Assembly (NCBI RefSeq): GCF_020520425.1
Contig: NC_079491.1
Location: forward strand, 35,331,449-35,395,448
Direction of reading: 5' to 3'
Length of the DNA: 64,000 nt
From: Spinacia oleracea
Lineage: Eukaryota; Streptophyta; Magnoliopsida; Caryophyllales; Amaranthaceae
Below the pieces are notes generated by a model. The model saw nothing but the letters and a program-made list of their open reading frames with translations. It made no database searches and was not told the DNA's origin. This document shows positions 1-64,000 of the stretch, one piece after another; position 1 is the first letter of the stretch, and each line of letters opens with the position of its first letter. Both the position numbers and the translations under genes were made by a program.

Positions 1-1740
1 TAGTTGTCCTTCATATTGCAAGTTATCATCTACAAAGAAAAGAAACTAACAGTTTCTTAAGTACTTCCATTTATTTGCTAAGATTCAAACATTTTTGAAG
101 CAGCTAGGGGGGGGGGGGGGGGGGGGGTGGAGGAGTTTAGATAAGTTGAATAATTGTGAGAACAACAGGTGTAACAGTGTAAAGGGTAAACAAGGCTTTG
201 TTTCCTCAGGCATGCATCTCATGTATTCTTAATTGATAAATGAAAAACCACTTGTTCTAGATCTTATCTTATTTAGCTTGTTGTCAGGATTTTTGGGCTG
301 CTTAACTAGCTGTCAATCTGTCATGGAACATTTGCAGGTCCAGAGTGTCAGTTTTGGGAGGAACGAGATGATAGAATATCTTGTTTTTAACTGATGCATT
401 TTTCGCTCAATTTTTTAAATTACTTCGGAAAGGAGATGTTAAAATTTTATTAAAACAAGTCTGGGATCCTCGGGTGATTTCTTTTCAGCTTCGCTGGGCC
501 ATAAGCTCACAGTCAAGGGGATCTCCTTGGCATGTCTCTTTCAGATGTAACGCCCAAGAAACTTAATGGATGCAAACCATTGCTGGCACTGGAACTCACA
601 TGCATAGAAAAAAATGGACAACTGAATGTTTCTAGATCAGGGATTTAATATTTCTGATTTGACAGAGAGGGTAGGTCGAGAGCTTCAAAAAAGTTAAGTA
701 GAAGATTTTGGACAAAGTGTATAGGTTGAAAACTCAAAATTGACAGGAAGAAATCCTACAAATAATTCCTGTCTTGCTCCCGTGGTCCCGTTCCAGCAAA
801 ACAGGACGTTCAGGACTTCAGGAATAGGTTATATGCACTCCCCATAGGCTACTTAGTGGGCGAGTTTAAAACAGGGTAAAACCAACAGAAGTAAAATGTT
901 GTTATCAATGTCCTATACTAGAGGACAAAAGTTTGATCCCTCTATAGTCCATCAAAATCTTTATTGCTCCTCACCAAATCCTATCCAATAACTACATAAA
1001 CTTCTTCGAAAGATACTGTAGAAATGATTGAGAGAGGTTCTTCCTACTGTATGAATCATTTTAAAAAAAAAGGTGTGGTGATTTATGACCACTTAATGCT
1101 ATCCAGCAGCTAACCAAAGAAATATGACAAAAATATCTCCACACAGTTACCCTCTATTGTTAGAGTTAGAGCATACATGAACCATAGCTACATAACAAAG
1201 TGACATGAGTGATCTTAGTGTTTAACATCACAAGTTCATTGTTAAGGATAAACTAAATCTCAGTCATTCTCGGTGACAAACTAAATCACCGATATGATTC
1301 ATAGAGCCAGCGGCCAGCCTTTGCAAGTTTCAACATGACAAGCGCAGAACAGAATATACTGAAAGTGTTGATTAACACAACACCCTCCCAAAATTCTATC
1401 AAAGAGAAAGCAAACACTCTGCCACCGAGTAAAGTAGCAAGAACCATAAGCCCCACTAATTCAACACTGAATGGATGATATTTTTATATGGGCCCCACAG
1501 GCGGAACTCCAAGGAGCATGACATTGTTAGTGATAACTGGGTGTAATAGACTCTCCTTTACAAAATAAATCCGTCTTCTCCAAGGGATGTCCCAAAAAAT
1601 TAGTAAGATTTTGGTTATATTGGTATTTTGCCAATGTGCCTTCCATCGTATTATGAAGGGAGACAGTGAAGTTTAGACATAGACTATACTAGATGCCACT
1701 TCTCTCGTCTTCTTTTCTACTGCATCAATGCCATGATAAT
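1..1740. other. No gene recognised (possible 3' side of the RING gene)
   Basis: I find no exon here with a recognisable protein domain on either strand. The RING gene to the right reads leftward and its last recognised exon ends at 2542 with a good splice donor, so this stretch may be intron or lie downstream of it. The only marked feature is a run of 21 G at 107-127. A short minus-strand open stretch near 520-600 could be a terminal exon but matches nothing I know. Confidence 0.4.
107..127. repeat. poly(G) run, 21 bases
   Basis: An uninterrupted G homopolymer. It may form G-quadruplex structure and is prone to sequencing and assembly error in length. Confidence 0.95.
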
Positions 1741-2248
1741 CAGGGACGAAGCCAGAATACTTACTCAACGGGGACCCGTTTATGTATAATATTTTTAAGT
1801 TTATCTACTCATAATATTATATCGAGAATAATGTAACGTTTCCTAAACATGTAAAAAAATGTGTATTTCCTATACATATTTATAACTAAAATTAAAGAAT
1901 TATTTTTTGTTAAACAAACTACTTCGTATGAAGTAATAAAAAAGATACTTAAAAAACCAAAAATGAAATAAAATTAAACAAAAATTTCCAAACTACCAGA
2001 GATATATACGAAAGTACAAACTATAAAAGGAAAAAGAGAAAAGTAAAGGGGGCATAAAATGCGGAAGACATCATCAAGGAGGCGGGTCTCGAACCCAAAC
2101 TCCTTCCCAACATTAACTGCTTTACCAAAACCTGAACAACCACTGAGCCAACTGCATAGTTCAGTCATTATTTGTCGGATATATTTTATATATGGTTTTT
2201 TTGACAGGGGCCGGGGCCCCCTTGGGCCCCAACGTAGCTTCGTCACTG
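1741..2248. mobile_element. hAT-like non-autonomous element
   Basis: The ends are imperfect terminal inverted repeats: CAGGGACGAAGCCAG on the left, and on the right the reverse complement of CAGTGACGAAGCTACG. Flanking 8-mers atgataat (1733-1740) and atgatgat (2249-2256) match at 7 of 8 positions, as expected for the 8-bp target duplication of hAT transposons. At 508 bp with no transposase frame it must be non-autonomous. It lies left of the last recognised RING exon, probably in an intron. Next to the right end is a GC-rich stretch with GGGGCCCC. Confidence 0.7.
2085..2150 (-). promoter_or_regulatory. tRNA-like Pol III internal promoter (A and B boxes)
   Basis: On the minus strand TGGCTCAGTGG (2140-2150) fits the tRNA A box, and GGTTCGAGACC (2085-2095) fits the B box, with 44 bases between them. 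This spacing and order are typical of tRNA genes and tRNA-derived SINEs. No cloverleaf was recognised, so it is probably a SINE head or tRNA relic carried inside the hAT-like element. Confidence 0.55.
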
Positions 2249-2541
2249 ATGATGATGCCAAACAACATAAACAGATCTAAGATCTTTTTGGTAAACCAAT
2301 TGATGCAAGTTACAACCAACCTGAAATTTAAACGTATAAGGAGATACTGGACTTTGAGTCAATCCAACTTTGATCCCTACAGAACATAACATGTAAATAA
2401 GAAAATGAAGAACCAGTTGTACTTAAATCTTAGTCAGTAACACAAAGCTGTACTCAGTGCAAAATATAACTCCCGCAGCACATGAAATTACCAGGTTCTG
2501 GCTCAGATAAGAAAACATATCACACTCCTAAGTGAGGTTAC
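2249..2541. other. Non-coding stretch between hAT-like element and RING exon 6
   Basis: AT-rich sequence with no coding potential that I can support. It follows the donor site of RING exon 6 on the minus strand, so it is most simply intron. Confidence 0.5.
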
Positions 2542-5466
2542 CTCTAGCTGATGGTAGTTGAAAACCATCAGTAGCAGCATCCGAGATCAATGGCTGATTT
2601 CCTAATTCTGCCACTGTACGATGAAGAATGTTTGCCCTCTGGGGAAATCCATAAATTAGATTGAATTTGAGGTTCCAAATTAAAATCAACAAACACCAGC
2701 CAAGGAAAAATACACACACACACACACAAGAAATGTAGGAAAATGAGGGCTTTTCTCCATTTCTCCATGAAAAACCAGTTCATCGTACACAAATTTTGCA
2801 CAAATATTAAAGCCTGAAATAATTTCTGGAATTCATTGTATAAAGTTACTCGTAGCCATTAAAATGATGATAATATAAATATAGCAGCAGGCGGCATCTA
2901 TAAGAGCACGCCACTTGGTTCTGATTCAGCATATTGTAGTGAATGTAGACAGTCTAGACAGTAATATCATGAACATGAAACAATAGACCAAGCAATGAAA
3001 ACTCAATTCTACATTTATACCTCCTGAAGCTGCTTTAGTTTCTGGCAAATCTCTACATCTTTCTTCTGCGAGACTATCAGTTTCAAATGCCACTCGGCTT
3101 CTTTTTTGTGCCATTCTTCCTCCTGAATCAAACAAAAAACCATTACTGTAAGCAACCAAATAACTTTCCTACCAAATGACTTATCTTCCCAGAAAGATCA
3201 AAAGAAACTACATTACAAAACAGGGAATATTGATACACAAATCCACTGCAATTCATCCATTAACCAGACTACCAGAAAATGTAGACCTATACACTTTGGA
3301 ATCCATCAAAACGGCTAAGTTAAAATGCAACTCCCTAAGCCAAACAGATACAAAGTAGCAATAACATCAGCTTCAAACTTGCGTTGAACAATCCTAAATA
3401 GCAAGCTGTAGTATACTTTGATACAGGTAAGATAGAGTTGTCATTTCCGCAAAAAGATGACAACAAAAAATGAACACCAAGTCGTAATACATGATAACCT
3501 AAAGTAATGAAAAGCAAGAGTCATGAGACAGGCCATGCAATCTGTAACATCGAAGTGACAATCCATACCTTCTTCTCAAGAGAATCACATTTAGCCTCGA
3601 GATATTGCATTCTCTACAGTTTAAGAAGAGCACACAGCTTCAGAAACTTTCTTATGAAAGATCCAATAATATTACATAAAAATTAGTCTAAAAATACCTT
3701 TTCTGATTTTTCATCAACTACAACAACCCGTGATCCATAGATCCTACGGACATCCTTCAATGTACACTTCTTGTTGCATTGTGGACACTATAAAGAAAAG
3801 GCAGATAACAAGTTCAACAAGAAGCATCACTTTAATTTATTTTTTGGCTAATTTATAAGCTATGTGTCTACCTTTCAAAATGTTACATGATTTTCAGACA
3901 AAGTACCTTTCCTGAGTTTCTTCGTTGTCCAAGCCACTTTTTTATGCAAGACATTCCGAACAAATGGCCACAAGCAAGACAACTGCATTCCTTAAAATTA
4001 GATGATAACAATCAGTTGCAACCAAGCAGATGATTCTACATAAAAAAAAGATAGCATGTGTGCGCATACATGTATATAACACTTTATATGTGTATTCATA
4101 GACACACTTAAGAATGATGGATGATGATTCCTTTTAAGACTAGCCACAAAATTGTCTGACTTCAAACAAGGGTATTCATAAACCTTCAAAAAGAAATAGG
4201 AAGAGATCCTCTCACATAAACTTCACTCAGTAAAAAGGACATCAATGCTTCTGGGAACAATAACTATGGTGAATGCCTCTGGAACCAACCAGCTCAAGAT
4301 CGTAACAGTTTACACTTTACAAGCTCCCTGATAACAGTAGCTCCTAAAATGCAAAGGTAATCCTCAAGCCACGGCAGAACTTGTGGCAAGTCAAACCAGC
4401 AATTAAATCCCAACATGCATTTGCGACGCAATAAATTATTTTAGTGGATCTAAGCTGCATTCTCGCTGTGAACACTACTAATCAAAACTTACAGGTAAGG
4501 CAGCATGTTCCTATACGGCTATAACTTTCAAACCTTGCCAAAAGCATGATCTATATGTCACTATTGTCATTATACTAATTGTTACTTACCCGTATGATCA
4601 TGCATTACAAATTTTACTCAGTGTTATTTAGTTCAGCATTAAATGTACACCATGAACATTAATCCAATGCCACATACCCTGATACACCCCCACCCCCCGG
4701 CGAGGGCAGGGGGCCTCAGTGTCTGATATTTGCAAACCTTATCCTCGTGATAATTAGGAACTGAAGCTATTTCCAATTGACCCTTGATCAAACTGTACAG
4801 TTTTCCATTTGATTTTTAGCTCCAGACATTCTAAAGGCCGAAGAATTCCAGGTTATTATTGCAGCCAATGTCATATTGTCTACAACTGAGTGAACTCTTA
4901 AAGATAACACACACCTCTCATCGACCGAAAAATCCGAAATATCACACCAACGCTGAAGCCAGGATTTCAATTCTTAATAAATGTTAAATTGAACATATCC
5001 AAATAGAGTTCTACACAATTGAATTGCAAAACCCTAATTGCAACGCAAAGAGAAACTAAAAAGGGGAGAGAGACCTGGGTTGATGTTCGCCGGAAGCAGT
5101 CCAAGGCTCCATACAAATAGGGCAAAACAAGCCCTCAACATCCTCTCTATTCCACACAACCTTCTGACTATCCTCTCCTTCGCCACACCCTCCACTTGTT
5201 GATGTCGTGCCTTCTGAATCCTGAATCAACCTCAGCGTTTGCTTCTCTCTGTCCTCGTTTTCCGAAACCCTAAACACCGCCGTAGGCGGCGAAGGAGGAG
5301 GAATCTCAATCACCTCGTCTGCTTCGACACCGTCTTCTCCCTCCTCCTCCTCCTCCTCCTCCTCCTCCTCTCCCTCTTCCTCATCCTCATCCTCCTCTAC
5401 CACGAAAAAGACCGCATCGTCATCATAATCATCGGTAGAGATGTCGCGAAAATGGCGTGTTGGCAT
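2542..5466 (-). CDS. RFWD3-like RING finger protein, N-terminal part (six exons, 3' end not found)
   Basis: Exons read on the minus strand: 5466-5075, 3982-3907, 3787-3698, 3613-3569, 3122-3021 and 2638-2542. All have GT-AG borders and the frame stays open across every junction (802 coding bases, about 267 residues). The start is the first ATG, in front of a very acidic stretch (roughly residues 19-50) encoded by a GAG/GAA repeat. A RING domain spans exons 1-3: CPICMEPW, then CLACGHLFGMSCIKKW, then CPQC. It is followed by a predicted coiled-coil segment rich in K, E and Q (LEAKCDSLEKK, EEEWHKKEAEW, KLKQLQE). The CPIC...W plus GHLFG...CPQCNKK pattern is that of RFWD3, an E3 ubiquitin ligase of the DNA damage response. 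Family members carry WD40 repeats after the coiled coil; none is visible in the remaining 2.5 kb, so the 3' half is beyond the window, lost, or too divergent for me to see. Confidence 0.82.
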
Positions 5467-7102
<1,636 letters not shown>

Positions 7103-7664
7103 TAGGGTGTTCATCGGTCCAAACCTGGACCGGACTAGACCGACCCGAACCGGATCGAAGACCGAAATTTGATAATTCAAGACCCGAAGATCGACCGATT
7201 ATGCTCGGACCGAACTCATACCGGACCGGAAAAATCGGTCCAAAATCTGGACCGGACCGGTTTGGACCGGTTGTAGACATATTTCTATATATTTTTTATT
7301 TTTTCTAAAAAATATGGTAGAAAAGAAAAAATATATATAAAAAACCAATTGTTTAAGGCTTTTTTTGGTAACTAAAATAAAATATATCACCAATATAGTA
7401 ATATTTACAACATATTAAAGGAGAGAATTAAATTTTTAAATAGTTTATATTATATTTTAATAAGGAAAAATCGATCCGGTCCAAAATCGGGTTTTGGACC
7501 GGACCGAACCGGACCGAACCGAAGACCGAAACTTGATATTTCTCGACCCGGAGACCGGACCCATTGCCTTAATTCGGGTCTGGACCGATCTGGTCCGGTC
7601 TGAGTCGGTCCGGTCCGGTCCGGTCCAATTTTTTCGGTCCGGACCAATTTTTGCTCACCCCCTA
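7103..7664. mobile_element. hAT-like element built from GGTCCGGACC-type repeats
   Basis: The left end TAGGGTGTTCATCGGTCC and the right end (reverse complement TAGGGGGTGAGCAAAAATTG, then GGTCCGGACCG) are related, with the TAGGGnTG start used by many plant hAT elements. Both arms (7115-7275 and 7470-7650) are dominated by GGACCG/CGGTCC units and also share matching phrases (gaagaccgaaa, ttgata). The middle (7280-7465) is AT-rich and non-coding. Flanks acacacag and aacacacc are only a rough target duplication. Open frames in the arms are rich in G, P, R, D and S and look like repeat artefacts. Confidence 0.55.
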
Positions 7665-7759
7665 AACACACCATCGAAAAGAAAACCCAGAAAAACGAGG
7701 GAGACAGCAGAGTATAGCAGAAGCTGAGGAGAAAAAGAGAGCGCTAAGCACCAGCAGTT

Positions 7760-10700
7760 ATGGCGCGCACACTGTCCTACATCTCCGGCACCCAGCTTCT
7801 CTCCCTCAAACGCCGTCCCAACATCGCCATCGTCGACGTCCGGTAACACCTCTCTCCTTTTTACTCCATGCCTTTTTTGCTTTTGAAATGTCGAAACCCT
7901 AATAATTGTAATTCTTATTTCGCAGTGATGATGAGAGAAGTTACGATGGACATATTGCTGGATCCCTCCATTTCTCTAGCGAAACCTTCTTGGATAAAAT
8001 CCCTAATCTTGTTCAACAAGTTCAAGGCAAAGATACCCTCGTCTTCCACTGTGCTCTTAGTCAGGTAACAGTTTCTCTCCCTTTTTAGTACTTGTGTTAT
8101 AAATTCTGAGAATTTTGAGTATGTAATGGGGGTTTTCATCAAGTATCATCAATTGATTTTGATTTTTAGATGGAATTATACTTGTTTTATTCATCTTACC
8201 GTTATATTGATTGGTAGGGTTTGAAATGGTGGGTCTGGATTGATTATTTGGGAAGAGGAGAAAGGGGTAGGTTTTGTGGTTGTGATTGAAACTTCTGGCC
8301 ATCTCGGGTTTTTGATGATCTTTCGAGCATAATTTTTAAAGTTAAAAAACATGTTTAATTATACATAATTACAACACTATGAGTTATTAAATGATTGAGA
8401 CTTGAGAGGGATTAGTTTGTTGGGGTTACTAAAAGGCGGGTTTCTTGATGGTATTTGGTTTACGAGGGAAAGAGGTTTCCATGTTTGGCTGCCTACAGCT
8501 TGAGGCACACCTTATATTACTAGATATTAGTGGTGACAACTTGAGTACATTTTAGCTAAGGGTAACCATTGGCTACTACGCACTTTCTGTTGGTCTTCGG
8601 TCTTTGCCTTGTTAATGATATAATCTGGTTGGTCCTAAAAGTCCAAATTGTCTACGCATGTTCATTAGGAGCAATGAATTCCCAATCTTCTAATTTTAAG
8701 GCAGACTACCTTGACGTATCGTGCATTTGGTTAGGCTACAACTCATAATTTTTATGCATTTCTACGTGGCTCTTGCCTCTTGGTGCTTGGCAATTTTCTG
8801 AAAACCTACAGTAGTGAAGTCTTTGCAATGCATCAGGTTATTCGGGTATAGCCCGTTAGAGGAATGGCACATTAGGATTTAGGAAGTGTCATAATAATTC
8901 CGTTATATGTAGCTTGAGCAACAAGAAGAGCTTAGAGAAAGAGAAGGCATGATCAATATTGATGAAACTTTTACTTGCTAGCTTTTTCTTAGTGAAAGTG
9001 TCTACCCACCTAAGGTGGGATTGTATGCTCTATTCGGTGATTGACAAGTTGCAATATTGTACAAAATAAAAAATGATGTTCTATGGAACAACAAAATTGA
9101 CTGACAAGTGGCAATACTGTGAAGGAAATCAAATATACTGTAAAGCTTAGAATACTAGCTTAATGGGAGAAAGTGTTAGATTACAGGATATACAATAGTT
9201 TAACTCATTGTAATTGTTTTTGAGGTGTATGTTTTGTTGCTTTTGGCCTTTGCAAGGGTTGGTTTGTATCCAAAGCTTTTGTGTTTGGGGGGTCATTCCT
9301 AGAAGGTTTTGCTTTTTGTTGTAGAAGGTTTGTCCTTTCACAGTTTTCTTTTTTTTATACGACTTTTTTTGGTGGAAATATGTTTTTTGATTACCAAATA
9401 TAAATAAATGATGTTATACACAATAAATAGTCTGTGAAGTAGTGAACTACTGAACTACAGAATTGCGAGTCTCAATATCTTATTTGAACCTATAACCATT
9501 CATTAAGCTAGTCTTGCCACTGACTGATGTTGCAGGTTTCTCTAGAAAAAAGAAATAAATTAGAGAGTTTGAGATCGCAGAATCGATTGTTATGATTATG
9601 TGTCGTGCAATCTTATGAAGGCCTCTCTTTTATGATTTTATGTTTCTTTGTTAGACATATGTGGTGACTTAGGAGTAACCCAAATGAGTGAACAAGCAGC
9701 TCTTTTTTCCCCAGTAATGCAGCTATTTTCTTTCCTTTGGGGTAATTGATGACTCAACTGGTTGATTAAATTCATCGGTTTGGTTCCCATGCTTCATGCT
9801 TTCAGCTAACTGTATGGTCAATATAAATTTCAACTGAAACTCAGTTATGATCAATTTAAATCCATCTCTATGGTCTATGATTCCTCAACTGAAATGATCC
9901 AATCTGGTTCAGTAAGGATAACCAAAATCAGTGAGCAAGCAGGCTTTTATCTGGCCTTTCCCTTGGTGCTGCAAACTTCTTTGCTTATTTCAGGAAATTG
10001 ATGACTGAACAACTCAATTCATATAATGAATCTGTCTTTCATGCTACTTGTGTTAGTTAGGGTTACCATCATAGCTTGATTGTCGTGCTCTGGAAACGAT
10101 GCCTGTGAGGGTTCAATGAAGATTCACTCTTTTTGTGCCAAATGAATGTTGTATTTATCAAATTGTGGTTGTTGGGAATCAACCGTCACATTCTGAAGTA
10201 AAAAAAGAAGATAGAATTTATTGTAGCTTTTTTCTTATTAGCCATGGAAAGAAAAAGAGAATTTATACTGGGGTGTTTCTGTCTGTAGCTAATGGCCTGA
10301 TGTAGCCAATGAGGTTCAATAAAGGCGGCTGCATTCTTCAGTTTCTTCGTCATTTCTGTCCCTATCTTGTGAGCTAGAGAAGCGTGTCATTTTGTGTGTG
10401 TTTTAGAATCTATGAAAGTGTGAATTTACACTGATCTAGACTTTGGAAAATCATGCTATTTTATCTGAAGAGTGTGTTTAATATGTTTGAGATTCAAACA
10501 AAATATTGCACTCATAAATTGTTTACAGTGATAGAATTAGATTTTTTTTTTCCGCCAAGGATTTGAATGCACAACGACAATTGTAACAGTTGCTGTGAAG
10601 TATTCCATACTTGGCTACTGTGTTCGTTAAGAAAGGAGACATTAGAAAGAGAGGGCAAATGTGCATAGCCATGTTAAGCGTGTATATTAAGTGTATACAC

Positions 10701-11419
10701 AGATACACTAGACTCAAATGTTGCCTGCTGCTGTATTTATCAGGAATTTTGAAGCTAGAAGTTTTGTATTGTTACTATTTTTGTTTTCAAAATTATTGCG
10801 GTATAAGTTTGACCCTAAGGACCCTGTCCAATAAAGGACCTGACCACTACTAAGAGCTTGCCCAATAAAAACCCTATTAACTTGACCCTAACCCTTTATC
10901 CATTGGACTACCCTGTCCAATAACCAGGTCTGCTCCATATGTCTTAATAATTAAGATATTACTATCTACTTTGGATGTCATAGTGCACCTATGTAACACA
11001 GTACGATAGAAACTAATAATGGAAGGGAGATAGAAGAAAGTGAACCAAATTCTACTTGTATGCCATTAGAGGGAGGTATTTTTTTAAAAGAGGGATGGAG
11101 GGAATGGCTTGATTTGTTTAGGGAGTTGGGCGACATTTATATTATACCTAAAGAAGATCTATATCTTAAATTTTCATAAAATAGTTTGGTGGTATGAATG
11201 TATGATCTCCAAGTTGATTAATTATCTTTAATCTTTAATGGTTTCTAGGTACGGGGCCCAAAGTGTGCACGGAGACTGGCAGAACATCTTGCTGAAACAA
11301 CTCAAGATGCCGGAATAAAAAACATAATGGTTCTGGAACGCGGCTTTAATGGATGGGAATCTGCTGGTAGACCTGTTTGTCGCTGCACTGATAATCCATG
11401 CAAGGCTGAAATTGTGTAG
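7760..11419 (+). CDS. ACR2: CDC25-like phosphatase / arsenate reductase, ACR2 type (three exons)
   Basis: Exons are 7760-7842, 7926-8064 and 11249-11419, all GT-AG, giving 130 residues. The protein is a single rhodanese/Cdc25-type domain: [20 protein letters not shown], then the active loop HCALSQVR (Cys70, Arg76; the HCX5R signature), then [13 protein letters not shown]. The active loop is split exactly between exons 2 and 3 (...LSQ/VRG...). The Cys-rich tail CRCTDNPC fits the zinc-binding end described for Arabidopsis Arath;CDC25/ACR2. That protein has phosphatase and arsenate reductase activity, and length and layout agree with this family. The start ATG is the first in a GC-richer leader typical of the family (MAR..SYI). 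The 3,184-bp second intron is unusually long for such a small gene. The exact physiological role in this species is inference. Confidence 0.93.
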
Positions 11420-13360
11420 CATTAACTTCTAAGCTTGAAGACGAATCTTTTGTATTCTTGACATGTCCCAACTTATTTCCTTGATAAAGTACATACTTGT
11501 GAATGTTGTTAATTGATCAAACTTCTAACTTTGAGGTACATTATCTTGCTGAAACGCACAGTATATACATCAAAGAGTGATAATTTTAACATGGAAGCTT
11601 GTCCCAAGTGAAAGCTATATTATGTTGCAGGTTTAATAATGTTCTTCAGTCTCGCTCTTAAACTTTTTTTCTAACCGAAGGCCATTTTGCATGTTTTTGT
11701 GTTTATCTCACCTGGGAGGCTAAAATGAATTTTCATTTATTTCAGGAGTATCTAAAGCACGCAAATTTAATGGTGCAGGCGTGTGTACATAGATCTAGGT
11801 GCACCGGGATCAAAACGACATAAAAAATACACAAACGCGTGTGTTCATTAAATCCCGAGAAAAAAAGAACAATTCCCTTGAACAAAAGAACTTGAACAAA
11901 AGAACATTAGGCTCTGTTCTTTTCAGCCCTGTTTTTCGCGTTTTTATTTGATTCTTTGTTCTTCTTTCGAGTATATATATATTCTTCTGGATTTTTATAT
12001 TTTTTAATTCAAACTGTGAAAAGGAGACAGAAAGTGCGAACTAGGTATTCTAAAATGGTTTTTAAAGAGAGAAAGTAATAACAAATTCGAAAAGTTCGTT
12101 GATTTTTCTGCTTCAACATCAAATTCAATTGATTCTTCCTCAATCTGAATTCTGCAGCTGATAATCAGATTTTGGGAGGTAAATTTTTCAATTCTGTAAT
12201 AATAAATTGTTTGTTTTTTATGATTTTGATTTTCTAATAATTGGGGTTTTGATGATTTTGACTATTTTGATGAATTTGATTTTGTAATAACCGTGCTTGA
12301 TGATTTTGATGATAATGGATTTGATTATGTAACAACACGTTGATTTTGATTATGTAATTATGTTTTTTTTCTCAGAAAATAACAATTTCACGTATTTAAA
12401 GAACACATGCTCGTATTAATAGAACAATTTCATTATAGTAGAAAAATAGATCATATGCGTTTCTTAATTTGTTCTTTTATTTTATTGTGTTCTTTTTCTT
12501 ATTAATTTCAATTTCATTTGCGCTTCATAATTTGTTCTTTTTATTTTATTGTGTTATTTTCGTATTATTTTCTATTTATCCTTACACGTTGATTTCGTTG
12601 ATTTTGAAGATTTTGATTATGTTATTACACTTTTTTTTCCAGAAAAGAACAGTTTCACGTAATTAAAGAACATATGCTCGTATTAAAAGAACAATTTCAT
12701 TATAGTAGAAAAATAGACCATTTGCATTTCATAATTAGTTCTTTTTATTTTATGGTGTTATTTTTCGTATTATTTTCTATTTATCCTTTGTTCTTTGATT
12801 GTGTTCTTTTTCTTGTTATTATACATGTTAACTTATTAATTTTCAGATATTATGAATAATGTGCTTGATAATTCAAAACCGAATGATGCTAATAATGATT
12901 CAGAATCACATGTTGTTGTGGGCCAAGATACTTGACTTGTCCTTTTAGTCTCTCTATTTGTTCATTTAGTCTTTTCATTTGTTCTTTTTACAATATTATG
13001 TTAAATGAACAAAATAAAAACACGTGCACAATTCTCATTATGCACTCTTTAAGAGCTTTTCATTTCTCCCCAGTTCTTCTTTCATTATAAAGTGGGTACT
13101 AAACGCAGCTAGTATTTTACCTAAATGTAGAATAACTTAACAATATTTAAAAATTATTATTCCTTTATTGCCCTTATTGGTAATCTATCTTTTTCCCCGT
13201 CTAAAAGCTATATAATCATTTTAACTCTCTCCTTGTGCTACAAATCGATGGTCAGCAATGATGAATTACACAAAAACGACTATTTTACGTTACCTAATCG
13301 GATTTATTTTGGTCAAATCTTATTGTTGAACGAATAAATATAAAACAAACCTGATTTCTG
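11420..13360. other. Intergenic region rich in ttgttcttt/gaacaa motifs
   Basis: The first few hundred bases are probably the ACR2 3' UTR. Beyond about 11,750 the sequence is AT-rich, with repeated words such as ttgttcttt and agaacaa and the duplication listed at 12334-12830. Frames here are Phe/Leu/Ile-rich and do not look like real proteins. The motif style recurs at 16,860-17,200, so both may be remnants of one repeat family. Confidence 0.45.
12334..12830. repeat. Diverged tandem duplication, unit about 250 bp
   Basis: Both copies share cagaaaa(t/g)aacaatttcacg or its variant, then catgctcgtatta, then gaacaatttcattatagtag and attattttctatttatcctt. The second copy starts near 12,589. The copies differ by substitutions and small indels, so the duplication is not recent. 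Confidence 0.7.
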
Positions 13361-13555
13361 GGACCTTAATTGCACCGCCGGATGTCTGATGCGGCACCCA
13401 AGCAAGACTGCCGGGGAAAAAAGTCGGTACCTTAACCGCACCGCCGGAAGGGTATTGCGGCACAAAATCTAGATCGTCGGATAACGTATTCGGCACCATA
13501 ACTTAGCTACCGAAACCCTTGACCAACATCTTAGTATAACCTCCGGAAGTTTTAG
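13361..13555. repeat. Three 65-66 bp tandem units with CACCGCCGGA
   Basis: Units start at 13361 (ggaccttaattgcaccgccg), 13426 (ggtaccttaaccgcaccgcc) and 13492 (ggcaccataacttagctacc). The spacing is 65 and 66 bp. The third is clearly more diverged. GC content is far above the surroundings. No coding frame is supported. Confidence 0.6.
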
Positions 13556-13712
13556 ACGGAGTTGTTTTTTAACTGCCAGTTGAATTTGCCGGCACCCATG
13601 TTATATCTCCATAATTTCTATTTGGAGCTCATGTTATTGAATGTGTAAATTGAAAACTTTTCATACTTTCCAGAACCTGATCTTGGTTCATTAGAAGGCC
13701 CAAATCTTGTTC

Positions 13713-16262
13713 TTTTTTTTTTACACTGGTAAAAGAAACTAGCTAAAAACTATTAAGAAATGATAATCCTTCCTTCCTGCATTTGTTGGCGATTACATGA
13801 ACTTTGTCTACCTTGATCCTGACTGTTTTTATGATCGTACAAACGTCGAAAGTTGATGCTATGGACTTAATTTCATGTGCATCCCAAATGATGTGAACAT
13901 CTTGTCTTGACCTATGCTGCAACGTTGTCACCAAGTTCATTGAGTCAGTGAACACCATGATATCCTGAATATGAAGATCTCTGGCCCATTTAAGGCCATA
14001 AAGGCAAGCTTGAGTTTCCTCTTGTAGATCTGATGATGTTCGACCATAGCCCCACCTCCTTTCTGATAATGGTTGTGGTCTTCCTGCTTGAAAGCCCATC
14101 CCCGCCCTGCACTCCTGGTTTTCTTTTCCCACGAGCCATCAACCTGCAAAATAGAGTTAGTGAAAATATTTTTTATTCTCCCCAATTGGACTAGGTAGAA
14201 CCCCGGAGGTGCTTGAGGATCCCTATTCCTTTGCTCTTGATACCAAGCAATGGGAGGGGGAATTTGTTGAAACACCTGTAGCTGCTTCATCACATCATTG
14301 GCTTGTGCAAGAACCATTCTTGCATGGCCTCCCATCATTCTAACACTCTAGCATTTCTTGTTACCCATAGTCCCCAAAGCATACCAACAAAGCTTTCAAA
14401 TTACCAATTGCTTGTTGGTTCAGTGGTAATTGGGGCTGAACTTGGTAGGGAGAACCCGTGTTCGATCCCCCGCAACAACAATTGGGAGGGGACTGAAACC
14501 TATCCACCCAGAACTCGCCCCGAATCCGGATTAGCCCTTAGGGTGAACAGTGTGCTAACACCCAAAAAAAAAATCTTTCAAATTCCTTACTAAATGCACC
14601 ATCCTTGCTATGAAAGAGCAGGATATAGGTTTGAACCCATGTTCCGAAATCTAAGGGCTCAATACTTTCAGTTTGAACTTATAGAGCACAAACTTCCCAA
14701 GCAAGTCTCGCTACACTACATGTCCTAAAAACATGATCCAAGTTCTCGTTAAAACCACCACAATAACCATAATGATTATCCACCTCAATTCCTCTTCTCG
14801 TAAGGTTTGCATTAACTGCTAGCCCATTATGCATCAACCTCGACATAAATACTTTCTATTTCGAAAGAATATTCATTTTCCAGATTTTCTGCATAACCTT
14901 CCCTACTTAATCACTCCCCTTCACTTCCCCATTCATCCTATCCTCGATCATTAAGGCATACCCTGGTTTCACTGTGTAAATCCCTCTAGGGTTAGCTTTC
15001 CAATATAAGAAATCACAAGAAGTATGGGGAAGTTCTAACGCTAAAATGTCATTCGCATCCTTCCACTCGAACCTTTGTCTAACCAAAGGAGCATTCCAAG
15101 AGATGCCATCCTGATTAATGGATTTTTCCACTTTCCAAGTCCTAGAATCGACAAGCAATTGATTGGACTTGACCACATGAACTCTCCCACAAACCCAAGT
15201 TGAGCTTGTCGCCATAACACTCCTTCCATTCCCTATTTTCCATGAAAGACCCTTGTAAAAAAGATTGGTAACTTTATAAAAAGCTCTCCTACCCATAGAA
15301 CTAGGATTCGGGAATCGCCTTATAGAATATTTTTTGCAAATGCAACACCCACAAGGAGCTAAAAAGAACTCTAAAGGACAAGTTGTCATGGTCCGAGTGT
15401 AATCGCCATGCTTTCTTAAACAACAACGAGTTATTGAGAGGTTCAATGGATATAATTCCTATACCTCCCATCGCCTTTGGCCTATTGGTCACTTCTCTTC
15501 GTACCTAATGGATACCCTTTTCTTTTGACCCTAGCTGCCCACCATAATCTGCTAATTAGGGAGTCTAACTTGTTTGCAATTGAACAGGGAAGCTTGAGGC
15601 ACTTCATGACTTGTGATGAAATTCTTAGAAGCACCGTTTATATTAGGATTAATTTAGTTGCTTGGGGAATATGGATATTAGACCAATTCAAGATTTTCCC
15701 GGCTACCTTGTCCAGCAAAAACTGGAAGTTGTCCGCTTTCTTCCCATGAATATCAATTGGAACTCCTAAGTGATTTCCCACATGGCTGACTTGGGGCATA
15801 GAAAGAATGGACTTTAGCATTACCTTGTGTTCATCCGTCATTGCTGGAGAAAATTTTACAAAGGACTTTTTAAGGTTTAGGTGTTGGCCTAAAATTTTCC
15901 CAAACCTTTCCAGAATTTCAGAAACCGAAGTACAAGATCCTTGATTCGCTTTAAAGAAAAGCATCGCGTCGTCCGTAAAAAAAAAAGAGTGGTAGAAGGA
16001 GATCTCCTAGATACCCTTAAACCTCTAATTAATTTGATATCTTCCGCTAAGGTCAACATTCTTGACATAATGTCCATACAAAATAAGAAGAGGTAAGGAG
16101 AAAGAGGATCACCTTGGCGTAAGCCACACTTAGGTCTGAAAGGGGTCGATGTTTTCCCATTAACCAGAGTCTTACTAAATCTTGTTCTGTATCCTAAATT
16201 CTTAAATTTTTTCCTGAGGAAACAAGGATCAACAAGAATGGAGCTCTGAAGGAGCACAAATT
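13713..16262 (-). pseudogene. LINE (non-LTR retrotransposon) remnant: RT, zinc-finger linker, RNase H
   Basis: Reading right to left, the order is that of plant L1-type LINEs. Reverse transcriptase begins near 16250 with GLRQGDPLSPYLFLFCMDIM. After a frame change comes the catalytic-loop region FTDDAMLFFK (normally F/YADD) near 15,960, then the thumb segment. The linker (about 15446-14907, KIGNGRSV and later W-rich motifs) is the zf-RVT type. RNase H occupies 14338-13743 in two frames (LQVDGSWEKK, then QEETQACLYGLKWA and VFTDSMNLV). A poly(T) run at 13713-13722 is the poly(A) tail of the minus-strand copy. Frameshifts, stops and 5' truncation at about 16,260 show it is dead. A SINE sits inside it at 14403-14573. 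Confidence 0.88.
14403..14573 (+). mobile_element. tRNA-derived SINE inserted into the LINE
   Basis: 171 bp on the plus strand. A box TGGTTCAGTGG is at 14416-14426 and a B-box-like TGTTCGATCCC at 14459-14469, followed by an unrelated body and a 10-base poly(A) tail (14564-14573). It is flanked by an exact 10-bp target duplication ctttcaaatt (14393-14402 and 14575-14584). These are the hallmarks of a complete Pol III retroposon. Confidence 0.88.
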
Positions 16263-18399
16263 GCGTGACGACAATTCTTTGAAGCTTGAAAGTGTAAAGA
16301 AATATTGGTCTGTAGGTTGTTTAAAATTTAAAGGGGCATTTTGGTCTTTAGGTTGTTTTAAGTTTCATTAAATAATTCTACATTTAGGTATTTTTATACT
16401 GCATTTTAGTACCTGCGTATTATAATTCCTATTTTGTCATTTTCATTTTTCAGCAACTATATATATAATACTTGTAATTATGAATCATAATCATTAGTCA
16501 TTTTAGAATTTTAGAAATAAATTTTAGAGAGAGAAAGAGGAGGGAATTTATATTCTCTCAACATAAGATATATTTTTTGAGAGAAAAAGAGTGAGATAAT
16601 GAGTGAAAGAGTAAAAAATACAATTTCTCCTTATTGAAATTCCTTTTGAATTGTTTCTCTTTAGTTGAAAATTAGTGAATTAAGTAAAATTCTACTTCGA
16701 TTTATGTAATTTTCGAAAAAAATATGATCAACATCAAGAGAATCGCAAGAGTGATGATATTTTTCGATAATTTTTCTGATTGAGATCAATTTTTGAAGAT
16801 TTTAAGATATTCATGCTGCTGGTGAGTTTTGATTGAGTGTTTAAGGTACACTTCCTTGTGATTTCATATATTGTTCTTTTCAAATTGTAATGTTCTTTTT
16901 CATATGTTGATTTTTTTCTCTCTCACTCCATATAATTTGTTCATATAGTGTTCTTTTAAATCTATAAAGAGTTCTTGTTTATACAGGTAATAATAATGAT
17001 GATGTTTATAATAAATCTTTGTGTGACTGAATTATTAACACAATTAAGTTTAAAAAGAAAAAATATACGTTTTCCAAAGAACATTAATCTCGTTTTAAGT
17101 CTAACATGATTAATTTTTTTTATTAAGTTATAACACACTTTTAATTAAAAGAATAAATTATACTAAAAGAACAAACACAACGTTTAAAGAGAACCCCTAC
17201 GGTTTTTGAACATTGGGTTTGACGGGGTCGCCACCAAACAAGTTTTCGGGTCCGGTTTGAAAAGACCAAATTTGACTCGGGATAAGGATAGGGAACGAGG
17301 AACTTATTTAGGTAAATTTTGCAAGAGGTTTATACAAGACAAGCATCATTTTCGGAGTAAAATCCTATCATGACCTATTTTTAGGTGGGTGAGCATGCAT
17401 ATTTAGAAAATTGAAATTTCTAAGTTTGCATGTGATCACTTTCCTTTAAGTCAAATTTAGGGAGCCTAAACCGGTTGTCCAAAAAATATCTTTGTTAAGC
17501 ATGATTAGAACTTGTATTTTGTTGATTTAGCATGTTGGGTGATGAAAGCAATAAACAAGTAAAGCATCATAACAATAGAAAATAAAGTGCAACATTAGTA
17601 AAGATTATACATCACCATCTAGAAAAGGACTAGGTGTAAACCCCATCGCCTAGAAGGACTAGGTGAGTAAAATTGCATAAATAGTAAGTGCGGAATTGAA
17701 AGGTGCAATATTTAAAGGTGCGAAATTGAAATAAGCAACAAAGCATTGAACTTGTATAAGAGAAATTGCATAATTTGAATGTAAAAAATCCGATTAAGGA
17801 ACACTTGCTCAAAAGTGATTTGGCTCCCAACGAATCCAATCGTGTAAAATATCTCACTTTAAAGTGAGTTTCTCATTAAAAAGTATCATTGATTTTGTAT
17901 ACAAATATTGAAATAAAGCATGGATATTGAACTTGAACTTGAACATTGAATATTGACGATAGAACTTGAAATTAGGAGGCAATGTTCGTAAAGATTAAGA
18001 ATTTTATGTAAAAGACATCACATTTAATAAGCTCCTATACTTGAAATTTATTCTAGTTTAAAGGAAATGGTTTCCATTTAAACATCCTTGACTATTATGC
18101 ATAAAGATTGTATATTTGAACATAGAAGATTGAATGTTCATATGTTGAAGTTTGGAAAAGGGTTTGCACTTTTCCATACATCCTTGAACTTGCACAAAGT
18201 TAGAATTTTTGGAAGATTTGAATAATGATTATCATAAGGAAAACTTTCAAAAGTGAAAGCCTCAACTTATTAATCATGTTTTATTGAAAACAAAGCTTTG
18301 AAGATTAGAACTTGAAACTTATAAAGGTAGTTTGGAAGATCATTTGAGGGGAGTTTCAAGTATGAAACCCCTTAAAGATTACTCATTTGAAGCATTTCC
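16263..18399. other. Non-coding, AT-rich; probably old retrotransposon debris from about 17,200
   Basis: No protein domain is visible. From about 17,220 the phrase gggtcgccaccaaacaag and the GC level change suggest LTR-type sequence of a retroelement that I cannot classify. The short frame at 17630-17857 (minus) is Cys/Phe-rich and unconvincing. Confidence 0.35.
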
Positions 18400-18823
18400 T
18401 GTTGGAATTAATTCAAACTAGATACTTCATACTAGATTAATCGGTAGTATAATTGCGGAAGCGTACCTTTCTCCATTGGATTGATGAACGGTGGGTTTTG
18501 GATCTTCCAATTCTATATGGTCTCCCTTGATATTCTATTGATGATGGGATGTCAGAGAGAATAGAAAACCATATGAATCGAGGACCATAACCCTAACCCT
18601 AACCCTAACACCTATATATATAGGGTCTCCCATATCCCCTATTAAGCCCATCATAAAATAAGAGACATAGAAGTGGGTCTCTACACATATTAGCCCATAC
18701 CAATAAGATACCTATAAGCCCAATATACTTAAATATAAAACCGATCACTTTTATGGGCTAACTTTAAGATAGCTTTTATACACATACGGTCATACATGTA
18801 GGCCCACATGATTATTTCTAACA
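18400..18823 (-). mobile_element. Solo LTR of a Copia-type retrotransposon
   Basis: The 424-bp segment has TG...CA ends with short inverted termini (TGTTGGAA / TTCTAACA) and near-identical flanking 5-mers tttcc and ttttc. On the minus strand it starts TGTTAGAAATAATCATG and ends in an AATTCCAACA-type terminus, as many Copia LTRs do. A TATA-like ctatatatatagg (about 18612) lies just upstream, in minus-strand sense, of a run of telomere-like TTAGGG units (18591-18609). No internal domain or second LTR is nearby. Confidence 0.7.
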
Positions 18824-19543
18824 TTTTCTAGTTCAAGTGAGCATGAATATCACATGAACATCATAGGATTATAGAAAAAGCTTTGAAGATTAAGGCATAA
18901 ACATTAGAAATAATAGGATTAAGGGTCTCGGATTACCTAGATTTGTTGGGTTGATGCTTCCAAGTTGTTTTCCCAATTGCTTTTTGTATTTAGAAATTGT
19001 GAGAATTTTTAGAAATCTTGAAATTTTGAGAGGATTTATTAGTTGTAAATTGATTTTAGCATTACGACGTTAAGTCTAAATGTGAGTTTTTCTGCCCTTT
19101 GCTTGGAAAATGGGGGTTTATATGGCTGGAAACTGCCAAAAGTCCTACGCCTGGTGCAGAGAGAAAAGTGAAGGAGTGATTATGAGGGTTTATGAATTAA
19201 TGTGGGGATTTAATGAAACATGGGATGGTATTTATAGGTTTCGTTTCCTAGTTGGGCTAGGATTAGGAAACATAAAAGATAGGCTTGAATTAAAAGAATG
19301 GGCATGAATATTTGAGCTCACAATAAGAATTGGATTGGGATAGAATAATTCAAATCGTTTTGCTTTTCAAAACCCAATTAAATTCTCAAATTAAAATAAA
19401 ATGTTTTCTCTATAATTAAAAATAATAAATATTTTAAATTAATAAAATATTTAAATTTAAATAAATATTTAAATGCGACTTTAAATTTATAAAATAATAA
19501 AATGCTTTGAATATAATTAAATATATTTATAATTGTTAGGTTA
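18824..19543. other. Non-coding sequence between solo LTR and Copia element
   Basis: AT-rich, increasingly so toward 19,540, with no convincing gene. The plus-strand frame at 19110-19307 has no recognisable features. It is likely part of an older element into which the Copia element inserted. Confidence 0.4.
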
Positions 19544-20940
19544 TGATACATATGACAATTCATAAATCATGCGGAAAAACCATAAAGCCAGGAAAACATA
19601 TTATTTACACATAATCATTTAGCATAGTTTAGATGCATACTCTTTGTTGCGTGCCTTCCCTAGCTGCGCCCGAACCGAACAAGAACAAGTCTTTAGGACT
19701 CCAAGTGTCGTCCCTCCGTAGATAGTCCACAGCACGTCCGGATCCGCCTTAAGATTGACCAACTAGAATCGCCCTTAAGGTACCATTATTTTCGGCACTT
19801 TATAGGCAAATGTGTGACTGAATTTTTCTCTCAAAAACTCACTTTGAATACTTTGAAACTTGTTATAAATTGTGAGCCCTAGCCTCATATTTATAGGGGT
19901 ATGGAAAGGGAATCGAAATCCTATTCAGATACAAATTAATTAAACCTAGAATCCTACAAGAACTCTAATTTAATTAATTTATCAAATAGAATTAGGAATT
20001 TAATCATTAACCGAACTCTGCATGTTTTAGGAAACGTGCACGAACACAAACACTTGCACACACACGCACGGCTGCCACGATGGGCCCCATGCGTGCGCGC
20101 GAGCAGCAGCCCACGCAGCGCCCGCGCTCGCTGCGCGCTGCGCGTGCTGTGCGCGCTGTGCGCGCTGCGCAGCCTGCTGGGCCTGGCCTTGCGCTGGGCC
20201 TGGCGTGGCTGTTTGTGCGGCGCGCTTGGCTTGCTGGGCGATGGCCTGGCTTCGTGCTGGGCCTCGTCCGGCAGGCCTCGTCCGATGCTTATTCGTACGA
20301 TGCGCTTCCGATTAAATTTTCCGATTCCGGAATTCATTTCCGATACGAACAATATTTAATATTTCCGATTCCGGAATTAATTTCCGTTTCGAACAAATAT
20401 TTAATATTTCCGTTTCCGGAATTATTTTTCGATTCCGGTAATATTTCCGATTCTGACAATATTTCCGTTTCCGGCAATATTTCCGATTCTGGCAATATTT
20501 CCATTTCCGATAATATTTTCCGATACGTACCATGTTTCCGTTTCCGGCAACATCTACGACTTGGATAATATTTATATTTCCGATACGATCCATATTTCCG
20601 TTTCCGGCAATATCATCGTTTCCGGAGTATTCATTTCTTGCCTGTGACGATCTTAGCTCCCACTGAAACCAAGATCCGTCGGTTCCGAATATTCATAGAT
20701 GGAGTATTTAATGCCATTAAATACTTGATCCGTTTACGTACTATTTGTGTGACCCTACGGGTTCAGTCAAGAGTAAGCTGTGGATTAATATCATTAATTC
20801 CACTTGAACTGAAGCGGCCTCTAGCTAGGCATTCAGCTCACTTGATCTCACTGAATTATTAACTTGTTAATTAATACTGAACCGCATTTATTAGACTTAA
20901 CATAGAATGCATACTTGGACCAAGGGCATTATTTCCTTCA
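19544..20940 (-). repeat. Copia 3' LTR
   Basis: 1,397 bp, nearly identical to the copy at 31067-32463. It contains a TATA box in minus-strand sense (19888-19896), a GC-rich block (about 20080-20290) with gcgctg/gctgcg words, and a block of TTTCCG/CCGGAAT units (about 20305-20640). Confidence 0.95.
19888..19896 (-). promoter_or_regulatory. TATA box of the Copia LTR
   Basis: CTATAAATA on the minus strand, followed by TGAGGCTAGGG. The same site occurs in the other LTR at 31411-31419. The position inside the LTR is where the U3 promoter is expected. Confidence 0.6.
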
Positions 20941-20957
20941 GTCTCCCACTTGTCCTT
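20941..20957 (-). promoter_or_regulatory. Polypurine tract of the Copia element
   Basis: AAGGACAAGTGGGAGAC on the minus strand, directly in front of the TGAAGG start of the 3' LTR. This is the usual plus-strand primer position in Copia elements. Confidence 0.8.
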
Positions 20958-21804
20958 AGGGACAAGTGTGCATTTCCTAATTCCTTTGTCGCTCGATGCT
21001 TGCTCTTGAACATAAGGTAAGAGTTGTCATCCTTATTACGTCCAGAGGTGTTCCTCGGTTTCAGAGTTCAACTGATCAAATAAACAGATAATCATAGCCT
21101 ATGATTCATCCGAGCACGGCCATGCATTTCACAGTTTCTAGCTCTCCGAGTGGCCTTGTACAACTTTTAAGCATCTCATCCCGATTTATGGGAGGACAAT
21201 CCCAATCTTGCGATCTTGAGATTAGACTTCGTTTGATAGGTGATTACCTGAGCGTTGCCTTTATAGCCTCCTTTTACGGTGCGACGGTTGGTCAACGTCA
21301 AAGCAACCAGTTCTCAAACAAGTAATCTCAAATCACTCAGGTATTGAGGATTTAGTGTCTAATAATTTAATGAAATTTACTCATGACAGATTTTCATCTC
21401 TTACAGTAAAGTTTCATAGGTCTTGTCCGATACTAGTCTTCCCAAAGTAAGTATCTATGCAAATGATTATGACATTGCCATGTCCACATAGTTCAAGAAA
21501 CAGAACTACTAGTCATCTTGCATTCTAATCGTCTAACGTTTTCTATGCGTCCAATTTTATAGAAAACTCCGATTAGGGACCATTTTCAACCTTTGACATT
21601 CAAGTTCACTTGATAGACATTTCTTAGTCACAGGACTGGTCCTGACAGTCTATCTTGAATGTATCGTCAAATTGAAGGGACTCATCATTTAATAAACCAC
21701 AAATTAAATGGAAAAATGAATTCTTTTCATTTATTGTGAATGATTAACCAATAATGTTTTACAAAGATTTAAACTCTAAAACTTTAAAACATTAAACAGA
21801 GACA

Positions 21805-22551
21805 TCAAAGCCATTCTCCAATATGCTTGATTCCCATAGCTGCAGTGTGCGAGTTGTGCTTCGCCTGCGGCAGAGGTTTAGTTAATGGATCTGATATGTT
21901 GTCATCAGTTCCAATTTTGCTTATCTCGACTTCTTTTCTTTCAACGAACTCTCGTAGAAGGTGAAATCTACGAAGTACATGCTTGACTCTCTGGTGGTGT
22001 CTAGGCTCTTTTGCCTGTGCAATAGCTCCGTTAGTATCACAATACAGGGCTATTGGTCCTTTAATGGAGGGGACTACACCAAGTTCTCCTATGAACTTCC
22101 TTAGCCATATAGCTTCCTTTGCTGCTTCATGTGCAGCAATGTACTCCGCTTCAGTTGTAGAATCCGCAATGGTGCTTTGCTTAGCACTTTTCCAGCTTAC
22201 TGCTCCTCCGTTGAGGCAGAAGACAAACCCAGACTGTGATCTAAAATCATCTTTGTCGGTTTGGAAACTTGCGTCCGTATAGCCTTTAACAATTAATTCA
22301 TCATCTCCACCATAGACCAGGAAGTCATCTTTGTGCCTTTTCAGGTACTTCAGAATATTCTTGGCAGCAGTCCAATGCGCCTCTCCTGGGTCTGACTGGT
22401 ATCTGCTCGTAGCACTGAGTGCGTACGCAACATCCGGGCGTGTACATATCATAGCATACATTATTGAACCAATCAATGATGCATATGGAATCCCATTCAT
22501 TCGTCTACGCTCATCAAGTGTTTTTGGGCACTGAGTCTTGCTTAGAGTCAT
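21805..22551 (-). pseudogene. Copia RNase H frame, separated from RT by a frameshift
   Basis: This 248-residue frame carries the end of RT and the whole RNase H: PYASLIGSIMYAMICTRPDV, then the catalytic sites GYTDASF, STTEAEYIA and YCDTNGAIA, ending ...GIKHIGEWL. It overlaps the upstream frame by four bases. In relatives the two are one continuous protein; here the upstream frame runs into a stop just after the GYLPM motif at about 22,555, consistent with loss of one base. The domain itself looks intact. Confidence 0.9.
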
Positions 22552-25500
22552 TCCATGAACATGGGTAGGTAGCCTCGCTTGGAGTCCGCCATCTTGAACC
22601 TATCAAGCACCTTATTGATATAAGTGCTTTGACTAAGTCCAATCATCTTTTTAGATCTATCTCTGTTAATCTTGATGCCCAATATGTACTGTGCTTCTCC
22701 TAGATCCTTCATCGAAAAATATTTCCCAAGCCAAATCTTGACAGAGTTCAACATAGGAATGTCATTTCCGATAAGCAATATGTCGTCGACATATAATACT
22801 AGGAAAGCAATTTTGCTCCCACTGACCTTCTTGTATACACAAGATTCGTCCGCGTTCTTGATGAAACCAAAGTCACTGACTGCTTCATCAAAACGTATAT
22901 TCCAGCTCCTGGATGCCTGCTTCAATCCGTAGATTGACTTCTTTAGCTTGCATACCTTTTTAGCATTCTTTGGATCCTCAAAACCTTCAGGCTGTGTCAT
23001 AAACACAGTTTCTGTTAAAACGCCGTTTAAGAAAGCAGTTTTGACATCCATCTGCCATATTTCGTAATCGTAATATGCAGCGATTGCTAACATTATCCGA
23101 ATAGACTTTAGCATTGCAACTGGTGAAAAGGTTTCATCGTAATCCACACCGTGGACTTGCCTGTAACCTTTTGCGACCAATCTAGCTTTGAAAACTTCAA
23201 GTTTCCCATCCTTGTCCTTTTTCAGTTTGAAAACCCATTTGCTTCCAATGGCTTGGTAGCCATCTGGCAAATCGACCAAATCCCATACTTGGTTTTCAGA
23301 CATGGAGTCTAATTCAGATTGCATGGCTTCTTGCCACTGCTTGGAGCTAGGGCTCGTCATAGCTTGCTTGTAAGTCGCAGGTTCATCACTTTCAAGTAAT
23401 AGAACGTCATAGCTCTCGTTCGTCAAAATACCTAAGTATCTTTCCGGTTGAGATCTATATCTTTGCGATCTACGCGGGGTAACATTTCTAGATTGACCAT
23501 GATTCTCACCAGATTCTTCTAAAGATCTCTGAGTTTCATCCTGAATGTCATCTTGAGCATTCTCTAGAGTTTGTTGTTCGACTCGAATTTCTTCGAGGTC
23601 TACTTTTCTCCCACTTGTCATTTTGGAAATGTGATCCTTCTCCAAAAAGACACCATCTCGAGCAACAAACACTTTGTTCTCAGATGTATTGTAGAAGTAA
23701 TACCCCTTTGTTTCCTTTGGATAGCCCACAAGGATACATTTGTCAGATTTTGGATGAAGTTTGTCTGAAATTAATCGTTTGACGTATACTTCACATCCCC
23801 AAATCTTAAGAAAAGACACATTTGGAGGCTTTCCAAACCATAATTCGTATGGAGTCTTTTCGACAGCTTTAGACGGAGCTCTATTTATAGTGAGTGCAGC
23901 TGTATTTAGTGCATGTCCCCAAAATTCTAATGGAAGTTCGGCCTGACCCATCATTGACCTGACCATGTCTAGCAAGGTTCTGTTCCTCCGTTCCGACACA
24001 CCGTTCCATTGTGGTGTTCCAGGAGGAGTCAATTCTGATAGAATTCCACATTCTTTCAGATGGTCATCAAATTCATAGCTCAGATATTCACCGCCTCTAT
24101 CAGACCGCAGTGCCTTAATCTTCTTGCCTAATTGATTCTCTACTTCACTCTGAAATTCCTTGAATTTGTCAAAGGATTCAGACTTATGCTTCATTAGGTA
24201 GACATAACCATACCTACTGAAGTCATCAGTGAAAGTGATAAAGTAGCTGAAACCACCTCTAGCATTTGTACTCATTGGTCCACATACATCTGTATGGATT
24301 AAACCCAATAGTTCATTTGCTCTTTCTCCAACTTTAGAGAAAGGTTGCTTTGTCATTTTGCCAAGTAAACATGATTCGCATTTACCATAATCCTCTAAGT
24401 TAAATGGTTCTAGAATTCCTTCCTTTTGAAGTCTTTCTAAGCGTTTCAAGTTTATATGGCCTAATCGACAATGCCACAGATAGGTGAGATCTGAATCATC
24501 CTTTTTGGCCTTTTTGGTATTTATGTTATATACTTGTTTGTCGTGATCTAATAAATAAAGTCCATTGACTAATCTAGCAGATCCATAAAACATCTCTTTA
24601 AAATAAAACGAACAACTATTGTCTTTTATTAAAAAGGAAAATCCCTTAGCATCTAAGCAAGAAACTGAAATGATGTTTTTAGTAAGACTTGGAACATGGA
24701 AACATTCTTCCAGTTCCAAAACTAGCCCGGAGGGCAACGACAAATAGTAAGTTCCTACAGCTAATGCAGCAATCCGTGCTCCATTTCCCACTCGTAGGTC
24801 GACTTCACCCTTGCTTAACTTTCTACTTCTTCTTAGTCCCTGTGGATTGGAACATAAGTGTGAGCCACAACCTGTATCTAATACCCAAGAAGTTGAATTA
24901 GCAAGTATACAGTCCATAACGAAAATACCTGAAGATGGAACGACTGTTCCGTTCTTCTGATCTTCCTTTAGCTTTGGACATTCTCTTTTGTAATGGCCTA
25001 TTCCATCACAATAAAGACAGCTTGATGTGGACTTGTCCTGCTTTGATTTAGCATTGCCCTTGGACTTTCCACCTTTCTTGAATGGTCTCTTTCTAGCCTT
25101 GAGTAAATCTTTGGCTTCACAGTCCAGTACTATTTCAGCCTTTCTGACAAGGTGAATAAATTCTGCAACTGTTTCTTCTCTTGGTTCACTTAGGTATAGT
25201 TGCTTGAAGCGACCAAACCTACTGTGTAGTGAATTGAGCAAGACAGAGACTGCCATCCTTTCGCTTATTGGTGTTCCTAGTAGACTTAGGCGATCAAAAT
25301 ATGAACACATAAGATCCACATGGAACCTCAGTGGGACGCCTACCCTCTGTTTAGTGCGAAGGAGCTGAACATGTGTTTCTTGGACCTCCATCCTATAACA
25401 CCTGTTGGGAGAACTAACCTTTAGACCAGACATTGATTCAATCAACTCATGGACGTTCAGGTCCCTGTCCTCCGTACTTCCACGACAGATATCCCTCAGA

Positions 25501-25832
25501 TTCTTGATGAGCGTAAAAGGTTCATAGGCTACAAACCTTTTAGCCCAATCATCAGGGATATTGTTCAGCATGAGACTCATAACCTTTTTGAGATCCGCAT
25601 CCCAGGCGTAAAATCTCTCAGGGGTCATGTCTCTGGCATAGTAGCTTGGCATGGGATGTGACAGTACATACTCAAGTCCATTGAGTTTGACTATTTCAAC
25701 TAGCTTAGCTTCCCATTCAAGAAAATTTGTCAGGTTCAGCTTGACCATAAGCTCAGAACCCATGATGATGTTTTGATTGTTGTTTGCCATATTAAAACTA
25801 CAATTGAAAAGAATAAACAAATAAATAACCAT
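22548..25832 (-). CDS. Copia Gag-protease-integrase-reverse transcriptase polyprotein
   Basis: 1,094 residues. The natural start is probably the Met at residue 15 (25790, MANNNQNIIMGSEL), because the first 14 residues are hydrophobic and unlike Gag. In order: Gag with a UBN2-like region; CCHC knuckle CLYCDGIGHYKREC (about 270-284); protease WVLDTGCGSHLC (about 313); GAG-pre-integrase LWHCRLGH (about 453) with the CESC zinc partner; integrase D, D, E in HTDVCGP, RSDRGGEY and NGVSERRN (about 516, 577, 612); reverse transcriptase from about 860, with the YVDD box in LVLYVDDILLIGN (about 1013). All expected catalytic residues are present. It ends prematurely by a frameshift just before RNase H. 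The strong domain conservation and near-identical LTRs suggest recent activity of the family. Confidence 0.95.
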   Translation of the reverse strand: MVIYLFILFNCSFNMANNNQNIIMGSELMVKLNLTNFLEWEAKLVEIVKLNGLEYVLSHPMPSYYARDMTPERFYAWDADLKKVMSLMLNNIPDDWAKRFVAYEPFTLIKNLRDICRGSTEDRDLNVHELIESMSGLKVSSPNRCYRMEVQETHVQLLRTKQRVGVPLRFHVDLMCSYFDRLSLLGTPISERMAVSVLLNSLHSRFGRFKQLYLSEPREETVAEFIHLVRKAEIVLDCEAKDLLKARKRPFKKGGKSKGNAKSKQDKSTSSCLYCDGIGHYKRECPKLKEDQKNGTVVPSSGIFVMDCILANSTSWVLDTGCGSHLCSNPQGLRRSRKLSKGEVDLRVGNGARIAALAVGTYYLSLPSGLVLELEECFHVPSLTKNIISVSCLDAKGFSFLIKDNSCSFYFKEMFYGSARLVNGLYLLDHDKQVYNINTKKAKKDDSDLTYLWHCRLGHINLKRLERLQKEGILEPFNLEDYGKCESCLLGKMTKQPFSKVGERANELLGLIHTDVCGPMSTNARGGFSYFITFTDDFSRYGYVYLMKHKSESFDKFKEFQSEVENQLGKKIKALRSDRGGEYLSYEFDDHLKECGILSELTPPGTPQWNGVSERRNRTLLDMVRSMMGQAELPLEFWGHALNTAALTINRAPSKAVEKTPYELWFGKPPNVSFLKIWGCEVYVKRLISDKLHPKSDKCILVGYPKETKGYYFYNTSENKVFVARDGVFLEKDHISKMTSGRKVDLEEIRVEQQTLENAQDDIQDETQRSLEESGENHGQSRNVTPRRSQRYRSQPERYLGILTNESYDVLLLESDEPATYKQAMTSPSSKQWQEAMQSELDSMSENQVWDLVDLPDGYQAIGSKWVFKLKKDKDGKLEVFKARLVAKGYRQVHGVDYDETFSPVAMLKSIRIMLAIAAYYDYEIWQMDVKTAFLNGVLTETVFMTQPEGFEDPKNAKKVCKLKKSIYGLKQASRSWNIRFDEAVSDFGFIKNADESCVYKKVSGSKIAFLVLYVDDILLIGNDIPMLNSVKIWLGKYFSMKDLGEAQYILGIKINRDRSKKMIGLSQSTYINKVLDRFKMADSKRGYLPMFME

Positions 25833-26807
25833 TCACAGTTTCTCTTAATAAACTTAAATTCTAGCATACATGCATAATTCAATGTTTATTAAGCATTTTA
25901 TTCAAATTATGTGTTCCGGCAGGTGTGAATAAAATGATTCCAAGATCCTAAAATCATTGAAGAACTAAGCACAGTTTGTCGACTTAATCCTAGAACATCT
26001 TAGGTAAGCAAAAGCCTTTTGCTAATAGTCTAGAAACTATTCTTGGTTGATAGGTACGTCTAAGAACTTATTAGGTAAACCTATCGAATTTGCCACGACA
26101 TAAAAGGACTCCTTACTTATATCGTTGAGTTTCACCAAAACTAACATGTACTCACAATTATTTGTGTACCTTGCCCCTTTAGGACCAATAAGTAACACCT
26201 CGCTGAGCGAAAACTATTACTAGATTGATGTAAAGGATATCCAAGCAAGTGTATATTTTGGCATGGCACCTTTTAACTCAATTTTTAAGTTTGGAACTTA
26301 AGGCTCTTACTATGTTGGTTAGATTTTAAGTGAACTAAAATCCTTAATCATGCAACATAATCAAGCTTTTGATCTCATGCATTTTAAGACATATTTAAAA
26401 CAATAAATAACTTAAAACATGCATAAGATATTTGTGATCTAGTATGGCCCGACTTCATCTTGAAGCTTTGACTTCAAAGTCCGTCTTGAAAATCTCCGTG
26501 GGAGGCACCATTTTCTTCAAATAGGATAAGCTATAACTAATTACAACTATTTGATGGTTCGCAGACCATATTTGAATTGAAAAATAACTTTGGTACTTTA
26601 GACCAATTACATTCAAATTAATGGTACGCAGACCATATTTTCTATCCTATTTGGGCCATACTAGTCACTTCATAACCTGCAAAACAGTACATATACAATA
26701 TATACCATTCACCCATTCATTATCATGAATGGCCCACATAGCTGGTTAGTAAAACACATTATGCATCACGTAAACATTTGCAGCAATTAATCAAGGGCAC
26801 CAATAAT
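25833..26807 (-). other. Copia leader, part next to gag
   Basis: Non-coding leader of the Copia element. It holds an 11-bp inverted repeat CAAATAGGATA / TATCCTATTTG (26518-26528 and 26643-26653) that encloses two copies of a direct repeat of the gcagaccatattt type. Such a fold could serve in packaging or dimerisation, but that is only inference. Confidence 0.6.
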
Positions 26808-26812
26808 CTACC

Positions 26813-29441
26813 TGTAACACCCCGACAATTCTCTCTTTTCTAAAATAATCTTTTAATATAAAACGTAGAGAATTATCAAGGCATTATCGCCCGTGTGAAA
26901 ACGTAACGGCTTATTCAGAATTTTGCAGCGGAAAACATAAAACTAACTTTAGGTTTATAAATAATCGATTACAGATTTAGTCCCCAAAAATCAACCAACG
27001 AAAATAAGGAAATATAAATAGTATGACAAGTTTAAAGTCCCAATTAACAAACCCAAGTTAACTTAGCAAATCAAAACTAAATACAAGCTCTCTATTCCCG
27101 ATCCCAATGATGCAACATCTTCAAACCTGCAGATGGACAATGCTTATTGATCCTTAGAGACTGCTCATCAAAGATTGGGTCATCACAGGATCAATAAGGC
27201 ATAGCCATGATCAACATGCACAAGCAAAAGCACGTAATCAGCAAAGCTGAGTACTACATACTAAATCAATAATAATCCTAACATGATACTATTAAACGAT
27301 CAATCCTAACATGACACTAATGAACATAAATAAGGGCAGACAAATCATGATAATCTGAAGACCATACTTAACTAGACTAGGCTAGACTGGACTAGACTTT
27401 TATAACAATAATATTATTTTAATTGAAATAGGCAATGGACCGAGTTTTCTAGCTAGACGAGGTACGGGCGCGACTCCGTAACCTCAGTGACCTGCGATAT
27501 CGAGGAACGTTTGACTGAAAATAGGACGCGGTGATCAATCCGGTCCGAATGAAAGGCCATGGGCTACCACCATGAACCCCAACTCCTGTTTGTCCGTCAC
27601 TTTAGACGTGCACAGTCTAAAGCTATTGCTACTCAGTTTCACTTTACATGATTTACAAATTGACACCCTGTTATGACTCAACAATCACATAAGGCATACA
27701 ACTCACATTTATTTACAACTGCTTTTATCCTGGAATTAAGTAAGTGATCACAAAGGCATCAAACAAGACTCATTCCAATTAACTCCAATCTTTTCTTTAA
27801 TACTGATCAACCCCTGAATATGGGTATAAGGTTTCAACTTACTAAATGAGGTCCTCCGCCCTCATAAAGTAGTGAAAAGCTAAAAAGGGAACAACAATTA
27901 ACTGATCTGAATTATATACTAAATACTCTAGTGTTCCCAATCAAACATGTTTGCATCAATCTTCCATACTAACATGTTATAATCCTCAAAATGCAATAAA
28001 GGTTTAATATGTTCATCCAACAGTATCAAACATGCAATTTCAACCTGACTAAGTTCATCAACAACATTAACATAACCAAGTTCATCAATAATACACATGG
28101 TTTCAACAATTAGCACACATTCCAAGCACGCAGGTATGTACGTACCTTGTGTAAACAAACTGATAGGCCACTTTAACACTTTCAAAAGTTGCCTAAAGAG
28201 AATTCTCCGCCTAAAACAACCAACAAATAATCCCAATCAATTTCTAATCATTGGCAACCATAATAAGGCATTCTAAATGCATCCTAAACATATTTAGAAC
28301 ATTCCTCAATATCAAAACTTAAACATTTGATTTCCTAGCATCATGATTATTGAACTAGTGATTGAAATTCGTTGAAAACTTTTTGCAAACATCGTACTTT
28401 AAATTTTCAGCAATATAACTAATTTTAAACTACTCCAAAACATAATTAACATGTTTGAAATCATAAAAACAATAACTTTAATAATTCCTAAACATCCTAC
28501 CATGATTTAAATCATTAAAAACATTAAAATTCATACTTTAAATAATTAAAAATCAATATTTCAATGCATTTATATAATCTGAAAATTAATAATTTAATTA
28601 TGCGAACATATAATTCTTGAAATTCATAATCAAATCATAAAACTTATAATTTAAATTCAAGAAACATAATTAAATTATTAAAACGTAATTAAATTCATTA
28701 ATTAGTTTAGGGTTTAAGGGAATAACCCAAAAGTGAGGGAGAGAAGTTGCTGGCAGGCGGCCGTGGCGGCGCGGCGGCAGGCGGGAAGGTGGCGCAGCGA
28801 CTGGGCAACGCTGTTTGTGGTTGCGGTGGTGCAGGGCCGGGATGGGTGGTGCTGTATTGCGCAGGAAGCAAGGAAGGGCGAAAAGTAAAGAAATAACGAG
28901 AGGAGGAGGAACGATGGGCTGCTGTGTTGGACGACGCTGACGTGCGGTGGTTGCTGACGGTGCGGCAAGGGGCGCAGGGGACGTCGACCAGGTGGTGGTG
29001 GTGGTTGGTGTTCGAGAGCAAAGAGAAGAGGAGGCTGAGTAAATGTACGTGAAAGAAGAAGGAGGAGAAATAAGGAGGGTTTGGGAGTTTTCTTTTGTTT
29101 TCACGTGAATGTTGAAACAAGGGTAGGAAAATTATGGGCTTATTTACTTTGGGCTTTACCAAGTTGGGCTAGGATTAGGATTGAGCTTTAGTGTTTGAAT
29201 CAAAAACTGATTAGGATTGTTTTCCAAATTCAAACGTATTTTCGCAATTCAAATTCTTTACAACATGAAATTCTAAAATCATTTTGATTGCATAAATCGT
29301 TAAAATATTTAGTATGTAATTAAATAAAATAAATATATGTTAATTATATATTTATTACTAAAATTCGTAAATTCTATTTAAATATAAATAACTATACGTT
29401 AAAATATATTAATAAAATTTATAAATTTGCGGGGGATTACA
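26813..29441. mobile_element. Nested 2.6-kb LTR-like element (solo LTR or short non-autonomous element)
   Basis: Ends are TGTAACACCCCGAC on the left and GCGGGGGATTACA on the right, i.e. TG...CA with inverted TGTAA(C/T) termini, and a perfect 5-bp target duplication CTACC (26808-26812 and 29442-29446). It interrupts the Copia leader. No protein domain is visible in 2,629 bp, and I see no internal LTR boundaries, so a large solo LTR, probably of a Gypsy element, is the simplest reading. Near 28,720-29,010 a GC-rich block produces overlapping frames in several phases that I regard as spurious. The rest is AT-rich. Confidence 0.75.
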
Positions 29442-29446
29442 CTACC

Positions 29447-31066
29447 AATTATTCAGTCCTTATTAATTCTAATCAAGTTGTTTTAACCTTAAGGATTTGT
29501 AGACCTAATCAAGAGTTTATGACTAAAATACGCTCCCACTTAAACCAATAAATTCATATGCTTTACTAATTTTAAACATAAAAATGTATTTCTAGTCTAA
29601 CCGGAAACATACAAATTTAATTAAAATTTAAAGCTCATATAAACTTATAATTGAATCCAAAAAAGTTTAATTTAATTTCAGTCGTATTTAAATTAATTCA
29701 TGATTTTAATTTTAGTAAAATAATTAGAATAAATAAAATTTATTATAATTACAATATTCAAAATTAAAATCCAAGAAAATAATTTAAATTATTAATTTTA
29801 AAATTAATTAAAATTACGTGAACTGGAATTTTCAAATTAAACATTCAAAACGATCTTTAATCGTAACGCAAACACCCTACGCGTTGCACGCCCATGGGCC
29901 GCACGCACACAGCCATGGCTGGCCATGTGCGCGCAGCCCATGCGCTCGTCGCATAGCTGCTGCATCCCCATCGCAAGCCTCCGCACGCATTGGTGCTCGC
30001 TGCGCGCGCCAGCGCTCATCGCACGCGAGCTATCGCTCGCAGTGCGCGCGCGACATCGCTCGCTGGGCGCGCGACATCGCTCGCTGGGCGCGCGAGCCAT
30101 CGCTCGCTGGGCGCGCGACATCGCTCGCTGGGCGCGCGACATCGCTCGCTGGGCGCGCGACATCGCTCGCTGGGCGGGCGACATCGCTCGCTGTGCGTGC
30201 GAGCAATGCTGGGCGCAGCGCTCGTGGCACGCGAGCTTGCGCTCGCTGCGCGCGAGGCTGCGCGCTCTTGTGCGAGGCAGCGCGCGTTGTGGCGCAGCTC
30301 GCTTGCTGCCCACACGCGACTTCCTTGGCTCGCCCTTCGCCCATGCCCATTCGTCCATTGCTCGTGGCACACGACACAAGGCAGGGCTGCTGCCTTGTGC
30401 TCGTGCACTACGCCCTTGCTCATTGCATTCGTGCCGCACGGGCGACGAGCTCCCTTGCTCGTCGTCGCATGCCCGCATTATACAACACCCCTTAAGGGTA
30501 ACACGAAGCGTCCATTGCTTTGTGCGTGCAAGTTTTATGAACGAATCGCATAAAAATTTAAAATTTATATTTAAAATTAATGACAAATTAATAAATAATA
30601 TTAATTTCATAATTTTAGGGCGAAAAAATCGAAAATTTATTATCCAATTGATTTCCGATTGTTATGGATTCAAGTCTAGGTCATAAAAATTTAAAATTTA
30701 TCATAAATTTACAATTTTTATGGTGGTTTTTAATCATAGGTTTCTAATTAAATTACAATTAATTATGAAAATTAAATTAATTCTAAATTATTCTAATATT
30801 CAACAAATTAATCATAATTACAAATTAGATTGCATAATTAACAAGACTAGGCATTCAAACTTGTTAAACATATGCAGTAGGTCAATCAAAAATTCAAGAT
30901 TTATCAACAAGAATCGCAAATATTTAATTTAACATCTTAAATTTACGAAATTTTGCATTCTAAAAACTAAAACCTTCGAAAAGTCATAGTTAGGCTTCGA
31001 ATTTGAGAATTCTGGGTTCGGCAGAAAAATACTATTTTTTGTCAAAATTTTAGAATGCCTTTTACA
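29447..31066 (-). other. Copia leader, part next to the 5' LTR, with a GC-rich block
   Basis: AT-rich except for 29,877-30,530, which is strongly GC-rich and alternates cgctcg/gcgcgc words. In that block long frames are open in several phases on both strands because the repeat lacks TA-containing stop codons, so none should be taken as a gene. The bases just inside the LTR (minus strand TGTAAAAGGCATTC) do not resemble the usual tRNA-Met primer site. Confidence 0.6.
30052..30200. repeat. 21-bp GC-rich tandem repeat, seven units
   Basis: Units of GACATCGCTCGCTGGGCGCG(C) start at 30052, 30073, 30094 (23 bp, gagccatcg variant), 30117, 30138, 30159 and 30180. The last two units are degraded. The 21-base period keeps all reading frames open. 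Confidence 0.9.
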
Positions 31067-32463
31067 TGATACATATGACAATTCATAAATCATGCGGAAA
31101 AACCATAAAGCCAGGAAAACATATTATTTACACATAATCATTTAGCATAGTTTAGATGCATACTCTTTGTTGCGTGCCTTCCCTAGCTGCGCCCGAACCG
31201 AACAAGAACAAGTCTTTAGGACTCCAAGTGTCGTCCCTCCGTAGATAGTCCACAGCACGTCCGGATCCGCCTTAAGATTGACCAACTAGAATCGCCCTTA
31301 AGGTACCATTATTTTCGGCACTTTATAGGCAAATGTGTGACTGAATTTTTCTCTCAAAAACTCACTTTGAATACTTTGAAACTTGTTATAAATTGTGAGC
31401 CCTAGCCTCATATTTATAGGGGTATGGAAAGGGAATCGAAATCCTATTCAGATACAAATTAATTAAACCTAGAATCCTACAAGAACTCTAATTTAATTAA
31501 TTTATCAAATAGAATTAGGAATTTAATCATTAACCGAACTCTGCATGTTTTAGGAAACGTGCACGAACACAAACACTTGCACACACACGCACGGCTGCCA
31601 CGATGGGCCCCATGCGTGCGCGCGAGCAGCAGCCCACGCAGCGCCCGCGCTCGCTGCGCGCTGCGCGTGCTGTGCGCGCTGTGCGCGCTGCGCAGCCTGC
31701 TGGGCCTGGCCTTGCGCTGGGCCTGGCGTGGCTGTTTGTGCGGCGCGCTTGGCTTGCTGGGCGATGGCCTGGCTTCGTGCTGGGCCTCGTCCGGCAGGCC
31801 TCGTCCGATGCTTATTCGTACGATGCGCTTCCGATTAAATTTTCCGATTCCGGAATTCATTTCCGATACGAACAATATTTAATATTTCCGATTCCGGAAT
31901 TAATTTCCGTTTCGAACAAATATTTAATATTTCCGTTTCCGGAATTATTTTCCGATTCCGGTAATATTTCCGATTCTGACAATATTTCCGTTTCCGGCAA
32001 TATTTCCGATTCTGGCAATATTTCCATTTCCGATAATATTTTCCGATACGTACCATGTTTCCGTTTCCGGCAACATCTACGACTTGGATAATATTTATAT
32101 TTCCGATACGATCCATATTTCCGTTTCCGGCAATATCATCGTTTCCGGAGTATTCATTTCTTGCCTGTGACGATCTTAGCTCCCACTGAAACCAAGATTC
32201 GTCGGTTCCGAATATTCATAGATGGAGTATTTAATGCCATTAAATACTTGATCCGTTTACGTACTATTTGTGTGACCCTACGGGTTCAGTCAAGAGTAAG
32301 CTGTGGATTAATATCATTAATTCCACTTGAACTGAAGCGGCCTCTAGCTAGGCATTCAGCTCACTTGATCTCACTGAATTATTAACTTGTTAATTAATAC
32401 TGAACCGCATTTATTAGACTTAACATAGAATGCATACTTGGACCAAGGGCATTATTTCCTTCA
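31067..32463 (-). repeat. Copia 5' LTR
   Basis: 1,397 bp, collinear with the 3' LTR with two substitutions seen by eye. Its TATA box (minus sense) is at 31411-31419 and should drive transcription leftward into gag-pol. Confidence 0.95.
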
Positions 32464-32766
32464 ATAATTACTTAAAATACGAGGTATTACATTTGAGGTA
32501 AGGGATGTGTTGGAATTTAAGGCTGGAAAAGTGCACCAAAAACCTATCGGGTTTTCAAAACCCAACCGGTTTTGAGTGCAAGTGGAAAATCGGAGTTGGT
32601 GACATTGCACCGAAAATCGGTCGGTTTTTGAAACCCAGTCGGTTTTGAGGAGAGCAAAATTTATAAATAATTATGATTGCATTCGCGCCCGAGCAGTTTT
32701 GAAAACACCTCTTCGATTTTGTCCGGTTTATTATTATCTCTTTGAATTCCTTTTGTAACAACCCTT
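32464..32766. other. Short spacer with duplicated ccggttttgag phrases
   Basis: Two related phrases, gcaccaaaaacctatcgg...ccggttttgag (32531-32574) and gcaccgaaaatcggtcgg...tcggttttgag (32606-32649), form a diverged direct repeat about 75 bp apart. No gene is seen. Confidence 0.45.
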
Positions 32767-33265
32767 TTGAGTGCTATATATGTGATCAAAGGCTCTAACA
32801 ATCCGGATTTTGTTAATCTGTTTATTGCAGGGTCATGGAAAAAAGCAAAGAAGAAGAACTATGGAGATGCTGCAGTTGGGTGGTGTATTGTGCATAATAA
32901 TAGATTGATTGCACAAGATGGTCAGAAGGTGCAAGCCTTGGATGCTTGTCAAGCGGAAATGAAAGCTATTTTGATTGGAATTCAAAAGGCGGTTGATCTT
33001 CATATACGATGTATAAAGGTTTACACAAGTTGCATGGATATCATCAAGTCCTTCAGACACTACCCTGCTGGTAGAATGGATTTGATCACCATATGTGGTG
33101 ATATCAAAAGAATATCAAATGATCTTGATTGCTGTGTTTTAGAAAAATGTAATAAGGATAAAACTATGAGTGTCAAGAAAATAGCTGTAGATTATAAGCA
33201 ACTTAGGTAGTTTGCGTTTGTGTTTTTTGTTTTGCCTGTTTGCAGTTACTGCCAAAAAAAAAAAA
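32767..33265 (+). pseudogene. 5'-truncated LINE fragment with RNase H-like domain
   Basis: The 147-residue frame (32767-33210) matches the RVT_3/RNase H layout of plant LINEs: NLFIAGSWKK (normally a D before GS/AS), GDAAVGWCIV, ALDACQAEMKAI (conserved E) and KVYTSCMDII (normally TDS). The first and third acidic positions are replaced, so it should be catalytically dead. An A-run in gccaaaaaaaaaaaaac at about 33251-33265 looks like the LINE poly(A) tail. Everything upstream of RNase H is missing. Confidence 0.7.
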
Positions 33266-33951
33266 ACCCTTTTATTGATATTTTAAGTGACTTAACTATT
33301 CCAATTATGTTGAGTTAAGTTGTTTGATGATCCCTCTGATTAAGGAGGTTATTAAACTCTTCATAATCATCTTAAGTCTATTGATGATGGTCATTGGATT
33401 CCTTTGAATCTCTTGGCTTCCTTCATTTGTTTTGATTCCTCCACTAGTCATATGTAACCTTTCTTTTACTGATTTGATGACTGATGAGTGGTTCTTTGTG
33501 GTTATTCTCCATGTTTATGTAGATAATTAATCTCTCATTATTATGAGTCATTTTATTGCTCTTGATGGTCATTGATCTCTTTAGATCGTAGGACTTTCTT
33601 TGGTGGTTGGTTTTCCTAAAACCTTATAGCTTCCTTTACTGCTTGATTGGAGTATTATATATGCTCTTTCATTTTGGAAAAACCAACATGAATAATATTC
33701 ACACTTGTTATCTCTTTTTCCCCTCTTCTTTTCTTCTTTTTGGGCATAAGTTTATGTGGCTCTATCTCATCACCCAAAAGTGCATTTGTGTAATGAGAGT
33801 TGTGTAAAACTTAGGGAAAGAATCGGTGAATACAATTGTGCACCACAGTTGCACCCCAGTTGCACCGAATCTCGTTTTCAAGGCAGTGGTTTGGTTAACA
33901 TGGCGCAACGATTCCCTAAACGCGTTCTTATTCTTATTCTAGTATTTTTCC
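33266..33951. other. No supported gene
   Basis: T-rich sequence between the LINE tail and the MULE fragment. The frames at 33607-33807 and 33756-33977 have no recognisable domain. The second could include degraded transposase sequence because it leads into the MULE fragment. Confidence 0.4.
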
Positions 33952-34392
33952 TTGAATATCCAATATTTACAACATGATGGACATGTCAATTTCCCTATTA
34001 GGTTAACAACTAGGAGTTGTGGTTGTGGGAGGTGGCAAATTTCTGGAATCCCTTACAAGCATGGACTAAGGGTGATATACAACCAAAGGCTCAACCCCAC
34101 TGATTTTGTCTCCCCTTTCTTCAAGTCATATGCATACAAACTAAGTTATGCAGACCACATTCACAACATGTCAGATCCAACTCAGTGGTCGGCCTTTTCT
34201 CTCCCCACCATTCAACCTCCAACCATTAAAAGAGCAGCAGGAAGACCTGCTAAGAAGAGAAATAGAGGGATAAATGAAGCCAAGAAGGGGAAAAGGAATA
34301 GCTTAGTGAAATGTGGAAAGTGCAAAGAGGATGGTCACAACTCAAAGACATGTAAGAGTGGAGGAGCGGCTGCAACTAGACCAAATACTTAA
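33952..34392 (+). pseudogene. MULE transposase C-terminal fragment (SWIM and CCHC zinc motifs)
   Basis: The frame keeps the SWIM-type motif SCGCGRWQISGIPYKHGL, the conserved tail ADHIHNMSDPTQW and a basic stretch RAAGRPAKKR, then the zinc knuckle CGKCKEDGHNSKTC (CX2CX4HX4C). This is the C-terminal layout of MuDR-family transposases in plants. In the SWIM motif the Cys expected before K-H is Tyr. The catalytic part is absent, so it is a remnant. It is unrelated in sequence style to the FAR1-type gene at 47.5 kb. Confidence 0.8.
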
Positions 34393-35344
34393 AAGAGGCT
34401 TGCAAATGGAGCAAGTACTTCAAAGGAGTCTCCAAAGACTATGAAAAAGTCAAAGACAGCTGCATGAGCTTTGACCATGTGTTCGGCTCATTTTTTGTGA
34501 AGTGAAGGTGCACAGTTAAGATCAGTCAGTCAGGTAGGTACAAAGTTAGTTAGAATCAGTTAGTCAGTTTTTGTGAGTCATTGAATGGTTAAACAATCTG
34601 TTAGGTGCATCATTTGTGGCATTTGTGCACATACACTTTAGTGTAGTCACTTTTTGTAAATCTAATATACAAAGACAAGTAATTATGAATATAATCCCTG
34701 TTTATTGCTTTAAATTTGTTACAAACTTCTCTCTACTTCATTGCTAGAAAAATTAGAAATGCAACCATTACTACTCCTATTTTTGTTGCTAAATTGATTT
34801 GTTGTGTCTACTATTTCATCTTCTTCAATTGTTTGAATGTTTCTTGCATTCCCCTGTTTTCTTTATGCCCCTCTTCATCTCTGCCTCCCTTGCTCTGCAC
34901 TTCTTGATGTTTCTGCTCATCTTTGCACCACTTGAAATTGTCACATGGAGCACTTGTAGTAAAGATTTTGTGGATTTTTAGTCCTTTCTGAGCTCCTTAT
35001 GGCAGATCTTCTCCCAGAGTAGCAGTTTTAATTTACTTGGAACTCTTATGTATGATAAGTCTTGGATGGAAGAGGATGATGTTTTTTAATGAGAACTCAT
35101 GGCAAGTTAGGAGAAAATCACACAAAAAAGAGGGGAAAATGAAGAATTTATGTGAAGAAATGTACTATTTATAAGAACAAAGAATCCAACGACTATATTT
35201 GGTTCTTTAGATTTCAGAAAACTGGCTGTTAGAAGCTAATTTAGCACTTTTTGAAACCAAATGGGTATTTGGTAAAATAAGTTTAAAATAGAGGTATTTA
35301 TTGCAATAAGTTTAATAATAGGTGTATTTGGTGAACTATATTTA
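34393..35344. other. No supported gene
   Basis: Downstream of the MULE fragment; may include its 3' region. Frames at 34716-34981 are short, hydrophobic and in overlapping phases, without family resemblance. Confidence 0.4.
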
Positions 35345-35660
35345 CTCCCTCCGTCTCGGAATACTCGCACCGCTTTCCATATAAAGTCGTCCCGGATAAC
35401 TCGCACTATTTCTATAAATGGCAAATTTTTATTAATATTATACTTATCCATGGACCCACCTATATCCCTACCCCCTAAAAAAACATTAAAAGGTAAGTTA
35501 TTTTCAACTACCTCTTTAAAAAAGTTAACACATTTTCCACTATCTATATTAAAAAAAAACTACTCCATTATCAATTACCATCTATTTAAATAATAAGTCA
35601 TTACATTGCATTAAACTCTGTGCCAGTCAAACTAGTTCGAGTATTTCGGGACGAAGGGAG
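35345..35660. mobile_element. Stowaway-like MITE
   Basis: Begins CTCCCTCCGTCTCGGAATAC and ends with the inverted counterpart (GAGTATTTCGGGACGAAGGGAG read in pieces), flanked by TA on both sides (35343-35344, 35661-35662). At 316 bp, AT-rich and non-coding, it fits a Tc1/mariner-type Stowaway MITE. Confidence 0.9.
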
Positions 35661-36350
35661 TATGAATTAACGGAGCTCATAAGGCGTACTTGGTGCTTTC
35701 CGTGAAACCTCGAAGGCATTTCACAAAAAAAACCTTTTTTTATAACTTTAAATATAATTTTCTTAATTTTGTATTATATAAAAAAAAAACAATTGATAGA
35801 TAATGATTTTAAAGAGTTAAATAATTAATTTTATATCTTATTAGTGATTTTTTAAAATGTATATTAAAAAATTATCACTAAAATATAGATTATATTTATC
35901 TATATTATGATAACTTTTAAACATTTGAATTAACTTTTAATCCGGTAAAAAATTGTGCGGCCAAAAAAATTGTGTAATATAATTTCTTCACTTGTGAGTT
36001 AAAAAAAAACATCTCCAAAACGCTTTGGGGAAAAGAGAGTGTCGCAATCAAGCAAGCTTTCAAACAAATAAATAAACAAAAAAAAGTAGCAGCCCACTTC
36101 TCTGGAGTTGTTGCGTCCCTTATTATCCCCTTACAACACATGTTTCCTCATTCCCAGCCTCCCTCTTTCAATCCCCACTATCATGTTATCAGTTATCCTT
36201 AGGCTAATTAGTCTATCCTCTAAATGGACAACTTTTATATAATCTTCTCTATTTATCTTAACTTTTTTAATTAATTAGGTACTAACCCTTTAATTAATTA
36301 AAGATTTTGTATATTTTGCTGCGATAATTTCTAAGTAGTCAGAGAAAATT
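35661..36350. other. Upstream region of the ACR9-like gene
   Basis: Very AT-rich to about 36,000, then more mixed sequence with C/T-rich patches. It should contain the promoter and 5' UTR of the gene starting at 36351. No specific element can be named. Confidence 0.4.
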
Positions 36351-39300
36351 ATGGGGATTTTGCAAGATGATGTTGTAATATTTAAGGCAGCAGAGAAAGA
36401 AGGAGACCCAACTATAATTACTGTTAACTGTCCTGATCAACTTGGATTGGCTTGTGATCTTTGTCGCATCCTCCTCTTTTTTGGATTCAGAATCAGCAGA
36501 GTAGGTCAGTCCTTAACAAACCCCATGAAAATTTTGTGATATTTTATGCTTTTAATTTGTGCTTTTGATCATGTTTACTTCATTGCATAATAGGTATTTC
36601 TAATTACTTTTTCTGGGTTTTTGTTGATAAAATTATTTTTATCGTTTATAGATCAGTTCTGCTGGGCTTCTGACTAACTTGTGCCTTTTGAATCATGTTT
36701 AGTTCACTGCATGATGGGTTATTTCTAATTAATGATTTTTTTCCTTTTATTTTGGGGTTTTGTTGATTAATTATTTTATTGTTTCTAGATTAATTCTGTT
36801 TAGGGTTTCTGATTAATTTCTGATGTTTTTGTGTGTGTTATTTCAACTTTGATTAGTACATTGCATGATGGGTATTCTTAATTTTTAAAACCCAAATAAA
36901 TTATTATATTTTGGGTTTTTGTTAAGAAATGTTGTTTTTATTGATGTTATATAATTTTTGATTAATTTACCTATTTTTGGGGTGTTTTTATTGTGATGAA
37001 GATTTTGCAACAGATGGGAAATGGTGCTACATAGTGTTATGGGTAATGGGGAAGCCAACAACAAAGTGGGGTTTGGTGAAGAAGAGATTGGTGGCAGCAT
37101 GCCCTTCTTGTAACTCAATTTCTGGGATTTCTTATTATAGGGCTGAGTTGTTGCAGCCACCTAAACCTCCTGAAGTTTTTTTATTGAAGTTATGCTGTCA
37201 TGATAGAAGAGGCCTTTTACATGGTATGAGTACATCTTTTATTCTTTCTGTGTAATTTCGCTATTTTGATCCCTTCTACTCTTTGATTTTGCAGGATTAA
37301 CCACTTCTTGCTGCTATTTTTTTCCCGCTTTTCTTCCATTTTCTTTGTCAATTTTGTGAGATGTTTGATTCTCCATTTCTTTGGTAGGTGGGTTATGGAT
37401 GGGTTCAAGGACCCTTGGTTTGTTTTAAATGCCTAAGATTATAGCAAAATCCTTTATTTTTTTGATAAATTAGCAAAATCCTTTATTGGTCTAAAACAGT
37501 ACATGAGTCCTAATTTTCAATTTGGGGATCAATTTATCAAGATTGTTAATCTCATTTTAAGTTGGAATCTTGGTTTCCACGCTTAAATCTCCTGGAGTTT
37601 GTTCTATTGAAATCTATGAATGAACAAGGAATACAGATTTTTCCACAAGGCACGGTGACTAAACAATATGGATTTGGGTTACATCTAACATCTGTAGGAA
37701 AAGTACGAAGTAGAAATAGTGGGAAAATATGATTAAAATGATGATAGTTTGTGTGAATGTGCATTTACAAGTACGTATTATATTTGTATATGAATCAGAA
37801 TGGCGGTGGTTAGGACTTGTAGTTCTTCATCGTTACTGGTGCTTTTCTCCGTCTTCTACATCTCATCTGTTTTATGGCAGATATCACTGAGGTTTTGTGC
37901 GAGCTCGAGCTCAATATACAAAGAGTGAAGGTATCCACAACTCCAGATGGGAAAGTGTTGGACCTCTTTTTCATTACAGACACCAGGTTCATAAGACTTA
38001 ACTTCAACTTGTGTGAAAATAAGTGCATACTCTGCCTGCAAAATCTGTTTTTTGTACTAATAATACTAAAAAAATTGTATTCATGCACTCCTATGATAAT
38101 AGATATTTATATTTGGAGTTTTCTAGTAATTAAAGTTAACTTAAAATTGCAAATTACTGTGCAGGGAACTACTGCATACAAAGAAAAGACAAGAGGATAC
38201 CAAAGAGCATTTAAGAGCTAATCTAGAGGACGCTGTGATGTGTGACATAGAAAAGGTTAGCCTTGAAGTCACTGCCTGTTCACAAGCGTCTACATTTCTT
38301 CCTTCTGCAATCACGGACGAAACATTCAACTTTGAGATACCCGATAAACACTATACTGGAACTAGTCTCACCAATTGTGTATCTATCACTGTGGATAACA
38401 CTCTTAGTCCTTCTCATACCCTTGTCCAAATTGTTTGCCGAGATTATAAAGGTCTTCTTTATGACATGATGCGTACGTTCAAGGATTATAACATCCAGGT
38501 AAAGCAATGCTACTTTTTAAGGCTAAATCAATTATGATGCTAATAAATACTCTCTCCACCCAGATTATCTGACTACTTAGCTAACATTTCTCATTTCATA
38601 TTATATGTCATTTAAAAGTATCAATGTACTATAATTTTGTTTGAAATCTCAATGCAATATATACTCTTTTAAATATGTGTACCAAGTATATAAAATCTAT
38701 ATATTAATACATCCTTAAAAAAAAGAATATTGCCTTAACAACAGATAAAATTGAGTGCAGGGAGTAAAAGATTGAATTTGAATTGGAGCTAGAATAATTT
38801 GATGGATGTGTGTTGTATAATAGATCTCTTATGGACGAGGCTCGACAAAGCAGAAAAGGAATTGTGAGATTGATTTATTCATTGTGCAAGCTGATGGAAA
38901 GAAGATAGTTGACCCTAGTAAGCAAAACGCATTGCGGTCTCGTCTATTGAAAGAAGTAGCTCAACCACTTAAAGTTGCTGTTGTCAGTCGTGGCCCTGAT
39001 ACAGAGTTGCTGGTTGCAAACCCAGTGGAGATATCCGGAAAGGGGAGGCCTGGAGTCTTCTATGATGTCACCCTTGCTCTGAAAATGCTGAATTTATGCA
39101 TCTTTTCGGTACTTGATTTTTATGTTTTTCTTACATCTTAACTATAAAGCATGGTAGTGTTGACAAGTATAAGTGATTGTCTTTCTCTGATTAAGTTGAT
39201 GGATTTGTTTCTTTGTCTTGTTCATCTAGCATATTCAAATCAGTGGCTATTTTGCAGGCTGAGATTGTGAGGCACATAATTGAGCACCGTGAATGTGAAG

Positions 39301-39395
39301 TTTACCGGTTCTTGCTCCAGGAAGGGGAATGTTTATCAGTTTCTAGGAATAAAATCAAAGAGAGGGTATGGAACACATTGATGGGATGGGAGTGA
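36351..39395 (+). CDS. ACR9: ACT-domain repeat protein, ACR9/ACR10 type (six exons)
   Basis: Exons are 36351-36504, 37002-37223, 37881-37986, 38165-38498, 38824-39108 and 39258-39395, all GT-AG with consistent phase, giving 412 residues. The start MGILQDDVVIF matches the family start MGIL.DDVV. Several ACT modules are recognisable: ITVNCPDQLGLACDLCRILL; LKLCCHDRRGLLHDITEVL followed by KVSTTPDGKVLDLFFITDTR; VQIVCRDYKGLLYDMMRTF followed by CEIDLFIVQADGKK; and a C-terminal region with RGPDTELLVANPVE and SGKGRPGVFYDVTLAL. It ends in WNTLMGWE, as Arabidopsis ACR9 does. These proteins are thought to sense amino acids; ACR9 to ACR12 differ from the shorter ACR group and their ligand is not settled. 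All exons are intact and the protein looks functional. Confidence 0.95.
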
Positions 39396-39786
39396 TATAA
39401 CTTTTTGACTGAAAACAAGCCTGTACATTTTATGTTAACATGGACTGTTTACCTACTTGATGTATAGTTGTTTGTGAGTTTAAGTAGCAGAGAGGAAGAC
39501 AGCTAAAGATGGGATGAAGACACCAAGGAGAAAGAGAAAGAGAAAGAGAAAGATAGAAATGAGAAACGATTAGGATTAAGATGTAGTGCCACTGTTTAAG
39601 ATCTTTGCTTTCATGGAGGGGGAGGCAGAAAGGTTTTTAACCAAAGGCATGCGTCCTGCATGCTAACTATGCTGGTGCTTGTACATTGTTTTGTTGACTT
39701 GTGCATGCAATATAATGGGAAAATTGTATTTTTACATATTTTTCTTCTTTCTGCTTGCACATTGAGATATTTCTACATAGCTAGTA
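39396..39786 (+). other. 3' UTR and flank of the ACR9-like gene
   Basis: No coding potential. It contains a GAGAAA microsatellite (about 39526-39556). Confidence 0.55.
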
Positions 39787-40046
39787 CTCCCTCCGTCCCT
39801 TAATACTCGACCTATTTTGACTTTTTGCACTATTCACATAATTCACTCTGACCCTATTTTATTTCTAGTATATGAAAACAAATATTAGTATATAATATAT
39901 TGTTGGCTTCCTCTTAATATATATTTTCAAAATATTAATATTTTTATAAGTTTTTATAATATGTAGTTAAAGAAATTGGTGGTCAAAGTAGTACATTGGC
40001 AAACGTGTCCGGTCAAAACAGGTCGAGTATTAAGGGACGGAGGGAG
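39787..40046. mobile_element. Stowaway-like MITE, nearly perfect inverted repeats
   Basis: Starts CTCCCTCCGTCCCTTAATAC and ends with its inverted complement (GTATTAAGGGACGGAGGGAG). The match continues inward over about 33 bases (TCGACCTATTTTGAC against GTCAAAACAGGTCGA). TA flanks are at 39785-39786 and 40047-40048. At 260 bp, less diverged between its ends than the MITE at 35345. Confidence 0.95.
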
Positions 40047-40048
40047 TA

Positions 40049-41837
40049 ATAGTATTGGTAGAAATACTAATTCAACACCTACAGCGACTATACATAGATG
40101 GACTGGTCTTGGGAGAAGAGTACATGGCAGGCACCTATTTTTAGCCTCTTCCTCTTTGAAAAGTCTGCCAATTGTAATGGGCTTAAAATGAAGAAAGTAA
40201 ACATCCTAAACACCCCTTCCCTTCCCTTCCCTTCCCTTCCCCCATTTAAACTAGTTTCTGAATGAATCACCCCAACTTATTGCCATCACAACCAGTCAAC
40301 CACCACCAAAAACTCCATTATTGCAACCGTACATATGCTCCCACAACTTGACAATGAGTAAAGAAATGACAGACCACATAAAAGCCCGGATAGCAATAGC
40401 TAGGGGATTGGACACATAATTTAATCCCATGACTTATCACCTGTATTATCGTGATTCAGCCCTTATAACATCTGTGTTTTTAAGGATCATTTAGGCAACT
40501 GTATACAAGTGAAACAATAAATTCAATTAAATCCTAACCTTCTCAATGAGATACTTCAACAAGCTCCAATAATCACTGATCAAGCCCTTCAAAATGATTA
40601 AACTCATCATTATTCTTACATTCTACTAAAACCAGCATCAAGACAGATTTCGATAGCTTTACAGTTTATATATTCAAGCACTCTCCTCCCTACTCCTACA
40701 GTCCTCCTAATAAGGTGGTCTCCACAGTATTGATCTCAAACACAAAAAGGGTACTGGCTTCTTTTGGGTTACGAAAGAGCAAGGCCTCGCAGCTGAATTT
40801 TGGATCAACTATTCATAACTGCTGCTTCTCAGCAACAACGCCACCTCTAAACTCGAGAAATCCATGTCAACACTGAATGCAACAAACCAAGTTGTTCAAT
40901 CACATGCTACCAATCTCATGGTTCCTCAAAAACAACACCACAATTCTCATGATGCCTTTAATCCTCCTGATGCAAGCACATTAAACTCACCAATCCTCTA
41001 CATAAGGCGCATAGAAAAGCAGTATCTACATCTAGGCTCCTTCTCAAGTCTCAGATTTTATCAGCAGCCTTTTCTTCCCATATCATTAGGAATTCGGCAA
41101 AAAGAAAAATGAAGGCCAGTATGCAAATTTACCACCGATAAATGTATAATGACGGCCAAAAAGGTGAAATAAACAAAAAAGGCCTTTCATCAACTTAATT
41201 GGCTGCACAAAAGCTTCACATCGAAAAAAGAATTAAGCATAACCTGTGTTGGGCTGGACAAAACACCAAACCAGATTGATTAATCTCAAAGAAAGCACAA
41301 AACCCTGTCAAAACCGGACTCTGTCTCCATCCTGACTGGCTGCAGCAACGACAATACTGGACCACAACCATCAACCTCAGAAGATCTTACTGGCAGCAAC
41401 AATGAGCACAGGAACAGTTGCAACTTCAAACTCTAAAAGACAGCCACTCATGCATACTAGAAACAGCAAATCAAAGAAGCTACAAAAGAGTCTTAACTTT
41501 CTCAGACACACTCCTGAAGCAGAATATCCAGTCATTGGTAGAATGGTAGAAATACTACATTAATTTTGTTTTACCAGTCCATGCTGCCAGCTAGAGGTGT
41601 TAGAAATTCACTCTACTGCTTCCACATATTGCATCTTTGCTACCAAATTCAGCTTAATTATCCATAAGAGCCGGAAAAAAAAGGTCTGCACAACACACAG
41701 CTTATCTGGGCAGGATATGAACAGAAGACGATATCCAGCATTTATGCAGCTATCTAGAAATCAAAACTCTAAACTGAATAGTTCGGACAAACAAAAGTTT
41801 GCACAGCACGTGAGGAGCATTGCCAACAAACACGATA
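40049..41837. other. Region between convergent ACR9-like and RZ-1-like genes
   Basis: It should hold the 3' UTR of the RZ-1-like gene on the minus strand (right part). A (CTTCC)n microsatellite is at about 40216-40241. The plus frames at 40864-41112 and 41597-41947 lack domains and are probably chance frames in UTR sequence. Confidence 0.45.
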
Positions 41838-44800
41838 TCAACGCCGGCTGGTTCTCCGAGGAGCATCATAAGGGTGAACCCGGTCTCTGTAGCTTCCTTT
41901 GTCATAACGGGTTGGTCCGCCAGCAGCATACCTATCACCACCTCTAATGCCTCCATCCCTTTCATAATCCCTGTCCCGGACATATCCATTTTGGGGGTAT
42001 CGATCCATAAATCTATCACTTCCAAAACGATCACCAGCAGGAGGGTACCTTTCAGTGCTATAGCGATCACGGGACACATACACATCTCTGCTCTCTAAAC
42101 GATCTCTACTGTCATAACGCCCCCCACCAGCACGATCGTAATGACGATCATAATCACGATCTCCCTGTAGACCAGATCTACCAAATTCAGATTGTGACGA
42201 GTACCTGCCACCGCCGTTCGAAGGGCAATCCCTAGCCCAGTGCCCTGCACGACCACACTTAAAGCACTCATCAGATCGCTCCCCCGGTCTTTCTCCACCT
42301 CTGTAGCTCTCCCTACCACCTGATCTACGATCTCCACCATAAGCATCATAAGGATCCTCAGCTCCCATTCGTGGCTCTGCCTTGTTCACTGAGATAACCC
42401 GGCCATCCAACTCTCTTCCATGCATACTCCTTATGGCATCTTCCATAGCTCTGCGGTCAGCAAATGTTATGAATCCAAATCCACGAGGGCGGCCAGTCTC
42501 CCTGTCCACCATTACCTAAAATGATAAAACATAGTAATTCCTCATTCACAACAGCATTACATAAAGTTTATTGTATTTGACCTAAATACTTGGGCATAAA
42601 ATAAGAAAGCATCCTGATAATGTTAACATTTTATTTTCAGATAATGTTAACATTCTATAGATAACTTGTAAACATACAAGAACAAAAACATTTGGATTGA
42701 GGCATAGGTCACATACTCACATGAAATAACTATGCATAAACATAGATAAGATTCTTCAACTTTTGTATACAAGGCTGCAGAAGATTTGCAGTGTCAAAAG
42801 TCAAAGCTGGTATATTTAAAAATGAAGTGATGGACAAGACAAACACATAAATTACAGTCCCCAAAACCAAAGATCTTCAAGTCAACCAACCAGTGGCCAG
42901 CGTTGCTCTTTTTTCATTGAATTCTACACATATGCCATTCTAAAAAATAGTTATGCATACTGAACAACCAGTGGCCAGCGTTGCTCTTTTCTCATTGAAT
43001 TCTACACATATGCCATTCTAAAGTATAGTTATGCATGCTGAAGAAGTCAAGAAGCACAACTTTAATTACCATACAGTGATGTTTCAGACTTCTTCATAAT
43101 TTTAACAACCAGATATTACATTGTTCTATCAAATGTAAGTATCAAGAATCCAAGTGGTTGATGGTCTCTAATAGCACTGAAGGTGCTTAAGCATAAGAGG
43201 TGTGCCTCAAAACATAATTAAAGATTACAATTACTTCATTTTTTCATGAAAAAGACGTTAGAATTTGCAAGACTTTGGAAGATTCAGCAATACCTCATAG
43301 CTTTATTTAGTGTCAAATTCAGAATGACTGTTTTATTTTTTTGTAATGTACTACCTCTATCTAGAAAAGGTTATCATACTGCCCGGATCCGGCATAAGCA
43401 CATAACTAAAAAATTAGCATGATTTTACTGAAAGACTCTTTAAAATAGTTGGACCGTTTTCACACTAACCCCCCCCCCCCCCCTCCCATCACTCAATTGA
43501 AGTAGAGGTATCTTGGGAAGTCCAAAAATAATGATTCTAGTATTTGGAAGGGTGACAGACATGGCATCCCAACATACCGCATGTGCTATATTACCAAAAG
43601 GTGGAGTATTTACTTTCTTTAATTCACTTTGTATACTTCCAGCATGAATGTTAAAACCCGATGCACTTCTTATTTCATAAATTCAGACTTGCATTCTCAA
43701 TCTCTCATCCTCCTTTACTTTTCAAAATCCACAAAAACAGAGAAGAAATGACACTAGCTTGAAGATGGTTGCAGGCAGGAGAACCTAATATGAGTCACTT
43801 TTACATGCTTTCACATATTACTCATTCAACTGTGTGAAATCATTAAAAAACTTACTGAACCTTTGTATGCCCACTACTAACACAATATTGTCATTAAGTA
43901 ATGTATAATTCTTCAGCGTAATAAAGAAGAAAACATTATGTCGCATTAAGGGAAGAGAGAGAAAACACAAAGATACACACACACAAAGAATATTTGACCA
44001 AAGAAGAAACCCATTTTACTCTTGCCTAATGTTTCATTTGAAATTCATACACATTTATGATGTATGCATGAGAGCATGTACCCTTACTCCCCTAGTCATC
44101 TTAATTATAAAATACTGTAAACCAGAATTGCAGATGTACTTTTGTAAACACTGGAAGAATTGGGGTAATCGTTTAGGATGCACTAGAAATGCGCTTGATG
44201 CATGTCTCTATGTTTGAGATCTAGACCAAAGGAAGGAGACAATAAGAGGAGCTACTGTAACTTGCATATTTGTTATCATTGGAAGAAATGAGGATATCAG
44301 GATACTGCTTTAGCATTCAGCTACATATGGTTAATTGAGTTTCAAAGTGTTCAGATGCAAGCTCACAGAGACAATTTCATTGACTAGAGGTTAGGAGAAT
44401 GATTACGTAATTCTAGAAGGTCCTCCAGGACAAGGAAAACGACCATCATTATGTTCTAAACTTCTATTCAAAATAAGTCATTTAAAGATAGCCAGTGGTT
44501 GAATATCTAAGGTTAAAAGGGGAATAATTTGACACACAATAATAATAACAAAAAATAAAATTAACCAAGATATGCAAATGTCAAAGTATGGTTTGATGTC
44601 GAGAATTGCCAACCTAGAGGTTCTTTGTGGGCATAGTTCACATTAGATTACAAACAAATGAGAACATAACTAATTCACAACCTGCCCAATACAAACAGAC
44701 ACTTGAAAGTAAATTCAAACAGCAAAGTCCAAGTTTTCAGTTTGCAAATGACTAATAATATCATCGCAAAGACGCAATCAACTCGCTTTATTGATATATC

Positions 44801-46689
44801 ATGCTGAACATATCCAAAGATTTCAGAACTACGAGCAACTGACTAATAGAAACAAGTCAAGATAAAGTTCAAACAAGGTAGCGAGGTACCATGAAATCAT
44901 GATTAACAGGTTACATATATTAAGCTCAAGTTCAGGCTTTAGTTTATATATCTCATATTTTCACCTTACTGTTTCTGCATAAATGAAGCAGTGTTTAGCA
45001 ATCTGATAAAAGAACTCAGTGTTGCTTAACCAGTCCTCCTTTTCCTTCTCTAAGAATACCATATTGAGTTATCTAAGAAGTCAAACAAACTACAGATGAA
45101 ATATATATATTACATGAAAATTCTTCACAAGATCTAAGGCAACAAAGACATGAAAATCTTCGGCAGAGTTAGAAGATAAGAGACACAATTCCCATAATTT
45201 TTTCTATTACCTTTACAGTAAAAACTAACCCCAAAAAGGCTTGGTTCTTTTGATGTTAAGTATCAAGGAATTGTACATCTAAATCCAGGTAAATTCAAAT
45301 AAGGACTATCAAGTTCAATTCACAATCAAAGATAAGGTCTTATATGTTCCCAAATGGTCTAATAAATGCAAATAAGTATAGGCAGGGGGTTCTTGGGCGA
45401 AAAAATTAACAAGACTGGCTCCCTTTCCATTTCCTCACAGGGCGTAAATCACAGGTAACTGACAGAACCATTCCCAAATTGAGTTTTCCAATAGGAACAA
45501 AACAATTTCGTGCATCAGGCAATACTTCAATTGGTAGGCTAGTATCTCCAATTAACACTCAAAATATCATAGCACTAATACATAATTAAAACTTCAAAAA
45601 ATAAAAAGCATGTAAGATGATAGAGTCACAAGACAACAAATTCTCCAACGTGGACCAAAGACAATATAGAATAGGTCCCTTCGACATCGGCTGCTTCCCC
45701 TGCTTCTGTTGTTTCTATGTTATGCTTTAACTTCTGAAATAAATTTAATAAAAAATAATATTTCTGATAATCATTTCAGTACATATAACCAAATTAATAT
45801 AAAATAAGTTCAAGTAATGCAATAGATACACGTCTCGCCGCGTGAATTTTGGGGGAAGGAAAGCGGGATCCATTGCAATGCAGCAGTTACTTATACTTAA
45901 GAGACAAAACTTTATGAAACATACCAACTTACGGAGTATGTATCTACAGAAAACAAGCAAGAAAGCCTTTTCCCATAAGTAAATTGTGGATTTGTACTTA
46001 AACATGTGTTTCGTGTGATGTAACAGTGCATCTACCATTCAAAATGGGAAAGCAGTCTCCTATATATCCAAGCATTCTCACCTGAACATAGCTTGTACCA
46101 ATTTCTACCTTTGCAACAGCTCGAACAGACAACTACCGTTCCAACAGCTCGTACAAAAAGAAAATTAAAATTCAGAAACTGTTATATGAAAGCATCCCCA
46201 ACCTCCAAACTGTCCGAAGTGATTCTTTCAAAGTTCGCAATAATATTTTAAACGAATCTGGCACCAGCTGCTTTCCAAACACTACTCCCACAAATTTCAC
46301 CAGTGTCAATCAAACTTTTCTAACCAACCAACCGATGCACCTAAAACTTGTCTCAATAACCAATATTACTCTAAACTTTCTAGCCCATAAGTAAATATCT
46401 TCCCAAATTAACAATAATTAAAGCATAATGAGTTATAAATCACAACATACAACACAATAGTTGAAGTTAATGAATTTACAACAGTTAGAAATCACAATTG
46501 CAACCCATAAGCAAAATTGCTCAGAAATAAACAACCACAACCAAAATATTAAAATTTTAAAGAACAAAAAATAATTACCAAAGAATCAATGATTTTCCCA
46601 TAACGAACAAAAGCATCTTCTAAGTGCCTTTGCGAGGTGTTCCAACCTAACCCTCCAACAAAAATACGGTAGCCATCTCTCGCAGCCAT
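41838..46689 (-). CDS. RZ-1-type glycine-rich RNA-binding protein (RRM plus zinc knuckle, two exons)
   Basis: Exon 1 is 46689-46579 and exon 2 is 42515-41838, joined across a 4,063-bp intron with GT-AG borders, giving 262 residues. RNP2 is RIFVGGLGW at residues 8-16 and RNP1 is RGFGFITF shortly after the junction, so the intron splits the RRM. A CCHC knuckle follows, CFKCGRAGHWARDC. The C-terminal half is rich in R, D, Y, G and S (DRYD, RDRY repeats), ending PRRTSRR. This is the layout of plant RZ-1A/B/C proteins, nuclear RNA-binding proteins tied to splicing, cold response and, for RZ-1B/C, SR-protein interaction. The basic RDRYD-type tail is closest in style to RZ-1B/RZ-1C. The large intron is a place for regulated splicing. 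The gene looks intact. Confidence 0.94.
42886..43041. repeat. Tandem duplication (78-bp unit) in the RZ-1 intron
   Basis: Two consecutive copies of a unit containing cagtggccagcgttgctctt, then cattgaattctacacatatg and ccattctaaa, offset by 78 bp and differing at a few bases. A recent intronic duplication. Confidence 0.85.
43469..43483. repeat. poly(C) run, 15 bases, in the RZ-1 intron
   Basis: Homopolymer of C, then ctccc. The exact length may be unreliable. Confidence 0.9.
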
Positions 46690-47155
46690 TTTTTTCTCAA
46701 AGTTTCTGCAAAATTTTACCCAAAAACAAGAAATTGGGATGAAGGTTAGAGTAATAGAGGTGAAATTCGAAGGTTTGACGATAAATTAGTCGCCAATTTG
46801 AAAAAAAGTAGGTGAAAGGGGAGAACCTTGCTGAAGACAAACCCTAATTCGGTGGTTAAGCAGAGTTGCTAATTTTACACTTGCCAGTTAACCTCCTCTC
46901 TCTGTAGTGGACTAGTGGAGTCGTCGAGAGTTTATGCAGAACGCAATGCCGTCAACTCAAATTCTGTTTCGGTTTCGGTTTCCTTTTATCCCTTTTTGTT
47001 CTGATGTTTTATGTACCATTATTATCATAAAGTTCATAACTAGCTTAAGGCCCTGTTTTTTTTTTTTTGGCCTAATTTTAATTTAGGGTTTATTTTTCAA
47101 TGCAGTTCAGCTCAGCTCAGTACAGTTTAGTTTACAAAAGGTCTTGTGTGCAACA

Positions 47156-47181
47156 GGTGCACATTAATATTAATGTGCACC
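47156..47181. repeat. Perfect 26-bp palindrome
   Basis: GGTGCACATTAAT followed directly by its reverse complement, without loop. It contains two GTGCAC sites and lies in the 5' region of the MULE gene, where transposase binding near a terminus would be expected. Function is inference. Confidence 0.85.
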
Positions 47182-47370
47182 AAGTTGTCACACGTGTGAA
47201 CGAAATAAACAAAAACGCGCACAAAAATCACGCAAAGAAAGAAAGAAAAAATCACGCAAAGAAAGAAAGAAAGAAAGAAAGAGGAGAGAGAAAACGCGCA
47301 GCAAAATCACAGAAAGAGAAGGAAGAAGGAAGAAGGAAGAAGGACGCAGAAATAGGAGAGAGAAAGAACA

Positions 47371-47490
47371 AAAACGATCGACATTGAAATCGAAACTGAA
47401 GAAGAGGAACGCAATCGAAATCGAGATAAAAAACGATCGACATTGAAATCCAAACTGAAGAGAAGGAAGAAGAACGCAATCGAAATCGAG
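47371..47490 (+). repeat. Direct duplication in the MULE gene leader
   Basis: Two copies of an acgatcgacattgaaatc...aactgaagagaagga...acgcaatcgaaatcgagat unit (47371-47426 and 47427-47490) lie just in front of the ATG at 47516. Confidence 0.75.
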
Positions 47491-47515
47491 ATCGAAATTG
47501 TGAAATCAATATCTA

Positions 47516-50500
47516 ATGGAAAACCTAATTAGGAGTGTGATTCAATCCACTCAAAGAATTCAAGTTCCTGTTGAACCTGATATTCAAGATGCAACAATGG
47601 AGGACGTTCTCAACAATTGCATTGAAAACAATGCTTTGGCACAGGAACGTGAAGAAGAGGAGGCAATGGAAGCTGAAGAACAACATATTATTTCTGATTC
47701 TGAAGGTATGAATAATTAATTATATGTTTGAAGTTAAAGTTATGGTTATAAATGTAAAAGTTAGGGATATTCCTGTTAAAGTTAGGTAAATGTGTTGGTT
47801 TGGCTGAAGTATTGGTGTTTGAAAAAGTTACAGATATCAAAGTTAAAGTTGAGGTTTTCAGAGTAAAAGCTAAGTAAGTGAAATGTAAAGTTATAGTTAT
47901 GCATAAAAGTTATAGTTTATACGTTCAAAGTTAAAGTTATAGTTATGAATGAAAAAGTTAGAGATATTCCTGTAAAAGTTATGTAAATGTGTTGGTTTGG
48001 CTGAAAATAGGTGTTTGAAAAAGTTACAGATATCAAAGTTAAAGTTGAGGTTTTCAGAGTAAAAGTTAAGTATTGAAATGTAAAGTTATAGTTATGCATA
48101 AAAGTTATAGTTTATACGTTCAAAGTTAAAGTTATAGTTATGAATGAAAAAGTTAGAGATATTCCTGTAAAAGTTATATAAATGTGTTGGTTTGGCTGAA
48201 AAATAGGTGTTTGAAAAAGTTACAGATATCAAAGTTAAAGTTGAGGTTTTCAGAGTAAAAGTTAAGTATGTAAAATGTAAAGTTTAGAATATTTGCTTAG
48301 ATTTTTAACATGATTTTAATAAAGAATTTACAGTTGTGGTTTTATGCATAAAAGTTATAGTTTGATGCATAAAAGTTAGCCTTGTTTAAATAGATATAAG
48401 ACTTGTTTTAGTAAAAGTTATAGTTTTATCCATAAAAGTTAGACTTATTTTAGTAAAAGTTACCCTTATTGTAATAAAAGTTATAGTTTTATGCGTAAAA
48501 GTTAGCTTGTTTTAGTAAAAGTTAGCCTTGTTTTAATAAAAGTTAAAGTAATTGCAATAACAGAACCGGATGAAGATATTGTTGGAACACTGATGGGATA
48601 CACTGCCGAAACACTGGAGGAACTTCTAGGTTTCTACGAAAAACATGCTAGTGAGGTTGGGTTTTCCATAAGGAAAGGAAACACGAGATTCAAAGTTGGG
48701 ACAAGAATCGTGCTTGAAAAGACATATGTTTGTTCAGCAGCAGGAGTAACAAACAATGGAAAGAACAAAAAGAAAAAAGTGCAAACAGTTGTTCCTGTAG
48801 TGCCCAAAAAAGAGAGAAAACCAAGACAAGTTTCGATCACGAGAACTCAATGTAGGGCTTGCTTGAGAGTGAAAATGAATTCTGAAGGCAGATATGAGGT
48901 TGTTAATCACGTGATAATGCACAACCATGATTTAACTAGAAGTCAATGGCACTACTTGCATAGATCTGAAAGGCAAATGACGGAAGAGAAGAGGGAGGCA
49001 ATTGAAACTATGCAAAAATCTGGTAATAGTTACATTTTGATAGTTAAACTTTTATGTTCTGTGTAAAAGTTATTGTTTTGATACTCATCCTTTTGTTACT
49101 GCAATCACCTTCTAAGATGAAAAAAGTTGGAAATATAAAAGTCACACTCATCTCAGTTAAAGTTAAGCTTTTTAAAGTAAAAGTTAGGTTAGAGTAGAAT
49201 GAGAACTGTCTTTAACTTTGACAACAATTTCCTTAACTTTAACCTACATAACAACAACTTTAACACATAAATTAACTATAAGGTGTTAAAGTTAAGTTAG
49301 TGACAATTAAAGTTTTAAAAGTTAAAGTTAAGCTTTTTAAAGTAAAAGTTAGGTTAGAGTAGAATGAAGATTGTCTTTAACTTTGACAACAATTTCCTTA
49401 ACTTTAACCTAAATAACAACAATTTTAACACAGAAAATTAACTATAAGGTGTTAAAGTTAAGTTATTGACAATTAAAGTTTTAAAAGTTAAAGTTAGCCT
49501 TTTTGTACTAAAAGTCAGGTCTGAAGAAGTAAAAGTTGAGTAAAGTTAAACATTTTGCCTAAACTATTATTTTATTTACATTCTTTTATGCTCAACTGAC
49601 AGGTCTGTCATGCACGGCTTCCTTTAACTACATGGCAATTGAAGCTGGAGGTGAAGAAAATTTAGGACACTCGAAGAAAGACCATCTAAATTACTGCACG
49701 AGGTTAAAAATGAAGCAAATAGAAGGAGGTGATGCACAAGCAGTAACTGACATAATGTATTTAGAGCTTGAAGGTGACCCAAACTTCTTTGTTAGATTTA
49801 GATTAGATGAAAAAGGCAAATTGAGGAGTTTGTTTTGGAGGGACTCTATGATGATGGAAGACTATGGAATTTTTGGAGATATAGTGGTTTTTGACACAAC
49901 CTATAGAACAAACAGGTATAACCTAATTTGTGCCCCAATAGTTGGAATAAACAACCACTGGAACAATTACATGTTTGGTTGTGCATTCATAGGAGATGAA
50001 AAGATTGAGTCGTTTGTGTGGCTTCTACAAACTTTCAAAAAGTCAATGGGAGGAAAAAGTCCAATATCAATCTTTACAGATCAAGATGCAGCAATGAACA
50101 ATGCCATCAATCAGGTAAAAATCCAAGATTTATCCTTTTCAGAGTCCTTAACTTTAACTTCATATTCCTCAACTTTAAGTTCATAGTCCTTAACTTTAAC
50201 TTCAAAATCTTTAACTTTAAGTTCAGAATTCTTAACTTTAAATTTAGAAATCTTAACTTTAATTTTAGAATCCTAAAGTTTAAATTTAGAATCCTTAACT
50301 TTAACTTTAGGATCCTTAACTTTAACTTTAACTTTAAAATTCTGAACTTTAACTTCAATATTCTTAACTTTAACTTCAAAAATCTCAACTTTTAAGATTG
50401 GGTTGTATATGCAGGTCTTTCCAGATTCAAGACACAGATTATGTGTATGGCATTTGCATCAGAATGCTATTACCAGATTCGGGGCATTGAAACGAGATCC

Positions 50501-52400
50501 AACTTTTAAGAAGACATTCAACTATTGCTTGTATAAGTGTGTCACAGTAGTTGAATTTGAAACCAATTGGAGATCAATCCTGCAACAATATGAGCTGATA
50601 GGGGAAGAGTGGTTTACAAATGTATACGATTTGAGAGAAAAATGGTGCCCTGCGCTAAGCAAAGACTTCTTTTCAGCTGGGATTTTGTCTTCACAACGAA
50701 GTGAAAGCACTAATCACGCCATCGGATTTAGAGAAAACAGAACAACAAGTTTCTATAGATTGTTCAAAGGTACAATACAGCGTTGGAGAAGTACAGAAAA
50801 GCAAGTTGAATTCTCTTGTAGTAAATCGGTTCCATCCTCGGCTTTACCACTATCTGGATTGCTGAAACATGCATCAGAAGTTTACACGTTGTCACTATTC
50901 AGAGACTTTGAGGAGGAATTTGGATATTCAATTGCAACAACAGCAAAATTAATTTGGAAACAAGGTAAATATCAGAATTTAAAGTTTCCATTTTTGAAAA
51001 ATTATAAAGCTAGTCTTTTTACTGTAAAAGTTATGCCTTTTTTATTAAAAGTTGATAAACTGAAATATAAAGTTTATTAACTTTTACTTCACCAGGGCTA
51101 ACTTTTATACATATTTTCATAACTTTAAGTAAAAAGTTAAAGTTAGGTTTTTTGTTTTAAAACTTAAGATTTTGAAGTTAAAGTTTAGGCATCTGAAGTT
51201 AAAGTTTAGAATTATGAAGTTAAAGTTAGGTTTTTTGTTTTAAAAGTTATGTAACCTGAAAAATTAAGTTTCATAACTTTAAGTACACCAGGGCTAACTT
51301 TCATATTGATTTTCCTAACTTTAAAACATGCTACTACTAATGCAGAAAATACTGAGTTCTATGCTGTGTCCATTGATGAAGAACCTTGGTCTGTACAGAG
51401 AGTAACATACATCCACGAGAGCCAAACAGTATCATGTACGTGTAAAAACTTTGAAGCTTCGGGATGGTTGTGCTACCACTGCATTAGGATATTGCACCTT
51501 CATTCGGCTAACCGGATTCCAGAACAGTACATCAAAAAGAGGTGGACAAAATCTGCCAAGTCATCAGTTTTTAACAAATTAGAAAATGAAAAACCAGAAG
51601 AGGTGCAGTACACACCTTGGCGCCAAACCATGGCTAGGAAATACTACAACCTTATCTTGAAAAGCCAGTCAAATGAGGAGACAAGAACCCTTATGGAGGA
51701 TGGTTATGCCGCTAGTGTGTCTCTGGTTGATGAACTTCTAGCGTCATTAAATGTTTCAAACACTGACGACGCTTCAACCACAGAAACAAGTGCAACAACA
51801 ACACCTGAAACAAGTGCAACAGCAGCACCTGAAACAAATGCAACATCAGCATATTAAACAAACTCAGCACCAGCAGGTAAAAGTTAATTGTTTTTTGGTA
51901 AAAGTTAAGATATTCACTGTTAAAGTTAAGTTAGAGATGACGAAAGTCTGTCTTAACTTTAGAATAAATTTCATAACTTTAACCTACAGAACTACAACTT
52001 TAAACCAAAAAAACTATAATGTGTGAAATAAAAACAGATTGGAACTCACATTTTCTTAAAAAGGGAAATATGTAAAAGTTACAATTTTATAAGTAAAAGT
52101 TAGGGTTTTATATGTTAAAGTTTAAATTTTATAAGTAAAAGTTATGATACAGTATGTTAAATGTTTGTAGGTACTCATGCAACAACAACAAGTGATACAA
52201 GTGTACAACAAGCAACAAGTTCTGAACCTGCAACAAACACAGCAACTGAACCTCCTATGGTGTTGGATCCTGAACGTTGCACAACAAAAGGAAGGAACAA
52301 AAGACCACGAGGACCGTTTGTCAAAAAGAAGAAGGGAAAAACTGCAGCGCCTCCAACAGCAGACTTTGGAACAATAACTCCAAATTTGACATTATTTTGA
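47516..52400 (+). CDS. FAR1-type MULE transposase gene
   Basis: Exons 47516-47705, 48564-49022, 49603-50114, 50415-50964 and 51346-51857 join in frame to a 740-residue protein. Order: acidic N terminus; FAR1 DNA-binding domain (LLGFYEKHASEVGFSIRKG, later CRACLRVKMN and HNHDLT); MULE DDE transposase with VVFDTTYRTNRYNL (first D), IFTDQDAAMNNAI (second D), RHRLCVWHLHQNA and SQRSESTNHAI (candidate E); SWIM zinc finger CTCKNFEASGWLCYHC. This is the layout of FAR1/FHY3-like proteins and their parent Jittery-type MULE transposases. The TAA at 51855-51857 interrupts a T/A/S-rich tail: the frame then continues to a donor at 51876 and an exon 52171-52400 ending in a basic KKKKGK-type segment, so the longer form would be 823 residues. 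The full catalytic set, the MULE-like surroundings and the repeat-filled introns favour a transposon gene over a host FRS gene. Confidence 0.88.
47706..48563. repeat. MULE intron 1: three 196-bp tandem units made of AAAGTTA motifs
   Basis: The unit recurs with markers such as gagatattcctg at about 47764, 47961 and 48157, and gtgttggtttggctgaa in each. Throughout, short words gtaaaagtta, aaagttaaagtt and aaagttatagtt recur every 10-25 bases on the plus strand. Confidence 0.9.
49023..49602. repeat. MULE intron 2: mixed AAAGTTA and TAACTTT arrays
   Basis: A block of about 165 bp containing aagctttttaaagtaaaagt, then tgtctttaactttgacaaca, then gttaaagttaagtta occurs twice (about 49155-49320 and 49320-49490). 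Within each copy the motif orientation switches, giving potential long-range stem pairing. Confidence 0.85.
50115..50414. repeat. MULE intron 3: TTAACTTTAACTT array
   Basis: Almost the whole 300-bp intron is a degenerate array of about 17-23-bp units like tccttaactttaacttcaga, in the opposite orientation to intron 1. The open frame on it encodes N-F-K-F repeats and is not a gene. Confidence 0.9.
50965..51345. repeat. MULE intron 4: AAAGTTA-rich
   Basis: Contains gaagttaaagtttaggcatc and gaagttaaagttagg repeats plus opposite-strand cataactttaagta words. Two related sub-blocks about 130-190 bp apart share agtaaaaagttaaagttagg-type and ccagggctaactttcata-type phrases. Confidence 0.8.
51877..52170. 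repeat. MULE intron 5: AAAGTTA-rich
   Basis: Follows the candidate donor at 51876 and ends at an acceptor ttgtag (52165-52170). Words such as gtaaaagttaag and cataactttaacc dominate. It is an intron only if the stop codon at 51855 is read as a later mutation. Confidence 0.7.
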
Positions 52401-53610
52401 TTCTTTTAATGTTCTTATCAAAAATAAAATTTAATTTTTTATTAAAGTTAAAGTTAAGGTTTATGAAGTTAAAGTTTAAGATTCTGAAGTTAAAGTTGAC
52501 TAGACTTGAGAACTTAGTAAAAGTTTGTTTTTACATTGAAAGTTTGAATATATACATTAAAATTTAGTGAAGTATAATATTTCTCTGAAGTGTATATATC
52601 TTTTAATCTGTCTTTTGTTCAAAAATGTAAAAGTTGAGATTTATATATTAAAAGTCAGGCTTGATACAGTAAAAGTTGAGGTATATTTGCTTAACTTTTA
52701 GCATAAAATTAACAACTTCTAATATGTTACGTAACTTTTTCTAAACATCGCCAAAACCCATGTTACTTGGACTGACTTGGATACGTGTCCAAGTGTCTAA
52801 CCTAGCTAAATTGTGAATTTTTTTTCGGATTTAAGTTGAAAATAAAGTTTCAAAGTGTTTGAAACCATGTCGGAGTGTCGAGGGTCTGACATGGATACTT
52901 AACGTACAATGAAGAATTGAAGTAATATACCAAAAACCAATATTATACTTAAAAGTTGAGAGTTTTGTACTTAAAGTTACCCTTTTTGTAATAAAAGTTA
53001 GATAAACTAATATTAAATTTTCTTAACTATTACAATAACAAGGCTAACTTTAATTATGATAATCTTAACTTTAAGCATAGAATCAACAACTTTAAATACA
53101 TGTTTCAGAATCCTAAACTTTAACTTTGGATTCCTTAACTTTAACTTCAAATGCCTAAACTTTAACTTTAAAATCTTAAACTTTAAGTTCAGAAACCTTA
53201 ATTATAACTTCAGACTCCAAAACTTCAACTTCAGATGCTTGAACTTTAACAACAGAATCCTAAACTTTAACTTAAGAACCCTCAACTTTAACTAAATTAT
53301 CCTAAACTTTAACTTCAGAAACTGAACATCACCAAAAACCAATATTATACTTAAAGTTGATCTTAACTATAACAATAACAGGGCTAACTTTAATTATAAT
53401 ATTCTTAACTTTAACCATAGAATCAACAACTTTAAATACATGTTTATAAGTTCTACTGAACATCACCAAAAACCAATATTATATGCCATACATACACAAA
53501 AAAGGCATTATACTCTAGAGAAATATTTTTGTGAAAATGTAAAAGTTAAGATTATTGTACTTAAAGTTAACCTTCATGTAATAAAATTTTAGTAAACTAA
53601 TATTAAAATT
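52401..53610. repeat. MULE 3' region with AAAGTTA/TAACTTT arrays and an embedded unrelated insert
   Basis: Same degenerate motif as the introns: plus-sense at 52440-52690, minus-sense at about 53040-53330. Between them 52757-52912 is different in style (acttggactgacttggatac...gtcggagtgtcgagggtctg) and resembles a dispersed plant repeat. A phrase with catcaccaaaaaccaatatt recurs near 53325 and 53460, showing local duplication. Confidence 0.75.
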
Positions 53611-53879
53611 TCATGCTGCAGGTTTCTTTGCCGTCCGTTTGGTAGGAGCTTGCTTCTTCTCTGGTGGTTCTACATTTTCGGGGTCAGATGCATCTGCTAC
53701 ATTCCTTTTCAGATGTTTTCTTGAAGTAAAAGTCTTCAACGGTTGTTTGTTGCCCTCTGCCGCATTATCATTCACATCTGCCACATTGTTATTCACCTCT
53801 GCCATATTACCCTTTGGTTTCTCGTTCTCATTGGCATTCTCCTCTGCCATATTACCCTCTGGTTTCTCGTTCTCATTGG
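53611..53879 (-). pseudogene. Convergent coding remnant, truncated by the Tat LTR
   Basis: A minus-strand frame ends in a stop at 53611-53613 and is open up to the LTR border at 53879. It encodes two copies of an NENEKP(E/K)GNMAE unit, an N/V/A/D-rich stretch, then a basic tail (SRKHLKRNVAD, EPPEKKQAPTKRTAKKPAA). I do not recognise the family. It is flanked by the same AAAGTTA sequence as the MULE gene and converges on it, as the two genes of MuDR do, so it may be the last exon of a second MULE gene. The Tat element removed or separated its 5' part. Confidence 0.5.
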
Positions 53880-54735
53880 TGTGAGGGGGTCGAAAACGCA
53901 CGAGGCTAATGCGTGACCTCGTCCCTCGTGGGTGTGACGCTTCTTTTTGTCAAATCAAGTGTAATTGGATTTCCTGTGAGTTTACACCCAATTGACTAGT
54001 AATATAGGAGCCGCCATTCAGTTTTTAACGACAATGAGAAAAACTGACAAAACCCGGTTATCGTGACATAAAGGGAGTGCAATTATGTTTGACCACGACG
54101 GCCGTAGGTTCCCTTGTGATCCCTGGTGGTGGGGATCGCTCAACGTACACCCGCAGGGTAGAGATTGAGGGTTCGGGGGACTGTAACTACCGAGAGGAGT
54201 ACTCGCTCTTCGATAACTCCAGAGGCAGGATATCCTTACTAGCTCAGCATAAATAATTGAAGGGACATGCGTTAACTATTAAACTAATCTGAGTTGATTT
54301 TAACAATATGAAACATATAATACTAAATCGAGCGCGATTATCTGATTTAGATCGTATTAAGGGACCTAGCATGATAATCCAATTTCCCAAAACATAATCT
54401 TTATTAGGCGTGATAGAACAATCAGATTTAATTAGTTTAACAGTTCATAAAAGGGCGAGGAAAGCAATTAAATCATAGAAAAGGGACACATTACGACGCA
54501 CCCTTGAGAGGTACGTCACGGTTCTCAGAAAACTAACCACTTTGACTTTTCTATTTCTCCTTTTATTTAACGAATCTCAAGTTATGGGAAAGGATACGTT
54601 CTGTTCGATTTATGGATCGATTGCGACAGAACGCGTGATCAATTTCGCAGCGTGAGGCTTTAGGCTTAGGGGTTGGAGTCAATACTCAGAATAATAATTG
54701 TGTGTTGTTGTTCTTTTCACGTCGAACTTAAGGCC

Positions 54736-54745
54736 CTATTTATAG
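54736..54745 (-). promoter_or_regulatory. TATA box of the Tat LTR
   Basis: CTATAAATAG on the minus strand, followed by GGCCTTAAG, inside the LTR where the U3/R promoter is expected. Confidence 0.6.
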
Positions 54746-54820
54746 AAAAGAGTTCGTGGAAAGATAGAATTGTAGAGTTCTAATCCATGAGGAATTAGGA
54801 AAGAATACGTCCCAGGTAAT

Positions 54821-54877
54821 TTCAGCGCCCAGACCTGGGCGCCGAAGATTTCGGCGCCCAGAGCCAGGCGTTGAAAA
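54821..54877. repeat. Paired-palindrome module A (in LTR)
   Basis: Two adjacent imperfect palindromes: ttcagcgcccag-acctgggcgccgaa (54821-54846, read in two halves) and ttcggcgcccag with ...caggcgttgaa. See the matching modules at 57160, 58106, 59732 and 63880. Confidence 0.9.
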
Positions 54878-55370
54878 TAGGATCTGGGCTATTTTCTTAG
54901 TCAGATTTGGATTCCTAGAATCCAGAGTATTTGAGACTTAATCGAGTCTTTTAGTGCGTATTAACCTTGTGACGGAATGCGTCTGGGCCCGTTACGAACT
55001 CTAGGCTCGTTAGGATTTTAATTAATGCGTGACTCTTATTTTCGAATCATATTAGGAATAGGATTCTCTCGTAATCTCTATCTCATTTAGGATTTATGTT
55101 GGAGTGCAACACCTAATTCTGACAGGTTTCTATCTTTTATGACTTGCCACTTTTAACAACTACCCATTACGGAAGTTACTATTTTTAGCAGGTTTCCATA
55201 AATAGCAGGTTTCTATAAATAGCAGGTTTCTATAAATAGCAGGTTTCGGGTGAAATGAAAAGGGGAATTGAGATTCGTTATTTTATAGGAGATGCGTTGT
55301 CAAGTGGAGATTTATGTTTTCATCATCGAACCTTCCCTTTCGGGAATGGGGACAAAAGTAGGTGTCTACA

Positions 55371-55387
55371 GTTAGCCCCCACTTTGA
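55371..55387 (-). promoter_or_regulatory. Polypurine tract of the Tat element
   Basis: TCAAAGTGGGGGCTAAC on the minus strand, touching the TGTAGACACC start of the 3' LTR. Confidence 0.75.
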
Positions 55388-55549
55388 CTGAGTCTTGGAG
55401 TAAGACGATGGTCAAAGTATTAGACGGAGTGGGTCAAACAAGTCATGGTGACCTGTTTTTGCGAGGGTCTCACGAGCCCCCGAGTGATAACATTTGACTT
55501 AAGGGTCATCACTTGAAGTGTCGACATATCCCTCACGTTTGTCAACGGA

Positions 55550-55634
55550 TAGTATAGAAACTTCCTCACTTTGTCATTGGAAGGATCTAAAGGTGCGTAG
55601 AAACTCCCTCACTTTATCATTGGGAGTAGCTACA
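55550..55634. repeat. Two-copy tandem repeat, about 43 bp
   Basis: gtatagaaacttcctcactt followed by tgtcattggaaggatct, then the related gcgtagaaactccctcactt followed by tatcattgggagtagct. Confidence 0.75.
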
Positions 55635-55784
55635 GAAGATGTTTTCGAAATCAAAGCTATAAAGTGTAATTGGGCCTGGCCAAGCCCAATCACGAGGCAA
55701 AAATGTTTTAAAGATTCTCATTTTCAGGGTTAGCTAAACGAGAAAACCTCCTTGTTTTTATGGGACGTAAAACGAAGGAAATCC

Positions 55785-55985
55785 AGCACATCATTCTTTT
55801 TTGGAAAAAACGGAAAACCATCTTTAAGAAAAGGAAAGCTACTCACATCGTTCTTTTTTTGGAAAAAACGGAAAACCAATCTTTGAAAAAAGGGAAAGCT
55901 ACTCACATCGTTCTTTTTTGGAAAAAACGGAAAACCAAAAGCTACTCACATCGTTCTTTTTTGGAAAAATGGAAAACCAAAAAAA
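55785..55985. repeat. Four-copy tandem repeat with ttcttttttggaaaaaacgg
   Basis: Units of about 43-60 bp starting near 55791, 55850, 55909 and 55952, each with catcgttc(t)n-ggaaaaaacggaaaacca and, in the longer ones, aaaggaaagctactcacat. Unit length varies by deletion of the middle part. Confidence 0.85.
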
Positions 55986-56005
55986 GTTATCGCTGCAGCG
56001 ACTAA

Positions 56006-56360
56006 GGACCTGCGCGGTTAGTGACGCAGACCCCGCCGGCTAAAGATGGCGAGCCTGTCCGCTAAGGGTGGACACCCCGTCCGATAGAAGTGGACGAATC
56101 TATTTTGAAATTTGTTTTTATTTTTTGAAAATAAGGACTTACGTGGTTTGCGCCGTAGACCCCGCCGGCTGAATATGGCGAGCCTGTTTCATTTTGTTTT
56201 TTGAAGATTCTATTTTTCGAAAACTGAGGATCTGCGCGGCTAGTGACGCGGACCCCGCCCGCTGAGGGTGGGCGAACCCTGTCCGCTGAGGGTGGACGTC
56301 CCTGAATTCGCGTGGTTCGTGATGTGATCTCGCCAACTGAGATGGGCAAGTTTCCTATTT
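56006..56360. repeat. Four-copy repeat of small GTCCGCTGAGGGTGGAC-type hairpins
   Basis: Copies begin near 56006, 56132, 56228 and 56310 with gga(c/t)ctgcgcggttagtgac or variants. Each contains one to three short inverted repeats of the form GTCCGCT-gaggg-TGGAC, GCCGGCT-aaaga-TGGC or CGCCAACT-gaga-TGGGC. The hairpin form is conserved although the sequence varies. Confidence 0.75.
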
Positions 56361-57159
56361 TTTCATCGTGATTTCTTTTTTGAGAATTTCTTTTGTTCAT
56401 TCTTGCAAGAGCGAATTCTTTTGAGGGATGCTCGAATTTAGTTGTGACCTGAACGTGGGTTGACAACGGGTTTAGACGGACCTTCGTGGTTTTGAGCTAG
56501 TCTTTTCGGCTCGATTTTTTCCACTACTTGGCCTTTGATCAGAGGACTATGTACAAGTGTCCATGACGACCCTTTTCTGAGGTCGAACCTGCTCTTTTGA
56601 GATCATCCAAACATGGGACGGCGTATAGCGCAGTCCGGGAATGTGATTTCGATTGCGCACTTTGGAGTATACTTTTCGCGAGCCCCCAAGCACTCGGGCT
56701 TTGTTGGTCATTTTTCGCATACTTCATAACGTCTTTTAATCATGTTTGGGGTCGTGCTCGTATGTGCGAGCGACCTTTCATAGTGGTGTGCTATTTTGGC
56801 GAAGTCGTGGGGTGCGACTTCAGTCTTCGGGCGACAAGGTTTAATATCATCCGGTTTAGCTTGGCCCGGATTAATCTTTGACAGACAAACATTTTTTTTT
56901 GAGAAACCAACGACTTAACAACATTTTTTGGTGTTTCGAAGAATGACCTTGATATTTCATATTTGTTTTGAAAAGTGTACATATATGTTTCTTGAGACAA
57001 GTCTAAGTTTCGACCAAGTTTACCATTCATTTTTGCTATTTGGGAGCTTAAAGGTGCTTTTGGGCTCGATCTTAATTGCAATAGGGCCTCGTGTCTAGCA
57101 ACACGGTTTTAAGTCTTTTCCTGCTCCGCGTTTTGTGAAATCTGGGCCTTGGGCTGCAT

Positions 57160-57217
57160 TTTCGGCGCCCAAGGCTGGGCGTTAATTATTTCGGCGCCCA
57201 GCTTCGGGCGCTGAAAG
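57160..57217. repeat. Paired-palindrome module B (upstream of antisense gene)
   Basis: ttcggcgcccaaggctgggc followed by gttaattatttcggcgccca and gcttcgggcgctgaaa. Same order and orientation as module A. Confidence 0.9.
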
Positions 57218-57296
57218 TCCTTTCCTGGCGAATTTTGACTTTCGAATTTCTTAACGCGTTTCCGAATGGGATCAGGATGTCACTTGATGCGTTCAG

Positions 57297-57307
57297 CTAT
57301 ATATAGG
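57297..57307 (+). promoter_or_regulatory. TATA box of the antisense gene
   Basis: CTATATATAGG on the plus strand, 80 bp before the ATG at 57387, followed by a pyrimidine-rich leader. This is the arrangement of an ordinary plant Pol II promoter. Confidence 0.6.
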
Positions 57308-57386
57308 GGCTAGATACGTCCCTATTTTCCATCAATCTCAATTTCCTTCTTTCTTTGCTGTGTTTTAGTTACTCCTTGCTTTCGTC

Positions 57387-59202
57387 ATGTCGATTCCTGC
57401 TTTCTCACTCCAACGGGCTGTTAGGCGTTGGCTACGGGCCCTTACTCCTACAGAAAAGGCTTTGTTGAAAGAATACCACTTAGAGGCACTTTTAGGCTTA
57501 CAACAAATTAACATTGACTATAATTTCCTGCATGCAGCCCTAAGCTTTTGGGATTCCGATCATCATGTTTTTGTCTTTCGGGGCAACGAAATATGTCCTT
57601 TGCCAGATGAATTTGCTGCGATCCTTGGTTATCCTACTAATGCTACCCCTGCCACTCCTGGCACTATTGAAGAGAGTAAAACAACCATAGGGGCTTTCCT
57701 AGGACTAGATGCTAACATGCTTGCTGAAATTGTTGTAGGTGATGAGGTTAATTTGGCAAAACTTGTAAAACATCACTTTAGGCCTAGTAAGAATATGACC
57801 GAACAGAAATTGAATATTCGAGCCCTTGTATTTTGCTTGTTGAATCATTATTTGCTGTCGAATAACAATGGTGAGTTCGGTGACATAAGGTTGATCCCCT
57901 TGATTAGCTAGATGGAAAGTTGCTATTCTATTATGCCGTTGGTGGTTGCCGAGACTTTGCTGAGTGCGGATGAGCTGAAGAAGGACGCCAAATCTGAATA
58001 TTTTAAGGGAAGCCCCCTATTACTGCAGGTAATCAATTTTTTTCTTTGCGCACGTATACGTTTTTTTGCAAATATATTTTTTATTCGTCCTGCCTTGGGG
58101 CTGAGTTTCGGCGCCCAGGGCTGGGCGCTAGAATTATCGCCGCCTGGTCCTGGGCGTTGAAACTGCGCCCCAGGAACCGTTTTCTTTTTATTATTTATTT
58201 TTTTTGATCGTACCCGTTTTTTGCAGATTTTGGCTCGTGGAACGGCTTAGGCTCTTGGAAGCTCCTGCCGATCCTAAACATTATCGCCCTATAGCCTTGG
58301 GTAACCGAAAATATTTGCACCGAGGCCAGGACGAGGCCAAATGGGCCTCCTTTTTTACTCATGGCATCTGTTCTATTAAGTGGGTGGTACCATGGTGGGG
58401 TTTGACTACTATGACGGGGGGTTCTGATGTATCGGTTTATGTTTCTTTGTTGGGGCTATCTCGGCCCACATATATTTTCCCTTACCGAGTCATGCGTCAA
58501 TACGGTTTAAGGCAGACTATCCCCTTTTCTGATACGGTACCACCTAAAGTAGCGGCCTTTTCACAAGCACGGGTTCAAGCGTGGGCTAAGTATTATGATG
58601 GTCTCCCGCGTTGGGCCGTAGCTACAAATGGCTTTGTGGGTCTTTCTGAAAACTACAAGTTGTGGATGAGCTATGATAAAGCTGTGAGGACCGAGGCTCG
58701 AAATGGGGAGCCGGCTGAGCTTTTGATACCTCGTATTCGTGTTAAGTATGAGGGTCCTGATTCTGCCAAACCTCGTACCCATGGTATTAAGACTGTGAAA
58801 GCTCGTCCTGATCGAAAGCGAAAGGAAGTTCCTCCCCGTTCCAGTTCCAGGCCTAAAAAGATGCCTAACATGAAGGGGCCTGTTGCTGTTAAAAGAAATG
58901 CAAGCTCTCGCGGAGATCGTCGCCGGAAAAATGTATGGGTTAGGAAGGCTCAGCCGCCTGTAGAAACAGTGACTAGTCTAGTTGATGATAATAATCCTTC
59001 TCCCACCATTGTCTGTGCCCTTGAGGCTGAGCGGGCTATAACCGAGAATGTTTCTGAAGCCTTGGCATATTCGGAAGTTAGTGTCCAGGAGCCGGTTCTT
59101 ATGGAGATTGATATAGGGGCAGCGCAGAAGACTGTGGGGGTGGATCCTGCGAACATTGCCCTCTACAAGACTTTATTTGATGATCCGGAAGAACTAGAGT
59201 AG
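57387..59202 (+). pseudogene. Antisense ORF of the Tat element: plant-mobile-domain/DUF7745-like protein
   Basis: Exon 1 runs 57387-58028 (donor gtaatc) and exon 2 58227-59202 (acceptor tttttgcag). The N-terminal part (QRAVRRWLRAL, then FLHAALSFWDSDHHVFVFRG and EICPLPDEFAAILGYP) and the second part (KWASFFTHGI, VVPWWGLTTM, YIFPYRVMRQYG) have the W..L/FWD/F.F...E..P..DE/ILG pattern of the plant mobile domain, as in DUF7745 proteins. The C-terminal third is a basic, disordered tail (RKRKEVPPRSSSRPKKMP, RRRKNVW) ending acidic (FDDPEELE). An in-frame TAG at 57909-57911 interrupts exon 1, and the exon 2 frame is offset by one base just after the acceptor (T-run near 58228-58231), so this copy is broken. 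An aataaa at about 59297 may be its poly(A) signal. Such domains are known as passengers of Tat elements; their role is not established. Confidence 0.8.
58106..58175. repeat. Paired-palindrome module C (in the antisense gene intron)
   Basis: tttcggcgcccagggctggg/cgctagaa, then atcgccgcctggtcctgggc/gttgaaac, then a half site gcgccccagg. The second palindrome is more diverged than elsewhere. Confidence 0.85.
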
Positions 59203-60530
59203 TGTAGTTCTTGCTAGGGTGTAGGTGCCCTTTATTTATTTCAGTTGTGTTTGTTTTTCATTCTTTAGCACTTTGTTTTCCTTCTTATTTTTTTTAAATA
59301 AAGGCGTATTTCATTTTTTGTTTCTCCTCTTTTTTATATTTTTATATGTCTAACACTTTTTTGCACAATTTATATATGTTTTTTTTTATTGGACCGAATC
59401 CTTGGTAAGGATTGCCTACGTATCTTGTCAGAATCAGGTCGCGCGTAGTTCTAGCTAGAATAAGTTCTAGGATGCCGGATTTTAATAGATATGCCCTGAG
59501 GTGGTAGCATATTACTTAATCGGTCAAACGAGTGAAGTATTATCATTATTTTCGTCTCGTCTACCGTTTTTTCCGTAAGTATTATGTAAAAATGAAATTC
59601 GACTATTTTTGTATGGCTGTATTTTTTGGTAAGCCTGTTTGGATACGTGCTGTACCCCCCAAGTGTTCGTTATTTTTCCGTTATGTGCGGATAAAATGAC
59701 GAGCACTTCTAAAAATTAGACAGGCAGAGAGTTTCAACGCCCAGGCTGGGGCGTCAAAGATTTCGGCGCCCAGCCCTGGGCGCTGAAAATGATTTGGGCG
59801 GTCGTTTTTGATGCTTTGCTTCACGTGTTCTTGCGTTTCTTTTTTCTTTTTTTTTTTCTTTTTTTTTTCGTTTTAGTGCTTTGATTTTTGCTCGTATTTA
59901 AAATCAATTTTGAGGCTATTTCGGAGGCTTTTTTTACTGTTAGCGTGAGATGCATTTTTGTCCGGATTAATTTTTTCTATCCCTGACTCGAAACGGTTTT
60001 GAAAATGGAGTTAGGGTGTGGAAGATATGAAGATCTTTGTGTAGGCTTTTGAGGTGGGTTGAGGTGCGTGTCGTTTTTGAAGGGTATGGCGGGGTTACAT
60101 TTTATTAATTCCCTTTTTAAGCAACATTTGCATTTGTTTTGGATTTTGATTTCCTTCGATTTCTTTGGGTTGCATGGATTGACTTTTATGTTTTGGGGAT
60201 ATGAAGGGGATGGTGCGGTTTATTTTGTGGGTTTCGGGAATTGGTTCCCATGGCACTATTTCAAGACCGAGTGGGCCTCGTTTGTTGGGCCTAGAGTGGG
60301 CCGCCTCTTTATTTTTGTATTTCGCAAGTACATTTGGTGCTTACTTTAGTGTTAGAATAAATTTTTTAGGAGAAATATTACGCCTTTATTAATTTGGAAA
60401 GTAAGGAAAACACACTGAAATAAAATTGACCTATATTCTAATGGGTCTTAGGACCATCTAAAGTCTTTATTATTCTTTTTACCAATTTAAAGAACTACTA
60501 GGCGCTTTTTACTACGGTGCTCTATGTGGC
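59203..60530. other. Non-coding gap between antisense gene and protease
   Basis: This is where RT, RNase H and integrase would be expected in a complete Tat element, but I find none of their motifs on the minus strand. The sequence is T-rich with long homopolymer stretches (about 59838-59870). The plus frames at 60059-60392 are F/W/G-rich without family resemblance. Palindrome module D lies here. Confidence 0.6.
59732..59788. repeat. Paired-palindrome module D
   Basis: tttcaacgcccaggctgggg/cgtcaaa, then tttcggcgcccagccctggg/cgctgaaaat. The second palindrome is the most perfect of the set. Confidence 0.92.
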
Positions 60531-62374
60531 TCAAGCCTTGGGTTTAGTCTCGTAAAACTTTGGTCCTTCACCGGTACTCATCTTGAATTCTATTCCTTTT
60601 GCATTGACCCACTGATATATCTTCACCCATCCGTTCTCGATCTCTTCTAATGTTGATGCAGGAGCGATTAACCGGGTTGGATCGAAACCTTCATCTTGTA
60701 AAGCTAGGGTAGTCATCACAGTCTCGTCCTCCATAGGCCTCGATTCGTTAAACAATGTCCATAGAGCCTGGTCGTCCAATATTTCAGCTGTTTTAGTCTT
60801 GGTGAGGTGGGGTGCCTCATCCAAGGTGTGGCAGTCATGGAAGATTTCAAATCCTGGTTTTAGCAAGCCATCCTGAACGAAGGGTTCAGGGAAATCACAG
60901 CATGGGTGTCCTTCTCCTTCCCGAACGAACATTCCGTTAAGGGTTCTTTGATACGGGGGAAGGAGGGTGGTTTGTTTGGCCTTGTTAAGGCGCAGCCCAG
61001 ACAGGCGGTCAGCAATATCTTCCTCCGTTGGTTCATAGCCTAAGCCAAAGGGAGTAGGTTTGTTGGGTAAAGGATGGAATGTGCATTCCTTCTTCCTTAT
61101 GCCCAATGGGGTTCCAGGGAAATAACCTTGAGCTAACAGCATTCTAGGGATGACTTGGGATGCGTGCGGGTCTAGTAATGCTGGATCATAGTCTTCGATG
61201 AACTGGATTGCTTCTTCCATTTGAAACCCGTAAAGGTCGTCTGCAGTTTCGGCCGTTCCAACCATAGTACAACTGACGTCGAGAGGAGGGGCGCGGATTT
61301 TTAGTATTACCCCGTTATGGTTAAGTTTAACCATTTGGTGCAAGGTAGAAGCCACACCTCCTAAGTCATGGAGCCAAGGTCGCCCCAAGAGGAGGTTGAA
61401 AGTGGGCTTGATGTCGATTATTTGAAACTCCGTGGTGCGTGCCACAGGCCCGGTTTGTATGGTAAGGTTGATTTTTCCCAACACAGGCCTTCGGGAGTTA
61501 TCATAAGCTCGTACCCCTTGCGTGGAGGTTTGGAAGTCATCGTTTCCTAGCCCCAAGCAATGTGCGGTTCGCAATGGGAAAACATTAACCGCCGAACCGT
61601 TATCTACGAGTGCTTGGGGGATGTTTTGTCCTTTGCATCCAACTACTAAATAGAGGGCTTTATTGTGAGCACCCCCCTCTTTGGGCAAGTCTCTGTCAGT
61701 GAAAATATGGCCTTTTCTCCGGCATCTCTCGTGACGTGGCTAACCAATGAGTCAGGTGTGATATCTGTAGGTACTGAGATGAGGTCGAGTGAGCGAATAA
61801 GCTTTTCGCGATGTTCTTTCGAAGTACACATGAGATCCCAGATGGTAATTTCGGCTTTGGTTCTTTTTAGTTGTTTCAAGAGAGGATTTTCAATGACTTC
61901 TGCGATGGTGGCGTGCCGTCCACTCTCAGGAGTTTGCCTAACTGGGATATCGTCCATAGGAGGTGGGCGAATATCCGGTTGGTATATCCTTCCGGATCGG
62001 GTGAGGTTGTCGACCTCGGGCTCCTGAGGGGTGGTGTCGATGTGAGCATACCAGGGCCAAGTTTCAGTAAAGAGGTCCTGGCCCGACACTTGAGATAGGT
62101 AAATATCTTCAGCATCATCATCCCACACACCGCACACTTCTCTCTCGATTCGATCCATAGGGACCACAGCAAGTGGTGCACCTTGAGGCGTAATGTACAC
62201 CGTAGGGTCGAAGTTCTCATTTTCTGGTTGGTCGAGAGAGATGTGACAAGAGCCGAGTGGGCTCTTGTTGTTGTTGGGTTTGCCAACGTTAGGGAGAGGT
62301 ATTACTTCATCCTCTATCATGTCCTGGATTGTATTTTTTTGGTTCCAGCAGTTTTCGGTGTCATGCCCATTTCC
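60531..62374 (-). pseudogene. Tat protease region (end of Gag and retropepsin)
   Basis: Two overlapping frames. 62320-61646 holds a Gag-protease linker (MIEDEVIPLPNVGK, SGRIYQPDIRPPPMDD, HREKLIRSLDLISV). After a frame change near 61,650-61,690 the frame 61688-60531 (385 aa) carries the aspartic protease: ALYLVVGCKGQNIPQALVDN followed by GSAVNVFP, where VDNGSA is the active-site motif of this lineage, then FQIIDIKPTFNLLLGRPWLH (flap/ILGR-type end). After about 200 more residues it stops at 60531 with ...FYETKPKA, before any RT motif such as the usual Y.DVFAWS entry. Confidence 0.85.
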
Positions 62375-63501
62375 TTAATGGAACTTGCAATAAGTACCTT
62401 CGACCCAGTATTTGCTCTTGACAGGAGGGTCACGGGTGGGGCCTATAGGTCTCAACTTTCCTTGATTGGTTAGTCTTTCGAAGGCTTGTACCAAAGTCGA
62501 CCCGAGTGGGGCAAACTTTCGGTCTCGGACCCATCTTCCAGGGCTTCTTCGGGCGGGAGTCTCCTCTACGATATGGACTTCTTGGGCTTGGGATGTGTTG
62601 CCCCTGTTGTAGGTGTTGCTTTTGTATGCGGGTTTACTTTGTATTGTTTTTGCGAGATCATCCTCGATCTTTATTCTCACATCATAAACTCTTTTGAAAG
62701 TGTCAAGTCCCAGGTACCTAAGGTGTTGTCTGTAAGCCGGGTCCAGGATGTCAATGAATTTTTGGACCAATTCTGTTTCGGGAGGCCTATTGATTAGTTG
62801 GGCCGCCTGGTCCCTCCATCTAGCAAAGTAGGTTGTGAAACCCTCATTTTTCTTTTGGAAGAAACTTCCAGCTCGCGCATGGTGACTTGAAAATCCATGT
62901 TCGACGAGTATTGCTTGATGAAGACATTGACAAAGTCTTCCCAAGTGGGGAAGAGCTTAGGGTCCTGGTGATAGTACCATTTGAGCGGCACATGTTCCAA
63001 GGACAAAGGAAAGGCAGGTAAATACATGGACTTGTCCACGCCTTTCAAGTTCATGGCATTCACAAAGCTCAATAGATGATCACGGGGATTGTCCGTGGCT
63101 TTAAACTTTGGTAAGTCAGATGAACTAAACTTTTCTGGTAGTTTTCCAGGAAAAGGTTCAGGATCGAGGGAGAAGTACTTGCTCCCCATGGTTTGCTGTA
63201 GGACCATTTTTTTCAATCCTCTTCTCGTTATCGAGGTCATTTTTGGCTTGTGCAGCCGCTAAGGCTTCGTTTTCCATTTTCAGTTGGCCCATGAGTTGGG
63301 TCATTTGAGCCATCTGGTCCGCAATTCTTCGATGGACATGTTTGAGGGTGCGAATCGAGGTTGGGGAAGCGGAGATCCTTGAAATGAGGGATGACGGACG
63401 GAGCTTGGAGTCACTAAACCTGGTGTTGGCGATGTATCTTCGAGGCGCACTAACCGTTGATTTCCTGATCGGCACCAAGTGGCAGGACCAGTCCTATGCA
63501 T
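62375..63501 (-). pseudogene. Tat gag, broken by frameshifts and a stop
   Basis: Gag is spread over several frames. An N-terminal part with a coiled-coil-like segment (MAQMTQLMGQLKMENEALAA) is at 63478-63158. The retrotransposon Gag core is at 63240-62794 (LPKFKATDNPRDHLLSFVNA, KWYYHQDPKLFPTWEDFVN, FIKQYSSNMD). After a further frame change near 62,850 the core continues to 62375 (FTTYFARWRDQAAQLINRPP, FIDILDPAYRQHLRYLG). The frame then meets a stop at 62375-62377, inside what looks like a zinc-knuckle motif (YCKFH before it, GNGHDTENCW after it). At least three separate lesions make this copy non-functional. Confidence 0.85.
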
Positions 63502-64000
63502 AAGATAAGCTAAAGTTTAGGTCCCAAAGTTTCAAGTATTACTTAGTCTAGACTTCGACTCTCTCTATTGGTTTTTCACTCTTTCTTTTGTTGGTACACT
63601 TTTTAGTTCTTTCTTTTGGTCATTCTTTGGATTTTCGAAACACTTGCCCGTGTGACATTCATAATTATTAGCATGTTCGGTTTTGGTGTCGAGCAGTGTC
63701 GTCGTAGGAGGCCTAACAACGACGCAAAGAGTTATTCTTTTTTATGAGTCGCTTTTTAGAATCGAGTGCTTTTCTTACGCCCTCGCAGCAATTTTTTTAC
63801 GAACGGTTTTTTTTGCTACGTGTTTTCTTTTTCGCGGGCACCGAGGCTGCTGCGCCTGACCAGAAGGCCAAGCAGCAACTTCAGCGCCCAACGTCGGGCA
63901 TGAGAAATTCTGACGCCCAGCCAGGGGCGTTGAAAATGTGTCCCTGGCTGGTTCTCGTTTTCTGTTTGCGTCTACTTTTGTTTATGCGACTTCGATTTTG
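63502..64000 (-). other. Leader of the Tat element
   Basis: Upstream of gag on the minus strand, no coding signal. It contains palindrome module E. The primer binding site and 5' LTR must lie beyond the right edge. Confidence 0.6.
63880..63936. repeat. Paired-palindrome module E (upstream of gag)
   Basis: ttcagcgcccaacgtcgggc/atgagaaa, then ttctgacgcccagccagggg/cgttgaaaat. Same order, spacing and orientation as modules A to D, but more diverged in the first palindrome. Confidence 0.85.

Follow-up and report, generated by a model that had tools for sequence, protein, structure and literature searches.

Palindromic boxes have been described in plant LTR retrotransposons of the Sirevirus group (Ty1/copia), where, according to PMC2829016, several RM boxes stand in the LTR 5′ of its TATA box and others lie just 5′ of an extra internal gene; a regulatory role has been proposed for them but not tested. 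In maize, the palindromic hairpins of Sirevirus LTRs are hot spots of small RNAs (Bousios et al. 2016, as cited in PMC10760457). For the Ty3 elements of maize, PMC10760457 describes no obvious peak of structures of this kind. The Retand/Tat lineage is characterized by antisense genes between pol and the 3′ LTR, by tandem repeats and by non-autonomous members, and a transcriptional role has been proposed for the antisense proteins (PMC11963269). In the accessible text of this source the string 'palindrom' occurs only in one cited title and 'hairpin' is absent.

The element considered here is of the same lineage type as the Retand/Tat elements of PMC11963269 and lies in the window, which is the whole 64-kb stretch of DNA that was analysed (Table 1). 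No reverse transcriptase or integrase frame is listed between the protease and the antisense gene of the window copy. The antisense gene matches DUF7745 at 27.1 bits (cut-off 26) and a plant mobile domain below threshold, whereas the available part of PMC11963269 names a TRP28 domain for the antisense frames.

Table 1. Features of the Tat element and its modules in the window.
Feature	Position	Strand	Remarks
LTR	about 53880-55370	element on minus strand	ends by blastn of other copies
LTR promoter TATA box (TATAAA)	54739..54744	-	75 bp from module 1
Module 1	54820..54876	.	in LTR, upstream of LTR TATA box; two 28-bp palindromes, 29 bp apart
Module 2	57160..57216	.	5′ of antisense gene; found by repeat search and matrix
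Antisense gene TATA box (TATATA)	57298..57303	+	81 bp from module 2
Antisense gene	57387..59202	+	two frames, 57387-57911 and 58204-59202
Module 3	58106..58162	.	between the two antisense frames, putative intron
Module 4	59732..59788	.	between convergent 3′ ends of antisense gene and gag-protease frames
Gag and protease frames	60531..63240	-	weak Pfam matches
Module 5	63879..63935	.	leader 5′ of gag; most diverged of the five

The element carries a 57-bp module in five copies. A repeat search of the window recovers it as a 66-nt repeat family with starts at 54813, 57153, 58099, 59725 and 63872 and 64–79% identity to the reference copy, and a 27-nt matrix built from the ten half-units returns these ten (scores 29–45) as the sole matches in the window at a score of at least 12, while peak scores in ten Markov-shuffled control windows are 7–16. 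Both searches bear out the five places given in the initial annotation. The core pattern, allowed up to 3 mismatches on both strands of the window, yields 23 matches, 19 of them inside modules, where 0.56 are expected. Each module consists of two CGCCC-N6-GGGCG dyads 29 bp apart and thus offers four inverted CGCCC half-sites; CGCCC is near-invariant across 328 arms and the outer TTTCRR is variable. None of the five modules overlaps a listed reading frame of at least 100 aa, in agreement with the earlier remark that they avoid coding frames. That all copies share one orientation, which had also been pointed out, means little because the module is palindromic: pairwise identity is 0.65–0.81 in one orientation and 0.60–0.79 in the opposite one, and the flanks favour neither (mean score 12.5 vs 12.0, ten pairs).

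A search of the host genome and mapping of the sites against Tat elements, as called for when the module was first noticed, give exact core matches numbering 5,920 + 5,748 and 29,892 half-unit sites at up to 3 mismatches in 894 Mb, against 0 for the reversed control in both cases. All 69 sites with checked context, which come from lists sorted by place and mismatch and are not a random draw, lie inside Tat relatives (30 of 30 consecutive exact matches and 39 of 39 further sites, of which 38 are in families A or B and one in C). Family A is the gag-protease Tat family of the window, family B is non-coding, and family C has reverse transcriptase and RNase H followed by an integrase frame, the last before the antisense gene. 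The module spots of family A recur in family B, and in family C, whose leader was not seen, the module was seen at three spots, namely the LTR, the antisense promoter and the gap between the convergent genes. The eight random stretches were the first 8 of 120 drawn places, and contigs C2, C3 and C6 were sampled in part. L088, a place that is not among the hits, carries no module.

At the second spot, 20 family-A copies were located through their downstream DNA (20 of the best 40 by score among 2,426 candidates); 19 of them have the full module and one a contracted one. In the gap, a separate 3′ block served to locate 20 relatives, and module 4 is full in 19 of them. These places were chosen among the first listed ones absent from the module lists, which biases them towards more diverged modules, and each has an exact block. 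The spacing is kept in 38 of 40 copies and contracted in two. At some spots related copies hold 0, 1, 3 or 4 half-units, not 2; one LTR (L091) has lost the module, and at one spot the entire block is missing from L048. In some copies the similarity visibly extends past the 57 bp into the flanks.

Several of these traits are shared with the Sirevirus RM boxes, so the initial statement that no feature of such form has been named is not quite right (PMC2829016, as far as available). Like RM boxes, the module is dyad-symmetric and CpG-containing, occurs in multiple copies and stands in the LTR 5′ of the TATA box, which lies 75–78 bp away in 35 of 37 LTR rows, four of which repeat the same genomic place; the pattern found no box in the other two. 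Each LTR usually has two palindromes, as opposed to eight or more short RM boxes, and the extra copy 5′ of an additional internal gene precedes an antisense gene (module 2) rather than an envelope gene. In contrast to the CGG-CCG core of RM boxes, the module has an invariant CGCCC/GGGCG core with variable outer bases, and it is a fixed pair of 28-bp palindromes that is also found in the leader, the convergent-gene gap and the putative intron. Furthermore, the domain order of family C, with integrase last, is that of Ty3/gypsy and not of Ty1/copia. The maize Sirevirus LTR hairpins described in PMC10760457 resemble the module as well: they too are palindromic, belong to the cis-regulatory part of the LTR and are predicted to fold into strong hairpins. 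The best reading is that the module would be a Ty3/gypsy counterpart of the Sirevirus palindromic boxes.

The module is kept even where the adjoining sequence has changed completely. Between nine family-A and ten family-C copies of the gap spot it is 76.3% identical (48.5% when shuffled), a likeness favoured by the fact that these 19 copies were recognised by the module matrix, the one contracted copy being excluded; the 60-bp flanks reach 46.4% and 51.2%, compared with 49.2% and 53.3% for shuffled flanks. There are no indels in the module among the 19 copies, while other windows are gapped at 5.0% (A) and 1.4% (C), and the rate of change at CpG columns within the module is roughly a third of that outside it (family A, 0.056 vs 0.173; family C, 0.036 vs 0.097). 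The substitution deficit at this spot is modest, since equally low values occur in 36 of 377 overlapping windows for A and in 145 of 371 for C, or in 24 and 75 when gaps are added to substitutions; as the windows overlap and the copies are related, these counts are to be read as ranks and not as probabilities. In the family-C gap, divergence is lower past the module, where the sequence enters the integrase frame, than in the module itself (0.057 vs 0.069). Very young family-A copies show no greater conservation of the module at the second spot than of the flank upstream of it (0.043 for the module, 0.041 for the flank).

Whether this conservation concerns DNA or RNA can be judged from the pairing. 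Plus-strand folds of the five modules have −44.9 to −64.5 kcal/mol in 101–111 nt, module 3 being the most stable (−64.5 kcal/mol in 111 nt), and folds are stable on both strands (z −2.7 to −8.3). Modules 1–4 each fold as one long hairpin at minimum energy because their two palindromes also pair with each other, and module 5 folds otherwise; the two tandem palindromes of the initial annotation thus hold as form but not as the fold of the first four. If the modules worked as RNA elements modelled on retroviral transport elements, they would form long two-fold symmetric hairpins in the full-length sense RNA for packaging, dimerisation or export, which suits the stability on both strands, the untranslated position of all five spots in the sense RNA and the retention of modules in family B, which needs cis signals only. 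The named pairing of 82.6% against at most 50.9% for slid pairings also fits, as it would for any palindrome. However, in 82 distinct modules neither pairing nor double changes exceed shuffles for long or local hairpins, and the covariation score of the local hairpins, 0.132 compared with a barely lower shuffled mean of 0.129, is reached by 125 of 500 shuffles. The alignment grew from 91 rows (67 distinct) to 110 rows (82 distinct) and holds 29-bp-spaced modules only, many of them picked up because one half matched exactly, so that this half varies less; L009, L015, L016, L024–L028, L072 and L001, which duplicate other loci, were left out of it and kept in the LTR and antisense-promoter rows. 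In addition, the excess of G-T over A-C mismatches favours the antisense and not the sense strand (246 vs 147). The initial impression that differences between copies often keep the pairing therefore does not hold up, and covariation, the test then chosen for an RNA hairpin, is negative. An RNA fold under pairing selection was rejected as the main reading by these counts, and an RNA element of this kind is decidedly unlikely; because covariation fails, what is conserved is the DNA sequence of the CGCCC-N6-GGGCG dyads. The hairpins might instead be targets of, or decoys for, host small RNAs, as their plus-strand energies are below the −40 kcal/mol typical for pre-miRNA windows and Sirevirus palindromes collect small RNAs, both according to PMC10760457. 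Yet selection should remove a box that did nothing but trigger silencing. Rfam gives three sub-threshold matches, two of them over modules and none credible; two weak miRNA matches score 30 and 24.6 bits, far below gathering thresholds of 89 and 100. We regard this role as highly improbable.

Two further explanations concern how the copies spread and what they separate. The palindrome could be a passive or self-spreading repeat, moved by template switching during reverse transcription and kept only through recent bursts of the element. The half-unit number, ranging from 0 to 4, the module-free L048, the partly similar flanks and the young family-A copies with no substitution deficit at the second spot agree with this, whereas gap flanks at random level around a well-matched module, retention in 19 of 20 copies at each of two spots and the finding of 0 of 69 checked sites outside Tat relatives do not, so that this origin seems unlikely. 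The freely spreading parasite of the initial annotation is not supported either, as all of the non-randomly picked sites are in Tat relatives and L048, the one module-free relative inspected, has no clear target-site duplication. Palindromes as insertion targets of LTR elements were also considered, a preference called weak in the available part of PMC6911290. Alternatively, the modules that flank the sense and antisense units (LTR, leader, gap and antisense promoter) might act as boundaries that keep the convergent units apart. Su(Hw) sites in Drosophila gypsy are an insulator parallel. Such a role would fit family A, where both transcription units have modules at their ends, and family C, where the antisense promoter and the gap carry them, and it requires no nearby TATA box; against it, family B keeps modules with no recognisable genes to separate and module 3 lies inside the antisense gene, and we consider it rather unlikely.

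We give about an even chance to the explanation that the module serves the Tat (Ty3/gypsy) lineage as a cis-regulatory DNA element to which a sequence-specific protein binds. The box recurs at non-coding spots in several related families of this abundant plant retrotransposon and is kept where its surroundings have changed completely, which favours a control element bound by protein. Of the four options in the initial annotation, protein binding is the best supported, by conserved sequence, fixed spacing and promoter-proximal position at two spots, while the RNA hairpin under pairing selection and the parasite are not upheld. The protein would sit on the inverted CGCCC half-sites, probably as dimers, and we infer a transcriptional effect of its binding. 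Since modules 1 and 2 are 75 and 81 bp upstream of their TATA boxes, their most likely work would be to switch the LTR and antisense promoters together; the leader, gap and putative-intron copies would be further enhancer or boundary sites. The antisense promoter of family C has its TATA box 20 bp from the module. No TATAWA box was found within 160 bp for three of the five window modules, the leader copy having only 65 bp to its right. A purely promoter role is argued against by the young family-A copies and by family B, where the module persists at the second spot with no TATA-like box within 160 bp downstream in 21 of 23 rows (the rows include one duplicate of a place and one weak additional half-unit). 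The strong transcript hairpins may feed host small-RNA silencing as a by-product.

As a guess, the protein bound to these regulatory boxes could be the element's own antisense-encoded, plant-mobile-domain-like protein. In an operator circuit of this type, which we think unlikely in its full form, it would bind the dyads of the LTR as well as those in the promoter of its own gene and so set sense versus antisense expression, and non-coding relatives would keep operators driven in trans by the coding families. If true, the antisense regulators of retroviruses would have an analogue among plant Ty3/gypsy elements. The role of Tat/Retand antisense genes is a question left by PMC11963269, in its available part, and the module is a concrete candidate binding site for it. 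There are many potential targets for any protein that reads the box, since a single plant genome of 894 Mb contains about 30,000 half-units. If the regulatory reading is true, palindromic control boxes would be present in both big superfamilies of plant LTR retrotransposons.

The five modules reported in the initial annotation are all present in the window, and each consists, as had been described, of two tandem imperfect palindromes (half-units); these are 28 bp long and start 29 bp apart. A 27-nt scoring matrix built from these ten half-units recovers all of them, and no others in the 64-kb window, at a score of at least 12. The Tat element that carries them lies on the minus strand, and its 5' LTR would fall outside the window. 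The frame list shows neither RT nor integrase between the protease and the antisense gene, so this copy is probably non-autonomous, and its antisense gene may not be intact because the first frame closes with a stop at 57911, well short of module 3. Between the 3' LTR and the antisense promoter lie two sets of short tandem repeats (55787-56302), like those on record for the 3' part of elements of this kind. In addition, a 21-bp tandem array (53062-53355) lies outside the LTR, and a 25-nt inverted repeat (84%; 54556-54580 and 55268-55292, with 687 nt between the arms) lies within it.

Coordinates of the modules and element features in the window
Feature	Position	Length	Strand	Remark
Module 1	54820	57 bp		LTR
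Module 2	57160	57 bp		antisense-gene promoter
Module 3	58106	57 bp		putative intron
Module 4	59732	57 bp		gap between convergent genes
Module 5	63879	57 bp		gag leader
LTR	about 53880-55370		minus-strand element	
Antisense gene	57387-57911, 58204-59202		plus	DUF7745 barely over cut-off; plant mobile domain under cut-off
Gag and protease	60531-63240		minus	weak Pfam matches

Within the 894-Mb assembly, where the window corresponds to C5:35331449-35395448, the exact core GGCGCCCAGNNCTGGGCGC has 5,920 + 5,748 matches and the 28-bp palindrome, with up to 3 mismatches, has 29,892, while the reversed control gives 0 for each. The initial annotation had placed the module in a Tat element, and this association holds at every site followed up: the first 30 exact core matches listed all (30/30) fall in relatives of the window element by blastn. 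Of 40 further short loci, L088, which was not a match, carries no module, and the other 39 are inside related elements, 38 belonging to family A or B and L072 to a third family. Modules were found in 2/8 random 10-kb stretches (L039 and L045), both times in the LTR or leader of this lineage, and were absent from the other 6/8; a random stretch (L043) gave a single matrix match with a score of 15.7, which is the level of shuffled sequence.

The window element represents family A. The family B loci (L047-L050) are about 90% alike over long stretches and have the LTR, the tandem-repeat block and the leader in common with it; they contain no frame >150 aa and give no tblastn match at 1e-3 to the gag, protease and antisense frames of the window. 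All four loci carry modules in the LTR, the gap and the leader, and three carry one at the antisense-promoter spot, two of these with a single scoring half-unit. The spot matching the putative intron is occupied in 3/4 loci, L048 being without the whole block, and because the flanks differ its equivalence between A and B is uncertain. Family C (L091) contains frames for RT, RNase H and integrase as well as a plant-mobile-domain gene. One of its modules precedes a TTTAAATA box close to this gene by 20 bp, and another, between the convergent genes, has an extra, degenerate third half-unit. The LTR of L091 is devoid of the module and has its junction at CCAGG (L091:403-412), as if the module had been lost by a palindrome-linked deletion between two CCAGG repeats, and an LTR 11.7 kb away (L132) carries it. 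If L132 is the other LTR of L091, little space is apparently left for gag. Family A has gag and protease with no RT or integrase frame (window 57387-63240), while RT, RNase H and integrase are found in L091; the two are possibly mutually complementing partners.

A 32-base piece of a conserved block on the 3' side of the antisense gene occurs, with up to 3 mismatches, at 2,666 places in the genome, and at 20 of these, chosen among places missing from the module lists, the gap spot holds a full module in 19 and a contracted one in 1. The same proportions (19 full, 1 contracted) were obtained at the antisense-promoter spot of 20 family A copies chosen by their downstream DNA. When 9 A copies of the gap spot are compared with 10 from C, module identity is 76.3% (shuffled, 48.5%), compared to 46.4% and 51.2% in the 60-bp flanks (shuffled, 49.2% and 53.3%). 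Furthermore, the module is indel-free within both families, while other windows are gapped at 5.0% (A) and 1.4% (C), and it has fewer substitutions than these (0.050 vs 0.095 in A; 0.058 vs 0.074 in C), a level equally low in 36/377 and 145/371 overlapping windows, or in 24 and 75 of them when gaps are added. CpG columns (10 inside the module, 38 outside) also change less within it (0.056 vs 0.173 in A; 0.036 vs 0.097 in C). Two observations run counter to constraint, however: a right-hand stretch in family C, running into the integrase frame, is less divergent than the module (0.057 vs 0.069), and young family A copies display no substitution deficit at the antisense-promoter spot (0.043 vs 0.041). 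The conserved block from which the 32-base piece was taken (window 59375-59457; L091:5512-5596) is 95% identical between A and C, unlike the 60 bp adjoining module 4, which fail to align. An inverted repeat, AAGTGTTCGT...ACGAGCACTT (window 59661-59711), immediately precedes module 4 and is by eye also present in family C with another loop.

The proposal that differences between copies tend to preserve pairing did not withstand a covariation test of 82 distinct modules against shuffles, performed with a purpose-written script. For the long hairpin, 82.6% of cells are paired (82.8% in shuffles) and 26 are doubly changed (33 in shuffles); for the local hairpins the values are 86.2% (86.4%) and 10 (18), and the local covariation score of 0.132 (0.129 shuffled) is reached by 125/500 shuffles. 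Folds of single sequences have high stability and the named pairing far outdoes slid ones, but both results stem from the palindromic sequence. The information of the module resides in its sequence: across 328 arms CGCCC hardly varies, and the outer TTTCRR positions are variable, mainly through transitions.

In Sireviruses, palindromic boxes are described on the upstream side of the TATA box of the LTR and also 5' to the envelope gene (PMC2829016), and maize Sirevirus palindromes gather small RNAs (Bousios et al. 2016, as cited in PMC10760457). The Tat module would work like these boxes, yet it is not one of them: it belongs to a different superfamily, has a different core and a fixed paired geometry, and occupies more spots in its element. 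No such module was found for Tat, Ogre or Retand in the titles and abstract openings listed by searches of openly licensed literature, which does not show that none has been published, and the word 'palindrom' is absent from a spinach repeat survey (PMC6337768).

Conserved half-sites, fixed spacing and the lack of a pairing constraint suggest that the module would be recognised by a protein that reads double-stranded DNA. In the window, the LTR module and the TATA box of the sense promoter are 75 bp apart (75-78 bp in 35/37 LTR rows), and the second module lies 81 bp from the TATA box of the antisense gene, which runs the opposite way; a palindrome works in either direction. Enhancer repeats vary in number, as the half-unit counts do here. 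The weak points of this mechanism are that three of the five window modules have no TATA box and that the second spot of family B is without one in 21/23 rows. In Arabidopsis, plant-mobile-domain proteins are required for genes with the promoter motif 'DOWN', whose direct binding by them is putative (PMC7156037), and by this analogy the plant-mobile-domain-like protein of the element itself would be a candidate, though at most a candidate, for the binder of the module.
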